NCBI GenBank assembly: GCA_016235045.1
Contig: JACRME010000017.1
Location: forward strand, 1-52,526
Direction: 5' to 3'
Length of the DNA stretch: 52,526 bases
Source: Nitrosomonadales bacterium
GTDB lineage: Bacteria; Pseudomonadota; Gammaproteobacteria; Burkholderiales; Gallionellaceae
The position numbers and the translations under genes were made by a program. Under the pieces are notes generated by a model. The model ran no database searches. It worked only from the letters and a program-made list of their open reading frames with translations, and had not been told where the DNA came from. Below, piece after piece: positions 1 through 52,526 of the stretch. The number at the start of each line of letters is the position of its first letter. The stretch's first letter is position 1.

Positions 1-32
1 TCCCCAGCCCTCCCCCTACAAGGGGGAGGGAG
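1..32. repeat. Palindromic GC repeat inside mutY
   Basis: A perfect hairpin has arms 8-16 (CCCTCCCCC) and 22-30 (GGGGGAGGG) around a 5-nt loop. Read on the minus strand it continues into GGCTGGGGA. The same arrangement, a 9-bp stem, 5-nt loop and then GGCTGGGA, starts the repeat inside recG at 51994. In mutY it sits in the coding frame where family members have ordinary protein sequence. The left boundary lies outside the window. Confidence 0.75.
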
Positions 33-536
33 TAAAAGCTCGGCTTGTCGCCACAACTTCTCTTCCACCTTCTTCTCCCCCGCCCATCCTTCAATGCCGC
101 AGTAACGAGCAAGCACGCGTTTGACGTTGCCGTCGAGTATCGCGCGGCGCTCGTGGTAGGCGAGTGCGCAGACCGCGGCAGCGGTGGATCGGCCGATGCC
201 TGGCAGCTCGACGATGTCTTCGAACTTGCGCGGGAATTCGCCGTTGAACTTTACAACGATGATCTGCGCCGCCTTGTGCAGGTTGCGACCGCGCGCGTAG
301 TAGCCGAGGCCGCTCCAGTGGGCGAGCACCTGCTCCTCGGTGGCGGCGGCAAGCGTCGCGATATTTGGATAGGATGCGACGAAGCGCTGGTAATAGGGAA
401 TGACGGTGGCGACCTGCGTCTGTTGCAGCATGATCTCGGACAGCCACACGCGGTAGGCATCCTGCCCCTGCCAGGGCAGGTCGTGGCGGCCGTGGCTGCG
501 TTGCCAGGCGATCAGGCGGGAGGAGAACGATGACAT
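1..536 (-). CDS. mutY: A/G-specific adenine glycosylase MutY (5' part, runs off window)
   Basis: This base-excision repair glycosylase removes adenine mispaired with 8-oxoguanine or guanine. The ATG at 536 opens 178 codons that run off the left edge. Visible landmarks are the active-site segment WLSEIMLQQTQV with Glu34, the helix-hairpin-helix LPGIGRSTAAAV (about 111-122) and LDGNVKRVLAR with the catalytic Asp135. The Fe-S cluster and the 8-oxoG-recognition domain lie outside the window. It lies 31 bp downstream of the AsmA-like gene on the same strand. Just after LWRQAELLLP the reading enters a palindromic GC repeat (1-32) that is not part of the family, so this copy may carry an insertion. 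Whether the frame recovers cannot be seen. The family call is firm; integrity is unknown. Confidence 0.93.
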   Translation of the reverse strand, partial: MSSFSSRLIAWQRSHGRHDLPWQGQDAYRVWLSEIMLQQTQVATVIPYYQRFVASYPNIATLAAATEEQVLAHWSGLGYYARGRNLHKAAQIIVVKFNGEFPRKFEDIVELPGIGRSTAAAVCALAYHERRAILDGNVKRVLARYCGIEGWAGEKKVEEKLWRQAELLLPPPCRGRAG

Positions 537-567
537 GGAGAAGCGGCTCAGGTTTGTAGCGAACCGC

Positions 568-2814
568 TCACTTGAACAATCCCTTCAATCCCCTCTGCAA
601 CTCTTCGCGCGCCTTGGCCTTGGCGTCTTCTCTCAGTTGCTCTTTCTTTTCGTCGAGCTTCTGCTTCGCCACGTCCTTCAGCAGCGCGGCATAGTCGACC
701 TTGAACTTGAGGTTGTCGAACGGGCCGCTCACGTTTACCGGCAGGGTACCGGTCTTGCCCTGCTCGGTCTTGGCGAAGATGGCCTTGGCGTTGTAGTCGA
801 TGTGGTCGCGGCCGACGTCGATGTCGCCGTTGCCGGTGATGCGCAGCACGGTGGATTTCACGGCGAGGTCGTCGTTATGCGCGACGCCGTTCCTGATCTT
901 GAAGCTGGCTTTGAATTCGTTGAACGCGGTCTTTTCGTTCTTGTCCACGCCCAGCGTCTGGGTCGTAGTCTCCTTGTTCAGGCTCTGCACGCCCTGCACC
1001 AGCTTGGCCAGGTTGATGCCCTTGATTGCGCCGTTCGCCAGGTCCACCGATGCCTTGCCGTTCAGCGCTTTTTTCAACCCGCTCACGGTGTTGCCCTGGG
1101 TGGCGAGGTCAAGCACAACATTGCCGCGGCCTTCGACCAGTTCCAGGTCGGCCGCATCTTTCAGCAGCGGTGCCACGTCGATACCCGTCAGTTTTTCGTT
1201 GAGGGTGAAGCTGGAGGTCTGCGCATTCACCGTCGCCTTGCCGTCGATGCTGCCCTGATAGAGTCGCGCCGCAAGCGGCGCGATGGTGACGATGCCGTTC
1301 CTGGCCTTGACGTCCACGCGCAGTTGCGCGACCTTGATGTTGGCCGCCTTGAGCGAACCGATTTTGAGGCTGCCTTCCAGATTCAGCGTCTTCAATGCCG
1401 TCAGGTCGAACGGCTGTTCCGGTGCAGCATTCCTGCTCGCGGCTTGTTGCGGGGCTGCTGCGCCCTGCTTGGGCAGGTAGGGATCGGCATCGAACTGGTC
1501 GACTTCCAGGTCGTAGCTGATCATCGGCACGTTGAAGTTCTTCACCGCCAGCTTGGCCTTGATCTGGCTTTGCAGCAGTCCGCCTTCGAGGTGGGCTTCG
1601 ATGTATTGCCTGCCGAGGTCGGCACGGATGCCGCCTTTCAATTCGCTGCTGATGCTCTTGCCCGGCAACTTGTCGCCCGTGGCCTTGAGCTCCAGCTTGA
1701 GGGCGGACAGGTTGAACTGTTGCGCTTCGATGCTGCCGGCAACGGGCGTGGTGAGCTTCAGCTTGAAAGCCTGCGCGGGCTGTTTCAGGTCGGCATCCAG
1801 CGACATCGAGCTCACCTTGAACGCACGGGCATTGCCTTCGATTCCCGGCAGCGAAAGCGCGGCGGCAATATTGCCAATTGCACCGTCCAGTTTTCCTTTC
1901 AGCGCGATATTGCTGCCGGTGAACTTGTCCTTGGTCAGATTCAGGTCGGGCGCGTCCAGCCTGGCATCGAAACGGTCTTTGCCATTCATTCCGCTCGCCG
2001 TGAGCGCGAACTGGTTGAGCGAGAATTCCTGCGTCGCGGGGCGGGCGCTGGCGTCGCCGCTGGCCTTTACGGCCAGTCCGGTGATATCGAGTGCCTTGCC
2101 GTTGGCCTGCAGATCCAGCCCTTGCACCTGGTACAGGTTCTTTTCCAGGTCGAAGGTGAGCGTGGTCTTGATCTGGGCAGCGATGTCGAGCCTGGGTTTG
2201 TTGGACTGGATGTGCGCGGCAAAGTCGATCCGCGTCGGCAGACCGCTGGCAATGCGGCCGACCTGCAAACTCAGGTCGCTTGCGCCGTAACGCGCGCCCG
2301 TGGCTTCGTCGCTGTAGCTCAATTCCGTCTTGTCCAGCCGGATGGAGGCGATATCGAATCGCATCGGCGCGCCGGCTTCAGGCGCGGAGGCCGGGGCGGG
2401 CGCGGCTGCAGCCTCCGCGCCCAGCAGGTCGTCCAGGTTGGTCTTGCCGTTTTTGTACTTGATCAGTCGCGCCCTGACGCCGCTCACCGCAACCTGGTCC
2501 ACCACGAATTGCCGGGCAAGCAAGGGCAGCAATTTGAGCGAGACACTGGCACTCTCCACCGAAGCGAACTCCTGTTCGCTTTGAAATTCCGATAGTGAAA
2601 TGTTGCCGAGACTGACGCCAATGCTGGGAAAAAAATACAGCTTGATGTCGCCGTCCAGCTTGAGGGTGCGCTGTTTGCCGTCTTTTACCGCCTGGATGAT
2701 TTGCGGCTTGTAGTCGTTCGGGTTGAAGGTCAGTGCAACGAACGCCAGCACGCCGAGAATCAGCGCGATTATTCCGCCGACCAGCCAAAGACCGTATTTA
2801 AGATATCTGTTCAT
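568..2814 (-). CDS. AsmA family protein
   Basis: This is a 748-aa envelope protein of the AsmA/TamB-like group, which is anchored in the inner membrane and reaches into the periplasm; the family is linked to phospholipid traffic and outer-membrane assembly. One N-terminal membrane segment (about residues 6-32) is followed by the typical NPNDYKPQIIQAVKDGKQRTL and LYFFPSIGVSLGNI stretches, then a long beta-rich domain. Its C-terminal part, with the NGDIDVGRDHIDYNAKA region and a DNLKFKVDYAALLKD stretch, is also typical. An upstream ATG at 2826 exists, but only the ATG at 2814 has a Shine-Dalgarno-like GGTGGTG close by. It precedes mutY in the same direction. The specific substrate is not inferable. 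Confidence 0.88.
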   Translation of the reverse strand: MNRYLKYGLWLVGGIIALILGVLAFVALTFNPNDYKPQIIQAVKDGKQRTLKLDGDIKLYFFPSIGVSLGNISLSEFQSEQEFASVESASVSLKLLPLLARQFVVDQVAVSGVRARLIKYKNGKTNLDDLLGAEAAAAPAPASAPEAGAPMRFDIASIRLDKTELSYSDEATGARYGASDLSLQVGRIASGLPTRIDFAAHIQSNKPRLDIAAQIKTTLTFDLEKNLYQVQGLDLQANGKALDITGLAVKASGDASARPATQEFSLNQFALTASGMNGKDRFDARLDAPDLNLTKDKFTGSNIALKGKLDGAIGNIAAALSLPGIEGNARAFKVSSMSLDADLKQPAQAFKLKLTTPVAGSIEAQQFNLSALKLELKATGDKLPGKSISSELKGGIRADLGRQYIEAHLEGGLLQSQIKAKLAVKNFNVPMISYDLEVDQFDADPYLPKQGAAAPQQAASRNAAPEQPFDLTALKTLNLEGSLKIGSLKAANIKVAQLRVDVKARNGIVTIAPLAARLYQGSIDGKATVNAQTSSFTLNEKLTGIDVAPLLKDAADLELVEGRGNVVLDLATQGNTVSGLKKALNGKASVDLANGAIKGINLAKLVQGVQSLNKETTTQTLGVDKNEKTAFNEFKASFKIRNGVAHNDDLAVKSTVLRITGNGDIDVGRDHIDYNAKAIFAKTEQGKTGTLPVNVSGPFDNLKFKVDYAALLKDVAKQKLDEKKEQLREDAKAKAREELQRGLKGLFK

Positions 2815-2864
2815 TTCACCACCCATCGCAACGCAATGGGCGGATTATAAACCATTGAAAATGC

Positions 2865-4112
2865 TCAATCCGGCAACGCGATCTTGTTGTCGGTGCTGAA
2901 CTGGTAGTCCTTGAAGATGTGTTCGGCGCTCAATACCTGGTATTTGCCGTCCGCCGCCTTGCGCGTGGTGTCCTTGAGGCGATAGGTGAGATGCCCGCAG
3001 GTCCAGCATTTGTAGTTGCGCATGTGCGTGCACAAACAGGTCTTGTCGACCACCGCGACCTTTTTCTCGTCCGGATGCAGCGCCACTTCGCGGTTGTAGG
3101 AATCGATGTAGTCGCAATGACCGTTGGCATCCAGCAGATAGCCGTAGGATTCGCAGCCGGGACGGATGCCGGAACCGGTGGACGGACTGTTTTTCAGCAT
3201 GCGCATCGGGTAGCCGGTGGGCGAGGTGGCATTCACTTCGATGTCGTTCTCGCTGGCCTTGAAATATTCCTGCTGCACGTCGGCAGGCAAGCCGCATTCC
3301 CTGGCCACGGTAAAGCGTGTCGCGACTTGTACTGCCCCGGCACCCTCTTCCAAAAAAGAAGCCGCATCGCTGCCGGTGAAAATGCCGCCGGCGGGAATCA
3401 CGGGAATGTCGAGTTTCTCGGCACGCAAATACTGGTGAATTTCATTCGTGATGGTGCGCAGATCGTACTTCATCCAGTCGTCCAGCCCGAAACCGAGGTG
3501 TCCTCCCGCCAGCGGCCCTTCCACCACGATGAAATCGGGCAGGCGGTGGGTACGCGCGTTCTTGCGCAGGAACAATTGCAATGCGCGCAGACTGGAAACG
3601 ATGATGCCGAGCTTGGCATCGCGGAAACGCGGGTGGTCTTCGATCAGCGCGAACGAGCCCAGATGCAAACCGGCCGCCAGGGTGATGCCGTCGATGCCGG
3701 CCGAGAGCGCTTCCCACAGGCGCACTTTGAGCGTCTCTTTCGGCGCGCTCATGGTGAGCTTTTCCATGCAGTTGATGAAGATCATGCCGGTGCCGCGCTT
3801 GGCTTCCATGGTCTTGCTCACGTGCAGGCGGGTCGATTCGGCGATATGGCCGAGGTCGAACTTGAGCTCCGACTTGTCGGAGTTGTCGATGTTGTACTTG
3901 AATTGCTGTAGCTTGGTCTTGACGAAGTCGGTGTCGTAATGACGATCCGAAACGGTGGGCAGCATGGCATCCGAGATGTGACCGACGCCGCCCAGGCGGG
4001 AGGCTTCCAGAGCCAGTTTCGAGGTGGAGATGTCCACACCCATGCCGCCGATCATGATCGGAACCAGTTCCTGTTTGCCGAACTTCAGGCGAAAATCATC
4101 TACACGTTTCAT
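2865..4112 (-). CDS. Nitronate monooxygenase-like FMN oxidoreductase
   Basis: A 415-aa protein of the nitronate monooxygenase/FabK-like TIM-barrel family, predicted to bind FMN. Family signs are the N-terminal MIGGMGVDIS, the phosphate-binding IPAGGIFTGSDAASFLEEGAGAVQVATRF segment (about 230-260) and EGPLAGGHLGFG with the conserved histidine. It is longer than ordinary members by a C-terminal tail of about 100 residues containing CLCTHMRNYKCWTCGH, four cysteines and two histidines that look like a metal or Fe-S site. An AGGAG lies 12 nt before the ATG. It sits just upstream of the AsmA-like gene and may be cotranscribed. The substrate is unknown; nitroalkane oxidation is only the family name. 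Confidence 0.8.
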   Translation of the reverse strand: MKRVDDFRLKFGKQELVPIMIGGMGVDISTSKLALEASRLGGVGHISDAMLPTVSDRHYDTDFVKTKLQQFKYNIDNSDKSELKFDLGHIAESTRLHVSKTMEAKRGTGMIFINCMEKLTMSAPKETLKVRLWEALSAGIDGITLAAGLHLGSFALIEDHPRFRDAKLGIIVSSLRALQLFLRKNARTHRLPDFIVVEGPLAGGHLGFGLDDWMKYDLRTITNEIHQYLRAEKLDIPVIPAGGIFTGSDAASFLEEGAGAVQVATRFTVARECGLPADVQQEYFKASENDIEVNATSPTGYPMRMLKNSPSTGSGIRPGCESYGYLLDANGHCDYIDSYNREVALHPDEKKVAVVDKTCLCTHMRNYKCWTCGHLTYRLKDTTRKAADGKYQVLSAEHIFKDYQFSTDNKIALPD

Positions 4113-4214
4113 TGTTTTCTCTCGCTCCTAACGAGGTGCATTTTACCCCAAAGCGCCGGATGGCCTCCGCAATCCTGGCCGCGGCGGCTCATTGCCGGCC
4201 CTTGCAGTAATTTT

Positions 4215-5618
4215 CTATATGACCTTGGAATAACGCGCGTGCTCTTGTTTGGCGCGCAGGTATTTATCAAAGACCATGCAGATGTTGCGAATCAACATGC
4301 GCCCCTTGGGCGTCACGGTGATCCATTGCGGCGAGAGCTTGAGCAGCCCTTCTTTTTCATATTCGGCCAGTTCCTGCAGTTCGACGGCGAAGTACTGGTC
4401 GAATTCGATGAGGTAGGCGATATCGAACGACTCCTTCGAAATCTCGAAGTGGCACATCAAGGCCTGGATGATGGCGCGACGCACCAGGTCGTCGGCGTTC
4501 AACTCCATGCCGCGCATGATGGGCAGCACGTTGTTGTCCAGCGCGTCGTAGTACGATTCCAGTTCGCGGAAATTCTGGCTGTAGGTCGGACCGATCTTGC
4601 CGATGGAACTGACGCCGACCGCGATCAGGTCGCAATCCGAGTGCGTGGAATAGCCCTGGAAGTTGCGGTGCAGCCTGCCCTGGCGCTGCGCCACGGCCAG
4701 TTCGTCGTCCGGTTTGGCGAAATGGTCCATGCCGATGTACACATAGCCCGCGTCGGTGAGCGTGTTCACGGCCAGCTTGAGGATGTCGAGCTTGGTTTGC
4801 GGTGCCGGCAGGTCTTCCTCGTGAATGCGGCGCTGCGGCATGAACAGCTTGGGCATGTGCGCGTAGTTGTAGATGGACAGGCGATCCGGGTTCACCGCGA
4901 TGACCTTGTCCAGCGTGGTCTTGAAACCTGCTATGGTCTGTTTGGGCAGGCCGTAGATGAGGTCGATGCTGACCGACTTGAAGCCGTTGGCGCGCGCGGC
5001 CTTGATGACCTGCAGCGTCTCTTCTTCGCTCTGGATGCGGTTCACCGCTTTTTGTACCGCCGCATCGAAATCCTGCACACCGATGCTGATGCGATTGAAT
5101 CCCAGCTCGCCGAGCAACGCCACCGTGGCGTCGCTGACCTTGCGCGGGTCGATCTCGATGGAATACTCGCCATCCTCCACCAACTGGAAGTTCTTGCGGA
5201 TCGCCCCCATCACCGCGCGCAATTCGTCATCGCTCAGGAAGGTGGGGGTGCCGCCGCCGAAGTGCAGTTGCTCGACGCGACGCTCGTTGCCCAGCAGCGC
5301 AGCCTGCATCTCGATCTCTTTGATCAGGTATTTGACGTATTGATCGGCCTTGCTGAAATCCTTGGTCACGACCTTGTTGCAGGCGCAATAAAAACACAGC
5401 GTGTTGCAGAACGGGATGTGGACATACAGCGACAGCGGGCGGCTGATGCCGCCAATCTCGCGTTTGGATACCCACTGCGCGTACATTTCGGCGTTGAACG
5501 CCTCGACGAAGCGGTCTGCGGTGGGGTAGGAGGTGTAACGCGGGCCGTTTTTGTCCAGACGGCGGATCAGATCCAGATCGACCTCGAGCTGGGAGCTTAT
5601 TTCATTTTTGGCTGACAT
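4215..5618 (-). CDS. hemN: Oxygen-independent coproporphyrinogen III oxidase HemN
   Basis: A 467-aa cytoplasmic radical-SAM enzyme that converts coproporphyrinogen III to protoporphyrinogen IX without oxygen in haem synthesis. The cluster motif CNTLCFYCAC is the CxxxCxxCxC form of true HemN, unlike the hemW paralogue at 18.4 kb, which lacks the fourth cysteine. GPRYTSYPTADRF near the N terminus and the LHFGGGTPTFLSD glycine motif also fit. Length matches the family. It is divergent from the FNR-type regulator, with an FNR-like box in between (5675-5688), consistent with induction at low oxygen. It supplies haem for the cbb3 oxidase encoded nearby. Confidence 0.97.
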   Translation of the reverse strand: MSAKNEISSQLEVDLDLIRRLDKNGPRYTSYPTADRFVEAFNAEMYAQWVSKREIGGISRPLSLYVHIPFCNTLCFYCACNKVVTKDFSKADQYVKYLIKEIEMQAALLGNERRVEQLHFGGGTPTFLSDDELRAVMGAIRKNFQLVEDGEYSIEIDPRKVSDATVALLGELGFNRISIGVQDFDAAVQKAVNRIQSEEETLQVIKAARANGFKSVSIDLIYGLPKQTIAGFKTTLDKVIAVNPDRLSIYNYAHMPKLFMPQRRIHEEDLPAPQTKLDILKLAVNTLTDAGYVYIGMDHFAKPDDELAVAQRQGRLHRNFQGYSTHSDCDLIAVGVSSIGKIGPTYSQNFRELESYYDALDNNVLPIMRGMELNADDLVRRAIIQALMCHFEISKESFDIAYLIEFDQYFAVELQELAEYEKEGLLKLSPQWITVTPKGRMLIRNICMVFDKYLRAKQEHARYSKVI

Positions 5619-5674
5619 GGGACGGCTTCAAAATCACGGGTTTTCGGAATGTGCCAGCATACCGCAAAATGCGT

Positions 5675-5688
5675 TTGATATAGGTCAA
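5675..5688. promoter_or_regulatory. FNR/Anr-type binding site
   Basis: TTGATATAGGTCAA matches the FNR consensus TTGAT-N4-ATCAA with one mismatch. It lies in the hemN/fnr intergenic region, 57 bp upstream of the hemN ATG and 51 bp upstream of the regulator's GTG. It could serve hemN activation, fnr autoregulation or both. This is motif reading only. Confidence 0.75.
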
Positions 5689-5739
5689 AAACCATGTCAT
5701 ATTCCTGCCCCCGCAAGCGGAATACCCCTATAAAACCAA

Positions 5740-6462
5740 GTGCAAAACGCTGTCAACAACTCTTGTCTACGCATCGCCTGTTCGAGCTGCAACCTGCGCG
5801 AACTGTGCCTTCCTGTCGATCTGGACGGCAGCGAGATGCAGCGCCTGGATGCCCTGACCAGCCTCAAACGCACGTTCCGCCGCGGCGAGTACCTTTACCG
5901 CTGCGGGGAGTCCTTCCGCGCGCTGTATGCCATCCGCACCGGATTCTTCAAGACCCAGGTGCTGCACGAGGATGGCCGCGAACAGGTGACCGGCTTCCAG
6001 ATGCCGGGGGAGATCATCGGCCTGGATGCGATCTGTTCCGACGCCCATACCTGCGACGCGGTGGCGCTGGACGACAGCGAGATTTGCGAGATTCCGTTCG
6101 ACCGCCTGGAAGAACTCAGTCGCGACCTGCCCGGCCTGCAACGCCATTTGCACCGGATCATGAGCCGCGAGATCGTGCGCGACCAGGGCATCATGATGCT
6201 GCTCGGCTCGATGCGCGCCGAAGAGCGGCTGGCGGCCTTCCTGCTCAACCTGTCGCAGCGCTTCAGCGCGCGCGGCTATTCGCCCAACGCCTTCCATTTG
6301 CGCATGACGCGTCAGGAAATCGGCAGTTACCTGGGCTTGAAGCTGGAAACGGTCAGCCGCACTTTCTCGCACTTTCAGGAACATGGCTTGCTGAGCGTCA
6401 AGGTTCGCGAAGTCGAAATCATGGATTTGCTGCGCCTGCGCAGTTTTGTCGGCAGCACCTGA
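5740..6462 (+). CDS. fnr: FNR/Anr-family oxygen-responsive transcription regulator
   Basis: A 240-aa CRP/FNR regulator. N-terminal cysteines C14, C17 and C23 (C-x2-C-x5-C) plus C116 in ICEIPFD match the four ligands of the oxygen-labile 4Fe-4S cluster of E. coli FNR. The cyclic-nucleotide-type beta-roll is followed by a helix-turn-helix with LETVSRTF, carrying the Glu, Ser and Arg that read TTGAT half-sites. A TAA lies in frame at 5731-5733, so the GTG at 5740 is the earliest possible start. It probably controls hemN and may control the cco locus, although I saw no clear FNR box before ccoN. Confidence 0.95.
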   Translation: MQNAVNNSCLRIACSSCNLRELCLPVDLDGSEMQRLDALTSLKRTFRRGEYLYRCGESFRALYAIRTGFFKTQVLHEDGREQVTGFQMPGEIIGLDAICSDAHTCDAVALDDSEICEIPFDRLEELSRDLPGLQRHLHRIMSREIVRDQGIMMLLGSMRAEERLAAFLLNLSQRFSARGYSPNAFHLRMTRQEIGSYLGLKLETVSRTFSHFQEHGLLSVKVREVEIMDLLRLRSFVGST

Positions 6463-6563
6463 TGCGGCGCAATGCCGCATTCTATCCGCGCACCGAAACT
6501 GGTATCCTGCACGCGCAGCAGGCTTATATATAACAATAAATATACAAAATCAGGGAGAACAAC

Positions 6564-7088
6564 ATGCACCAGCATTTCACGATACCGCACGAGGAAACCG
6601 TCCGCGCAAAATGGCCACACGAGATTTTTCTGATCAACCTGGTGTTCAACCACATTCTGGTGTTCGCCTCCACTTTCGGCGTTTTCAGCACTTTCCCCTG
6701 GATGGTGCTGATCGTGCCTGTCATTTCCTTTGCGATCACCGGCTATATCCTGATCCAGGCCAGGCAAATTGCCAAAAGCGACGAGACCTGGTTCGTCAAG
6801 TCGCACTGGATCATTGCCGACAGGCGCAACAAGCACTTCATGTTGCTGCTGACCGTTGCGTGCGCGATCATCGGCAGCGGTCTCCTGATTTCGAAGCTGA
6901 TGGGTTGGTCGAAAATCGCCACCATCGCCCTGCTCGGCGGTTTCGGCTTGCTGCCTTTCATGGTAGCGTTGCTGGTGTTGATCGTGCTGGGCAACGACTC
7001 CATGTATCAGGCGCGCCACGGCAAACTGCCCAAACGCTTTGTCGAACAAAACCCCGATTCGTCCGACTCGACTCCCTCTTCCGCTTAA
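6564..7088 (+). CDS. Unrecognised integral membrane protein
   Basis: A 174-aa protein I do not recognise. It has four predicted membrane helices, about residues 22-43, 44-66, 93-112 and 117-143, with charged loops (AKSDETWFVKSHW, ADRRNKH) and a Ser/Asp/Pro-rich C-terminal tail. GGGAG lies 7 nt before the ATG. It follows the FNR-type gene and lies 18 bp before another unrecognised gene on the same strand, so the two are probably cotranscribed. Position near respiratory genes hints at, but does not prove, a link to respiration. Confidence 0.7.
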   Translation: MHQHFTIPHEETVRAKWPHEIFLINLVFNHILVFASTFGVFSTFPWMVLIVPVISFAITGYILIQARQIAKSDETWFVKSHWIIADRRNKHFMLLLTVACAIIGSGLLISKLMGWSKIATIALLGGFGLLPFMVALLVLIVLGNDSMYQARHGKLPKRFVEQNPDSSDSTPSSA

Positions 7089-7106
7089 ACCAACCCTAGA
7101 CTCGCC

Positions 7107-7781
7107 ATGACAACAGAAAGCAAGATTTATTGGAGCGTCGGCATCGTGTCGCTGCTCATCCTCTTAAGTTCCTTCTTCTACCCCGCCGACCCCACGCGCA
7201 TTGACGATTTGCCCTGGCATATCGAGCATCCGACACCGGACTCGGTGCGCGTTTTCGGCTTGACGCTGGGCAAATCTGCCGCCAACGACGCCGAGCTCCG
7301 TTTCAAGGAAGAAGCCAAACCCAGCCTGTTCAAATCCCCCGAGGGCAAGATGGTTGCCGAGGTGTTCTTTGAACAGGTCAATCTGGGCGGTTTACCGTCC
7401 AAGGTCGTGCTCACCATCGATGTGCCGGAGGCCGAGCTGAAAGGGATGTATGAACGCGGCCTGCGCCTGGCATCTACCGGAAGCGGCAAAAAAGTCACGA
7501 TGACAGCGGACGATATCGCGAGGTTGCGTACCCTGCCGATTGGCGGCCTGACTTACCTGCCGAACTTGCGCGTGGAGGAAGCAGTATTCATCAAACGGTT
7601 TGGCCAGCCTGCGCAGCGCATCAAGGAAAAAGACAGCGGCCTGATCCACTGGTTGTACCCTCAAAACGGCTTGGATATCACCCTGGGCGGAGGCGGGAAG
7701 CCACTGATGCAATACGTGCCTCCCAAGGATTTCGACAAACTGGTCCGGCCATTGCTGGCGGGCGGGGAAGTGCTGAAATAG
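7107..7781 (+). CDS. Unrecognised membrane-anchored periplasmic protein
   Basis: A 224-aa protein of unknown function. One N-terminal hydrophobic segment (about residues 8-25) is followed by a soluble region that would lie in the periplasm. It contains IEHPTPDSVRVFGLTLGKS, FFEQVNLGGLPSKVVLTIDVPE and LGGGGKPLMQYVPPKDFDKLV. No cysteine or haem motif is present. No obvious Shine-Dalgarno precedes the ATG. It is followed at once by a strong terminator (7789-7826) that overlaps the 3' end of convergent ccoS. Confidence 0.7.
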   Translation: MTTESKIYWSVGIVSLLILLSSFFYPADPTRIDDLPWHIEHPTPDSVRVFGLTLGKSAANDAELRFKEEAKPSLFKSPEGKMVAEVFFEQVNLGGLPSKVVLTIDVPEAELKGMYERGLRLASTGSGKKVTMTADDIARLRTLPIGGLTYLPNLRVEEAVFIKRFGQPAQRIKEKDSGLIHWLYPQNGLDITLGGGGKPLMQYVPPKDFDKLVRPLLAGGEVLK

Positions 7782-7788
7782 ATTGCTG

Positions 7789-7826
7789 CGAAAGCGCCTA
7801 TTTTTTGTCGGCGCTTTCGTTTTTTG
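7789..7826 (+). terminator. Rho-independent terminator
   Basis: A 10-bp perfect stem, CGAAAGCGCC (7789-7798) with GGCGCTTTCG (7810-7819), has an 11-nt loop and is followed by seven T. It ends the plus-strand pair of genes and overlaps the last codons of ccoS. On the minus strand there is no T tract after the stem, so it is one-directional. Confidence 0.8.
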
Positions 7827-7992
7827 ACTGGTCCGAATCGCGCAGCATGTCGTCATCGTCGTCCAGCAGAATCCGGTTGGCGTTGCCTTCCATATCTTCG
7901 TACTGGCCCTTTTTCACCGCCCATACCAGCACGACGACGAGCAGTACCCCGAAGAACATCATGCCGGGTATCAAACTGTAAATCACGTCCAT
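7798..7992 (-). CDS. ccoS: cbb3 oxidase maturation protein CcoS
   Basis: A 64-aa single-helix protein needed for cofactor insertion in cbb3-type oxidase. A membrane helix (about 6-28, SLIPGMMFFGVLLVVVLVWA) is followed by KKGQYEDMEGNANRILLDDDDD, matching the family's conserved GQ(Y/F)DDLE...ILLDD region. It is the last gene of ccoG-H-I-S, 9 bp after ccoI. Confidence 0.93.
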   Translation of the reverse strand: MDVIYSLIPGMMFFGVLLVVVLVWAVKKGQYEDMEGNANRILLDDDDDMLRDSDQSKNESADKK

Positions 7993-8001
7993 CGTGTCAC
8001 C

Positions 8002-10461
8002 TCACTGCTTCTTGAATAATGTGCGTATGCGCGCCGCATTGCCGATCACGATCAGCGAACTGATCGGCATGCTGATCGCCGCCACCAGGGGACTAACCCG
8101 CGCCATCATCGCCAGCGGCACCATGATGGCGTTATACACGAAAGACAGGCCGATGTTTTGCTTGATGGTCAGCAGGGTGCGGCGCGACAATTGCGTGGCC
8201 TGCCGCACCTTGTCCAGTTCGTTGTACATCAGCACGATGTCCGCGCTTTCCACCGAGACGTCGGTGCCGGAACCCAGCGCGATGCCGACATCGGCACGGA
8301 TCAGCGCCGGGGCGTCGTTGACGCCATCCCCCACCATCGCCACCACCGCACCGCCCTGCTGCAGGCGCTGGATCACCCGATCCTTGTCCTGCGGCAATAC
8401 TTCGGCAATGACTTCCATGCCGCCGAGCTGTCGCGCAATCGCTTCGGCGACGGGCCTGCGGTCGCCGCTGAGCAGGGTCATGGCGATGCCCGCCGCGCGC
8501 AGTTCGTTGACCAGTTGCTGCGCATCGATGCGCAGCTTGTCGGCCAGGGCGATGACCGCCACATGTTTCCCGTTCTGCGCCATGTACACGCAACTCATTG
8601 CCTGCGTTTCCAGCGCATGGGCCCTGGTTTGCAGCATTTCGTCCAGCACGACGCCCTGCCGCGTCAGCCATTCCGCGCTTCCCAGCAACACGGCCTGACC
8701 GGCGACCTCCGCTTGCACGCCCAGCCCGGCCGTCGCGTGAAAGCCGACTGCCACCAGGTCGCGATGCGGCAATTGCCTGGCTTCGACTTCCGACACGATA
8801 GCCTTGGCCACGCCGTGTTCGCTGTAGCGCTCCACCGCAGCGGCATGGCGCAATACGGATTGTTCGTCGCAACCCGTCGCGACATGCACTTGCGCCACGC
8901 TCATCCTGCCCTCGGTCAGGGTGCCGGTCTTGTCGAACACGAAATGCGTCACCTTGGACAGCGTCTCCAGTACCAGCCCGTTCTTGACCAGGATGCCGTG
9001 TTTGGCGCCAAGGCCGGAAGCGACGGCGATGGACATCGGCGTCGCCATGCCCAGTGCGCAGGGACAGGTAATGATGAGTACCGAGGTCGCCGCCATCAGC
9101 GCGATCTCGAAATCGTGGCTGTTCCAGATAAAGAAGGTGACCGTGGCGCAGATCAGCGTGACCAGCACGAACCACGGCACGATAGTGTCGGCCAGCCGCT
9201 GGATGGGGGCTTTGGAGGATTGCGCCTCTTCGACCAGGCGGATGATTTTGGATAATGTCGTATCCTGCAGTTGGGCACGCACTTCCACCAGCAGGGCGCC
9301 GCTGCTGTTGACCGTGCCGGCGTACACCTGCGCCCCCGCCAACTTGCCCACCGGCGCCGATTCTCCGCTCAGCATGGCCTCGTCCACCGCGCTGTGGCCT
9401 TCCAGCACCACGCCGTCCACGGGCACCTTGTAGCCGGGCTTGATGAGCACGTGGTCGCCCGGTTTCACGCCGCGTATCGGCGTCATCTGTTCCTGCCCGT
9501 CGCGCATGACGATGGCGACGCGCGGTTGCAGTTCCATCAGGCGCTTGGTGGCGGAAACGGCCTGGTGGCGGAACATGCCTTCCAGGTAGCGTCCGATCAG
9601 GATCACGAAAATCAGGTTGGTGACGGTGTCGAAGTACACTTCGCCGACCGTGCTGCGCGACACCGTTACATAGAGCGAATACGCATAGGTGACCGTAAGA
9701 CCGATGGCGATCGGCAAATCCATGGTGAGGTGGCCGCCGCGCAATCCGCCGAACGCGCCGCGATAAAACGGATAGCCGGAATACAGCAGTGTCGGCGTCG
9801 CCAGCGCCAGTCCCATCCAGTGGAAGAACTGGCGGAACTCGTCCCGATCCGCGCCACTGTAGAGCGCAATGGATATCCACAGCATGTTCATCATGGCGAA
9901 ACCTGCGAAGAACAGGCGGTACAGCATGGCGCGGTTGGCCTTCCTGATCGCCCCCTCGGCACTCTCCGGATCGTAGGGCACGGCGGAATAGCCGATCCTG
10001 GCCAGCGCACGGATCAAGTCGGACAGCTTGCTGCGCGAGTTGTCCCAGCGCAGGTGCAAACGCTTTGCCGCCAGATTGACGTTGGCTGCCTGCACGCCGG
10101 GCGCGCGCTGCAAACCGCGTTCGATCAGCCACACGCAGGCGGGGCAATGGATGCCTTCGACCAGCAGGTGGATGTCGCGGATATCGCCGGAACAGGTGGC
10201 GAATTCCTGCTGCACTTCGTCGAAGTCGTAAATCTCGATGTCTTTGGGAGGCTCGGGCGGCGGCCCGAGCAACGCGCCTTCCGGCGTGCGCTGGTAGTAG
10301 CCTTGCAGCCCGGCTTCGTAGATGGCACTGCTTACCGACTGGCAGCCGAAGCAGCAAAAATCCCTCTCGGCCGCATCCAGATGTGCATGGAAATCCGCAT
10401 CGGGAGGGATGGGCAGGCCGCAGTGGAAGCAGCCGCCCGTGGCAGAAGAGCTACGCGTCAT
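8002..10461 (-). CDS. ccoI: Cu-exporting P1B-type ATPase CcoI
   Basis: An 819-aa copper-transporting ATPase that supplies Cu for CuB of the cbb3 oxidase. In order: an N-terminal Cys-rich zinc-ribbon-like part with CFHC and CCFGC (11-40), a heavy-metal-associated domain with GIHCPAC (C106, C109), membrane helices, the TGES-type loop as SGES (about 365), the metal-path CPC at 466-468, and the phosphorylation motif DKTGTLTEG with Asp510. GDGVNDAPAL is also present near the C terminus. Length and architecture are those of CcoI/FixI. It sits between ccoH and ccoS. Confidence 0.96.
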   Translation of the reverse strand: MTRSSSATGGCFHCGLPIPPDADFHAHLDAAERDFCCFGCQSVSSAIYEAGLQGYYQRTPEGALLGPPPEPPKDIEIYDFDEVQQEFATCSGDIRDIHLLVEGIHCPACVWLIERGLQRAPGVQAANVNLAAKRLHLRWDNSRSKLSDLIRALARIGYSAVPYDPESAEGAIRKANRAMLYRLFFAGFAMMNMLWISIALYSGADRDEFRQFFHWMGLALATPTLLYSGYPFYRGAFGGLRGGHLTMDLPIAIGLTVTYAYSLYVTVSRSTVGEVYFDTVTNLIFVILIGRYLEGMFRHQAVSATKRLMELQPRVAIVMRDGQEQMTPIRGVKPGDHVLIKPGYKVPVDGVVLEGHSAVDEAMLSGESAPVGKLAGAQVYAGTVNSSGALLVEVRAQLQDTTLSKIIRLVEEAQSSKAPIQRLADTIVPWFVLVTLICATVTFFIWNSHDFEIALMAATSVLIITCPCALGMATPMSIAVASGLGAKHGILVKNGLVLETLSKVTHFVFDKTGTLTEGRMSVAQVHVATGCDEQSVLRHAAAVERYSEHGVAKAIVSEVEARQLPHRDLVAVGFHATAGLGVQAEVAGQAVLLGSAEWLTRQGVVLDEMLQTRAHALETQAMSCVYMAQNGKHVAVIALADKLRIDAQQLVNELRAAGIAMTLLSGDRRPVAEAIARQLGGMEVIAEVLPQDKDRVIQRLQQGGAVVAMVGDGVNDAPALIRADVGIALGSGTDVSVESADIVLMYNELDKVRQATQLSRRTLLTIKQNIGLSFVYNAIMVPLAMMARVSPLVAAISMPISSLIVIGNAARIRTLFKKQ

Positions 10462-10477
10462 GCAAACTGTCTATCGG

Positions 10478-10990
10478 CTACAAGGTCTCGGCAACCATGA
10501 ATTTCGCGGTATTGACGGCAAACTTTTCCTCGCCGCGTTGCACGCGAATATGCAATTCCCAATATCCCTTGAGCGGGAAGTTGATATATCCCTGATAGCG
10601 TCCGGGCGCCACTTCCCTGAACGAAGTGGCGAAGTCCTTGCTGGCGTCGGATGCGCGATAGGCCACCACTTCCAGCGCTCCGCTCACCGGCGCACCATCG
10701 CGATCCTTGATGCCGATCTCGTAGCTCGTCGGGGTGCCCATCACGATGGCGGCCGGTTTCTTGATCTCGGTTTGCCAGGACAGCGCCTGCTGCGTCCGGA
10801 GCTCGCTCAATACCTCCTCGTTCGATTTGCGATCCTTGGTCTTGTAGTCGCGTTCGACCAGCGTCGAGCGCGTCTCCTTGGTGGCAAACCAGATGAAGGT
10901 GGCATTCACCGACAGCACCACCGCTATCAGTGCCATCATGCCCAATACCCAGGGATTGCGCAGTCCGGATTTATTGCTTTGCGAGATCAT
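10478..10990 (-). CDS. ccoH: FixH/CcoH family assembly protein
   Basis: A 170-aa inner-membrane protein of the FixH family. One N-terminal helix (about 13-35, WVLGMMALIAVVLSVNATFIWFA) precedes a periplasmic domain with IVMGTPTSYEIGIKDRDGAPVSGA and FPLKGYWELHIRVQRGEEKF, the Ig-like FixH fold. It is thought to assist cbb3 assembly together with CcoI. Gaps to ccoG and ccoI are 14 and 16 bp, so it is in one operon. Confidence 0.92.
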   Translation of the reverse strand: MISQSNKSGLRNPWVLGMMALIAVVLSVNATFIWFATKETRSTLVERDYKTKDRKSNEEVLSELRTQQALSWQTEIKKPAAIVMGTPTSYEIGIKDRDGAPVSGALEVVAYRASDASKDFATSFREVAPGRYQGYINFPLKGYWELHIRVQRGEEKFAVNTAKFMVAETL

Positions 10991-11004
10991 TTCCTTCGCT
11001 CCTT

Positions 11005-12435
11005 TTAACGTTTGGGGCCATTGAAGTTGCTGGTGTACTCGGCGGATACGGCCGGATCCTCAACCGCTTCAACCCTGAACTCGATAGGCGTCACCTCTTG
11101 CATGACGCTGGCACCGGGCGCCTTGACGAAGATGGTGAACGAGGTGCCGCGGCCATGGTGCGTCAGCAAGGGTGTCTCGGCGCCAATGATCGCTTGCCCG
11201 GACACTCCGCCTTCCGCAGAGACCTTCACGTGCAGATCCTTGTCCGTCTTGTTGAGCACTTTAAAGTCGTACTTGTTCTGAACCGAACCGTCGCTCATGG
11301 TAACAAACAGCGGCTGACGCTCGGGTATCACCCGCAACGTCATCGAACCCAGATGGGTCAGGCCGTAAACGATGCCGGACAGCGCGATGAGGATGATGGT
11401 GAGATAGACCATGGTGCGCGGATGCTGGTACATCTTTTTGGCCGGCTTGCCGGACATCTCGTCCAGCGAGGCATAACGGATCAAGCCGCGCGGCTTGCCA
11501 ACCTTGTCCATGATGGCATCGCATGCATCCAGGCACAGCCCGCACGTGATGCAGCCAAGTTGCTGTCCGTCGCGGATATCCACCCCGGTCGGGCACACCT
11601 GGACGCACTGGAAACAATCGATGCAGTCGCCTTGCGTCGCGCCCGTTTCAACTCCGCGACGCATCTTGCCGCGCGGTTCCCCGCGTTTGACGTCGTAGGT
11701 CGGCAGAATGGTCTGCGAATCGCCCATCACCCCCTGGATACGCGCATAGGGACACAGCCAGATGCAAGCCTGCTCGCGCAGGAAGCCTGCAAGAATATAG
11801 GTTCCGAAAAAGAACATGGCGAGTACGACCCAGCCTACCCTCGGCAAATTGAGATGAACCAGGTTGTTCCAGTATTGGAATGCATCCACAAACCAGATTG
11901 AAAAGCTGATGCCCGTGAGCAGGGCGATCAGCATCCAGATCGCATGCTTGAGCCCCTTCTTTTTGATCTTGTCCAGACTCAGCGGCGCATCGTCCAGTTT
12001 GCGCCTGGCCTGGGGGTTGCCCTCGATCTTGTCTTCCAGCCAGGTAAACCAGTCGGTCCAGGCTGTCTGGAAGCAGAAATAACCGCACCACACGCGCGAT
12101 GCCACGGAAGTCACGCCGAACAGCGTCATTGCCGCAATCAGCAGCACCAGCGACAGCATCCAGATGTCCTGCGGCAACACGGTCAGGTTGAAAAAGTGAA
12201 ATTGGCGGTTCTGGATATCCCACAGGATGGCCTGCTTGTCGTTCCAGCGCAGGTAGGGAACGAGAAAGAACGGCAACCACAGCGCGAGCTGGGTATAGTT
12301 TTTGACGGTACGGAAAAAACCGGGCATGCGCTTGGCATGAATGGTCTTCTCGCCCCGGTTGACCTTCCATGTTTCAAACTCGTGATAGATGGTCGTGACA
12401 GTACCCATCTCCTTGTTTTCTAATTCATCATTCAC
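11005..12435 (-). CDS. ccoG: cbb3 oxidase accessory ferredoxin-like protein CcoG
   Basis: A 476-aa membrane Fe-S protein of the CcoG/FixG (RdxA) family, a cupric reductase in cbb3 copper delivery. Five or so membrane helices carry the signature RVWCGYFCFQTAWTDWF, then two 4Fe-4S clusters, CIDCFQCVQVCP and CITCGLCLDACD, and a C-terminal Ig-like domain. The start is the GTG at 12435, preceded by AGGAGAG. A TATAAT (12463-12468) and an upstream terminator (12549-12579) suggest that ccoGHIS has its own transcript. Confidence 0.95.
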   Translation of the reverse strand: MNDELENKEMGTVTTIYHEFETWKVNRGEKTIHAKRMPGFFRTVKNYTQLALWLPFFLVPYLRWNDKQAILWDIQNRQFHFFNLTVLPQDIWMLSLVLLIAAMTLFGVTSVASRVWCGYFCFQTAWTDWFTWLEDKIEGNPQARRKLDDAPLSLDKIKKKGLKHAIWMLIALLTGISFSIWFVDAFQYWNNLVHLNLPRVGWVVLAMFFFGTYILAGFLREQACIWLCPYARIQGVMGDSQTILPTYDVKRGEPRGKMRRGVETGATQGDCIDCFQCVQVCPTGVDIRDGQQLGCITCGLCLDACDAIMDKVGKPRGLIRYASLDEMSGKPAKKMYQHPRTMVYLTIILIALSGIVYGLTHLGSMTLRVIPERQPLFVTMSDGSVQNKYDFKVLNKTDKDLHVKVSAEGGVSGQAIIGAETPLLTHHGRGTSFTIFVKAPGASVMQEVTPIEFRVEAVEDPAVSAEYTSNFNGPKR

Positions 12436-12462
12436 GCTACTCTCCTAAAATATTTTTCGTCC

Positions 12463-12468
12463 ATTATA
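12463..12468 (-). promoter_or_regulatory. Candidate -10 box of ccoGHIS
   Basis: A perfect TATAAT on the minus strand lies 28 bp upstream of the ccoG GTG and downstream of the terminator at 12549-12579. No convincing -35 hexamer was found, so an activator may be needed or the call may be wrong. Confidence 0.45.
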
Positions 12469-12548
12469 AAAATGACCGCAACCCAAGATACTTCCGAATC
12501 GGCTCGCAACAGCAAGAACGGATTCGCAAACACCTTGCCCCATATGAA

Positions 12549-12579
12549 AAAGGGAGGAGAGTATAACTCTCCTCCCTTT
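12549..12579 (-). terminator. Rho-independent terminator after ccoNOQP
   Basis: A perfect 14-bp stem has arms AAAGGGAGGAGAGT (12549-12562) and its complement (12566-12579), with a 3-nt loop. On the minus strand the 3' arm runs into CCCTTTTTC. It separates the structural genes ccoNOQP from the accessory genes ccoGHIS. Run-off from the 41-aa ORF ends here. Confidence 0.85.
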
Positions 12580-12595
12580 CGCAGTGATCAAATAC

Positions 12596-12721
12596 TTATT
12601 TCTTTTCCTTATCCTTGTCCTTGATCGCGTTAAGGTATGCCCTCAACAGCAACCAGGCGGGAATCAGGAACGAACCAGCCACGGAAATAATCACACTCCA
12701 GAAAACCATATCGTGATTCAT
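12596..12721 (-). CDS. Small single-helix membrane protein in the cbb3 locus
   Basis: A 41-aa ORF starting MNHDMVFWSVIISV. AAGGAG lies 8 nt before its ATG. One membrane helix (about 6-28) is followed by a highly charged tail, KDKDKEKK. It lies 59 bp after ccoP and directly before the operon terminator, so it is cotranscribed with ccoNOQP. Its size and topology resemble the tiny cbb3 subunit CcoM of Pseudomonas stutzeri, but I cannot show homology; that link is inference. Confidence 0.7.
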   Translation of the reverse strand: MNHDMVFWSVIISVAGSFLIPAWLLLRAYLNAIKDKDKEKK

Positions 12722-12780
12722 CTCATTTACTCCTTTTTTAAAGGTCTGCACGGGACTGGCCCGTGCAGATCGAGACTGCC

Positions 12781-13647
12781 TTAGTTGGCCTGACCGCCGC
12801 CAAACTTGAACACATACACAGCCAGCTTCTTCATCTCGGCTTCGCTCAACTTGCCTGCGGCCTGGAAGTTCGGCATCACTGCCACGCGGGCTTGCGGATC
12901 GCCGTTGTTCACGCCGTAAGTAATGGTGCGCTTGATGCCTTCGACAGAACCGTCGAAACGCCAGACGCTGTCGGTCAGGTTGGCAGAGCCCATTGCAGCC
13001 ATGCCTTTACCGTCCGCACCGTGGCAAGCCGTACATCCCTTTTCCGCGAACAGCGGGGTGGAAGTCGGTTTGCTGGCGGCAACCGCATTGGCCAGCGTGT
13101 CGATCTCGGCAGCGGACAAGGTGTCCTTATGCGCAACCATCACGCCCTGGCGACCGCCAAGGATAGACGCATAAATGTCGCCGACCGTACCGCCATACAA
13201 CCAGTCGTCGTCGCGCAGGACGGGAGCGAACAAGCCCTGCTTGTCGATCGTTCCCACGCCGTTCTGGCCGTGGCAGGCTGCACAGTTGTCGCCGAACAGC
13301 ACCTTGCCGGAGCGGGTCACGTACTCGGTCAACTCGCTATCGCCCAGAATTGCGGCAGGCGTCATGTCCTTCAGCTTGGCTTCGTACTTGCCGCGCACTT
13401 CGTCCACTATGCTCTTGTCGGCTTCCATTTCGGTGATCGCTGTCCAGCCGCCGATCCCCTTGAAGAAGCTTTGCGTATTGGAAACCGGAATGGACGGATA
13501 GTACAGGAAGTACACCACACACCAGATTGCGCTGGCCGTCAGGCCAAGCATCCACCACTTAGGAGGCTGATTGGCCAAGTCCGCCAAGTCACCATCCCAT
13601 ACGTGCCCAGTCGTAGGCACGCCACCTGCATCGTGTTTATCACTCAT
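12781..13647 (-). CDS. ccoP: cbb3 oxidase dihaem subunit CcoP
   Basis: A 288-aa subunit III, a membrane-anchored dihaem cytochrome c that passes electrons to CcoO. The N-terminal DGDLADLANQPPKWWM box and one helix (about 34-52) are classic. Two haem sites, CAACH (about 122-126) and CTACH (about 206-210), follow. MPNF near the C terminus carries a likely Met ligand. Its ATG overlaps the ccoQ stop by 4 bp, indicating coupled translation. Confidence 0.97.
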   Translation of the reverse strand: MSDKHDAGGVPTTGHVWDGDLADLANQPPKWWMLGLTASAIWCVVYFLYYPSIPVSNTQSFFKGIGGWTAITEMEADKSIVDEVRGKYEAKLKDMTPAAILGDSELTEYVTRSGKVLFGDNCAACHGQNGVGTIDKQGLFAPVLRDDDWLYGGTVGDIYASILGGRQGVMVAHKDTLSAAEIDTLANAVAASKPTSTPLFAEKGCTACHGADGKGMAAMGSANLTDSVWRFDGSVEGIKRTITYGVNNGDPQARVAVMPNFQAAGKLSEAEMKKLAVYVFKFGGGQAN

Positions 13648-13853
13648 CTTTTTTCTCCCAAATTGATAGGGTCTTCGTCATCCAGCGCCATACTGCGCTG
13701 GGACTCGAACGCGGCCTTGTTAGCCGGACGGAATACCATGAAATAGACCGCCACCATTCCGACCGCCGAGACCAGGACGAAAAACACGCCCAGCCAGTCG
13801 TTCGTCGTCATGGCCGCTACGTCCATGCCAAGGTACCCCATTAGCTTAGTCAC
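13644..13853 (-). CDS. ccoQ: cbb3 oxidase subunit CcoQ
   Basis: A 69-aa subunit IV. One membrane helix (about 20-41, [22 protein letters not shown]) is followed by [20 protein letters not shown], the usual CcoQ tail. It overlaps ccoO by 8 bp and ccoP by 4 bp. The family role is stabilising the complex. A GTG/ATG choice is not an issue, since the ATG lies at the overlap. Confidence 0.92.
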
Positions 13854-14643
13854 GGTAGTTCACACCCTCTTCGAACTTGACGTGGTTACCCATGCCCTGC
13901 AGGTAAGCAATCACGGCCTCCATCTCGGTTTTGCCTTCCAACTGCGCTGCTGCGCCGTCGATGTAGGCATCCGTGTAGATGGTCTTCGGTACCGGGTTGA
14001 ACGGCATAATGGTCATGACCTTCATGGTCTGAACAGTTTCCGCCACGTTCACGGTGCCGTTAGACAGCCAGAAGTAATTCGGCATGACGGACTCGGGCAC
14101 CACTTCGCGCGGATAGCTCAGGTGGCGGAGATGCCATTCATCCGAATACTTGCCGCCGACACGGGCCAGATCGGGACCGGTACGCTTGGAGCCCCACTGA
14201 TAAGTGTGGTCGTACATGGACTCTTCAGCGATGTTGTAGTGGCCATAACGGTCTTTTTCGTCGCGGAACGGACGGATCATCTGCGAGTGGCACAGGAAGC
14301 AGCCCTCGCGGATGTAAACGGCACGTCCAGCCAACTCCAGAGGCTTGTACGGACGGACGCCGTCGCCGGGCTGCCAGTCTTCCAGCGTTTTGTGCGCGGA
14401 AGTTGCCGGATTCCAGACGATTTTGTCCATGGAAATTGCGTTGCCGTCCTTGTCCTTGTGAACCGTACCGTTAAAGGTACCGTCGCCGCCGCTCATCGCG
14501 GTGTTAGGGAGGTAGAACAGCGGAACGATTTCCACAATACCGCCGATTGCAACGGCAATCGCGGTCACCACAAACATCAGAACGGTGCTGCGCTCGATAC
14601 TGTCCTGAAATTTGGTCGAATAGATTTTGTCGTGATCAGACAT
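13846..14643 (-). CDS. ccoO: cbb3 oxidase monohaem subunit CcoO
   Basis: A 265-aa subunit II, a membrane-anchored monohaem cytochrome c. It has an N-terminal helix (about 20-44), the haem site CFLCH within [20 protein letters not shown], and the conserved [37 protein letters not shown] region. GGAGTGAG lies before the ATG, directly after the second, ancestral stop of ccoN (14654). The length is ordinary or slightly long for the family. Confidence 0.97.
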
Positions 14644-14653
14644 GTCTCACTCC

Positions 14654-16087
14654 TTATGCTTTTGCGGGAACGGCGCCGGCAGAACGCTGAGCGCTCCCCT
14701 GACGCACGGTCATCACGATGTTGAACAGCGCAATGATGGTTCCGATGTTGAAGATCAGGCCGCCGACCATACGGATCACCTAGTACGGTTGCATTGCGGA
14801 GACAGACTCAACGAAGGTATAGGTCAATGTGCCGTACTCGTCATAGTCGCGCCACATCAGACCCTGCATGATGCCGGAGACCCACATCGCCACGACGTAC
14901 ACCACGGTACCGATGGTCGCCAGCCAGAAGTGGACGTTCACCAGACTTTCGGAGTACATCTTTTCCACGCCCCACAGCTTCTTCACCATGTGGTACATCG
15001 CGCCGTAGGCAACCATCGCCATCCAGCCCAGAGCGCCGGAGTGCACGTGACCAACGGTCCAGTCGGTGTAGTGAGACAGAGCGTTAACGGACTTGATCGA
15101 CATCACCGGGCCTTCGAAGGTGGACATCGCGTAGAACGCCAGAGCCACAACCAGGAAACGCAGGATGTAGTCGGTACGCAGTTTGTCCCATGCGCCGGAC
15201 AAGGTCATCATACCGTTCATCGCACCGCCCCAGGACGGGATGATCATCGCCAGAGAGACGGCGGCACCGAGGGAGCCGGTCCAGTCAGGCAATGCAGTGT
15301 ATTGCAGGTGGTGCGCGCCCAGCCAGACGTAGCCGAACGTCAGCGCCCAGAAGTGCAACACGGACAGGCGATAGGAGAACACCGGACGACCGGATTGCTT
15401 GGGCACGAAGTAGTACATGATGCCCAGGAAGCCGCCAGTCAGGTAGAAACCCACCGCATTGTGGCCCCACCACCATTGCACCATGGCGTCTTGAACGCCG
15501 GTGAAGATGGAATAGGAGTGAGTCAGGCTGACAGGGATGCACAAGCTGTTAACCACGTGCAGGTAAGTGATCATCACGATCATGCCCATGGTGAACCAGT
15601 TGGAGACATAAATGTGCGAAGTCTTGCGGATGCCCACGGTCATCAGGTGGTTCAGGCCGAAGGACAGCCATACCACTGCGATCATGATGTCCACGATCCA
15701 GGGCAGTTCGGCATATTCCTTGCCTTGGCTCAAGCCCAGAGGCAATGCGAGCACGGCACACACGATGATCAGGTTCCAGCCCCAGAAGGTGAACCAGGCC
15801 AAACCGTTGCTCCACAACTTCGTGGCACCGGTGCGTTGCACCATGTAGAAGCCGGTCGCCATCAAAACGCAGCCGCCGAACGCGAAGATCACCGCGTTGG
15901 TGTGCAGCGGACGCAGACGTCCAAAGGTGATGTAGGGAATATCCAAGTTCATAAACGGAAACGCCAACTCCGATGCGACAATCACACCGACTAGCGTACC
16001 GACGACTGCATAGATGGCAGCCGCGATGGTGAACCATCGAACGACTTCCATATCGTACTTTACTGGTGTCGCTTGCGTAGCTTCCAC
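14654..16087 (-). CDS. ccoN: cbb3 oxidase catalytic subunit CcoN, interrupted by an in-frame amber codon
   Basis: Catalytic subunit I of the oxygen-reducing, proton-pumping oxidase, with haem b and haem b3-CuB. Histidine motifs include [30 protein letters not shown] and [13 protein letters not shown]. The GTG at 16087, 8 nt after GAGGAGGAG, is the likely start. Reading stops at TAG (14780-14782) after SAMQPY. The next 41 codons remain open in the same frame (beginning [13 protein letters not shown]), encode the expected last membrane helix and end with TAA at 14654, 10 bp before ccoO. Relatives usually have a second Tyr where the TAG is, so a TAC-to-TAG change is the simple explanation. It may be a real truncation, readthrough or a sequence error. 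Confidence 0.93.
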
Positions 16088-16406
16088 AGTAGTCTCCTCC
16101 TCGAGCAAGTTAACAATAATGCGCCAACCACACTCTATAGCTGCCGAATGTGTCTAACGCACCCTTCCCTTACAGCTTTCTTACAGCTTTCCAAAAACGG
16201 CGCAATCATGGCATAGCCCTCGGCGACAAGTAAAGGCAAAGTTGGTTCAGAAACCCGGCATACCCAAGCGATTGGCTCGGGTTACCAAGCATTAACCCGA
16301 TGAGAATAAAAATGAAAACCCACATTGCCAGAATTGACAAAACTCCGGCGTCGTACGGGCATTTGTGGCGGCATGACAATATCCGGATCGGATATCGAAA
16401 AAATAC
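16088..16406. other. ccoN upstream region
   Basis: No convincing gene lies in these 319 bases. The ccoN end holds a tandem 11-bp repeat described separately. Towards the tRNA, a minus-strand stretch at about 16206-16325 could encode roughly 39 residues starting MWVFIFILIGLML, but it has no ribosome site and an unusual composition, so I do not call it. No FNR-type TTGAT-N4-ATCAA site was found. Confidence 0.5.
16169..16190 (-). promoter_or_regulatory. Tandem 11-bp direct repeat upstream of ccoN (PhoB/OmpR-type layout)
   Basis: Two perfect copies of AAAGCTGTAAG lie head to tail on the minus strand, ending 81 bp before the ccoN GTG. Written as CTGTAAG-AAAG-CTGTAAG this has the 7+4+7 layout of a Pho box (CTGTCAT-N4-CTGTCAT). 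An OmpR/PhoB-class response regulator is the natural candidate; which one is unknown. Confidence 0.5.
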
Positions 16407-16480
16407 TGGAGCGGGTGAACGGGATCGAACCGTCGTATGCAGCTTGGGAAGCTGCCGTTCTACCATTGAACTACACCCGC
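16407..16480 (-). tRNA. tRNA-Gly (anticodon CCC)
   Basis: The acceptor stem GCGGGTG pairs with CACCCGC and the 3' CCA is encoded. The D-loop has TTCAATGG, the T-arm has GGTTCGATCC, and the anticodon stem GCAGC/GCTGC encloses TTCCCAA, giving anticodon CCC. It is divergent from thiS, leaving only 45 bp between them. Confidence 0.95.
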
Positions 16481-16525
16481 GTGTAGAATGCGGCGCGCAT
16501 TCTAACACGAGCATATAAAGACAAA

Positions 16526-16729
16526 GTGATCACCGTCCGCATCAATGGCGAGCCGCGCCAGCTTTCCGGCAACCCGACTGTCGCCGCCCTTATCGAGGAG
16601 ATGGGATTGGCCGGCAAACGCATCGCCCTGGAACGCAACGGCGAGATCGTGCCGCGCAGCACATTTGCCATCCGGCAATTGTCCGACGGGGACAAACTGG
16701 AGATCGTCGTCGCCGTCGGCGGCGGCTGA
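16526..16729 (+). CDS. thiS: Sulfur carrier protein ThiS
   Basis: A 67-aa ubiquitin-like sulfur carrier for thiazole synthesis in the thiamine pathway. The sequence begins [15 protein letters not shown] and ends in VAVGGG, whose C-terminal Gly-Gly is adenylated and thiocarboxylated. The start is the GTG at 16526. thiG follows 19 bp later. No TPP riboswitch fits in the 45 bp between tRNA-Gly and the start. Confidence 0.95.
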
Positions 16730-16748
16730 AACATACAGGTACACAACT

Positions 16749-17543
16749 ATGAACGACAATCTGGTCATCGCAGGGAAAAGCTACTCGTCGCGCCTGCTGG
16801 TCGGCACCGGCAAGTACAAGGATTTCGCCCAGACACGCGCGGCGCTGGACGCCAGCGGCGCCGAGATCGTCACGGTGGCGATCCGCCGCACCAACCTCGG
16901 CCAGAACGCCAACGAGCCCAACCTGCTCGACTCCGTGCCGATGTCGAAATTCACCTACCTGCCCAACACCGCCGGCTGCTACACCGCCGACGATGCCGTG
17001 CGCACCCTGCGTCTCGCGCGCGAACTGCTGGACGGCCACTCGCTGGTCAAGCTCGAAGTGCTGGGCGACCCGCAATCGCTGTATCCCAACGTGATCGAGA
17101 CCATCGCCGCCGCCAAGACGCTGGTGGCGGAAGGTTTTCAGGTCATGGTGTATACCTCGGACGACCCTATCGTCGCGAAGCAACTGGAAGACATCGGCTG
17201 CGTCGCCATCATGCCGCTGGCCTCGCTGATCGGTTCCGGCATGGGCATCCTCAACCCATGGAACCTGCAACTGGTGATGGAGCGCGTGAAGGTGCCGGTG
17301 ATCGTGGACGCGGGCGTGGGCACCGCCTCCGATGCGGCCATCGCGATGGAGCTGGGTTGCCATGGTGTACTCATGAACACAGCCATCGCCGGGGCAAAAG
17401 ACCCGGTGTTGATGGCCTCGGCCATGAAGAAGGGTGTGGAAGCCGGACGTGAAGCTTGGCTCGCCGGACGCATGCCGAAGAAACTCTACAGCGCCAGCCC
17501 AAGTTCGCCGACGGCGGGCATCATTTCCTCGACACGCAGTTGA
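16749..17543 (+). CDS. thiG: Thiazole synthase ThiG
   Basis: A 264-aa TIM-barrel enzyme that makes thiazole phosphate from deoxyxylulose phosphate, dehydroglycine and ThiS thiocarboxylate. Marks are [11 protein letters not shown], the Schiff-base lysine in KLEVLGD, the [15 protein letters not shown] loop and the phosphate-binding [32 protein letters not shown]. The tail beyond [13 protein letters not shown] is ordinary. It follows thiS directly and is followed by a 76-bp palindromic repeat before trmB. Confidence 0.97.
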
Positions 17544-17558
17544 TGCGCGAAACAGACA

Positions 17559-17634
17559 TGTAGGGTGGGCAAGCTTTTTTGCCCACGCTGTACTGTCCTC
17601 CGCGTGGGCATGATAAGGCCGTGCCCACCCTACA
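17559..17634. repeat. Palindromic repeat element between thiG and trmB
   Basis: Terminal inverted repeats TGTAGGGTGGGC (17559-17570) and GCCCACCCTACA (17623-17634) enclose nested hairpins GGGCAA/TTGCCC and GCCCACGC/GCGTGGGC. It is a small MITE-like or REP-like unit with no coding potential. It leaves 13 bp before the trmB ATG, so any trmB promoter must lie in or before it. Confidence 0.8.
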
Positions 17635-17647
17635 ACAACCGATCACC

Positions 17648-18334
17648 ATGACCGACATATCCAATCTTTCCAAACGCCACATCCGCAGCTTCGTGCTGCG
17701 CGCAGGCCGCGTCTCGGTCGCGCAGCAGCGCGCCATCGACACCTGGCTGCCCCGTTATGGCATCCCGTACATCACACGACAACTCGATCTCGACCATGCA
17801 TTCGGACGCAAGGCGCCCAAGATTTTAGAGATCGGCTTCGGCATGGGCGACAGCACGGCAACCATCGCCGCGGCGCATCCCGAGATCGACTATCTCGCGC
17901 TGGAAGTGCATACGCCGGGTGTGGGCAACCTGCTCAAGCTGATCGATTCGGAACAACTCAACAACATCCGCATCATGCAGCACGACGCCGTGGAAGTGCT
18001 GCGCGACATGATCGCGGACGGCACGCTGGACGGCGTGCATATCTTCTTCCCCGACCCCTGGCACAAGGCGCGCCACAACAAGCGACGCCTGATCCAGGCG
18101 CCGTTCATCGCCAAGCTGGTGCAGAAACTCAAACCGGGTGGATACATCCACGTCGCCACCGACTGGCAGGACTATGCGGAACAGGTGCTGCGGGTATTAA
18201 GCGAGGAACCGTTGCTGGAGAACACCGCCGCCGACTATGCGCCGCGCCCCGACTACCGCCCGCTCACCAAGTTCGAGCAGCGCGGGATAAGGCTTGGGCA
18301 TGGGGTGTGGGACCTGGTGTTCCGGAGGGCGTAA
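17648..18334 (+). CDS. trmB: tRNA (guanine-N7)-methyltransferase TrmB
   Basis: A 228-aa SAM-dependent enzyme that makes m7G46 in tRNA. Motifs are [11 protein letters not shown] for SAM binding, [29 protein letters not shown] and [11 protein letters not shown]. The ATG at 17648 is chosen because the frame upstream of it lies in the palindromic repeat. C-terminal [19 protein letters not shown] is family-typical. It ends 20 bp before another repeat. Confidence 0.96.
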
Positions 18335-18353
18335 GTCCGCTGCGGAATCTTGC

Positions 18354-18430
18354 AGGTAGGAGCCTGGCTTGCCGGGCGATAGCACTGCCACCGCCAACCC
18401 GCTATCGCGCAGCAAGCTGCGCTCCTACCT
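18354..18430. repeat. Palindromic repeat between trmB and hemW
   Basis: Terminal inverted repeats AGGTAGGAGC (18354-18363) and GCTCCTACCT (18421-18430) enclose CGATAG...CTATCG and two GC hairpins. It resembles the GTAGGAGC-type REP sequences known from pseudomonads and relatives. The right arm provides the TAG stop codon of hemW (18425-18427), so the insertion may have reset the C terminus of that protein. Confidence 0.8.
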
Positions 18431-19615
18431 CAGGAATATCTCCAGCAGGTCGTTGAGAAAGCGTTGTCCCATCTCGGTCGGTGCGATATGCGTGGCATCG
18501 CGCCGCAACAACCCCCGCCGTTCCGCCTCCTCCAGTTCGCGCCGTATCGCCAGCAATGGCAGGCTGGTGCGTTCCTGAAACAGCGTGCTATCGAACCCGC
18601 CGTTCAAACGCAACGCATTCATCATGAACTCGAATGCAAGTTCCTCATGCCCGACTTCATGCCCCTCCTGCACCGGCGCACCTTGCGCCACCGCATCCAT
18701 GTAGGCCTGCGGCTGTTTGTAGCGCGCCTGCCGCAGCACCTTGTCGTGGAAACTCAGCTTGCTGTGCGCACCCGCGCCGATGCCGAGGTAATCGCCGAAC
18801 TGCCAGTAGTTCAAGTTGTGGTGCGACTGTTTTTTCGGCTGGGCGAATGCTGAAGTCTCGTAATGCTCGTAGCCGTGCGTGGCCAGCGATTCCTCGATGC
18901 GCTGCTGCATCTCGCTGCTCGCATCGTCGTCCGGCAGGGACGGCGGCTGGTGCGCGAACAGCGTGTTCGGCTCCAGCGTCAGGTGATAGCAGGAAAGGTG
19001 TTGTGGCGCGAACGACAGTGCGGTCTGCACATCCTGCAGCGCCTGCTCCAGTGACTGCTGCGGCAATGCGTACATCAGGTCGAGGTTGATGTTGTCGAAA
19101 TGCCGTTGCGCAATCTGAATCGCACGCTTGGCTTCGTTGGCAGTGTGGATACGCCCCAGCGCCTGCAGATGCGCATCGTTGAAACTCTGGATGCCCAGCG
19201 ACAAGCGGTTAACCCCGGCTTCCCTGAACAGCGCAAACTTGCCGGCCTCCACCGTGCCCGGATTCGCTTCCAGCGCGATCTCGGCGTTGAGGTCCAAGGG
19301 CAGCAGCATGCGCACCTGGCGCAGGATTTCTGTCACGCCCTCGCCACTCAACAGGCTGGGCGTGCCGCCGCCAAAGAACACCGTGTAGACCTTGCGTCCC
19401 CAGATCTGCGGCAGCGCCATCTCCAGATCGCGCACCAGCGCCGCGACATATTCGCTTTCGGGGATACCGCCGCGCGCCTCGTGCGAGTTGAAATCGCAAT
19501 ACGGGCATTTGCGCACGCACCAGGGGATATGTATATATAAGGACAACGGTGGCGGCACCTGGAAATTTACCGCCTGAAACTTGAGGCCGACCGGTTGCAA
19601 CGGATGGGTAGACAT
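18425..19615 (-). CDS. hemW: Radical SAM haem chaperone HemW
   Basis: A 396-aa HemN-like protein. The motif CVRKCPYCDF is CxxxCxxC followed by Asp-Phe, with no fourth cysteine. That places it with HemW, a haem-binding protein of the radical-SAM family, and not with coproporphyrinogen oxidase. FFGGGTPSLLS, RLSLGIQSFND and GIGAGAHSKLSF also fit. It ends ...LLEIFLR with a stop that lies inside the repeat at 18354-18430. rdgB lies 16 bp upstream on the same strand, so the two are probably cotranscribed. Confidence 0.93.
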   Translation of the reverse strand: MSTHPLQPVGLKFQAVNFQVPPPLSLYIHIPWCVRKCPYCDFNSHEARGGIPESEYVAALVRDLEMALPQIWGRKVYTVFFGGGTPSLLSGEGVTEILRQVRMLLPLDLNAEIALEANPGTVEAGKFALFREAGVNRLSLGIQSFNDAHLQALGRIHTANEAKRAIQIAQRHFDNINLDLMYALPQQSLEQALQDVQTALSFAPQHLSCYHLTLEPNTLFAHQPPSLPDDDASSEMQQRIEESLATHGYEHYETSAFAQPKKQSHHNLNYWQFGDYLGIGAGAHSKLSFHDKVLRQARYKQPQAYMDAVAQGAPVQEGHEVGHEELAFEFMMNALRLNGGFDSTLFQERTSLPLLAIRRELEEAERRGLLRRDATHIAPTEMGQRFLNDLLEIFLR

Positions 19616-19631
19616 GTGCGCCGCGCTGCGC

Positions 19632-20225
19632 CTAGTGCTTCAACTTCAGCTTTTCCAGCAACACCTTCATTGCCTTGCCCCGGTGGCTGATCGCATGCTT
19701 TTCGTCATGGGTCAGTTCGGAACTCATTTTGCCCAACTCGGGCAGCCAGAACATCGGGTCGTAGCCGAAACCGCCGTCGCCGCGCTCCTCGTGCGCGATC
19801 TCGCCCCACCACTCGCCTTCCGCGATGATGGGTTGCGGGTCGTCGGCATGGCGCACCAGCACCAGCACGCAATAATAGTGCGCGCGCCGGTCGGTCACGC
19901 CTTGCATGTCCTGCAACAGCTTGTCGTTGTTGCGGCGGTCGGATTTTGGATTATCCCCGGCATAGCGCGCGGAGATCACACCGGGCGCGCCACCCAACGC
20001 CTCGACGCAGATGCCGGAGTCGTCGGCCAGCGCGGGGAGTCCGCTTTCGCGGCTGACGTGGCGCGCCTTGGCCAGCGCGTTCTCGACGAAGGTGCAGTGC
20101 GGTTCTTCGGCTTCGGAGATGCCGAGCTGCGATTGCGTCAGCACTTCGATGCCGAGCGGCGCCAGCATTTTCTCGAATTCGCGCAGTTTGCCGGGGTTGT
20201 TGGAGGCGATGACTAATTTTTTCAT
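19632..20225 (-). CDS. rdgB: XTP/dITP pyrophosphatase RdgB
   Basis: A 197-aa nucleotide-pool cleaner that hydrolyses dITP and XTP and keeps deaminated purines out of DNA. The start MKKLVIASNNPGKLREF carries the phosphate-binding SNNxxKxxE, and LADDSGICVEALGGAPGVISARYAG and FGYDPMFW are signature stretches. The ATG at 20225 is chosen; longer readings run into the repeat at 20242-20358. It sits between rph and hemW as in many betaproteobacteria. Confidence 0.96.
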   Translation of the reverse strand: MKKLVIASNNPGKLREFEKMLAPLGIEVLTQSQLGISEAEEPHCTFVENALAKARHVSRESGLPALADDSGICVEALGGAPGVISARYAGDNPKSDRRNNDKLLQDMQGVTDRRAHYYCVLVLVRHADDPQPIIAEGEWWGEIAHEERGDGGFGYDPMFWLPELGKMSSELTHDEKHAISHRGKAMKVLLEKLKLKH

Positions 20226-20241
20226 ATACAAACCTAAAATC

Positions 20242-20358
20242 CCGTCATTCCGGCGCAGGCCGGAATCCAGACAATTAAAAGGATCTCCCGCAAAGCGGGA
20301 CAAAACCAAAGCATTGTTCAATATACCCGCTGGATTCCGGCCTGCGCCGGAATGACGG
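20242..20358. repeat. 117-bp inverted-repeat element between rdgB and rph
   Basis: Perfect 29-bp inverted repeats (20242-20270 and 20330-20358) begin CCGTCATTCCGGCGCAGG and end GGAATGACGG. The middle holds TCCCGC-AAA-GCGGGA (20286-20300). This is the widespread CGTCATTCCGG-type proteobacterial repeat arranged as a MITE-like unit. It fills nearly the whole rdgB-rph gap (16 bp before the rdgB start, 2 bp after the rph stop). Confidence 0.85.
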
Positions 20359-20360
20359 CT

Positions 20361-21080
20361 CTATTCGCCTTGCAGCGCCTCGTGCTGCAGTTCTGAAAGT
20401 TGCACGATGCCGTTCTTCGCCAGTTCCAGCAGCGTATCCATCTCCTCGCGCGAGAACGGATGGCCTTCCGCCGTGCCCTGTACTTCGACGAAGTGGCCGC
20501 TGCCCAGCATCACCACGTTCATGTCGGTATCGCAATCGGAGTCTTCGGGGTAATCGAGGTCAAGCACCGGCGTGCCCTGATAGATGCCGACCGAGATGGC
20601 GGCGACAGAATCGCGTAGCGGGTTCTCCTTGACCAGCCCTTTTTGCATGAGCGCCGACACTGCATCGTGCAGCGCCACATAGGCGCCGGTGATGCTGGCG
20701 GTGCGCGTGCCGCCGTCGGCCTGGATCACGTCGCAATCCAGCGTGACGGTGCGCTCGCCGAGTTTCTTCAGGTCAACCACGGCGCGCAGGCTGCGGCCGA
20801 TCAGGCGCTGGATCTCCTGCGTGCGGCCGGATTGTTTGCCCTTGGCCGCCTCGCGCCCCATGCGTTCGCCGGTGGAGCGCGGCAGCATGCCGTATTCGGC
20901 CGTCACCCAGCCTTCGCCGCTGCCCTTCTTGTGCGGCGGCACGCGCTCTTCCACGCTGGCGGTGCAGATGACCCTGGTGTCGCCGCACTCGATGAGTACC
21001 GAGCCTTCGGCATGTTTGGTGTAATGACGGGAGATACGGATGGCACGAAGCTGGTCGGGCTTACGCTGACTGGGACGCAT
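20361..21080 (-). CDS. rph: Ribonuclease PH
   Basis: A 239-aa phosphorolytic 3'-5' exoribonuclease that trims tRNA 3' ends. It starts [16 protein letters not shown] and contains [52 protein letters not shown] and [22 protein letters not shown], all highly conserved. Full length. The PP2C phosphatase gene lies 50 bp upstream on the same strand. Confidence 0.97.
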
Positions 21081-21130
21081 AACGGGAACCTCGGAAGTTT
21101 TAAGAAACGGTGCGGATTATAACGGACTTG

Positions 21131-21943
21131 TCAGAAGTTCCCCGGCACGGGACGGTCGTCCAGCATGACGCACTGCGGCATCTCGCTACCATGCTCTTCC
21201 TCGCCATCGCCAATTCGCGCCACTACGGCGGTGGTGTTGTCGGCCCGGCCGGCTTCGCGCGCTACCGCCGTCCCGATCAACTCGTCCATCAACTCGGGCA
21301 ATGCTTTGGCGGTGGACAGCCTGATCAATTCCTCGTCAGACAGCGGGCTCCAGAACCCGTCGCTGCACAGCAACAGCGTATCGCCGGATTGCACGGACAA
21401 GGGGTGTGAAACGTCGACATAAAACATGTCTTCCACCCCGCCCAGGCAATTGGTGATCTTGTTGCGGTCGGGATGCGATTTCATCTCGTCCGCACCGATG
21501 ATGCCCCAGTCCGCCCATTGCTGCACGACGGAATGATCGTGCGTGACTTCGGCGATGGCGCCGCCGCGCAGGAGATAGCAACGCGAGTCGCCCGCATGCG
21601 CCCACCATATCTGGCCTTCCTGTACCAATGCCGCCACGCAGGTGGTGCCGGGATTTCCGCCCAGTTGCTGCTCTTTCGCATAGGTAAAGATGGCCTCGTG
21701 ACCGGCGCGCATGGTCTCGCGCAGGAAAACCTCGGGTTCTTTCACGTGGCCGTCCTTCAGGCGGCCAAAGGCGCGCATGAAGGAGGTCACGGCAATCTGT
21801 GCCGCCACTTCGCCGTGCAGGTGCCCACCCATGCCGTCGGCCAGCACCAGTAGCAGCGCGTCATTGGTGTAGGCGTACGCGACACGGTCCTGATTGTACT
21901 TGCGACCGCCTATGTGGTTGGCCTGGTAAACAGCGAACTTCAT
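21131..21943 (-). CDS. PP2C-family Ser/Thr protein phosphatase
   Basis: A 270-aa metal-dependent protein phosphatase. The PP2C motifs are in order: GGRKYNQDRV, LLLVLADGMGGHLHGEVAA with the metal-binding Asp-Gly, WWAHAGDSRCYLLRGG, VTHDHS, LLLCSDGFW and GRADNTTAVVARI. It has no membrane helix, so it is cytoplasmic. It is the obvious candidate to reverse phosphorylation by the two Ser/Thr kinases at 47.7-50.7 kb, but that pairing is inference. Relatives often carry a kinase gene next to this phosphatase; here none is adjacent. Confidence 0.92.
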   Translation of the reverse strand: MKFAVYQANHIGGRKYNQDRVAYAYTNDALLLVLADGMGGHLHGEVAAQIAVTSFMRAFGRLKDGHVKEPEVFLRETMRAGHEAIFTYAKEQQLGGNPGTTCVAALVQEGQIWWAHAGDSRCYLLRGGAIAEVTHDHSVVQQWADWGIIGADEMKSHPDRNKITNCLGGVEDMFYVDVSHPLSVQSGDTLLLCSDGFWSPLSDEELIRLSTAKALPELMDELIGTAVAREAGRADNTTAVVARIGDGEEEHGSEMPQCVMLDDRPVPGNF

Positions 21944-22003
21944 TTTTCCCCTGATTTGTGCGCCTGCTTAACTTCGATAAACAATGACAAGCCTCAATCG
22001 TAA

Positions 22004-22009
22004 TATAAT
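22004..22009 (+). promoter_or_regulatory. Candidate -10 box of the yicC operon
   Basis: TATAAT lies 47 bp upstream of the yicC ATG in the 113-bp divergent space between the PP2C gene and yicC. A matching -35 is weak (ACAATG at 17 bp spacing). Confidence 0.45.
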
Positions 22010-22056
22010 GCGCCGCGTTCAGCCCATGTTTTTTCCACCACACCCGGAGACCCTCG

Positions 22057-23543
<1,487 letters not shown>

Positions 23544-23552
23544 GAGCACACC

Positions 23553-23759
23553 ATGGCACGTATCACCGTCGAAGATTGCATGCATTTCATCCCCAACCGT
23601 TTCGAGCTGACCCTCGCGGCCGCCTATCGCGCGCGCCAACTGGCCAACGGCGCCGGTTACCTGGTCGAGAACACCAAGGACAAGGCCACCGTTGTCGCGC
23701 TGCGCGAGATCAGCGAAGGCAAGGTCGGCATCGAAATCCTGAATCGCGGCATGGCCTGA
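23553..23759 (+). CDS. rpoZ: RNA polymerase omega subunit
   Basis: A 68-aa omega subunit. [30 protein letters not shown] is the conserved core that wraps the beta-prime tail and contributes to a ppGpp site. AGGAG precedes the ATG. It follows gmk by 9 bp; spoT follows after a GC hairpin. Confidence 0.96.
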
Positions 23760-23765
23760 TTGCGC

Positions 23766-23787
23766 GCCGCCGGGATTTTCCGGCGGC
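23766..23787 (+). terminator. Hairpin between rpoZ and spoT (weak terminator or attenuator)
   Basis: GCCGCCGG (23766-23773) pairs perfectly with CCGGCGGC (23780-23787) across a 6-nt loop. The tail CTTCCTGT is a poor T tract, so it may only reduce read-through into spoT. Confidence 0.4.
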
Positions 23788-23805
23788 CTTCCTGTCACAT
23801 GTCCC

Positions 23806-25935
23806 ATGCCGCAGACCGATGCTGAAACGCTCCTGCAAGAGTTATCCGCCTATCTGAAGCCCAAGGATGTGGCGCAGATCGAATCTGCGCTTGTTTTCAG
23901 CCGCAACGCGCATGAGGGCCAATTGCGCGAGTCGGGCGAACCCTACATCTCTCATCCCATCGCGGTCGCCCGCATCCTGACCCCGCTGCACCTCGACGCC
24001 CAGGCGATTACCGCCGCCCTGCTCCATGACGTGGCGGAAGACACCGGCATCAGCATCGAGCAGCTTGGCGAGCAGTTCGGCAAGCCCGTTGCCGAACTTG
24101 TCGATGGCCTGAGCAAGCTGGACAAGCTGAATTTCGAAACCAAGGTCGACGCGCAGGCCGAGAATTTCCGCAAGATGCTGATGGCGATGGCGCGCGACGT
24201 GCGCGTGATCCTCATCAAGCTCGCCGACCGCCTGCACAACATGCGCACGCTGGGCTCCGTATCCCGGGAAAAGAGCGTGCGTATCGCGCAGGAGACGATG
24301 GATATCTACGCGCCGATCGCCAACCGCCTGGGTTTGAACACGCTGTATCAGGAACTGGAAGACCTCAGTTTCAAGTACCTGCATCCCAACCGCTATGCGG
24401 TGCTGTCGAAGGCGCTCAAAGTGGCCAGAGGCAACCGGCGCGAAGTGGTGAGCAAGATATTGGAAGCCATCCGCCAGCGCCTGGAAGAAAACCACATCCA
24501 TGCCGAAGTGCGCGGGCGCGAAAAGCATCTGTACGGCATCTACCTGAAGATGCAGTCCAAATCGCTTGCCTTTGCGCAGGTGCTGGACATTTACGGCTTC
24601 CGCGTACTGGTCGACGATGTCTCCTCCTGTTATCTGGCGCTGGGGGTGCTGCACGGTTTGTACAAGCCTTTTCCCGGCCGCTTCAAGGATTACATCGCCA
24701 TCCCCAAGGCAAACGGATATCAGTCCCTGCATACCGCCTTGTTCGGCCCGTTCGGCACCCCCATCGAGGTGCAGATCCGCACCCACGAAATGAACAAACT
24801 GGCCGAGAGCGGCGTGGCGTCGCACTGGCTGTACAAGTCTTCCGATGCGCAGATCAACGAACTACACCAGAAAACGCACCAGTGGCTGCAAAGCCTGCTG
24901 GAAAGCCTGGCGCAGAGCGGCGATTCGGTCGAATTCCTGGAGCACCTGAAGGTCGACCTGTTCCCCGACGAGGTGTACGTTTTCTCGCCCAAGGGAAAAA
25001 TCTATGCGCTGCCGCGCGGCGCGACGGCCGTGGATTTTGCCTACAGCGTTCACACCGATATCGGCAACCGCTGCGTCGCGGCCAAGGTGAATTCGGAACT
25101 GGTGCCGCTGCGCACCGAATTGCAGAACGGCGACCGCGTGGAAATCATCACCGCGCCGCTCGCGCATCCCAACCCCGCGTGGTTGAGTTATGTCGTCACC
25201 AGCAAGGCACGCGGCGAGATACGCCACGCGCTGAAAACCATGCACCTGGAGGAATCGGCCCGGCTGGGCGAACGCCTGCTCGGACAGGCGCTCGGCTCGC
25301 TCGGCATCAAGCTGCAGGACATTCCCGAGGCCTGCTGGGATCGCGTGCTCAAGGAAAGCAGCGCCAAATCGAAGCAGGAGATATTTGCCGATATCGGACT
25401 GGGACGCCGCCTGAACATGGTGATTGCGCGGCAACTGGCCAAGGTGAACGTGGGTGAAGTCAGCCGGATCGAGTCCGGCTCCAGCGGCATCATCACGCTG
25501 CTCGGCACCGAAGGCATGGCTGTGCAGTATGCCAAGTGTTGCCGCCCGATTCCCGGCGACCCCATTATCGGCGTGATCAAGAGCGGACAGGGACTCATCG
25601 TGCATACGCACGATTGCCCGACTCTGCGCAAGGGACGCGGCAGCAGCGAGGAATGGATGGATGTGGTGTGGGACAAGAGCATCAACAAGCTGTTCGAAGT
25701 CAGCATCAAGCTCATCGTCGCCAACCAGCGCGGCGTGCTGGCCAAGGTTGCCGCGTCGATCGCCGACGCCGAGTCCAACATCGAGAATGTCCACTTCACC
25801 AGCGAAGGCGAGTACACGGCGCTGTATTTCACGCTGCAGGTGAACCATCGCCAGCATCTCGCCAGCGTCATGCGCGGCTTGCGCAGGATTCCCGAGGTGA
25901 TACGCATCACCCGCGTGAAGAGCATACCGGCATAG
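23806..25935 (+). CDS. spoT: Bifunctional (p)ppGpp synthetase/hydrolase
   Basis: A 709-aa RelA/SpoT homolog. In order: a hydrolase HD domain with HDVAED (His74-Asp75) and KLADRLHNMRTL, the synthetase domain with YGFRVLVDDVSSCY, KDYIAIPKANGYQSLHTA and VQIRTHEMNKLAE, a TGS domain with VYVFSPKGKIYALPRGATAVDFAY, a zinc-finger-like part with YAKCCRPIPGDPIIG, and a C-terminal ACT domain. The HD site is intact, so hydrolysis is expected. The location after rpoZ is the SpoT position in proteobacteria; a separate relA would lie elsewhere. Confidence 0.95.
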   Translation: MPQTDAETLLQELSAYLKPKDVAQIESALVFSRNAHEGQLRESGEPYISHPIAVARILTPLHLDAQAITAALLHDVAEDTGISIEQLGEQFGKPVAELVDGLSKLDKLNFETKVDAQAENFRKMLMAMARDVRVILIKLADRLHNMRTLGSVSREKSVRIAQETMDIYAPIANRLGLNTLYQELEDLSFKYLHPNRYAVLSKALKVARGNRREVVSKILEAIRQRLEENHIHAEVRGREKHLYGIYLKMQSKSLAFAQVLDIYGFRVLVDDVSSCYLALGVLHGLYKPFPGRFKDYIAIPKANGYQSLHTALFGPFGTPIEVQIRTHEMNKLAESGVASHWLYKSSDAQINELHQKTHQWLQSLLESLAQSGDSVEFLEHLKVDLFPDEVYVFSPKGKIYALPRGATAVDFAYSVHTDIGNRCVAAKVNSELVPLRTELQNGDRVEIITAPLAHPNPAWLSYVVTSKARGEIRHALKTMHLEESARLGERLLGQALGSLGIKLQDIPEACWDRVLKESSAKSKQEIFADIGLGRRLNMVIARQLAKVNVGEVSRIESGSSGIITLLGTEGMAVQYAKCCRPIPGDPIIGVIKSGQGLIVHTHDCPTLRKGRGSSEEWMDVVWDKSINKLFEVSIKLIVANQRGVLAKVAASIADAESNIENVHFTSEGEYTALYFTLQVNHRQHLASVMRGLRRIPEVIRITRVKSIPA

Positions 25936-25997
25936 CGGCATAAGTCTACTGCGCGGTTGCATGGCTGCGTTGCGCGGTTATCCGACTGGAGGTTCCA

Positions 25998-26417
25998 ATG
26001 AAGGAAAGCCTGAGACCCGGCATCAAATACGTGCACAAGTTCCTGCTGCCGCCGACCAAAACGGTGCCGGCGCTTTATCCCGAAGCGGAGGAATTCCTGG
26101 CCATGCCGGAAGTGTTCGCCACCGGCTTCCTGGTCGGTTTTCTGGAATGGGCCTGCATCAAATGCGTCAACCCGCACATCGACTGGCCGGCCGAGCAGAC
26201 ACTGGGAACGCACATCGACGTGAGCCATGTCGCCGCCACGCCACCCGGCATGGAAGTCACGGCGAGCGTCGAACTGATTGAGGTCGATGGCAGGAGACTG
26301 GTGTTCCAGGTCGAGGCGCACGACGGCGTGGAGGTGATCTCAACAGGACGGCACGAGCGTTACATCGTCGACAAGGAGCGGTTCAATGCCAGGGTCGCCG
26401 AAAAAATGAAGCGCTGA
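25998..26417 (+). CDS. Hotdog-fold thioesterase, FlK-like
   Basis: A 139-aa acyl-CoA thioesterase-like protein. The layout matches the fluoroacetyl-CoA thioesterase family: VFATGFLVGFLEWACIKCVNPHI, LGTHIDVSHVAATPPGMEVTASVELIEVDGRRLVFQVEAHDGVEVISTGRHERYIVD. The GTHIDVSHVAATPPG and GRHERYIVD stretches are the family's hallmarks. GGAGGTTCC lies before the ATG. The physiological substrate is unknown; many relatives are general acyl-CoA thioesterases with no link to fluoroacetate. Confidence 0.82.
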   Translation: MKESLRPGIKYVHKFLLPPTKTVPALYPEAEEFLAMPEVFATGFLVGFLEWACIKCVNPHIDWPAEQTLGTHIDVSHVAATPPGMEVTASVELIEVDGRRLVFQVEAHDGVEVISTGRHERYIVDKERFNARVAEKMKR

Positions 26418-26435
26418 CCTGCTGCATATATATAG

Positions 26436-27818
26436 TCATCCGTTTTTGCCGAATTCCCCGCCGAAACGCCTGAGCAGTTCCAGCATCGCGCTGGCCTTGT
26501 CCCTGGTTTCCTGATATTCCGCCGCGCAGGTCGAATCGGCCACGATACCGCCACCCGCCCAGCAGCGGATCTCCCCGCCGGAATGCACCAGGGTGCGGAT
26601 GGCGATGTTGGTATCCATATTGCCGTCGTGACCGACATAGCCGATGACGCCGCAATAGATGCCGCGCCGGTGCGGTTCGAGTTGTTCGATGATCTCCATC
26701 GCGCGCAGCTTGGGCGCCCCGGTGATGGAGCCGCCGGGGAAGCAATCGCGCAGCAGGTCGAGCGCACTCTTGCCGTTCCGCAATCCGCCTTCTATGGTGC
26801 TGACCAGGTGGTGTACGTTGGCGTAACTTTCCACTTCAAACAATTTGGTCGCCTGTACCGAGCCCGGCACACAACTTTTGCCCAGATCGTTGCGTAACAG
26901 GTCGACGATCATCAGGTTTTCGGCCCTGTCCTTGGGGTGCTGGCGCAGATCTTCCGCCAGCCGCGCGTCTTCCGCAGCATCGGCACCGCGCGGGCGAGTA
27001 CCTTTGATCGGCCGGGTCTGCACCCGACCCTGCCGGACTCGCAGGAAACGTTCCGGAGATGCGCAAAGTACCTGCGCATGCGGCCAATCGAGGAAGGCAG
27101 AGTATGGCGCGGGGCTGGAGCGGCGCAACTCCAGGTAGGCCGGAAAGGCATCGCCCGTCGCCTTGGCTGAAAAACGCTGCGCGAGGTTGACCTGGTAGCA
27201 ATCGCCGTCGTGCAGATAATTCCGCACGGCGCTGAAAGCATTTTGATAGGTAGCGGAAGTAAAGTTGGAAACGACTTCTCCCCGCACGCAAAACGACTCG
27301 CCTTTTCGCGCGGCTGGAGCGGATTTGCGCAATTTCTCCAGAACCTGCTCAAGCACCCGCTCCGTTCCGGCATATCGCAGTCTCGATACCAGCCGCGCGT
27401 TCAGTTCCTGATGATCGACAATGATCGCCCAGTCGTAAATGCCGACTGCCATCTCCGGCAAATGTTCGGCATCGCTGGCGACCGCAGGCAGGTGCGCGTA
27501 GCGGCGCGCCAGGTCGTAGCCCCAGTAACCCAGCGCTCCGCCGGCGAAAGGAATGTCCGGCATGGGCAGGATAGCCTCGCCCAGCAGTTCGCGCACGACG
27601 TCGAAAGGGTCGCCGTTCGAGTAGCGCACACCCGACGCATCGCGTATCTCGGTGCGTTCGCCGCGTATCTCCGCCGTGACCGCCGGATCCGCCACCAGGA
27701 TGTCGTAACGACCGCCGCCTCCGCCATCCAGCCATGCCGGCCATGCCAGATCACGGATAGCGGCGAAGTAGGCACTGGCATCGGCCCGATAGGGAAGAGG
27801 GGTGCTATACAGCATCAA
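26436..27818 (-). CDS. pabB: Aminodeoxychorismate synthase component I
   Basis: A 460-aa chorismate-utilising enzyme that makes 4-amino-4-deoxychorismate for folate. The motif TRPIKGTRPRG contains the PIKGT lysine of PabB, and DLLRNDLGKSC, VHHLVSTIEGGLR, CFPGGSITGAPKLRAMEII and YCGVIGYVGHDG are chorismate-binding signatures. The C-terminal lyase PabC is not fused. A 36-bp divergent gap to the proteasome homolog must hold both promoters. TrpE was considered, but PIKGT and the order of motifs favour PabB. Confidence 0.93.
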   Translation of the reverse strand: MMLYSTPLPYRADASAYFAAIRDLAWPAWLDGGGGGRYDILVADPAVTAEIRGERTEIRDASGVRYSNGDPFDVVRELLGEAILPMPDIPFAGGALGYWGYDLARRYAHLPAVASDAEHLPEMAVGIYDWAIIVDHQELNARLVSRLRYAGTERVLEQVLEKLRKSAPAARKGESFCVRGEVVSNFTSATYQNAFSAVRNYLHDGDCYQVNLAQRFSAKATGDAFPAYLELRRSSPAPYSAFLDWPHAQVLCASPERFLRVRQGRVQTRPIKGTRPRGADAAEDARLAEDLRQHPKDRAENLMIVDLLRNDLGKSCVPGSVQATKLFEVESYANVHHLVSTIEGGLRNGKSALDLLRDCFPGGSITGAPKLRAMEIIEQLEPHRRGIYCGVIGYVGHDGNMDTNIAIRTLVHSGGEIRCWAGGGIVADSTCAAEYQETRDKASAMLELLRRFGGEFGKNG

Positions 27819-27854
27819 TGATAAAATTGGTTTTTTGAAAACTGGAAATTACGC

Positions 27855-28427
27855 ATGACCACTATCGTCGCTGTCAAAAAGAACGGTTACGCCGCCATCG
27901 CGGCAGATACACTGACCACTTTCGGCAACACCCGCTTGCATGCAACGCAGGACGCTTCCCACGACAAGATACTGCGAGTCGGCGACAGTTTCGTCGGCGT
28001 CTGCGGCAGTGCTGCGCACCACCTGGTACTGACCAGCCTGCTGTCCAAGATGCCGGATGTGCAGCTTAACAGCAAGGCCGCGATCTTTGAAACATTCCGC
28101 AAACTGCACCCCATCCTGAAGGAAGAGTGCTTCCTGAACCCCAAGGAAGACGAGGAAGATCCTTACGAGTCCAGCCAGATCACCGCGCTGATCGCCAACA
28201 GCAGCGGAATCTATGCCATCTATTCCATGCGTGAGGTATTCGAATACACCCGGTTCTGGGCCATCGGCTCGGGCCATGAATTTGCTTTGGGCGCCATGCA
28301 CCAGGTTTATGGGAGGTTTGACGATGCCGACGATATCGCGCGAACCGGTGTCGAAACCGGGATCGCTTTCGACAAAAACAGCGATGCCCCGATCACCCTC
28401 TATAAGGTAAAACTCGCCCAAGTCTGA
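27855..28427 (+). CDS. Betaproteobacterial proteasome homolog (HslV/20S-like peptidase)
   Basis: A 190-aa Ntn-hydrolase of the proteasome superfamily. After Met removal it begins TTIVAVKKNGYAAIAADTLTTFGNT, giving Thr1 as the nucleophile and Asp17, as in HslV; the catalytic lysine is probably Lys37 in HDKILRVGD. VGVCGSA and FWAIGSGHEFALGAMHQ are proteasome-beta features. It has no adjacent hslU, and HslV is usually shorter (about 175) and paired with it. The group known as BPH, described from betaproteobacteria, fits best. Substrates and any ATPase partner are unknown. Confidence 0.8.
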   Translation: MTTIVAVKKNGYAAIAADTLTTFGNTRLHATQDASHDKILRVGDSFVGVCGSAAHHLVLTSLLSKMPDVQLNSKAAIFETFRKLHPILKEECFLNPKEDEEDPYESSQITALIANSSGIYAIYSMREVFEYTRFWAIGSGHEFALGAMHQVYGRFDDADDIARTGVETGIAFDKNSDAPITLYKVKLAQV

Positions 28428-28754
28428 GTCGTATGGGGTTTTCAGGCAATTTTTCGCGGAAAAGGGATTCGCTTTTTCCGGAGGGAACAACCCCCTCCAG
28501 CGAACTGGATGTGTGCCTGCCACCTGTTTCGATAGAGGGCACCAACCCCTCCACTTCATCGTGGCAAAAATCCGAACTTGCCGTTGTCGGATAGCGGTGC
28601 GAGCCTTTGCACTACGCAGACCACTACGATACGCCAAGCATTGCTACCTTACGTTTCTCCAGAGGGGACAACGCCCCGCGCACTATCTCAAGTGAGAAAA
28701 ACATCTTTCCGAGCTGTCCGAGTCGATATCCGGCAGCCGTGAATCAGCCCCTAT
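28428..28754. other. Non-coding region with three related hairpins
   Basis: There is no supported gene in these 327 bases. Three short hairpins with similar ACAAC or ACCAAC loops are visible: 28480-28498 (GGAGGG/CCCTCC), 28535-28551 (GAGGG/CCCTC) and 28674-28687 (GGGG/CCCC). They may be part of the 3' end of the histone-like transcript on the minus strand or a small RNA. No T tract follows any of them. Confidence 0.4.
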
Positions 28755-29102
28755 CTAAACTGTCCGATCGGGGCTGCATTCACAGCCTCCCACCACAGCC
28801 GGAGCTGCAACAGGCTTTGCTACTGCGGGCTTCTTCGCGACAGCTTTTTTGGCAGCCGGTTTCTTGGCTGCTTTTTTGGCTGCAGGCTTTTTCGCAGCCG
28901 GCTTCTTGGCTGCGGCCTTCTTGGCAGCGGGTTTCTTTGCTGCTGCCTTTTTGGCTGCCGGCTTCTTGGCTGCTGCCTTTTTAGCGGCTGGCTTCTTGGC
29001 TACGGCCTTCTTGGCAGCGGGTTTCTTTGCTGCTGCCTTTTTAGCTGCCGGCTTCTTGGCTGCCGCCTTCTTTGCTGGTTTGGCTTTCTTTGCTGCTACC
29101 AT
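28755..29102 (-). CDS. Lysine/alanine-rich histone H1-like protein
   Basis: A 115-aa highly basic protein. After MVAAKKAKPAKK it is built from 5-7 residue units of the KKPAAKKA type, the C-terminal histone H1/AlgP-like pattern, repeated about twelve times. The end, VVGGCECSPDRTV, departs from the repeat and holds Cys-x-Cys. Such proteins bind DNA or RNA non-specifically. AAGGAGG lies 7 nt before the ATG, so it should be well translated. DNA-level repeats make length variation between strains likely. Confidence 0.85.
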   Translation of the reverse strand: MVAAKKAKPAKKAAAKKPAAKKAAAKKPAAKKAVAKKPAAKKAAAKKPAAKKAAAKKPAAKKAAAKKPAAKKPAAKKAAKKPAAKKAVAKKPAVAKPVAAPAVVGGCECSPDRTV

Positions 29103-29590
29103 TTCAACCTCCTTAGTGGTGAGTTAACAAAAAACAACACTACAACGAGACAACTACTACACCTCCAACACACCGCAAGCGGCGTGACTGAAGCCCTTGC
29201 AACAAAGGCTGCCGCGGCAGCCTTTGAAAAATCCCGCTTTCAGGAGAAAGCAACGCCCGCCTGGTAAGCGAAAGATCGCGTCCTGACCGCCGCGTCGTTC
29301 ACCAGGGGTGCATCACTCCACCCCGAAAAAATCTCGATTTGAGTTGAATCCGTATCTGGAACCATCAAGCGGCTATATTTCATAGGCAGTTGTTGGATCG
29401 ATAAGCATGGATGAAGATCGTACAAACCGGTTTGACGATGCGGCAGACGGTCTGGGAATTTGGAGGGAGGGGAGCCCCTGAGAAAGTATCTCGCTTTTGA
29501 TTTGCGCCAACGGCGCTGGATAAGTCAGATCTTGAGCTTCAAGTTCGCGCAAGCGAAATCCCCTTATGTGCCTTTTTTTGCCTCTTTTAA

Positions 29591-29638
29591 ACACTACCGC
29601 TAGTGTTTGGCGAAGAATTTTTTTACTACATCTTGCGG
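29591..29638. promoter_or_regulatory. Tandem NrdR-like boxes, orphan position
   Basis: ACACTACCGCTAGTGT (29591-29606) is a perfect 16-bp palindrome of NrdR-box type. A weaker copy, TTACTACATCTTGCGG, begins 32 bp further at 29623, the spacing of about three helical turns usual for NrdR pairs. The inner ACTACATCT of the weaker copy equals part of the box before nrdA. No nrd gene begins here; nrdB ends 321 bp to the right. Confidence 0.5.
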
Positions 29639-29880
29639 TTGCAACTTTATCTTAAATATGTTTGCTGTCAATATATAAATTGAGTTTTTTGCATTTTTTT
29701 GTTATGTCTTCGCCGATTTTTTTCTACGCGCCATTTTTTCTCGCCAGGCAAATAATTTTCGTTCGCCCTTTCCGGAAAAATCAAAGACTGGATCACTTCC
29801 AACGCGCGCCCCTGGACGATGAGTCAGCCGCATGCCCTGCATCGGGCCGATTTGAACGACATGACGGGCCCGGACAAATA

Positions 29881-29907
29881 AGAACGCTCCCGCGTGGGGA
29901 GCGTTCT
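29881..29907 (-). terminator. Rho-independent terminator of nrdAB
   Basis: AGAACGCTCC (29881-29890) pairs perfectly with GGAGCGTTCT (29898-29907) around a 7-nt loop. On the minus strand TTATTTGT follows the stem. It lies 52 bp after the nrdB stop. Confidence 0.75.
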
Positions 29908-29958
29908 GCGCATGTCCAACTCGATACCGTGTCTGGTTAGCGGGCCAAATCTGCCTCC

Positions 29959-31104
29959 TTAATCCCAGGACAGGGAGCCACCGGTCTGGTATTCGGTCAC
30001 GCGGGTCTCGAAGAAGTTTTTCTCCTTCTTCAGGTCGATCATCTCGGACATCCACGGGAACGGATTGGTCGCCCCGGGGAAGATTACATCGAGGCCGATC
30101 TGCTGGCAGCGGCGGTTGGCGATGAAGCGCATGTATTCCTTGAACATGGCCGCGTTCAGGCCCAGGATGCCGCGCGGCATGGTGTCGTCGGCATAGGCCG
30201 ATTCCAGTTCCGCCGCCTTGCGGAACAGGCCGGACAGCTCGGCCTTGAACTCGGGCGTCCACAGGTGCGGGTTCTCCATCTTGATCTGGTTGGCCATGTC
30301 GACGCCGAAATTCAGGTGCAGCGATTCGTCACGCAGGATGTACTGGAATTGCTCGGCCGCGCCGGTCATCTTGTTCTGACGACCCATGGCCAGGATCTGC
30401 ACGAAACCGACGTAGAAGAACATGCCTTCCATGATGCAGGCGAACACGATCAGGCTGCGCAGCAATTTCTGGTCGTTTTCCGGGGTGCCGGTCTTGAAGG
30501 CTGGATTAGTCAGCGTGTCGATGAACGGCAGCAGGAACTCGTCCTTGTCGCGGATCGACTGGACTTCGTGGTACATGTTGAAGACTTCACCCTCGTCCAT
30601 GCCGAGAGATTCGACGATGTACTGGTAGGAATGGGTATGGATGCCTTCGTCATAAGCCTGGCGCAGCAGATACTGGCGGCATTCCGGCGCCGTAATGTGG
30701 CGGTAGGTGCCCAGCACGATATTGTTGGCAGCCAGGCTGTCGGCGGTACTGAAGAAGCCGAGGTTGCGCATCACGATGCGGCGCTCGTCTTCGGTCAGGC
30801 CATTCGGGTTCTTCCACAGGGCAATGTCGGCCGACATGTTGATCTCCTGCGGCATCCAGTGGTTGGCGTTGCCGGCCAGGTATTTCTCCCACGCCCATTT
30901 GTACTTGAACGGCACCAGTTGGTTCACGTCGCAGCTGCTGTTGATGATGCGCTTGTCTTCCACACGGATGCGGCCGAAGGATTTCGCGGCGGGGGCGCTA
31001 TCCTTTTCGACCTTCTTGTCGGCCACTGTGGCGCCCATCTCCATGGTCGCCATGCGCAAGCCCGCCTGGGCGGGCGGTGTCAGTTCTTCGTCAAAATTCA
31101 GCAT
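29959..31104 (-). CDS. nrdB: Ribonucleotide reductase class Ia, beta subunit
   Basis: A 381-aa diiron-tyrosyl radical subunit. Iron-ligand and radical-transfer segments are visible: [45 protein letters not shown], the helix with [34 protein letters not shown], and the C-terminal [17 protein letters not shown] that docks on the alpha subunit. It follows nrdA by 52 bp. An N-terminal extension of about 50 residues precedes the conserved core, common in betaproteobacteria. Confidence 0.96.
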
Positions 31105-31156
31105 ATCGTTCCTTTACCACTTTGTATCCGCCGCACAATGCGGCGAACGTACGTTC

Positions 31157-34027
31157 TTACTGACAAGCCTCACATTCAGGGTTGTCAATGGAACAGAACT
31201 TCGGCTCTTCCGCTGCCGCAGACATCCCTCCGGCACCCGCATCGCTCGAAACTGCGTTCAGTGCTCCCGCGCGCGAAGTAGACTTTTCGGCCGAAGTCGC
31301 ACCCATCGAGCGCAGGTAGTATGTAGTCTTCAAACCTCGCAACCACGCCAGCTTGTAGGTGTCATCCAGCTTGCGACCCGACACGCCGGCCATATAGATG
31401 TTGAGCGACTGCGACTGGTCTATCCATTTCTGGCGGCGCGATGCCGCTTCGATCAGCCAGGTCGGTTCGACCTCGAAGGCGGTGGCATACAAGCTGCGCA
31501 ACTCGGCCGGGATACGGTCGATCTTGGACAGGCTGCCGTCGAAATACTTGAGGTCAGAGATCATCACCTCGTCCCACAGGCCCAGTGCCTTCAGATCGTT
31601 CACCAGATGATCGTTGATCACGGTGAATTCGCCGGACAGGTTCGATTTCACGAACAGGTTCTGGTAGGTCGGCTCAATGCTCTGCGACACCCCGATGATG
31701 TTGGAGATGGTCGCCGTCGGCGCGATGGCCACGCAGTTCGAGTTGCGCATGCCGTTTTGCCGGATGCGGGCACGCAGCGCGTCCCAGTCCAGGCTGACGG
31801 ACATGTCCACTTCGACAAAACCGCCGCGCTGCTCGCGCAGCAGATTCAGGCTGTCTTGCGGCAGAATGCCTTTATCCCACAGGCTGCCGCGGTAAGTGGC
31901 ATAACGGCCGCGCTCTGCTGCCAGCTCGGTGGATGCCCAGTAGGCGTAATAACAGACCGCTTCCATGGAGCGATCGGCGAACTCGATCGCGGCTTGGGAC
32001 GAATACGGAATGCGCAGTTCGTGCAGGCAATCCTGGAAACCCATGATGCCGAGACCCACCGGACGGTGCTTGAGGTTAGCGTCGCGCGCCTTCTTCACCG
32101 CGTAATAATTGATGTCTATCACGTTATCCAGCATGCGCATGGCCGTGTTGACGGTGCGCTTGAGCTTGTCGTGATCGATCTGGCCGGCCTGGACGTGTCC
32201 CTTGGGGAACAGATGCGCCGCCAGGTTGACCGAGCCGAGGTTGCACACGGCAATCTCGCTGTCCGACGTATTCAGCGTGATCTCGGTACACAGGTTGGAG
32301 CTGTGCACCACGCCCACATGCTGCTGCGGGCTGCGGATATTGCATGGGTCCTTGAAGGTGACCCAGGGATGGCCGGTTTCGAACAGCATGGTCAGCATCT
32401 TGCGCCACAGCGATTGCGCCGGGACTTTCTTGAACAGCTTGATCTCGCCGTTGGCGGCCTTGGCCTCATAAGCGACATAAGCTTTCTCGAATTCGGTGCC
32501 GAATTTGTCATGCAGGTCCGGGCAATTCGAGGGCGAAAACAGCGTCCATTCGCCGCCTTCCATTACGCGCTTCATGAACAAGTCGGGGATCCAGTTCGAG
32601 GTGTTCATGTCGTGCGTGCGGCGGCGGTCGTCGCCGGTGTTCTTGCGCAATTCGAGGAATTCCTCGATATCCAGGTGCCAAGTCTCCAGGTAGGCGCACA
32701 CCGCGCCCTTGCGCTTGCCGCCCTGGTTCACCGCCACGGCGGTGTCGTTCACCACTTTCAGGAAGGGGACAACGCCCTGCGATTTGCCGTTGGTACCCTT
32801 GATGTGGCTGCCCAGCGCGCGCACATTGGTCCAGTCGTTGCCCAGACCACCCGCGAACTTGGACAGCAGCGCGTTCTCCTTCAACGCCTCATAGATGCCG
32901 TCCAGGTCATCCGCCACAGTAGTGAGGTAGCAGGAAGACAGTTGCGAACGGCGCGTACCCGAGTTGAACAGGGTCGGCGTGGAGCTCATGAAGTCGAAGC
33001 TGGACAGCAGGCGATAGAACTCGATGGCGCGCTCTTCGCGGTTGATCTCGTTCAGGCTCAGGCCCATCGCCACGCGCATGAAGAACGCCTGCGGCAGTTC
33101 GATGCGTTTATCGTTCTCATGCAGGAAATAGCGGTCATACAAGGTCTGCAGACCCAGGTAATTGAATTGCTGGTCGCGGCTCGCATCCAGCGCCTTGGCC
33201 AGACGTTCCAGATCGAAATTTGCCAACTCTTCGTTCAGCAACTCGGCCTCGATGCCTTGTTTTATGTATTGCGGGAAGTATTCGACATAGCGCGCCGCCA
33301 TGTCGGCCTGGGATACCTCTTCGCCGAGAATTTCGCAGAAAATGTTGTTCAGCAACAGGCGGGCCGTCACGTAACTGAAGGCCGGATCCTGCTCGATCAG
33401 CGTGCGGGCGGAAAGAATGGAACACTTGCGCACTTCTTCGATGGCGACGCCATCGTACAAATCCTTCAAGGTCAGCTTGAGCACCTTTTCCGCATCGGCT
33501 GCAGACCCCAGCCCCGCGCAGGCGGCCTGGATTTGCGCCGCCAGTTCCGCCACGTCCAGCGGGCGCACCGCCTCGCCGTGTTTCACGTTCAATACATGCG
33601 CCGGCGCAATTTCCTTCTTGCTCTTGCGCTCGCGCGTGCGCTGTTCGCGGTACAGCACATAGGAGCGGGCGACATCGTGTTCGCCGGATCGCATCAGCGA
33701 CAGTTCGACCTGGTCCTGGATATCCTCGATATGCAGGGTGCCGCCGTGCGGCTGACGGCGAACCAGCGCATTCACCACGTTCGCGGTCAATTGCTCCACC
33801 AACTCGCGCACGCGCGCGGAAGCCGCGCCCTGTCCGCCGTTGACAGCGATGAAAGCCTTGGTCATGGCAATGGATATCTTGCCCGGCTCGAACGAGACCA
33901 CCGAGCCGTTGCGGCGGACTACTTTGTATTGGTCTAGGAGCAAGCTGGAGGAGGGGGCAGATTCGGAATCTGGATGAACAAGCATGGATGAAACAGAGGT
34001 GGAAACACTATTTGTAGCAAGCAACAT
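31157..34027 (-). CDS. nrdA: Ribonucleotide reductase class Ia, alpha subunit
   Basis: A 956-aa catalytic subunit that reduces ribonucleoside diphosphates. It has an N-terminal ATP-cone (YKVVRRNGSVVSFEPGKISIAMTKAFIA), SSCYLTTV with the first redox cysteine, HSSNLCTEI with the thiyl-radical cysteine flanked by Asn and Glu, and a C-terminal CEAC thioredoxin-reducible pair. The ATG at 34027 is chosen because AAGGGGAG lies 5-6 nt upstream; an ATG at 34075 lacks a site. Two NrdR boxes lie upstream. Length is above E. coli NrdA (761) and suits the long betaproteobacterial form. Confidence 0.96.
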   Translation of the reverse strand: MLLATNSVSTSVSSMLVHPDSESAPSSSLLLDQYKVVRRNGSVVSFEPGKISIAMTKAFIAVNGGQGAASARVRELVEQLTANVVNALVRRQPHGGTLHIEDIQDQVELSLMRSGEHDVARSYVLYREQRTRERKSKKEIAPAHVLNVKHGEAVRPLDVAELAAQIQAACAGLGSAADAEKVLKLTLKDLYDGVAIEEVRKCSILSARTLIEQDPAFSYVTARLLLNNIFCEILGEEVSQADMAARYVEYFPQYIKQGIEAELLNEELANFDLERLAKALDASRDQQFNYLGLQTLYDRYFLHENDKRIELPQAFFMRVAMGLSLNEINREERAIEFYRLLSSFDFMSSTPTLFNSGTRRSQLSSCYLTTVADDLDGIYEALKENALLSKFAGGLGNDWTNVRALGSHIKGTNGKSQGVVPFLKVVNDTAVAVNQGGKRKGAVCAYLETWHLDIEEFLELRKNTGDDRRRTHDMNTSNWIPDLFMKRVMEGGEWTLFSPSNCPDLHDKFGTEFEKAYVAYEAKAANGEIKLFKKVPAQSLWRKMLTMLFETGHPWVTFKDPCNIRSPQQHVGVVHSSNLCTEITLNTSDSEIAVCNLGSVNLAAHLFPKGHVQAGQIDHDKLKRTVNTAMRMLDNVIDINYYAVKKARDANLKHRPVGLGIMGFQDCLHELRIPYSSQAAIEFADRSMEAVCYYAYWASTELAAERGRYATYRGSLWDKGILPQDSLNLLREQRGGFVEVDMSVSLDWDALRARIRQNGMRNSNCVAIAPTATISNIIGVSQSIEPTYQNLFVKSNLSGEFTVINDHLVNDLKALGLWDEVMISDLKYFDGSLSKIDRIPAELRSLYATAFEVEPTWLIEAASRRQKWIDQSQSLNIYMAGVSGRKLDDTYKLAWLRGLKTTYYLRSMGATSAEKSTSRAGALNAVSSDAGAGGMSAAAEEPKFCSIDNPECEACQ

Positions 34028-34095
34028 ACAACTCCCCTTGTGTGCTTGAGCCGGATCGCCTCCCAAGGAAGCCAAATCCCGTCATAAATCAAAAA

Positions 34096-34142
34096 CCACT
34101 ACATCTAGTGGTCAGGATGCGAATTTTGACTAATTCTAGTGC
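34096..34142 (-). promoter_or_regulatory. Tandem NrdR boxes overlapping the nrdA promoter
   Basis: CCACTACATCTAGTGG (34096-34111) and TGACTAATTCTAGTGC (34127-34142) fit the NrdR palindrome ACAC-N8-GTGT-like consensus and start 31 bp apart, three helical turns. A minus-strand promoter, TTGCAT (34155-34160) and TAGAAT (34133-34138) with 16-bp spacing, overlaps the distal box, so binding would block RNA polymerase. This supports ATP-cone repressor control of nrdAB. Confidence 0.8.
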
Positions 34143-34244
34143 ATCACTAAATTTATGCAAGAAGAATTTTGGCCTATATCTTTTTCTTTCCGGTCTATTC
34201 CCCGTTGACTTTTTGCCCGGTCAAAAATGCGTGAAAATCGAGAC

Positions 34245-34781
34245 TCATTCCCGCTGCTTCTTATACCGCTCCCAGTCGAAAAACGGCCCGGGATCGGTTT
34301 TGCGTTCAGGCGCGATGTCGGAATGGCCGGCAATGTCGCGTATCGGATAGGCGCGCTTGAGGCGTCTGGTCAGTCGGGCCAGCGCTTCATACTGGCGCTC
34401 GGTGTAAGACTCGAAGTCGCTGCCTTCAAGCTCGATGCCGATGGAGAAATCGTTGCAGCGCGAGCGCCCGCGCCAGGTTGAGACGCCAGCGTGCCAGGCG
34501 CGCCTGTTGCAGGGGACGAACTGCACGATCTGTCCCCCACGCCGAACCAGAAAATGGGACGACACCCGGACACCCTTGAGCTGTTCGAAATAGGGATGCT
34601 CCGAATGATCCAGTGAATTGGTGAAAAACCGCTCAATCGCGCTGCCGCCATATTCGTTGGGCGGCAGGCTGATGTTATGGATAACCAGAAGCACAACGGC
34701 AGTATGGATTGGGCGTGCATCCTGATTGGGTGAAGCCACACGGCGGACGCCGCTTAACCAGCCTTGCGGATCGAGTTTCAA
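34245..34781 (-). CDS. ampD: 1,6-anhydro-N-acetylmuramyl-L-alanine amidase AmpD
   Basis: A 178-aa cytoplasmic zinc amidase for recycling of cell-wall muropeptides. Zinc ligands are in VLLVIHNISLP (His35), NRRAWHAGVSTWRGR and AGHSDIAPERKTDPG, the family pattern. FSIGIELEG carries the conserved Glu. The stop overlaps nothing but lies just ahead of the nrdA 5' region; its start overlaps the pilR-like stop by 4 bp, so it is coupled to that operon. Confidence 0.94.
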   Translation of the reverse strand: MKLDPQGWLSGVRRVASPNQDARPIHTAVVLLVIHNISLPPNEYGGSAIERFFTNSLDHSEHPYFEQLKGVRVSSHFLVRRGGQIVQFVPCNRRAWHAGVSTWRGRSRCNDFSIGIELEGSDFESYTERQYEALARLTRRLKRAYPIRDIAGHSDIAPERKTDPGPFFDWERYKKQRE

Positions 34782-36139
34782 TCGGCTTTATCCCCGTCGG
34801 TGATGGACAGGCGCTCCATGCGGTATCGCAAGGCACGGAAAGTCACCCCCAGAATCTTGGCGGCGGCGGTGCGGTTGAAATGCGTCTGGTGGAGCGCCTC
34901 CAGAATGGCCTCGCGCTCGATCCGGTCAAGGTAGTCGGTGAGCGGATACTTGCCTGCGCCGCCCGTTTTGGCCTCGCCTTGCGCGGACTGCGCCGGCATC
35001 AACTGCAGGTCGGCAGGCGCAATGACCCCATCCAGGCACAGCGCGAAGGCGCGTTCGACGATGTTTTCCAGCTCGCGCACGTTACCGGGAAAGTCGTAGT
35101 CCGCCAGCGCCCGCAAGGCGTCGGGAGAGAATTTGACCCCCGTATTTCCGCGCAGCCGCCCCAGTATCTGGTTGGCTATTTCCGGCACATCCTCGCGCAT
35201 CTCGCGCAGCGACGGCATGTGCAGCGAGATGACATTCAGGCGGTAGTACAGATCCTGCCGGAACGAACCTTGTTGCACGCATTTCGCCAGATCGCGATGG
35301 GTGGCGCTGAGAATGCGCACATCGACCGGCTCTTCCTGCGTCGCCCCCACGCGGCGCACCTTCTTTTCCTGGATGGCGCGCAACAGCTTGACCTGCATCG
35401 ACAGCGGCAGGTCTGCCACCTCGTCCAGCAGCAGGGTGCCCTGGTTCGCTGCCTGGAAGAACCCTTCCCGGTCCTTGTCCGCGCCGGTAAACGCCCCCTT
35501 GCGGTAGCCGAAGAATTCGCTTTCCATCAGGTTTTCCGGGATGGCCCCGCAGTTCACCGCGACGAAAGGCTGTTCGCTGCGGGCGCTTTTTTCCACGATC
35601 AGCCGCGCCGCCAATTCCTTGCCGCTGCCGGACTCGCCGCTGATATGCACCGGCGCCTGGCTGCGGGCGACGCGCCTGATCAATTCGCGCACCTGCGCCA
35701 TGGCCGGCGAACTTCCCAACAAGGCGCCCCCCTCCTCGGTCGTTTTTGCGCTGGACGAGGGCAATCTGAGCGCCGAAGTCACCAGCGTGCGCAACTGATC
35801 CAGCGCCACCGGCTTGGACAGGTAGTCGAATGCGCCCGCCTTGAGGACCGCCACCGCGTTTTCCAGATTTCCATGCGCGGTAATGACCGCCACCGGCACA
35901 TCCAGACCGCGTTCGGAGATATGGCGCACCACCTCCAGCCCGTCGCCGTCCGGCATGCGCATGTCGGTCAGGCACAGATCGAAATGTTCGTCATCGAGAC
36001 ATTGCCGGGCCTGCTGCACGCCGCCTGCGCGCACCACTTCCAACCCCATGCGCACCAGCGCCAATTCCAGCAGTTCGAGAATATCCGCTTCGTCATCGAC
36101 CACCAGGACGCGCGGAATTGCTCTTGGCTCAGGACTCAT
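34778..36139 (-). CDS. pilR: Sigma-54 response regulator, PilR type
   Basis: A 453-aa NtrC-family activator. The receiver domain has VVDDEAD and the phosphoacceptor Asp59 in CLTDMRMPDG; the AAA+ domain has GESGSGKE (168-175), GAFTGA for sigma-54 contact and LLLDEVADLP. The C-terminal Fis-type helix-turn-helix contains NRTAAAKILGVTFRALRYRMERL. The ATG at 36139 overlaps the end of the kinase gene (ATGAGTCCTGA). PilR, which activates pilin genes, is the closest fit from the PilS-like partner; no pilA is in the window. Confidence 0.88.
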   Translation of the reverse strand: MSPEPRAIPRVLVVDDEADILELLELALVRMGLEVVRAGGVQQARQCLDDEHFDLCLTDMRMPDGDGLEVVRHISERGLDVPVAVITAHGNLENAVAVLKAGAFDYLSKPVALDQLRTLVTSALRLPSSSAKTTEEGGALLGSSPAMAQVRELIRRVARSQAPVHISGESGSGKELAARLIVEKSARSEQPFVAVNCGAIPENLMESEFFGYRKGAFTGADKDREGFFQAANQGTLLLDEVADLPLSMQVKLLRAIQEKKVRRVGATQEEPVDVRILSATHRDLAKCVQQGSFRQDLYYRLNVISLHMPSLREMREDVPEIANQILGRLRGNTGVKFSPDALRALADYDFPGNVRELENIVERAFALCLDGVIAPADLQLMPAQSAQGEAKTGGAGKYPLTDYLDRIEREAILEALHQTHFNRTAAAKILGVTFRALRYRMERLSITDGDKAD

Positions 36140-37751
36140 CGTCTCTCCCGAATTTGATACGGAAACAGGCGCCGCCATCGAGTGCGCGCCGGTATTCGAT
36201 CATCGCACCGTTGGCCTCGCAAAGCTCGCGTGCGATATAGAGCCCCAACCCCGTTCCACCCTCATCCGTGGTGAAGAAGGGTTCGAACAGTTTCTGCACC
36301 GCGTCGCCCGGCACGCCCGGGCCATCGTCCGATACCTCCAGCACCGCGCGGCCCTCTTCGGTAACGGCGCGCAGACGGACACTGCCCGCTCGCCGCTGAC
36401 TGTAGCGCAAGGCGTTGCGGCACAGGTTCCATAATACCTGCTCGAAATGGCCGCGATCGAAGCGCGCCTTGCCGGCCGGATCGACGCGCAACTCGAACAC
36501 CGTGCGCGGCACCCCCTCGACCTGGCACAGGTTTTCGAGCACCTCTTCAAGGCATGCCGCCAGATTGATGCTCTCCGCCTGCACGCGGTCGCGGCGGTTG
36601 ACCTGCATCACGTCATGGATGATGCGGTTCAACCGCGTCGTGTTGTCCAGGATAATCTGGAACAAGCGCGCCTGCTCGGCGTCGTGCTTCTGTTCCTTCA
36701 GCAACTCGGTCGCATAACTGATGGACGACAGGGGATTGCGCACCTCGTGCGCAATGTTCGCGGTCAGGCGCCCCAGCGCGGCCAGTTTGACCTGTTGCGC
36801 CTGCTCCTGCACCCGCTGCACATCTTCCAGCACCACCACCGCCCCCCAGAAACCTTCGCGCTGAACCGGGAGGAAGCGCACGCGCACCGGATGCGTGGAA
36901 CCGGGCAGGCGCAGCACCTCGTTGCCGAGCGCCTTGTTCTGCCGCCAGGCGGCAAACATCGCTTCCAGCAACGGCGAACATTCGGACAGATGGGACTCGC
37001 CCCCTTCGGCAAAGGCATACCCCAGCAGCCTTTCGGCACCGGGATTCGATTGGCGCACCATGCCGCGCTCGTCCACCACCAGCACGCCATCCGGCATGTC
37101 CTGGATCATCAGGCGGTTGGCCTCGGCCATGTTGGACAAATCCACGCCGCGCGCGAAAGCCAGTTTCTCGCTGGCGATGGCATATCGGGACAGGGTATGC
37201 GCCAGCCAGGCCACCGCAAAATAGGAAATGCTCAGTATGCCTGCCTGGAAAAACTGCGCCACCGTCGCATCGGTGGTCAAAACCGCGTAGCTGTGCTGCA
37301 GCAGGACGGCAATGCTGGCCAGCGCGGCATACAGCAGGGTGATGCGCCCGTGGCTGATCATCCCTGCCAGCGCCAGCGACACCAGCAGCAGCATGCCCAG
37401 ATTGCTGTGAATGCCGCCGCTGAAAAAGATCAGTGCTGCGACCGCGACGATATCGGTACAAACCAGGAACGCAAGTTGCACCCCGGCGCGCGGCTTGCGC
37501 AGATTGACGGTGACGGCGGAAACCAGCGCCAGCGAAGTGTAAATGGCACTGATCCAGAAATACCAGGTTTGATAGTGCAGGTTCGGCAGCATGACATTGC
37601 CGAAAATCGCCGCCATCAGCAGCAATGTACCCCCCAGGATCAGGCGGTAGAGGTTGAAAAAACCGATTGAGCGCCACAGGCTTTCTTGCGACAACGGCGC
37701 TGCCGTTTTCAGGAAGGGGAAGGAACCGTTCAGGGATTGCTTATCCCGCAT
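36129..37751 (-). CDS. pilS: Sensor histidine kinase, PilS type
   Basis: A 540-aa membrane sensor. Six hydrophobic helices lie within about residues 28-190, followed by a PAS domain (about 210-310), the H-box ANIAHEVRNPLSS with His335, and ATPase motifs NALRY, DDGPGVPG and GGTGLGLYIAREL. This is PilS architecture, in which the membrane domain senses pilin levels. It is cotranscribed and overlaps the regulator gene by 11 bp. The 72-aa PP0621-like gene lies 5 bp upstream. Confidence 0.9.
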   Translation of the reverse strand: MRDKQSLNGSFPFLKTAAPLSQESLWRSIGFFNLYRLILGGTLLLMAAIFGNVMLPNLHYQTWYFWISAIYTSLALVSAVTVNLRKPRAGVQLAFLVCTDIVAVAALIFFSGGIHSNLGMLLLVSLALAGMISHGRITLLYAALASIAVLLQHSYAVLTTDATVAQFFQAGILSISYFAVAWLAHTLSRYAIASEKLAFARGVDLSNMAEANRLMIQDMPDGVLVVDERGMVRQSNPGAERLLGYAFAEGGESHLSECSPLLEAMFAAWRQNKALGNEVLRLPGSTHPVRVRFLPVQREGFWGAVVVLEDVQRVQEQAQQVKLAALGRLTANIAHEVRNPLSSISYATELLKEQKHDAEQARLFQIILDNTTRLNRIIHDVMQVNRRDRVQAESINLAACLEEVLENLCQVEGVPRTVFELRVDPAGKARFDRGHFEQVLWNLCRNALRYSQRRAGSVRLRAVTEEGRAVLEVSDDGPGVPGDAVQKLFEPFFTTDEGGTGLGLYIARELCEANGAMIEYRRALDGGACFRIKFGRDDES

Positions 37752-37756
37752 CGGGC

Positions 37757-37975
37757 TTACTTGGCAACATGCTCGCGACGATGGGCATCGCTGCAGTAGA
37801 AATTACCGTTGGCCAGGATACTTTCACTTTTGGGCAAATGAACGCCGCATTGCGCGCAACGTACCATTTCCTCTGCCGGGGCGGATGCATTCTGCTTGGG
37901 CGCTTGCCTGCGGAACGACCTGAGCAACAAGTAGACGACCACAATGACAGCCAGCAGAAAAAGCAAGCGACTCAT
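37757..37975 (-). CDS. PP0621-like small membrane protein with Cys-rich tail
   Basis: A 72-aa protein. One N-terminal helix (about 3-19, LLFLLAVIVVVYLLLRS) is followed by a basic linker and a zinc-ribbon-like tail, MVRCAQCGVHLPKSESILANGNFYCSDAHRREH, with two CxxC-like elements and histidines. Such genes commonly precede pilS in betaproteobacteria. The function is not known. It lies 41 bp after tRNA-Pro. Confidence 0.8.
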   Translation of the reverse strand: MSRLLFLLAVIVVVYLLLRSFRRQAPKQNASAPAEEMVRCAQCGVHLPKSESILANGNFYCSDAHRREHVAK

Positions 37976-38016
37976 GCGTCTTACTCCACAGAACGCCGCA
38001 CACAGGCGGCAAAATT

Positions 38017-38093
<77 letters not shown>

Positions 38094-38104
38094 AATCGGT
38101 AAAA

Positions 38105-39067
38105 TTAAAATTGCCGCGTTGCGGCAAAGTTTGCCAATTCTAACAGACACTGCTTGTATTTAGAATCGGCAAGCGATGCAATCGCCGTACAGGCGGTCTC
38201 GGCTTCGCGCAAGGCCTGCCGGCGCGTGAACTCCAATGCGCCGGTTTCGCGAATGATTTCCAGCACCTGGGCAAACTTGCCCACATCGCCCTGCTCGATC
38301 GCGCCGCGCACCACCGCGGCCTGTTCGCCGGTGCCATGCTGCATTGCATAGATCAGCGGCAGCGTGGGCTTGCCTTCGGCCAGATCGTCGCCCAGATGCT
38401 TGCCGGTCACCGCTTCGTCGGCGGAATAGTCCAGCACGTCGTCGATCAACTGGAACGCGGTGCCGAGGTGCATGCCGTATTTCGAGACCGCTTCCTCGTC
38501 GGCGGCGGAAGCCCGGCAAAGGATCGCCCCCAGACGCATCGCCGCCTCGAACAGCTTGGCGGTCTTGCAATGGATGACGCGCATGTAATTGGGGATATCC
38601 ACACCCGCATCGTGGCAGTTGAGCAGTTGCAACACCTCGCCCTCGGCGATAACGTTGGTCGCATCGGCCAATGTCTGCATCACGCGCATCTCGCCCACGT
38701 CCACCATCATCTGGAACGCGCGCGAATACAGGAAATCGCCGACCAGCACGCTGGCCGCATTGCCGAACAGCGCGTTGGCCGTCTCGCGCCCGCGGCGCAA
38801 CTCGGATTCGTCCACCACGTCGTCATGCAGCAAAGTCGCGGTATGGATAAATTCCACCACTGCCGCCAGATCGTAGTGATGTTTGCCCCGATAGCCGAAC
38901 GCCTGCGCCGACAACAACACCAACGCCGGGCGCAGCCGCTTGCCGCCGCTGTTGACGATGTATTCGCCGACCTGGTTGACCAATGCCACCTCGGAATGAA
39001 GCCGGGCGCGGATCACCGCATCCACCGCCGCCATATCCGATGCGATTAATCGCTTGAGATTATCCAA
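38105..39067 (-). CDS. ispB: All-trans octaprenyl diphosphate synthase
   Basis: A 320-aa trans-prenyltransferase that makes the C40 side chain of ubiquinone. It has the first Asp-rich motif LLHDDVVDESELRRGRETANALFG, GGKRLRPALVLL near the N terminus, and the second Asp-rich motif QLIDDVLDYS. GKHLGDDLAEGKPTLPLIYA is typical of IspB. In most proteobacteria ispB is divergent from rplU-rpmA; here the upstream side holds an IS3 remnant. Chain length is inferred from the family. Confidence 0.95.
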   Translation of the reverse strand: MDNLKRLIASDMAAVDAVIRARLHSEVALVNQVGEYIVNSGGKRLRPALVLLSAQAFGYRGKHHYDLAAVVEFIHTATLLHDDVVDESELRRGRETANALFGNAASVLVGDFLYSRAFQMMVDVGEMRVMQTLADATNVIAEGEVLQLLNCHDAGVDIPNYMRVIHCKTAKLFEAAMRLGAILCRASAADEEAVSKYGMHLGTAFQLIDDVLDYSADEAVTGKHLGDDLAEGKPTLPLIYAMQHGTGEQAAVVRGAIEQGDVGKFAQVLEIIRETGALEFTRRQALREAETACTAIASLADSKYKQCLLELANFAATRQF

Positions 39068-39347
39068 AGACAGTTCCTGTTATATATATAGACTACTGTT
39101 GGCGCCTGAAGGCGCTCTTTTGGGGGGCGCATTGTCGCATAAAGTGGCGCTGGCTGATAAGCGCCTGTGGGTGAGGGGGATATTAGCTAGCTGATCGGGC
39201 AATCATGCATTGATCCCAGCCTCGTTCCTGACTTTTTAAATACGAAGCCGATATTGCGTAGCTACTGGCTTGGCGTCGCTGACAAATAAGCGTTATCTGC
39301 GGGCAAAGCACGGGGGCAGGTTGATCTGGCCCGCCTTTCCCAGACGT
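39068..39347. other. Gene-free region upstream of ispB
   Basis: This 280-bp stretch contains a TATATATATA run (39080-39089) just upstream of ispB, a short hairpin GGCGCCTGAAGGCGC (39105-39119) and no credible reading frame. The right part, near TGATCTGGCCCGCC (39320-39333), may be the end of the IS3 remnant. Confidence 0.4.
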
Positions 39348-39668
39348 TCAATTCAGCGCCACACAGTTGGCCTCTTCAAACGCAACCGGGCTGACATAAC
39401 CCAGCGACTGATGAATCCGCTGGCGATTATAGAACAGCTCGATGTAGCTGAAGATCACTGCTCTGGCCGCTTCCCGACTTGAGATGTCCGCATGGTGAAT
39501 GAGTTCATTCTTCAGATTGGAGAAAAACTCTCCGCCACCGCGTTGTCGTAAGCCGTGCCTTTCGATCCCATGCTGAGCAAGATACCAACGCAAGCCAATC
39601 GCTCACGCTACTCATTACTGCGATAGATGCCGCCCTGATCGGTATGGTGGATCAAGCATGGCTTCAAC
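39348..39668 (-). pseudogene. Decayed IS3-family transposase (OrfB C-terminal part)
   Basis: This minus-strand remnant reads PCLIHHTDQGGIYRSNE, then a TAG, then RERLACVGILLSMGSKGTAYDNAVAES. One T is missing in the T run that follows, shifting the frame, after which FFSNLKNELIHHADISSREAARAVIF and ELFYNRQRIHQSLGYVSPVAFEE continue. This is the DDE integrase C-terminal region of IS3-group OrfB, with the DNAVAESFF glutamate region. The N-terminal two thirds and OrfA are missing, so it is dead. It begins 8 bp from the adjacent membrane-protein gene stop. Confidence 0.88.
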
Positions 39669-39676
39669 AAACAAAA

Positions 39677-40486
39677 TCACTTCTCGACCAACACCTCCAC
39701 CGGTTCCGATAAATGACTTGCTTCCTCACCAATATCCGTATTCTTGCCCTCTTGAACATTTTCGTTTTGTACATCGTATGGATTCGCATCTTCTTCGGCG
39801 ATCGGATCAGCTATTTGTGAAGCAGCTTCAGTTTTCACATCGACCTTAGCATCACCAAGACTTGTTTCAGCTTCTGAAGACTGCACCTTCTCCGGACCCA
39901 TGTCGATGGTCGGCGTAACAATCTGGACTTCCTTCACTCTCGTAAACCTTGTGCGTGTGCCATCCTGCTCGACCAGCAAAAAGAAATCTTTATCAACGAC
40001 ATCCATAGAATTGATGTCAGGCGGCCACACTACCCCCTCATCGACCATCCAGATCATCTGGTTGTCATGTACACCCCATGTTCCGTGGAAGGTCTCAGCG
40101 CTCAGGCTGCACTCAAACGGCTCTGATATAAATTCGCCACTCTCCAGTAACTTGTGTCTGTATGTACAGCGTGGCTGGGAAGCCTCCCATACACCGACAA
40201 ATTCTTTGGGAACATGCGGCATCGCATCGACAGCACGATAAATGGAAGCCATCAACCAGTTTCCCAGCAAACCATTCTTGGCCTTCAGGCATGTGACCAT
40301 ACCTTTCGCTAATTCCAGCCCACTGCTCATTTTCGATGTCACCACAGAGCATTCTTCAGTGTTGTGCACCACTTTTGCCGCGACTATCCCTACAGCTATG
40401 TTGAACAGTATGAACATGACGAACACGTAGAGGACAAGCCTAAGAGGCAAGGCAACCCACCTTGGCAGATCAGATGTCAACTTCAT
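39677..40486 (-). CDS. Unrecognised membrane-anchored protein
   Basis: A 269-aa protein I do not recognise. It has one N-terminal helix (about 8-34, PLRLVLYVFVMFILFNIAVGIVA), a periplasmic domain with several cysteines (EECSVV, VTCLKAK, RCTYRHK, FECSLS) and VGVWEAS...GTWGVHDNQMIWMVDEG, then an acidic, Pro/Glu-rich C-terminal tail of about 80 residues. The ATG at 40486 overlaps the stop of a 23-codon upstream frame (ATGA), so translation is probably coupled. It lies against the IS3 remnant. Confidence 0.65.
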   Translation of the reverse strand: MKLTSDLPRWVALPLRLVLYVFVMFILFNIAVGIVAAKVVHNTEECSVVTSKMSSGLELAKGMVTCLKAKNGLLGNWLMASIYRAVDAMPHVPKEFVGVWEASQPRCTYRHKLLESGEFISEPFECSLSAETFHGTWGVHDNQMIWMVDEGVVWPPDINSMDVVDKDFFLLVEQDGTRTRFTRVKEVQIVTPTIDMGPEKVQSSEAETSLGDAKVDVKTEAASQIADPIAEEDANPYDVQNENVQEGKNTDIGEEASHLSEPVEVLVEK

Positions 40487-40554
40487 TGCAGCGCCTTGCC
40501 CAATGGCGTGATGGTGGCGGCGACGATGCAGGTTTTCTGGACTTGTTTGGTCAT
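40483..40554 (-). CDS. Candidate 23-aa leader peptide
   Basis: A short frame starting MTKQVQKTCIVAATIT has the best ribosome site of the area, GGAGGAAATC directly before its ATG. Its TGA overlaps the ATG of the membrane protein (ATGA). It is either a real small peptide that couples translation or the displaced original start of the following gene after a frameshift. No other homology is evident. Confidence 0.45.
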   Translation of the reverse strand: MTKQVQKTCIVAATITPLGKALQ

Positions 40555-40744
40555 GATTTCCTCCGATCACTACCGCATTTTCTCATTTCAAGAATTGAGA
40601 ATGGAGCAACCCCGTAGGTCGGGTTAGTTCAGTTGGATGGGGTGAGCGCAGCATTATCCATCAATCATTTCTCACTCACAATTCAAACCGGGCAGCTTCG
40701 TGAGTCGAATACATATTGAACATACCGTCTACGCACAAAATAAT

Positions 40745-42013
40745 TCAGGTCTTGCCATTTGCTTCCTGCCGCCGCAGATACACCCCCAGCCCCACGCCCA
40801 CCACGCACAGCGCCGCCATATAGTGCACCGGCGCCAGCGCATCCAGCGGCAGCAGGCGACTCACCAGCACCGGCGTCAATCCGCCGAAGATGGCGTAGGC
40901 CACGTTGTAGGAGAACGACAGGCCGGAGAATCTCACCACGGGTGGGAATGCTTGCACTGCGGTGCTGGGAATCACGCCGATCACGCCGACGAAGAAGCCG
41001 CACAACGCATACGCCCAGTAGATGTCGTCCGGTGCGACTCCCAGGCGTTGGTAGAGCAACCACGAAGTCGCGCCCAGCGCGATGCAGCCGAGCGCCAGCA
41101 CGCGGCCAGCGCCGAATTTATCCGCCATCGCGCCGAACACGATGCAGCCCATGCTCAGGAACAGTGTCGCGACGCTATTGGCCTGCAACGCCGTCACCGC
41201 GGGGATGGCATACAGCTTCTGGATCAGCGTCGGCGTCATCAGGATCATCACCACCACGGCGGCGGACAGCAGCCAGGTCATGAGCATGGTGAGCACGATG
41301 GCCGGGCGGTGCTCGCGCACCACCGTTTTCAGCGGCAACTCGTTCGCCAGTTGCTGGCGCGCCTGCATCTCCTTGAACACCGGGGTCTCGTGCAGATACT
41401 GGCGCAGCCACACCGACACCAGACCGAACACGCCGCCGAGGATGAACGGCAGGCGCCAGCCTTCTTCCAGCAAGGCCGCAGGATCGTAAGACCGGTTCAC
41501 GGCAGTCGCAACCAGCGAACCCAGCAAAATGCCGCCGGTGAGTCCGGCCGTCAGCGTACCGCAGGCAAAACCGACATGGCGCTGCGGCACATGCTCGGAG
41601 ACGAATACCCAGGCGCCCGGCACCTCGCCGCCGATGGCCGCGCCCTGCATCACGCGCAGGGCCAGCAACAGCAGGGGGGCAGCGATGCCGATGCTGGCAT
41701 AGGTCGGCAGCAGACCGATGGCCAACGTCGGGATCGCCATCAGGAAGATGCTCAGCATGAACATCTTCTTGCGCCCGAGCAGGTCGCCGAAGTGCGCCAT
41801 GATGATCCCGCCCAGCGGGCGCGCCAGATAACCGACCGCGAAGATGCCATAGGTCTGCGTCTGGCGCAGCCATTCCGGCATGTCGGGCGGGAAGAACAGT
41901 TGCGCGATGACGCCCGCAAAGAACACGAAGATGATGAAATCATAGAACTCCAGCGTGCCGCCCAGCGCGGCCAGCGTGAGCGTGCGGTAGTCGCTGCGCT
42001 TCAAACTAGGCAT
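40745..42013 (-). CDS. MFS transporter, metabolite:H+ symporter (MHS) type
   Basis: A 422-aa permease with about twelve helices. The N-terminal GGTLEFYDFIIFVFFAGVIAQLFFP and GYLARPLGGIIMAHFGDLLGRKKMF are the MHS hallmark and the MFS loop 2-3 motif; GEVPGAWVFVSEHVP follows. Relatives carry proline/betaine, citrate, shikimate or alpha-ketoglutarate with protons. The start ATG overlaps the preceding gene by 8 bp, so it belongs to the same operon. The substrate cannot be read from sequence. Confidence 0.87.
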   Translation of the reverse strand: MPSLKRSDYRTLTLAALGGTLEFYDFIIFVFFAGVIAQLFFPPDMPEWLRQTQTYGIFAVGYLARPLGGIIMAHFGDLLGRKKMFMLSIFLMAIPTLAIGLLPTYASIGIAAPLLLLALRVMQGAAIGGEVPGAWVFVSEHVPQRHVGFACGTLTAGLTGGILLGSLVATAVNRSYDPAALLEEGWRLPFILGGVFGLVSVWLRQYLHETPVFKEMQARQQLANELPLKTVVREHRPAIVLTMLMTWLLSAAVVVMILMTPTLIQKLYAIPAVTALQANSVATLFLSMGCIVFGAMADKFGAGRVLALGCIALGATSWLLYQRLGVAPDDIYWAYALCGFFVGVIGVIPSTAVQAFPPVVRFSGLSFSYNVAYAIFGGLTPVLVSRLLPLDALAPVHYMAALCVVGVGLGVYLRRQEANGKT

Positions 42014-42605
42014 TTGTTTTTCTCCCCTGAGTCCACCAGTATTTCACCTGCCCGGCAATCGCGTAGATCGCCAGCCAGGGATCGAGCAGATAATCCCACA
42101 GGTTGGTCGATTCGTACCAGCCGGCGCTCCACGCCGCCACCGCCAGCGCGATGACCAGGGCCAGCAACATCGAATAGCGCAAGGTCGACCACAGCGTGAA
42201 GCCCAGCAGCGCCAACAGGAACCACAGGTTGCCGTAACCCAGCCGGTACGGGTCGAATGCAGTGAAACCCAGGGCAAAGGGATAGAACACCACTGCGGCG
42301 ACGGCAATCGCCCGCAATACCCGCAGGCGGTTTGCTTCTTCGATCAATGCGCACCCGGACAGCGTGCGCGCCAGCGCCAACGCCAGCACCAGCAATGTCG
42401 CGATGCTCAGATCGCCGCTGATGCCGCGCATGAAACCGGACAGCGACAAGCCCCACAGCGGAATCGATGCCAGCACGACGGCCGCAGCCAATATCGCCGC
42501 CCGCTGGCGCGGCGGAAACGCCTGTATGCGCGGCACGCGCACCAGCAGCGTGAAAATCGCCAGGGTAATTCCAAACAGTCCGGTCAGGTCAGTGTTGAGT
42601 TGCAT
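42006..42605 (-). CDS. Unrecognised polytopic membrane protein
   Basis: A protein of about 199 aa with five or six membrane helices and short loops, including RVPRIQAFPPRQR near the N terminus and FDPYRLGYGNLWFLLALLGF near the middle. ATGs at 42605 and 42611 are both possible and both overlap the end of the BNR-protein gene. Its stop overlaps the transporter start. No family is recognised. Its place in a four-gene coupled operon suggests an envelope role. Confidence 0.75.
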   Translation of the reverse strand: MQLNTDLTGLFGITLAIFTLLVRVPRIQAFPPRQRAAILAAAVVLASIPLWGLSLSGFMRGISGDLSIATLLVLALALARTLSGCALIEEANRLRVLRAIAVAAVVFYPFALGFTAFDPYRLGYGNLWFLLALLGFTLWSTLRYSMLLALVIALAVAAWSAGWYESTNLWDYLLDPWLAIYAIAGQVKYWWTQGRKTNA

Positions 42606-43971
42606 CGGCACCCTTTTTCAAATGACGGTTCAGCCAGGTCTGGTCAAACGTGACATGTTTGATGAACACCCGGTTCCAGGTGTATGTCAGATGGAAATTG
42701 CCGTTGCGCGCCTGGATCAGGTACGGATAGGAAAATTCGAAACCGCAGCCGCCGTCCGCGCGCACCCTGGCCCTGGCGGAATCGACATATTCGTCCAGCG
42801 TCGCCTGGGGTGCATGCGCCAGCCGCTTGTCCGAATTCTGCAGCAGGCCCTGCACGATGGACAGGCACTGCTTTTCGTCCAGGTTCTTGTCGCGCACCAC
42901 GCGCATTTCTTCCAGACGATGCAATTCCTTCCAGTTGCGCCCGCCGTCCGCCGACAACATCAGCGACAAGCTGTCGCGTCCCTGCTCCTGATGGTTCAGC
43001 ACCGCGAGCAGGCGGCCATCCTGCAATACCGTGCCCGACAGCGCCGCGTCCGGATTGGGGAACGACGATTTCTCCGGCGCCGACCAGTGCTGCCCTCCGT
43101 CTTCCGTCGAAATGCTGCGCGCCAGATGCGGGTTGTCTTTGCCGGAATAACGCGTCAGCACCAATGCCTGGTTCGGATTTTTCACCAGCACCACCGGCTG
43201 CAACGTGCCCTGCCCCGCCCGCGCCAGGCGCTGTTTGTCGATGACGTTCCCCCCCGCATCCAAGTGCAGCACCTCGGCAAACTTGCTGACGAACTCGTGG
43301 TACACCGGCACCCCCATCGAACCGTCCGCATACAGGAACGGCGCGCCCTTGACCAGCGTGCTGATATTGATGAACGGCGAGGTGATCAGGCGGCGCGGCG
43401 CACTCCAGCTCTCGCCCTCGTCGTTCGAGGTCATCATCGTGATGGAACTGCCCGCCCAACCGCCCAGCGATACCGTGACGTAGAACAATTGCAGGGTGCC
43501 GTCCGCCGCCCGCGCCGCCACCGGATTGCCCAGTTTGGCGACATAGCGGTGCAGCGCACGTTGCGTGCTCGAACGGCTGGCGATCACCCGCTCGCCGCTC
43601 CACTCGCCCTGCACCGGATCGAACACCGCGCTGTTGATGGTCACATCCGACGCACCCTCGCGGCTGCCGGAAAACCAGAAGGCGCGGATGCGGCTGTCCC
43701 TGAGTTCGACCAGCGAAGATGCATGGGTCTGCGCATGCAATCGGGAAGAAGCGAGGCGACTGGAATAACTGCCGTTGACGTGACTGGTGTCCTGGTCGGC
43801 GAGGCGCCCTCGCTTGCGCGGCTGCGGCTTCTGCTCGACCGGCGGCGCGGCGGCAGGCTCGACAACCGGCATGCGGAATCCGTACGAGGGAGCGGGTTGG
43901 CGCCAGACCTTGTTCAGGCCCAGGCCGAAGGCCAGCAACACGCACCCCAATGTCAGGTATCTGGCAATCAT
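42589..43971 (-). CDS. BNR-repeat/sialidase-like exported protein
   Basis: A 460-aa protein with an N-terminal signal/anchor (about 5-20, YLTLGCVLLAFGLGLNKVW), a Pro-rich linker with PPVEQKPQPRKR, and a six-bladed propeller of sialidase type. Asp-box motifs are visible: SNDEGESWSAP, STEDGGQHWSAP and SADGGRNWKEL. SSLVELRDSRIRAFWFSGSREG is the exo-sialidase-like opening. The ATG at 43971 starts 5 bp after the ArnT-like stop. Sialic acid cleavage is not implied; such folds act on various glycans or only bind them. Confidence 0.8.
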   Translation of the reverse strand: MIARYLTLGCVLLAFGLGLNKVWRQPAPSYGFRMPVVEPAAAPPVEQKPQPRKRGRLADQDTSHVNGSYSSRLASSRLHAQTHASSLVELRDSRIRAFWFSGSREGASDVTINSAVFDPVQGEWSGERVIASRSSTQRALHRYVAKLGNPVAARAADGTLQLFYVTVSLGGWAGSSITMMTSNDEGESWSAPRRLITSPFINISTLVKGAPFLYADGSMGVPVYHEFVSKFAEVLHLDAGGNVIDKQRLARAGQGTLQPVVLVKNPNQALVLTRYSGKDNPHLARSISTEDGGQHWSAPEKSSFPNPDAALSGTVLQDGRLLAVLNHQEQGRDSLSLMLSADGGRNWKELHRLEEMRVVRDKNLDEKQCLSIVQGLLQNSDKRLAHAPQATLDEYVDSARARVRADGGCGFEFSYPYLIQARNGNFHLTYTWNRVFIKHVTFDQTWLNRHLKKGADATQH

Positions 43972-43976
43972 TCCGT

Positions 43977-45698
43977 CTACCGGCATTCGCTTCTGGGCGC
44001 AGCCGCCAACTTGGGCAGCGCCGCTTGCGATTCGATCAGCACTTCCTTGACGAACAGGTGCTCGAACACCTTGCCTTCCAGCAACATCTGCTTGATCTCC
44101 GGCGCGTACTGGCGACCGTTGATCTCCAGCCGTTCGCCGATCACTTTGCACTCGGCGCAGGGCTTCTCCTGGAAACCCATGCGCACGGCAAACACACGGA
44201 AACGTTTCGCCAGCGACTCGGCGTTCACGCCGTCGAGATGGTCGTAGTAACCCAGCACGTTCGCGCCCGGCAGCAGGAAGCGGTGCCCCTCGTCCTTGGC
44301 GATGAACTTGTTGCACGGCACCCACACCTCCTTGCCCGCCAGCGACTGCTGCACCTCGGCGCTAAAATTGCCGCGCGCGCCGTCGAACGGATGCAGGAAG
44401 GAGGCCAGCGTGAGATAGGTCAGCAGCATCACCACATTGACCAGCAGGCGCGTGTAGCGCGCAAAGAAAATGCCCGCCAGCAACAATAACGTGGTTACGG
44501 TCAGCAGAGTCCAGTAGGTCCAGTCATAGAGCGCGCCGCCGCTCTCGTCCTGCAAGCGCAGCGACATGCGCACCAGCAGCGCCAGCACGAGTCCCGCCAT
44601 CAGCAGCGCGCCGACGAACCACTTGCGGTCGATGCGATCCCAATAGAAAGCCATCAGCACCGCCAGCGCGGGCATCGCTTCCAGCAGGTAGCGCGCCGAG
44701 CGCTGGCTGGCCAGGCTGAACATGAAGAACAGCGCGGCCATCCAGATCCACAGATATTTCTCGCTGTCGGTGGTCTGCTTGCGCTGGCGGAACGCCGTCC
44801 ACATCAGACCGAGCACCGGGAATGCCAGCAGGCCCGCGTTCTGCGCATAGCCCAGCGACAAGCTCCAGATGCTGCTCGGCCCCCACAGCATGGTGCCCAG
44901 ATAGTTGCCGCTCTGCACCTTGCCCATGTTCTCTTTCCAGAAGAACTCGTTCCACAGCCCCACCGTATCCGGCTCCAGCAGGAACCACAGGCCGAACACC
45001 AGCAGACCGATCACGCCGGTGATCACCGGTTTCCACGAGTCCTTGATCAGGAACTCGCGCCAGCGATACTGGCGATGGTGCAGATACCACCAGCTCAGGC
45101 CGAGGCCGACCGGCAGCACGAAGAAGAACGATTTGTACAACAAGCCCACGCCGGTGAGCAGACCCATCGTCACCGGCATCCAGAAGCGCGATTCGAAGGT
45201 GAAAGGCCGCCAATAGATAAGTGTGAAAAACGGCAGGAAAAGCCAGAACACGATACCCGGATCGGTCAGATAGGGGCGGCCGAAACGGTAGGTGCTAAAG
45301 AAGGCCAGGAAAGTGAGCAGCGCGACGAAGCCCGTCTCGGTCTTGCCGGTCAAACGCTTCGCCAGCAGAAACACCAGCAGCGAAGTCAGCAGGGTGTAGA
45401 TCACGCTGGGATAGCGCAGATGCCACAGATCCCACTGCTGCCCCCAGTCGGTCGCCGCGATGGCGTGCCAGAACATCATCGGCGGCTTGAAGTTGCGGCC
45501 GTAGTCCAGCTCGGATTGCAGCGGCAGCCAGTGGCCGCTGTCCGCCGTCATGCGGGCGACGTGGACATACAGGTATTCGTCGCTGTTCTTGGGAATATGC
45601 TGGCTGCCCAGGCCGTAGAAATAGACGAACACGGCGAGCAGGCTCGCCAGGATGAACCACGCCAGCCGCAAGCGCGCGTCGGAATCTGGTTTGAACAT
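43977..45698 (-). CDS. ArnT-like membrane glycosyltransferase (GT83 type)
   Basis: A 573-aa polytopic enzyme. Family signs are NSDEYLYVHVARMTADSG near residue 40, where the DE pair is part of the lipid-sugar transferase motif, and FGRPYLTDPGIVFWLF, together with about twelve helices and a soluble C-terminal domain with CAECKVIGE. It likely moves a sugar from an undecaprenyl carrier to lipid A or another envelope acceptor. The ATG at 45698 is chosen. The GT2 gene at 46.8 kb could make the lipid-linked donor. Confidence 0.83.
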   Translation of the reverse strand: MFKPDSDARLRLAWFILASLLAVFVYFYGLGSQHIPKNSDEYLYVHVARMTADSGHWLPLQSELDYGRNFKPPMMFWHAIAATDWGQQWDLWHLRYPSVIYTLLTSLLVFLLAKRLTGKTETGFVALLTFLAFFSTYRFGRPYLTDPGIVFWLFLPFFTLIYWRPFTFESRFWMPVTMGLLTGVGLLYKSFFFVLPVGLGLSWWYLHHRQYRWREFLIKDSWKPVITGVIGLLVFGLWFLLEPDTVGLWNEFFWKENMGKVQSGNYLGTMLWGPSSIWSLSLGYAQNAGLLAFPVLGLMWTAFRQRKQTTDSEKYLWIWMAALFFMFSLASQRSARYLLEAMPALAVLMAFYWDRIDRKWFVGALLMAGLVLALLVRMSLRLQDESGGALYDWTYWTLLTVTTLLLLAGIFFARYTRLLVNVVMLLTYLTLASFLHPFDGARGNFSAEVQQSLAGKEVWVPCNKFIAKDEGHRFLLPGANVLGYYDHLDGVNAESLAKRFRVFAVRMGFQEKPCAECKVIGERLEINGRQYAPEIKQMLLEGKVFEHLFVKEVLIESQAALPKLAAAPRSECR

Positions 45699-45847
45699 AG
45701 TGACTGTTTCGAGTTGTCGAAGTGAAGCAAAAACGCACTGCCGGTCTGCGCAAAACAGCCAGCAGCAACGGGCGGCATGGTAGCATGGAAGCCTCGCTTC
45801 GAGCGATTCTCCGGGCCACGCGCCCGGCACCAACGGAAAGGAAACAC

Positions 45848-46762
45848 TTGAGGGCACTTGTTCTCGGCGGAGGCGGTTTTATCGGATCGCACCTGGTTAC
45901 TGCGTTGCTGGCGCAGGGCGCGCTGGTGCGTGTGCTGGAGCGCCCGTACCGCACGCGCATGCCTTCGATCCCCAACCACCCGTCGCTGGAATGGCAGGAG
46001 GGCGATTTCGGCAACGTGCAGGACATCCATCGCGCGCTCAAGGAGGTGGACGTCGTGTTCCACCTGGTCTCCACCACCCAGCCGCAGTCGTCCAACGACG
46101 ACCCCTCCTTCGATGTGGAAAGCAACCTGGCCGCCACGCTGCGCCTGCTGGAGCAACTGCGCGGCACCAAGACCTTGCTGATCTTCGCTTCTTCCGGTGG
46201 CACGGTGTACGGCCGGCCGCAGCACACGCCCATTCCCGAGACGCATCCGACCGAACCGACCTGCTCCTACGGCATCGTCAAGCTCGCCATCGAGAAATAC
46301 CTCGCGCTGTACCGGCTGCTGCACGGCCTCGATTACCGCATCTTGCGCGTGGCGAATCCCTACGGCCCCGGACAGGAAGCGAACCGCGCCCAAGGCGTGG
46401 TCGGCACTTTCCTCTCGCGCGTGGTGCACGGCGAGCCCATCGAAGTCTGGGGCGACGGTTCGGTGGTGCGCGATTACCTGTATGTCTCCGACACCGTGTC
46501 GGCCCTCATTCAGGCCGCCGGCTATCGGGGCGAGCAGCGCATCTTCAACATCGGCTCGGGCGGCGGCCACAGCGTGCGCGAGATCATCGCCGCCGTGGAG
46601 CAGGTCACCGGAAAAAAAGCGCAGGCCAGCTTCACCGCCGCGCGCAAGTTCGATGTGCCGGTGAGCGTGCTCGACATCGCCCGCGCCCGCAAGGAACTCG
46701 GCTGGCAACCCAATACCGATTTGAGCGAAGGCTTGCGCCTGACGCTCGCCCATATCAAATAG
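45848..46762 (+). CDS. NAD-dependent sugar epimerase/dehydratase
   Basis: A 304-aa extended short-chain dehydrogenase acting on nucleotide sugars. LVLGGGGFIGSHLV is the NAD-binding GxxGxxG, FASSGGTVYG and CSYGIVKLAIEKY contain the Ser/Tyr-x3-Lys catalytic set, and RVANPYGPGQ is typical. The start chosen is the TTG at 45848 with AAAGGAAA upstream, since the domain begins immediately (LRALVLGG); an upstream GTG at 45722 would add 42 residues unlike the family. It is divergent from the ArnT-like gene. UDP-glucose-4-epimerase-like or related activity is possible. Confidence 0.82.
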   Translation: MRALVLGGGGFIGSHLVTALLAQGALVRVLERPYRTRMPSIPNHPSLEWQEGDFGNVQDIHRALKEVDVVFHLVSTTQPQSSNDDPSFDVESNLAATLRLLEQLRGTKTLLIFASSGGTVYGRPQHTPIPETHPTEPTCSYGIVKLAIEKYLALYRLLHGLDYRILRVANPYGPGQEANRAQGVVGTFLSRVVHGEPIEVWGDGSVVRDYLYVSDTVSALIQAAGYRGEQRIFNIGSGGGHSVREIIAAVEQVTGKKAQASFTAARKFDVPVSVLDIARARKELGWQPNTDLSEGLRLTLAHIK

Positions 46763-46775
46763 CCCGGCAGACCAC

Positions 46776-47735
46776 ATGAACACCTGCACCCTGTCCATCG
46801 TCGTCCCCGTCTACCGCAGCGCGCCCATCCTGCCCAGGCTGGTGGAAGCCGTTGCCGCCGAGATGCAGGCGGAAGGACTGACCGGCCGCTTCGAACTGAT
46901 CCTGGTCAACGACTGCAGCCCGGACAACAGTTGGCAGGTCATCCGCACCCTGGCCGAGGCCAACCCTTTCGTCAGAGGCATCACCCTGCGCCGCAACGTC
47001 GGCCAGCACAACGCCATCATGGCCGGACTGCATCACGTGACCGGCGAATACGTCGTGCTCATGGACGACGACCTGCAGCACCCGCCCTCCGCCATCGCCG
47101 CCATCGTCAAGGCGCTCGCCGAAGGCTACGACGTGTGCTACACCAACTACCTCAACCGCCAGCATGCGGCCTGGAAAAAACTCGGCAGTTGGTTCAACGA
47201 CCGCATGGCGACCCTGCTGCTGGGCAAGCCCAAAGGACTGTATCTCTCCTCGTTCAAGGGCATGCGCCGCGAGATCGCCGACGAAATCGTCCATTACGAC
47301 GGCCCCTACACTTATATCGACGGGCTAATTCTCGACGTCACCCGCTCGATCACGACGGTGGACATCGAGCACCAGGCGCGCTTCGAAGGCGAAAGCAACT
47401 ACACCCTCCTCAAGCTGGTTTCGCTGTGGCTGAAAATGGCCACCAGCTTCTCGGTATTCCCGTTGCGCCTCGCCACCTACGCGGGCTTCGGCCTGGCCGC
47501 GCTGAGCCTGGTGATGATCGTGGTGGTGATCGTGCAGAAAATGATGTTCCCGGAACTGCCGCGCGGCTGGGCATCCACCATCGCCACCATCCTGTTCATC
47601 GGCGGCGTCCAGACCTTGTGCATCGGCATGGTGGGAGAATATCTCGGGCGCACTTACCTGAAACTTAACCGCAAGCGCCAGTTCGTGATCGGCAGCACGA
47701 CCTGGAAGAAACCTGCCGAACGCGCCGGAAAGTGA
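46776..47735 (+). CDS. GT2 glycosyltransferase, ArnC/GtrB-like
   Basis: A 319-aa family 2 transferase. The catalytic domain carries SIVVPVYRSAPILPRLV, LVNDCSPDNSW, LRRNVGQHNAIMAGL and the metal-binding VLMDDDLQHPP. Two C-terminal membrane helices (about 228-255 and 264-290) anchor it. It would transfer a sugar from a nucleotide donor to undecaprenyl phosphate. It follows the epimerase by 13 bp, and the ArnT-like enzyme across the promoter gap could use its product. The exact sugar is not known. Confidence 0.88.
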   Translation: MNTCTLSIVVPVYRSAPILPRLVEAVAAEMQAEGLTGRFELILVNDCSPDNSWQVIRTLAEANPFVRGITLRRNVGQHNAIMAGLHHVTGEYVVLMDDDLQHPPSAIAAIVKALAEGYDVCYTNYLNRQHAAWKKLGSWFNDRMATLLLGKPKGLYLSSFKGMRREIADEIVHYDGPYTYIDGLILDVTRSITTVDIEHQARFEGESNYTLLKLVSLWLKMATSFSVFPLRLATYAGFGLAALSLVMIVVVIVQKMMFPELPRGWASTIATILFIGGVQTLCIGMVGEYLGRTYLKLNRKRQFVIGSTTWKKPAERAGK

Positions 47736-47745
47736 TCGTCATCAC

Positions 47746-49026
47746 ATGAAACTTCCCGAAACACTGGGCAAATACACCCTCACCAGAAAACTGGGCCAAG
47801 GCGCGACCAGTACGGTGTATCTGGGTTTCGATCCCTTCTCCAAGCGGGAAGTGGCGATCAAGGTGTTGAAGCAGGAAATCCTGAACGATCCCAAGATGGG
47901 CAAGCTGTACCAGCGGCAACTGGACAACGAGGCTTCGCTGGCCGGCAAGTTGTCGCATCCGCACATCGTGGCGATTTACGACGCCATGATCGGCGACGAC
48001 TCCAGCCATATCGTGATGGAATACGTCAGCGGCGGCACATTGGAGAAGCATTCCGATCCCGCCAACCTGCTGCCCATCGACCGCGTGGTGGAATACATGT
48101 TCAAGTGCTGCCGCGCGCTGAACTACGCGCAATTCAACGGCGTGATCCACCGCGACATCAAGCCCGCCAACATGCTGCTCACCGAGGAGGGCGACATCAA
48201 GATTTCCGACATGGGCGCGGCGCTGCTGCTCAACATCGAGCAGACGCAGGTAAGCAACATCGGCTCACCCGGTTACATGTCGCCGGAACAACTGCGCGGC
48301 GAGGTGCTGACGCACCAGACCGACATCTATTCGCTGGGGGTGGTGATGTACCGCCTGCTTACCGGCCACGCGCCGTTCCAGGGCACGAACCTGGCCGCGC
48401 TGTGCCAGCAGATATTGAATGCCACACCGCCGACGCTGCGCAGCCTGCGTCCCGACATTCCGCCGCAACTGGAGCGCGTCGTGCTGACCGCCATGCACAA
48501 GGACAGGAAGGAGCGCTACCAGGACTGGAAAGATTTCGGCAGCGATCTCGCCGCGCTGGGGCGCTTCGAACAAAGCGCCATCGACATCAACCAGACCGAG
48601 AAATTCACCACACTGCGCGAGATGTCGATATTCAAGGACTTCACCGATATCGAACTGTGGGAGATACTGCGCGTCGGCGAGTGGCAGAAGCAGCCGCCGC
48701 AGACCGTGCTCATGCGCGAGGACGAAATGGGCGACGCCTTCTATGTCATGATCGACGGCAGCGTCAGCGTGACCAAGAACGGACGCCTGCTCAACGTGAT
48801 CCGCAGCGACGACTGCTTCGGCGAAATGGCCTACATCAGCGGCAGGGCCGTTCCGCGTTCCGCCACCGTCACCGCGGGAACCACGGTCACCGTGCTGAGA
48901 ATTTCGCCGCAGCAGCTTTCGCGGCTTTCCGACCATTGCCAACTACACTTCAATCAGGCATTTTTGCGCGTCATGGCGGACCGGCTCAGAATGGCAGACG
49001 ACCGCTTCGCCAAACTCGCCAACTAG
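47746..49026 (+). CDS. Ser/Thr protein kinase with C-terminal cyclic-nucleotide-binding domain (copy 1)
   Basis: A 426-aa Hanks-type kinase. [12 protein letters not shown] is the glycine loop, Lys39 the ATP lysine, Glu62 its partner, HRDIKPAN (135-142) the catalytic loop; the metal motif reads DMG (155-157) in place of [16 protein letters not shown] is the activation segment. From about residue 300 a cNMP-binding/Crp-like fold follows ([48 protein letters not shown]). No membrane helix is present. It is about two-thirds identical to the copy after ridA. The ligand is unknown. Confidence 0.9.
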
Positions 49027-49049
49027 AACAATTAAAAAAGGAGACCTTC

Positions 49050-49436
49050 ATGTCCAACAAATTCGTGATCCAGACCCCGGATGCCCCCGCCGCCATCGGC
49101 ACCTATTCGCAAGCCGTGCGCGTGGACAGCACCGTGTACCTTTCCGGCCAGATCGGCCTCGACCCCAACACCATGCAGATGGTCGAGGGCATCGAAGCGC
49201 AAATCCACCGCGTGTTCCAGAACCTGCGCGCCGTCGCCGATGCGGCGGGCAGCAGCCTGAACGACGTGGTGAAACTCAACATCTACCTCACCGACCTCGC
49301 GCATTTCGCCAAGGTGAACGAGATCATGGCGACCTATTTCCATCAGCCCTTTCCTGCCCGCGCCGCGGTGGGCGTCGCGTCGCTGCCGCGCAACGCGCTG
49401 ATCGAGGCGGACGGCGTCTTGTACATCCAGGAATAA
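49050..49436 (+). CDS. ridA: RidA family imine/enamine deaminase
   Basis: A 128-aa YjgF/RidA protein that hydrolyses reactive 2-aminoacrylate-type enamines. [29 protein letters not shown] and the C-terminal [22 protein letters not shown] contain the invariant Arg and Glu of the active site. AAAAGGAG precedes the ATG. It lies 23 bp after one kinase gene and 2 bp before the start of the next, so all three are coupled. Confidence 0.95.
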
Positions 49437-49438
49437 GC

Positions 49439-50740
49439 GTGCCTTCCAGCAACCCATTGCCAGCGGGCAACAGAACCTATCTCGGCACCTATCGCCTGAT
49501 CAAGAAGCTGGGCCAGGGCGGCACCAGCCTGGTCTATCTGGCTTACGACCCGTTCAAGAAAACGGAAGTTGCGGTCAAGGTGATCAAGCAGGAGTTCCTG
49601 GACGACCCGCGGCTGGGCAGGCAGAACCGCAAGCAACTGGAAAACGAAGCCGCACTGGCCGGCAAGCTCATCCATCCGAACATCGTCAAGACGTATGAAG
49701 CGGTGCTCAGCGACGAGGTGAATTACATCGTGATGGAATACGTGTCCGGCGGCACATTGGAAAAATTCATCCACCGGGAAAACCTGCTGCCGCTGGACCG
49801 CGTGGTGGAATACCTGTTCAAGTGCTGCCGCGCCCTCAACTATGCGCAGTTCAAGGGCGTCATCCACCGCGACATCAAGCCCGCCAACCTGCTGCTGGAC
49901 CGGCCGAACGAGATCAAGATCACCGACCTGGGCGCGGCCATCCGGCTGGATCTCGAGCAAACGCACGGCAGCGTCGGCTCGCCCAACTACATGTCGCCGG
50001 AGCAGGTGCGCGGCGACGAAGTCTCGCACCAGACCGACATCTACTCGCTGGGCGTCGTGATGTATCGCCTGCTCACCGGACACTCGCCCTATACCGCGAA
50101 AAATCTCGCGCACCTGTATCAGCAGATTTTGCACGAGCAACCGCTGCTGCCGACCAGTCATCGCAGCGACCTGCCGCCGCAACTGGAGCGCATCGTGATG
50201 CGCGCCATGCAAAAAGACCCGGCAGACCGCTTCCCCACCTGGCGCGATTTCGGCAACGAACTGGCGGAGCTCGGCCACTTCGAGAAGAGCGACCTGGAAA
50301 TCAACGAGAGCGACAAATTCATTGCGCTGCGCAAGCTGGGCATGTTCGAGGATTTTTCCGACCTCGAACTGTGGGAACTGCTGCGCATCGGGGAATGGCA
50401 GAAGCAACCCGCGAAGACCGTGCTGGTGCGCGAGGACGAGATGGGCGATGCGTTCTACATCCTGATCGAAGGCGGCGTGAACGTGACGCGCAACAACCGT
50501 TTGCTCAACACGCTAAGCAACGGCGATTGCATCGGCGAGATGGCCTATGTCAGCCGCAGGAAAATGCCGCGCTCCGCCACCATCTCGGCCAACACCGACA
50601 TCACCGTGATGAAGATCATGCCCGACCAGCTCGACAAGCTTTCCGACCGCTGCCAGTTGCACTTCCTGCAGGCATTCCTGTACACGCTGGCCGACCGTCT
50701 GCGCATCGCCGACGACCGGGTCGCCAAGATGGCGAACTAA
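49439..50740 (+). CDS. Ser/Thr protein kinase with C-terminal cyclic-nucleotide-binding domain (copy 2)
   Basis: A 433-aa paralogue of the kinase at 47.7 kb. LGQGGTSLVYLA, Lys47 and HRDIKPAN (143-150) are intact, and the metal motif is DLG (163-165). The CNB domain has [27 protein letters not shown] and CIGEMAYVSRRKMPRSATISA. The start is the GTG at 49439, 2 bp after the ridA stop, with no clear site of its own, which points to translational coupling. The stop is in the same frame as recG, 33 bp before its GTG. Confidence 0.9.
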   Translation: MPSSNPLPAGNRTYLGTYRLIKKLGQGGTSLVYLAYDPFKKTEVAVKVIKQEFLDDPRLGRQNRKQLENEAALAGKLIHPNIVKTYEAVLSDEVNYIVMEYVSGGTLEKFIHRENLLPLDRVVEYLFKCCRALNYAQFKGVIHRDIKPANLLLDRPNEIKITDLGAAIRLDLEQTHGSVGSPNYMSPEQVRGDEVSHQTDIYSLGVVMYRLLTGHSPYTAKNLAHLYQQILHEQPLLPTSHRSDLPPQLERIVMRAMQKDPADRFPTWRDFGNELAELGHFEKSDLEINESDKFIALRKLGMFEDFSDLELWELLRIGEWQKQPAKTVLVREDEMGDAFYILIEGGVNVTRNNRLLNTLSNGDCIGEMAYVSRRKMPRSATISANTDITVMKIMPDQLDKLSDRCQLHFLQAFLYTLADRLRIADDRVAKMAN

Positions 50741-50773
50741 GCCCCCGCAGGACAGATTTCGATTCCGGATCCC

Positions 50774-52526
50774 GTGCCGTTGAAAATCGCCGCCGCCACA
50801 CAAAGCAAATTCGCCAAGCTCGGCATCCGCGCCCCGTTCGACCTGGTGCTGCACCTGCCGCTGCGCTACGAGGATGAGACCAAGATCACGCGCATCGCCG
50901 ACCTCGTTCCCGGCGAGCGCGCGCAGGTGGAAGGCGAGATCATCCACAGCGAAGTGATGTACCGCCCGCGCCGCAGCCTGGTGTGCCAGTTGCAGGACGA
51001 CAGCGGCGACATCCTGTATCTGCGTTTCCTGAATTTTTATCCCAGCCAGCAGAAGCAGCTCGCCGTCGGCAAAAAAATCCGCGCGCTGGGCGAACCGCGC
51101 ATGGGTTTCTTTGGTGACGAGATGGTGCACCCCAAGTGCCGCAGTGCGGGCGAGTCCGTCCCGCTCAAGCAGGCGCTCACGCCGGTGTATCCCACCACGG
51201 CCGGGTTGCCGCAAGCGACGCTCGCCAAGAACATCCACGCCGCATTGAACGAACTCGCGCTCGACGACACCCTGCCGGAAGCGATCAAGAAACGACTGCA
51301 CCTGCCCGACTTCGACGCCAGCGTGAAGCTGCTGCACCAACCGCCGCCGAGCATCGACGAGAACGCTCTACTGGAACGCGCGCACCCCGCCTGGATGCGC
51401 ATCAAGTTCGACGAACTGCTGGCGCAGCAACTCTCGATGCGCGTGCACTACCGCGAGCGCAGCCGACGCATCGCACCCAAACTTGGCGCGCACAACAAAC
51501 TCACCGATGCGCTGCTGAAGGATTTGCCCTTCGCCCTCACCGGTGCGCAGAAGAAAGTCTGGCACGAGATCAGCGCCGACATCGCGCGACCGCATCCCAT
51601 GCAGCGCCTGCTGCAGGGCGACGTCGGCAGCGGCAAGACCGTGGTCGCCGCGCTGGCCGCTTTGCAGGCCATTGAGAACGGCTACCAGGTCGCGTTCATG
51701 GCGCCGACCGAGATACTGGCCGAGCAGCATTATTTGAAATTACGCGAATGGCTGCAGCCGCTGGGCATCGAACCAGTGTGGCTTTCCGGCAGCTTGAAGA
51801 AGAAGGACAAGACCGCCGCCGCCGAACGCATCGCGTCCAGCGACACCATGCTCGCCATCGGCACGCATGCGCTGTTTCAGACCTCGGTCGAGTTCAAGAA
51901 GCTGGGGCTGGTCATCGTGGACGAACAGCACAAGTTCGGAGTGCAGCAAAGACTGGCGTTAAGAGGAAAGGGAACCACCGAAGCTGCTCCACCCCTTCCC
52001 CCTGGCAGGGGGAAGGCTGGGATGGGGGTCGAGTCGTTGGGCATTCACGCTTCTACCCCCTCCCCAACCACACCCGCAAGGGGTACGCCGGTGGGTACCC
52101 CGCCGCTTTGCGGCGACCCTTCCGCAGTCCCCCTGCAAGGGGGAGGGAGTTTTGAGCCGCACCAACTCATGATGAGCGCCACCCCCATCCCGCGCACGCT
52201 GGCCATGAGCTACTACGCCGACCTCGACGTCTCCGTCATCGACGAGTTGCCGCCCGGACGCACCCCCATCGTCACCAAACTGGTGAGCGACACACGGCGC
52301 GAAGAAGTGTTCGAACGCGTGCGCGCCGCCTGTCTCGAAGGTCGCCAAGCCTATTGGGTCTGCCCGCTCATCGACGAATCGGAGGCGTTGCAATTGCAGA
52401 CCGCGCTGGAGACCCACGCCACGCTCACCCAGATATTCCCCGAACTGCGCATCGGCCTCGCGCATGGGAAATTAAGCAGCGCCGAGAAGGCAGAGACCAT
52501 GGCCGCATTCAAGGCGGGCGAACTGC
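50774..52526 (+). CDS. recG: ATP-dependent DNA helicase RecG (3' end outside window), with in-frame repeat insertion
   Basis: A branch-migration helicase of recombination and fork restart. The wedge domain begins LVLHLPLRYEDETKI; helicase motifs are GDVGSGKT (about 281-288), DEQHKFGVQQRLALRGKG (about 382-399), MMSATPIPRTLAM (about 466-478) and DLDVSVIDELPPGRTPIV. Between motif II and III relatives have only a few residues, but here about 61 codons of a palindromic repeat (51974-52156) are read through in frame. The start is a GTG at 50774, the first plausible codon after the TAA of the kinase. At least 584 codons are open; the family is near 680 aa. Confidence 0.93.
   Translation, partial: MPLKIAAATQSKFAKLGIRAPFDLVLHLPLRYEDETKITRIADLVPGERAQVEGEIIHSEVMYRPRRSLVCQLQDDSGDILYLRFLNFYPSQQKQLAVGKKIRALGEPRMGFFGDEMVHPKCRSAGESVPLKQALTPVYPTTAGLPQATLAKNIHAALNELALDDTLPEAIKKRLHLPDFDASVKLLHQPPPSIDENALLERAHPAWMRIKFDELLAQQLSMRVHYRERSRRIAPKLGAHNKLTDALLKDLPFALTGAQKKVWHEISADIARPHPMQRLLQGDVGSGKTVVAALAALQAIENGYQVAFMAPTEILAEQHYLKLREWLQPLGIEPVWLSGSLKKKDKTAAAERIASSDTMLAIGTHALFQTSVEFKKLGLVIVDEQHKFGVQQRLALRGKGTTEAAPPLPPGRGKAGMGVESLGIHASTPSPTTPARGTPVGTPPLCGDPSAVPLQGGGSFEPHQLMMSATPIPRTLAMSYYADLDVSVIDELPPGRTPIVTKLVSDTRREEVFERVRAACLEGRQAYWVCPLIDESEALQLQTALETHATLTQIFPELRIGLAHGKLSSAEKAETMAAFKAGEL
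51974..52156. repeat. 183-bp palindromic element inserted in frame in recG
   Basis: Four hairpins are stacked: CCTTCCCCC/GGGGGAAGG (51994-52016, 5-nt loop), GGGGTAC/GTACCCC (52080-52101), CGCCGC/GCGGCG (52101-52115) and TCCCCC/GGGGGA (52128-52144). The left hairpin and following GGCTGGGA match the mutY repeat, and the right end read on the minus strand gives CTCCCTCCCCCTTGCAGGGG, nearly the same. So the ends are inverted copies, MITE-like. The length is a multiple of three and there is no stop in the recG frame. Confidence 0.88.

Follow-up and report, generated by a model that had tools for sequence, protein, structure and literature searches.

In-frame palindromic repeats at a recurrently occupied loop of RecG in Gallionellaceae

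Composite structure of the RecG insert

How does a RecG helicase come to read through a long repetitive stretch between its motifs II and III? The question is raised by the last gene of the window, i.e. the whole stretch of DNA analyzed here, 52,526 nucleotides long, which is contig C24 of a 3.15-Mb genome in 33 contigs (hereafter G000). Named relatives among the best 80 of 370 matches to this RecG (Sideroxydans, Sideroxyarcus and Gallionella MAGs) place the genome near Gallionellaceae. The initial annotation had proposed that a mobile palindromic unit of 183 bp had inserted in frame into a RecG that tolerates it. The features concerned are the following:

50774..52526, plus strand: recG, with a GTG start and truncated by the contig end; the frame is open throughout and encodes the RecG wedge and DEAD domains
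51974..52156, plus strand: in-frame insert of 61 codons (RecG residues 401–461), lying after the helix of motif II and before the strand of motif III
51995..52016, plus strand: 5' hairpin of family A, CTTCCCCC..AGGGGGAAGG
52019..52069, plus strand: inner inverted pair of family A, GGGATGGGGGT / CTACCCCCTCCCC, with a variable spacer
52070..52128, plus strand: element E, nested in A and with approximate ends; some 57 bp of E match by themselves at other sites
52129..52147, plus strand: 3' hairpin of family A, CCCCCTGCAAGGGGGAGGG

The recG frame covers 1752 nt of the window and is stop-free up to the contig end, the 3' end of the gene lying beyond it. The core reads DEQHKFGVQQRLALRGKG up to the codons of K399–G400, which end at 51973; the insert itself reads TTEAAPPLPPGRGKAGMGVESLGIHASTPSPTTPARGTPVGTPPLCGDPSAVPLQGGGSFE, and the core resumes with PHQLMMSATPIPRT, P462 being the first residue after the insert. 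Since the closest insert-free relatives have two codons at this place, reading GKG-x-E-PHQ, the insert adds a net 59 codons (177 nt). Few residues are found there in the solved RecG structures 9wm0, presumably of an E. coli-like RecG, and 1gm5, which we take to be T. maritima RecG. Two claims of the initial annotation, about 61 extra codons between motifs II and III and a 183-nt stretch without stops in the recG frame, are thus confirmed. It had also pointed to the 3' part of the gene as a place where a frame break would count against it. In the window the gene ends at the contig edge; in insert-bearing relatives the stop-to-stop frame is full-length (for example 715 aa in L042, 730 in L047, 725 in L056 and 784 in L097), except in L026, the recG of G031 (one of the seven A-bearing genus genomes described below), whose frame breaks directly downstream of A and which lacks motif III (region 2640–2800), possibly through a deletion or an assembly collapse between ACCCCC repeats.

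As RNA, the insert folds with a z-score of −4.2, none of 200 shuffles being as stable, and 46 places in G000 match it by BLAST at E ≤ 1e-3, the insert itself included (40 of 99 candidates were scored, and the flanks were read as those of 39 further loci). Because of these two results, the insert is not a chance sequence, and its description as a hairpin-rich repeat is borne out. Its description as a single 183-bp mobile unit is not: the insert is made of two repeats, element E being nested in a repeat that we call family A (the names A–H were coined in this analysis). Element E also occurs alone at other places in the same genome and in other genomes, as matches to query positions 98–154. The A+E composite is matched almost in full at three further sites in G000 (88–91% over 154–169 nt), of which two fall within PurL and PepA.

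Among the 13 full copies of A in G000, GTAG is present in eight and CTACCCCC in 12, at the inner ends of the inner G/C-rich pair and not directly beside the outer hairpins. Family A has an inverted hairpin pair, as the ends of a MITE would need, and 29 flanks inspected by eye showed no target-site duplication. The mobility of the unit is favored by its multiple copies and by the in-frame copies in other genes (see below), the lack of a visible duplication speaking against it; transposition itself we infer.

An Rfam scan of 40000–52526 (E ≤ 1) gave four matches, all below the gathering score and all outside the insert. The strongest, Ysr141 (E 6.7e-8, 51561–51805), falls in the recG core and was rejected. 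Elsewhere, the window contains two adjacent paralogous genes (47764–50413; 71–82% identical in blocks), the second of which (49439–50740) reads as a putative serine/threonine kinase with a cyclic-nucleotide-binding-like tail, and, on the minus strand (28780–29091), 15-nt tandem units in what reads as a putative alanine/lysine-rich histone H1-like protein.

Different repeats at the same RecG position

We surveyed 34 genomes of the same genus, G000 included, which were not picked by insert presence; four had no readable recG. Of the 30 readable RecG loops, 17 are empty and 13 are filled, seven with A, two with B and four with C. B is an RPEPVEG-type repeat unrelated to A. C is a VGLKPDLQ-type repeat that has the layout of a GTAG-type REP dimer, i.e. 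a GTAG tag beside a short stem in an inverted dimer, as in L066, which reads GTAGGTCGGGTTTCAACCCGAC..GTCGGGCTGAAGCCCGACCTAC. The same RecG codon region holds A, B, C or a nested D, depending on the species.

In two other genera of the family the loop is empty (L024, L025), and in 20 of 23 same-order genomes with recG it is shorter than about 10 residues. The other three (G038, G043 and G048; L266, L267 and L268) have longer loops there, of roughly 34, 20 and 16 residues, respectively, in which no repeat was recognized. No typed repeat was found in the RecG loops of these 23 genomes; loop length nevertheless varies outside the family. Relatives with equally long, unrelated loops, which the initial annotation had named as evidence against its reading, do occur: many of their loops are other repeat families, and others match none of the repeat patterns used. 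Because the long loops of relatives often hold other repeat families, we regard the RecG site as a spot in a variable loop where repeats land again and again.

Element D (TGATGGAACTACTAGCC..GCTGGTTACC) coincides with or adjoins hairpins of A, B or other repeats (L010, L012, L097 and the end of contig C23 of G000), as if it targeted palindromes. In one sister pair, L097 resembles L046 with 138 nt of D added in frame within the resident repeat, a comparison in which, at the sequence level, an in-frame nested insertion can be read directly.

A quick RecG tree was built from 94 protein rows with the loop left out (96 were tried, L108 and L026 being dropped); 34 of its 91 inner branches are starred, i.e. 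well supported, and 29 are weak. Its named loci were taken as the top 80 of 370 matches to the insert-bearing query, and the insert share among them is biased upward because the query itself carried the insert. With loose peptide patterns, the 94 loops are distributed as none 28, short 27, A 9, B 8, C 8, A+D 2, E-type 2, D+E-type 1 and other long 9, the E-type label being different from the E nested in the window insert; three of the nine A rows (L065, L069, L091) match the 3' half of A alone. These labels give 40 changes on the tree, with at least eight forced for A, seven for B and five for C. Strict labels (A in 8, B in 6 and C in 8 rows) give 25 changes, of which starred branches force at least five for A, six for B and five for C. 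The changes may be gains, losses or replacements, between labels that rest on peptide patterns. Note that nine long and 27 short loops match none of the repeat patterns under loose labels; because of these unmatched loops and of the three long loops among the 23 same-order genomes, we attribute part of the length variation to ordinary loop drift or decayed repeats.

The content of the RecG loop follows the repeats resident in the genome. Sites matching the B pattern with up to three mismatches number 67 in G007 and 52 in G012, which carry B in RecG, versus 4, 7, 16 and 28 in four other genomes. C-pattern sites, counted in two of the four C-carrying genomes, number 135 in G014 and 143 in G020, versus 0, 0, 0 and 10 elsewhere. 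A-profile matches are likewise more numerous in genomes that carry A in RecG than in the others (Mann–Whitney p = 7.6e-4, n = 30; both strands of a palindromic copy were counted and at most 150 candidates per genome scored). Two genomes depart from this pattern: G005 and G013 have many A matches (61 and 25, respectively) but an empty RecG loop.

The flanks of the loop are under purifying constraint: comparison of the window RecG with eight relatives gives dN/dS values of 0.06–0.09 before the loop and 0.01–0.04 after it, also where both partners are filled. Values below 0.1 on both flanks in all eight comparisons support the proposal that RecG tolerates the insert. A disordered loop, as had also been proposed, is plausible. 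AlphaFold2 with a 48-row alignment (mean pLDDT 73.5) gave pLDDT values below 50 at residues 404–457, between a helix (390–398) and a strand (463–468), although a thin alignment, as in the insert, tends to lower the score anyway and may account for part of this effect. Before the insert, 27 of 40 ten-residue blocks score above 80; one stretch after it (469–505) is also low. A single-sequence prediction was useless (mean pLDDT 34). The link carrying the insert is probably surface-exposed and, as judged from the SF2 fold, would lie at a distance from the cleft for ATP and DNA.

Repeat copies in other genes

The search for further in-gene copies that the initial annotation had suggested was run on G000 and revealed in-frame copies of A in at least nine other conserved genes. 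Beside RecG, they lie in PurL, PepA, MnmC, an MFS transporter, Tex, MtnA, AddA, AddB (two copies) and a GlpC-like protein, as named from Pfam and PDB matches. The solved homologs of PurL and Tex run almost straight across the insert site (residues 797/800 and 408/412, respectively), and 52 residues of MtnA stand against 18 in its solved homolog at the insert. The homolog alignment of MnmC is weak after the insert, and the catalytic domain is the sole part of PepA that aligns to a solved homolog. The first AddB site is filled in G000 and G030 and empty in G007.

In the other genomes of the genus, from which 20 long frames were fetched, copies of A were found in HrpA, MutY, an APH/AAA protein, AddB, PepA, MnmC, TilS, a SPINDLY-like glycosyltransferase and a CheR-TPR protein, and, with Pfam support on one side only, in TamB (L256) and a HipA-like protein (L265). 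Four of these 20 frames (L247, L249, L253, L262) have no Pfam match and are probably spurious; in another set of 20 scanned proteins, seven were likewise without a Pfam match (L131, L142, L124, L130, L132, L139, L151). Inserts upstream of the first domain (DraT L145, SNase L143, OEP L126 and L250, PLPC L251) were left out of the in-gene tally, since translation may in truth begin further downstream; two of the 20 fetched frames are among them. Family A is nearly confined to the genus: 3 of 120 genomes of the order match at E ≤ 1e-8, two of them being sampled genus members.

Two frames are mostly open in the 13 full copies of A in G000, F0 in 10 and R0 in 11. The counted full-length in-gene copies of G000 are all in F0; a mirror search of the other genomes found R0 copies in HrpA, MutY and the APH/AAA protein, and an absolute one-frame rule was therefore rejected. 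Among the rows listed for the genus genomes with frames of at least 300 aa, in-gene copies number 29 in F0 and 15 in R0, a seeming preference for F0 in a tally whose lists ended at different E-values and which includes at least one F0 and three R0 spurious cases and one R0 shadow of an F0 frame.

One MtnA position, readable at 25 of 30 loci, is filled in 10, with A in four and other repeats in six. One Tex position, readable at 16 of 30 loci (14 genes), is filled in seven: two with A, four with a SGRHSGEGRNPA..LRRNDG repeat and one with another. Both sites thus appear to be reused by unrelated repeats as in RecG, the non-A inserts being assigned as repeats by likeness to B or to known repeat peptides and not by counts.

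Origin of the inserts and relation to known systems

Most likely, these inserts are selfish repeats that permissive loops tolerate, comparable to the palindromic elements of Rickettsia (RPEs) and to intragenic REPs. The short palindromic repeat A, presumably mobile, would land in frame in the permissive RecG loop, where it also houses E. Copies landing elsewhere in genes or out of frame would mostly be purged, so that a few permissive loops (the RecG motif II–III link, one MtnA loop and one Tex loop) would fill, empty and refill with the abundant family of the lineage. The repeat peptide would be translated as a probably disordered and presumably neutral loop, with RecG function retained. We consider it highly probable that A (with E) landed in frame in a permissive RecG loop, that such loops refill from lineage-abundant repeats and that RecG function is kept.

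Alternatively, the recurrence could reflect targeting and not tolerance, enzymes recognizing the sequence at the RecG site. Different families do enter at nearly one RecG codon, D lies at or beside the hairpins of other repeats, and matches to Y1_Tnp (Y1 transposases of the RAYT kind) are present in 10 of 12 genomes tested. However, families with different ends use this one site, some of the same families use the MtnA and Tex sites despite differing site sequences, no obvious common flanking motif was seen by eye outside the repeat, and G014, which has a C insert and is rich in C sites, gave no Y1 match at the cut used. We therefore regard targeting as unlikely.

A selected function, by which the inserts would modulate RecG and further repair proteins, seems more doubtful still, even though Di Nocera 2013 (PMC3733652) speculates on such a role for REPs lying within repair genes. 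Insert-bearing genes do include the repair and recombination genes RecG, AddA, AddB and MutY, but many others are metabolic or translational (PurL, MtnA, PepA, MnmC, TilS), 17 of the 30 genus genomes do without a RecG insert, and unrelated repeat families serve equally. RecG substrates include branched and palindromic DNA. It is conceivable, with a similarly small chance, that a few core-enzyme loops are shared, renewable landing sites and that the RecG insert peptide alters the helicase, thereby feeding back on repeat stability.

That the assembler joined a repeat into a recG at the contig end is very improbable: C24 and C23 do both end inside recG, in a 90% identical overlap with different inserts, and C24 also begins within an A hairpin, but independent assemblies carry in-frame inserts at the same codon, the entire 1752-nt frame is open and the genome has three other nearly whole A+E copies. 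The C23 fragment, a second recG 3' fragment (L039; C23 205000–209519, reverse complement 1–476), is 90% identical over 373 nt and has a B + D type insert; it may stem from a bin mixing two lineages or from a duplicated gene, and represents one further filled loop whose allele–genome assignment is ambiguous. The contig start (window 1–33) lies inside an A-type hairpin, and these repeats may therefore break assembly.

In this iron-oxidizing bacterial group, then, repeats appear to have landed repeatedly in frame in one tolerant RecG loop and in other enzymes, and to have refilled one protein position many times, from unrelated repeat families, within a single bacterial family. The inserts amount to a natural insertion scan, marking loops of RecG, MtnA, Tex, PurL and other proteins that tolerate 20–60 extra residues. 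Whether repeat peptides are junk or raw material becomes testable with matched empty and filled orthologs.

In-frame repeat insertion as a kind is already known, above all in Rickettsia and Wolbachia and, for REPs, in scattered instances. As the initial annotation had supposed, our literature searches, with most subscription papers outside reach, showed no prior description for this group: no report for the Gallionellaceae lineage, for RecG or for reuse across many species. Literature on encoded peptides, in-frame insertion in Sideroxydans or a Gallionellaceae MITE gave nothing relevant.

RPEs are reportedly the subject of studies by Ogata in 2000 and 2002. The proposed RPE-like, in-frame insertion is supported by the multi-copy nature of the repeat and by its in-frame copies in other genes: family A is palindromic, stop-free and in frame inside conserved genes, and its sites are empty in close relatives (17 of 30 same-genus RecG loops; AddB). 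As with RPEs (PMC10969869), the repeats are palindromic and of similar size, form several families and lie in frame in unrelated metabolic genes, each with a conserved peptide. Unlike RPEs, to which they are likened by features and not by sequence, they occur in Gallionellaceae, a single codon position is used by unrelated families, and one repeat may lie nested in another within a gene.

In Wolbachia, palindromic inserts lie in frame in addA, addB and priA, most without premature stops; recG is absent from this list in the portion of the source available to us (PMC4224334). Di Nocera 2013 describes, in the text available, in-frame GTAG/CGTC REPs and their dimers in many genes, often repair genes, as well as different REPs at about one recB site in two Xanthomonas species, and its main text has no mention of recG or Gallionella (PMC3733652). 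Family C fits the GTAG dimer layout described there. Unlike in those cases, recurrence at one site in Gallionellaceae spans many species and several repeat families.
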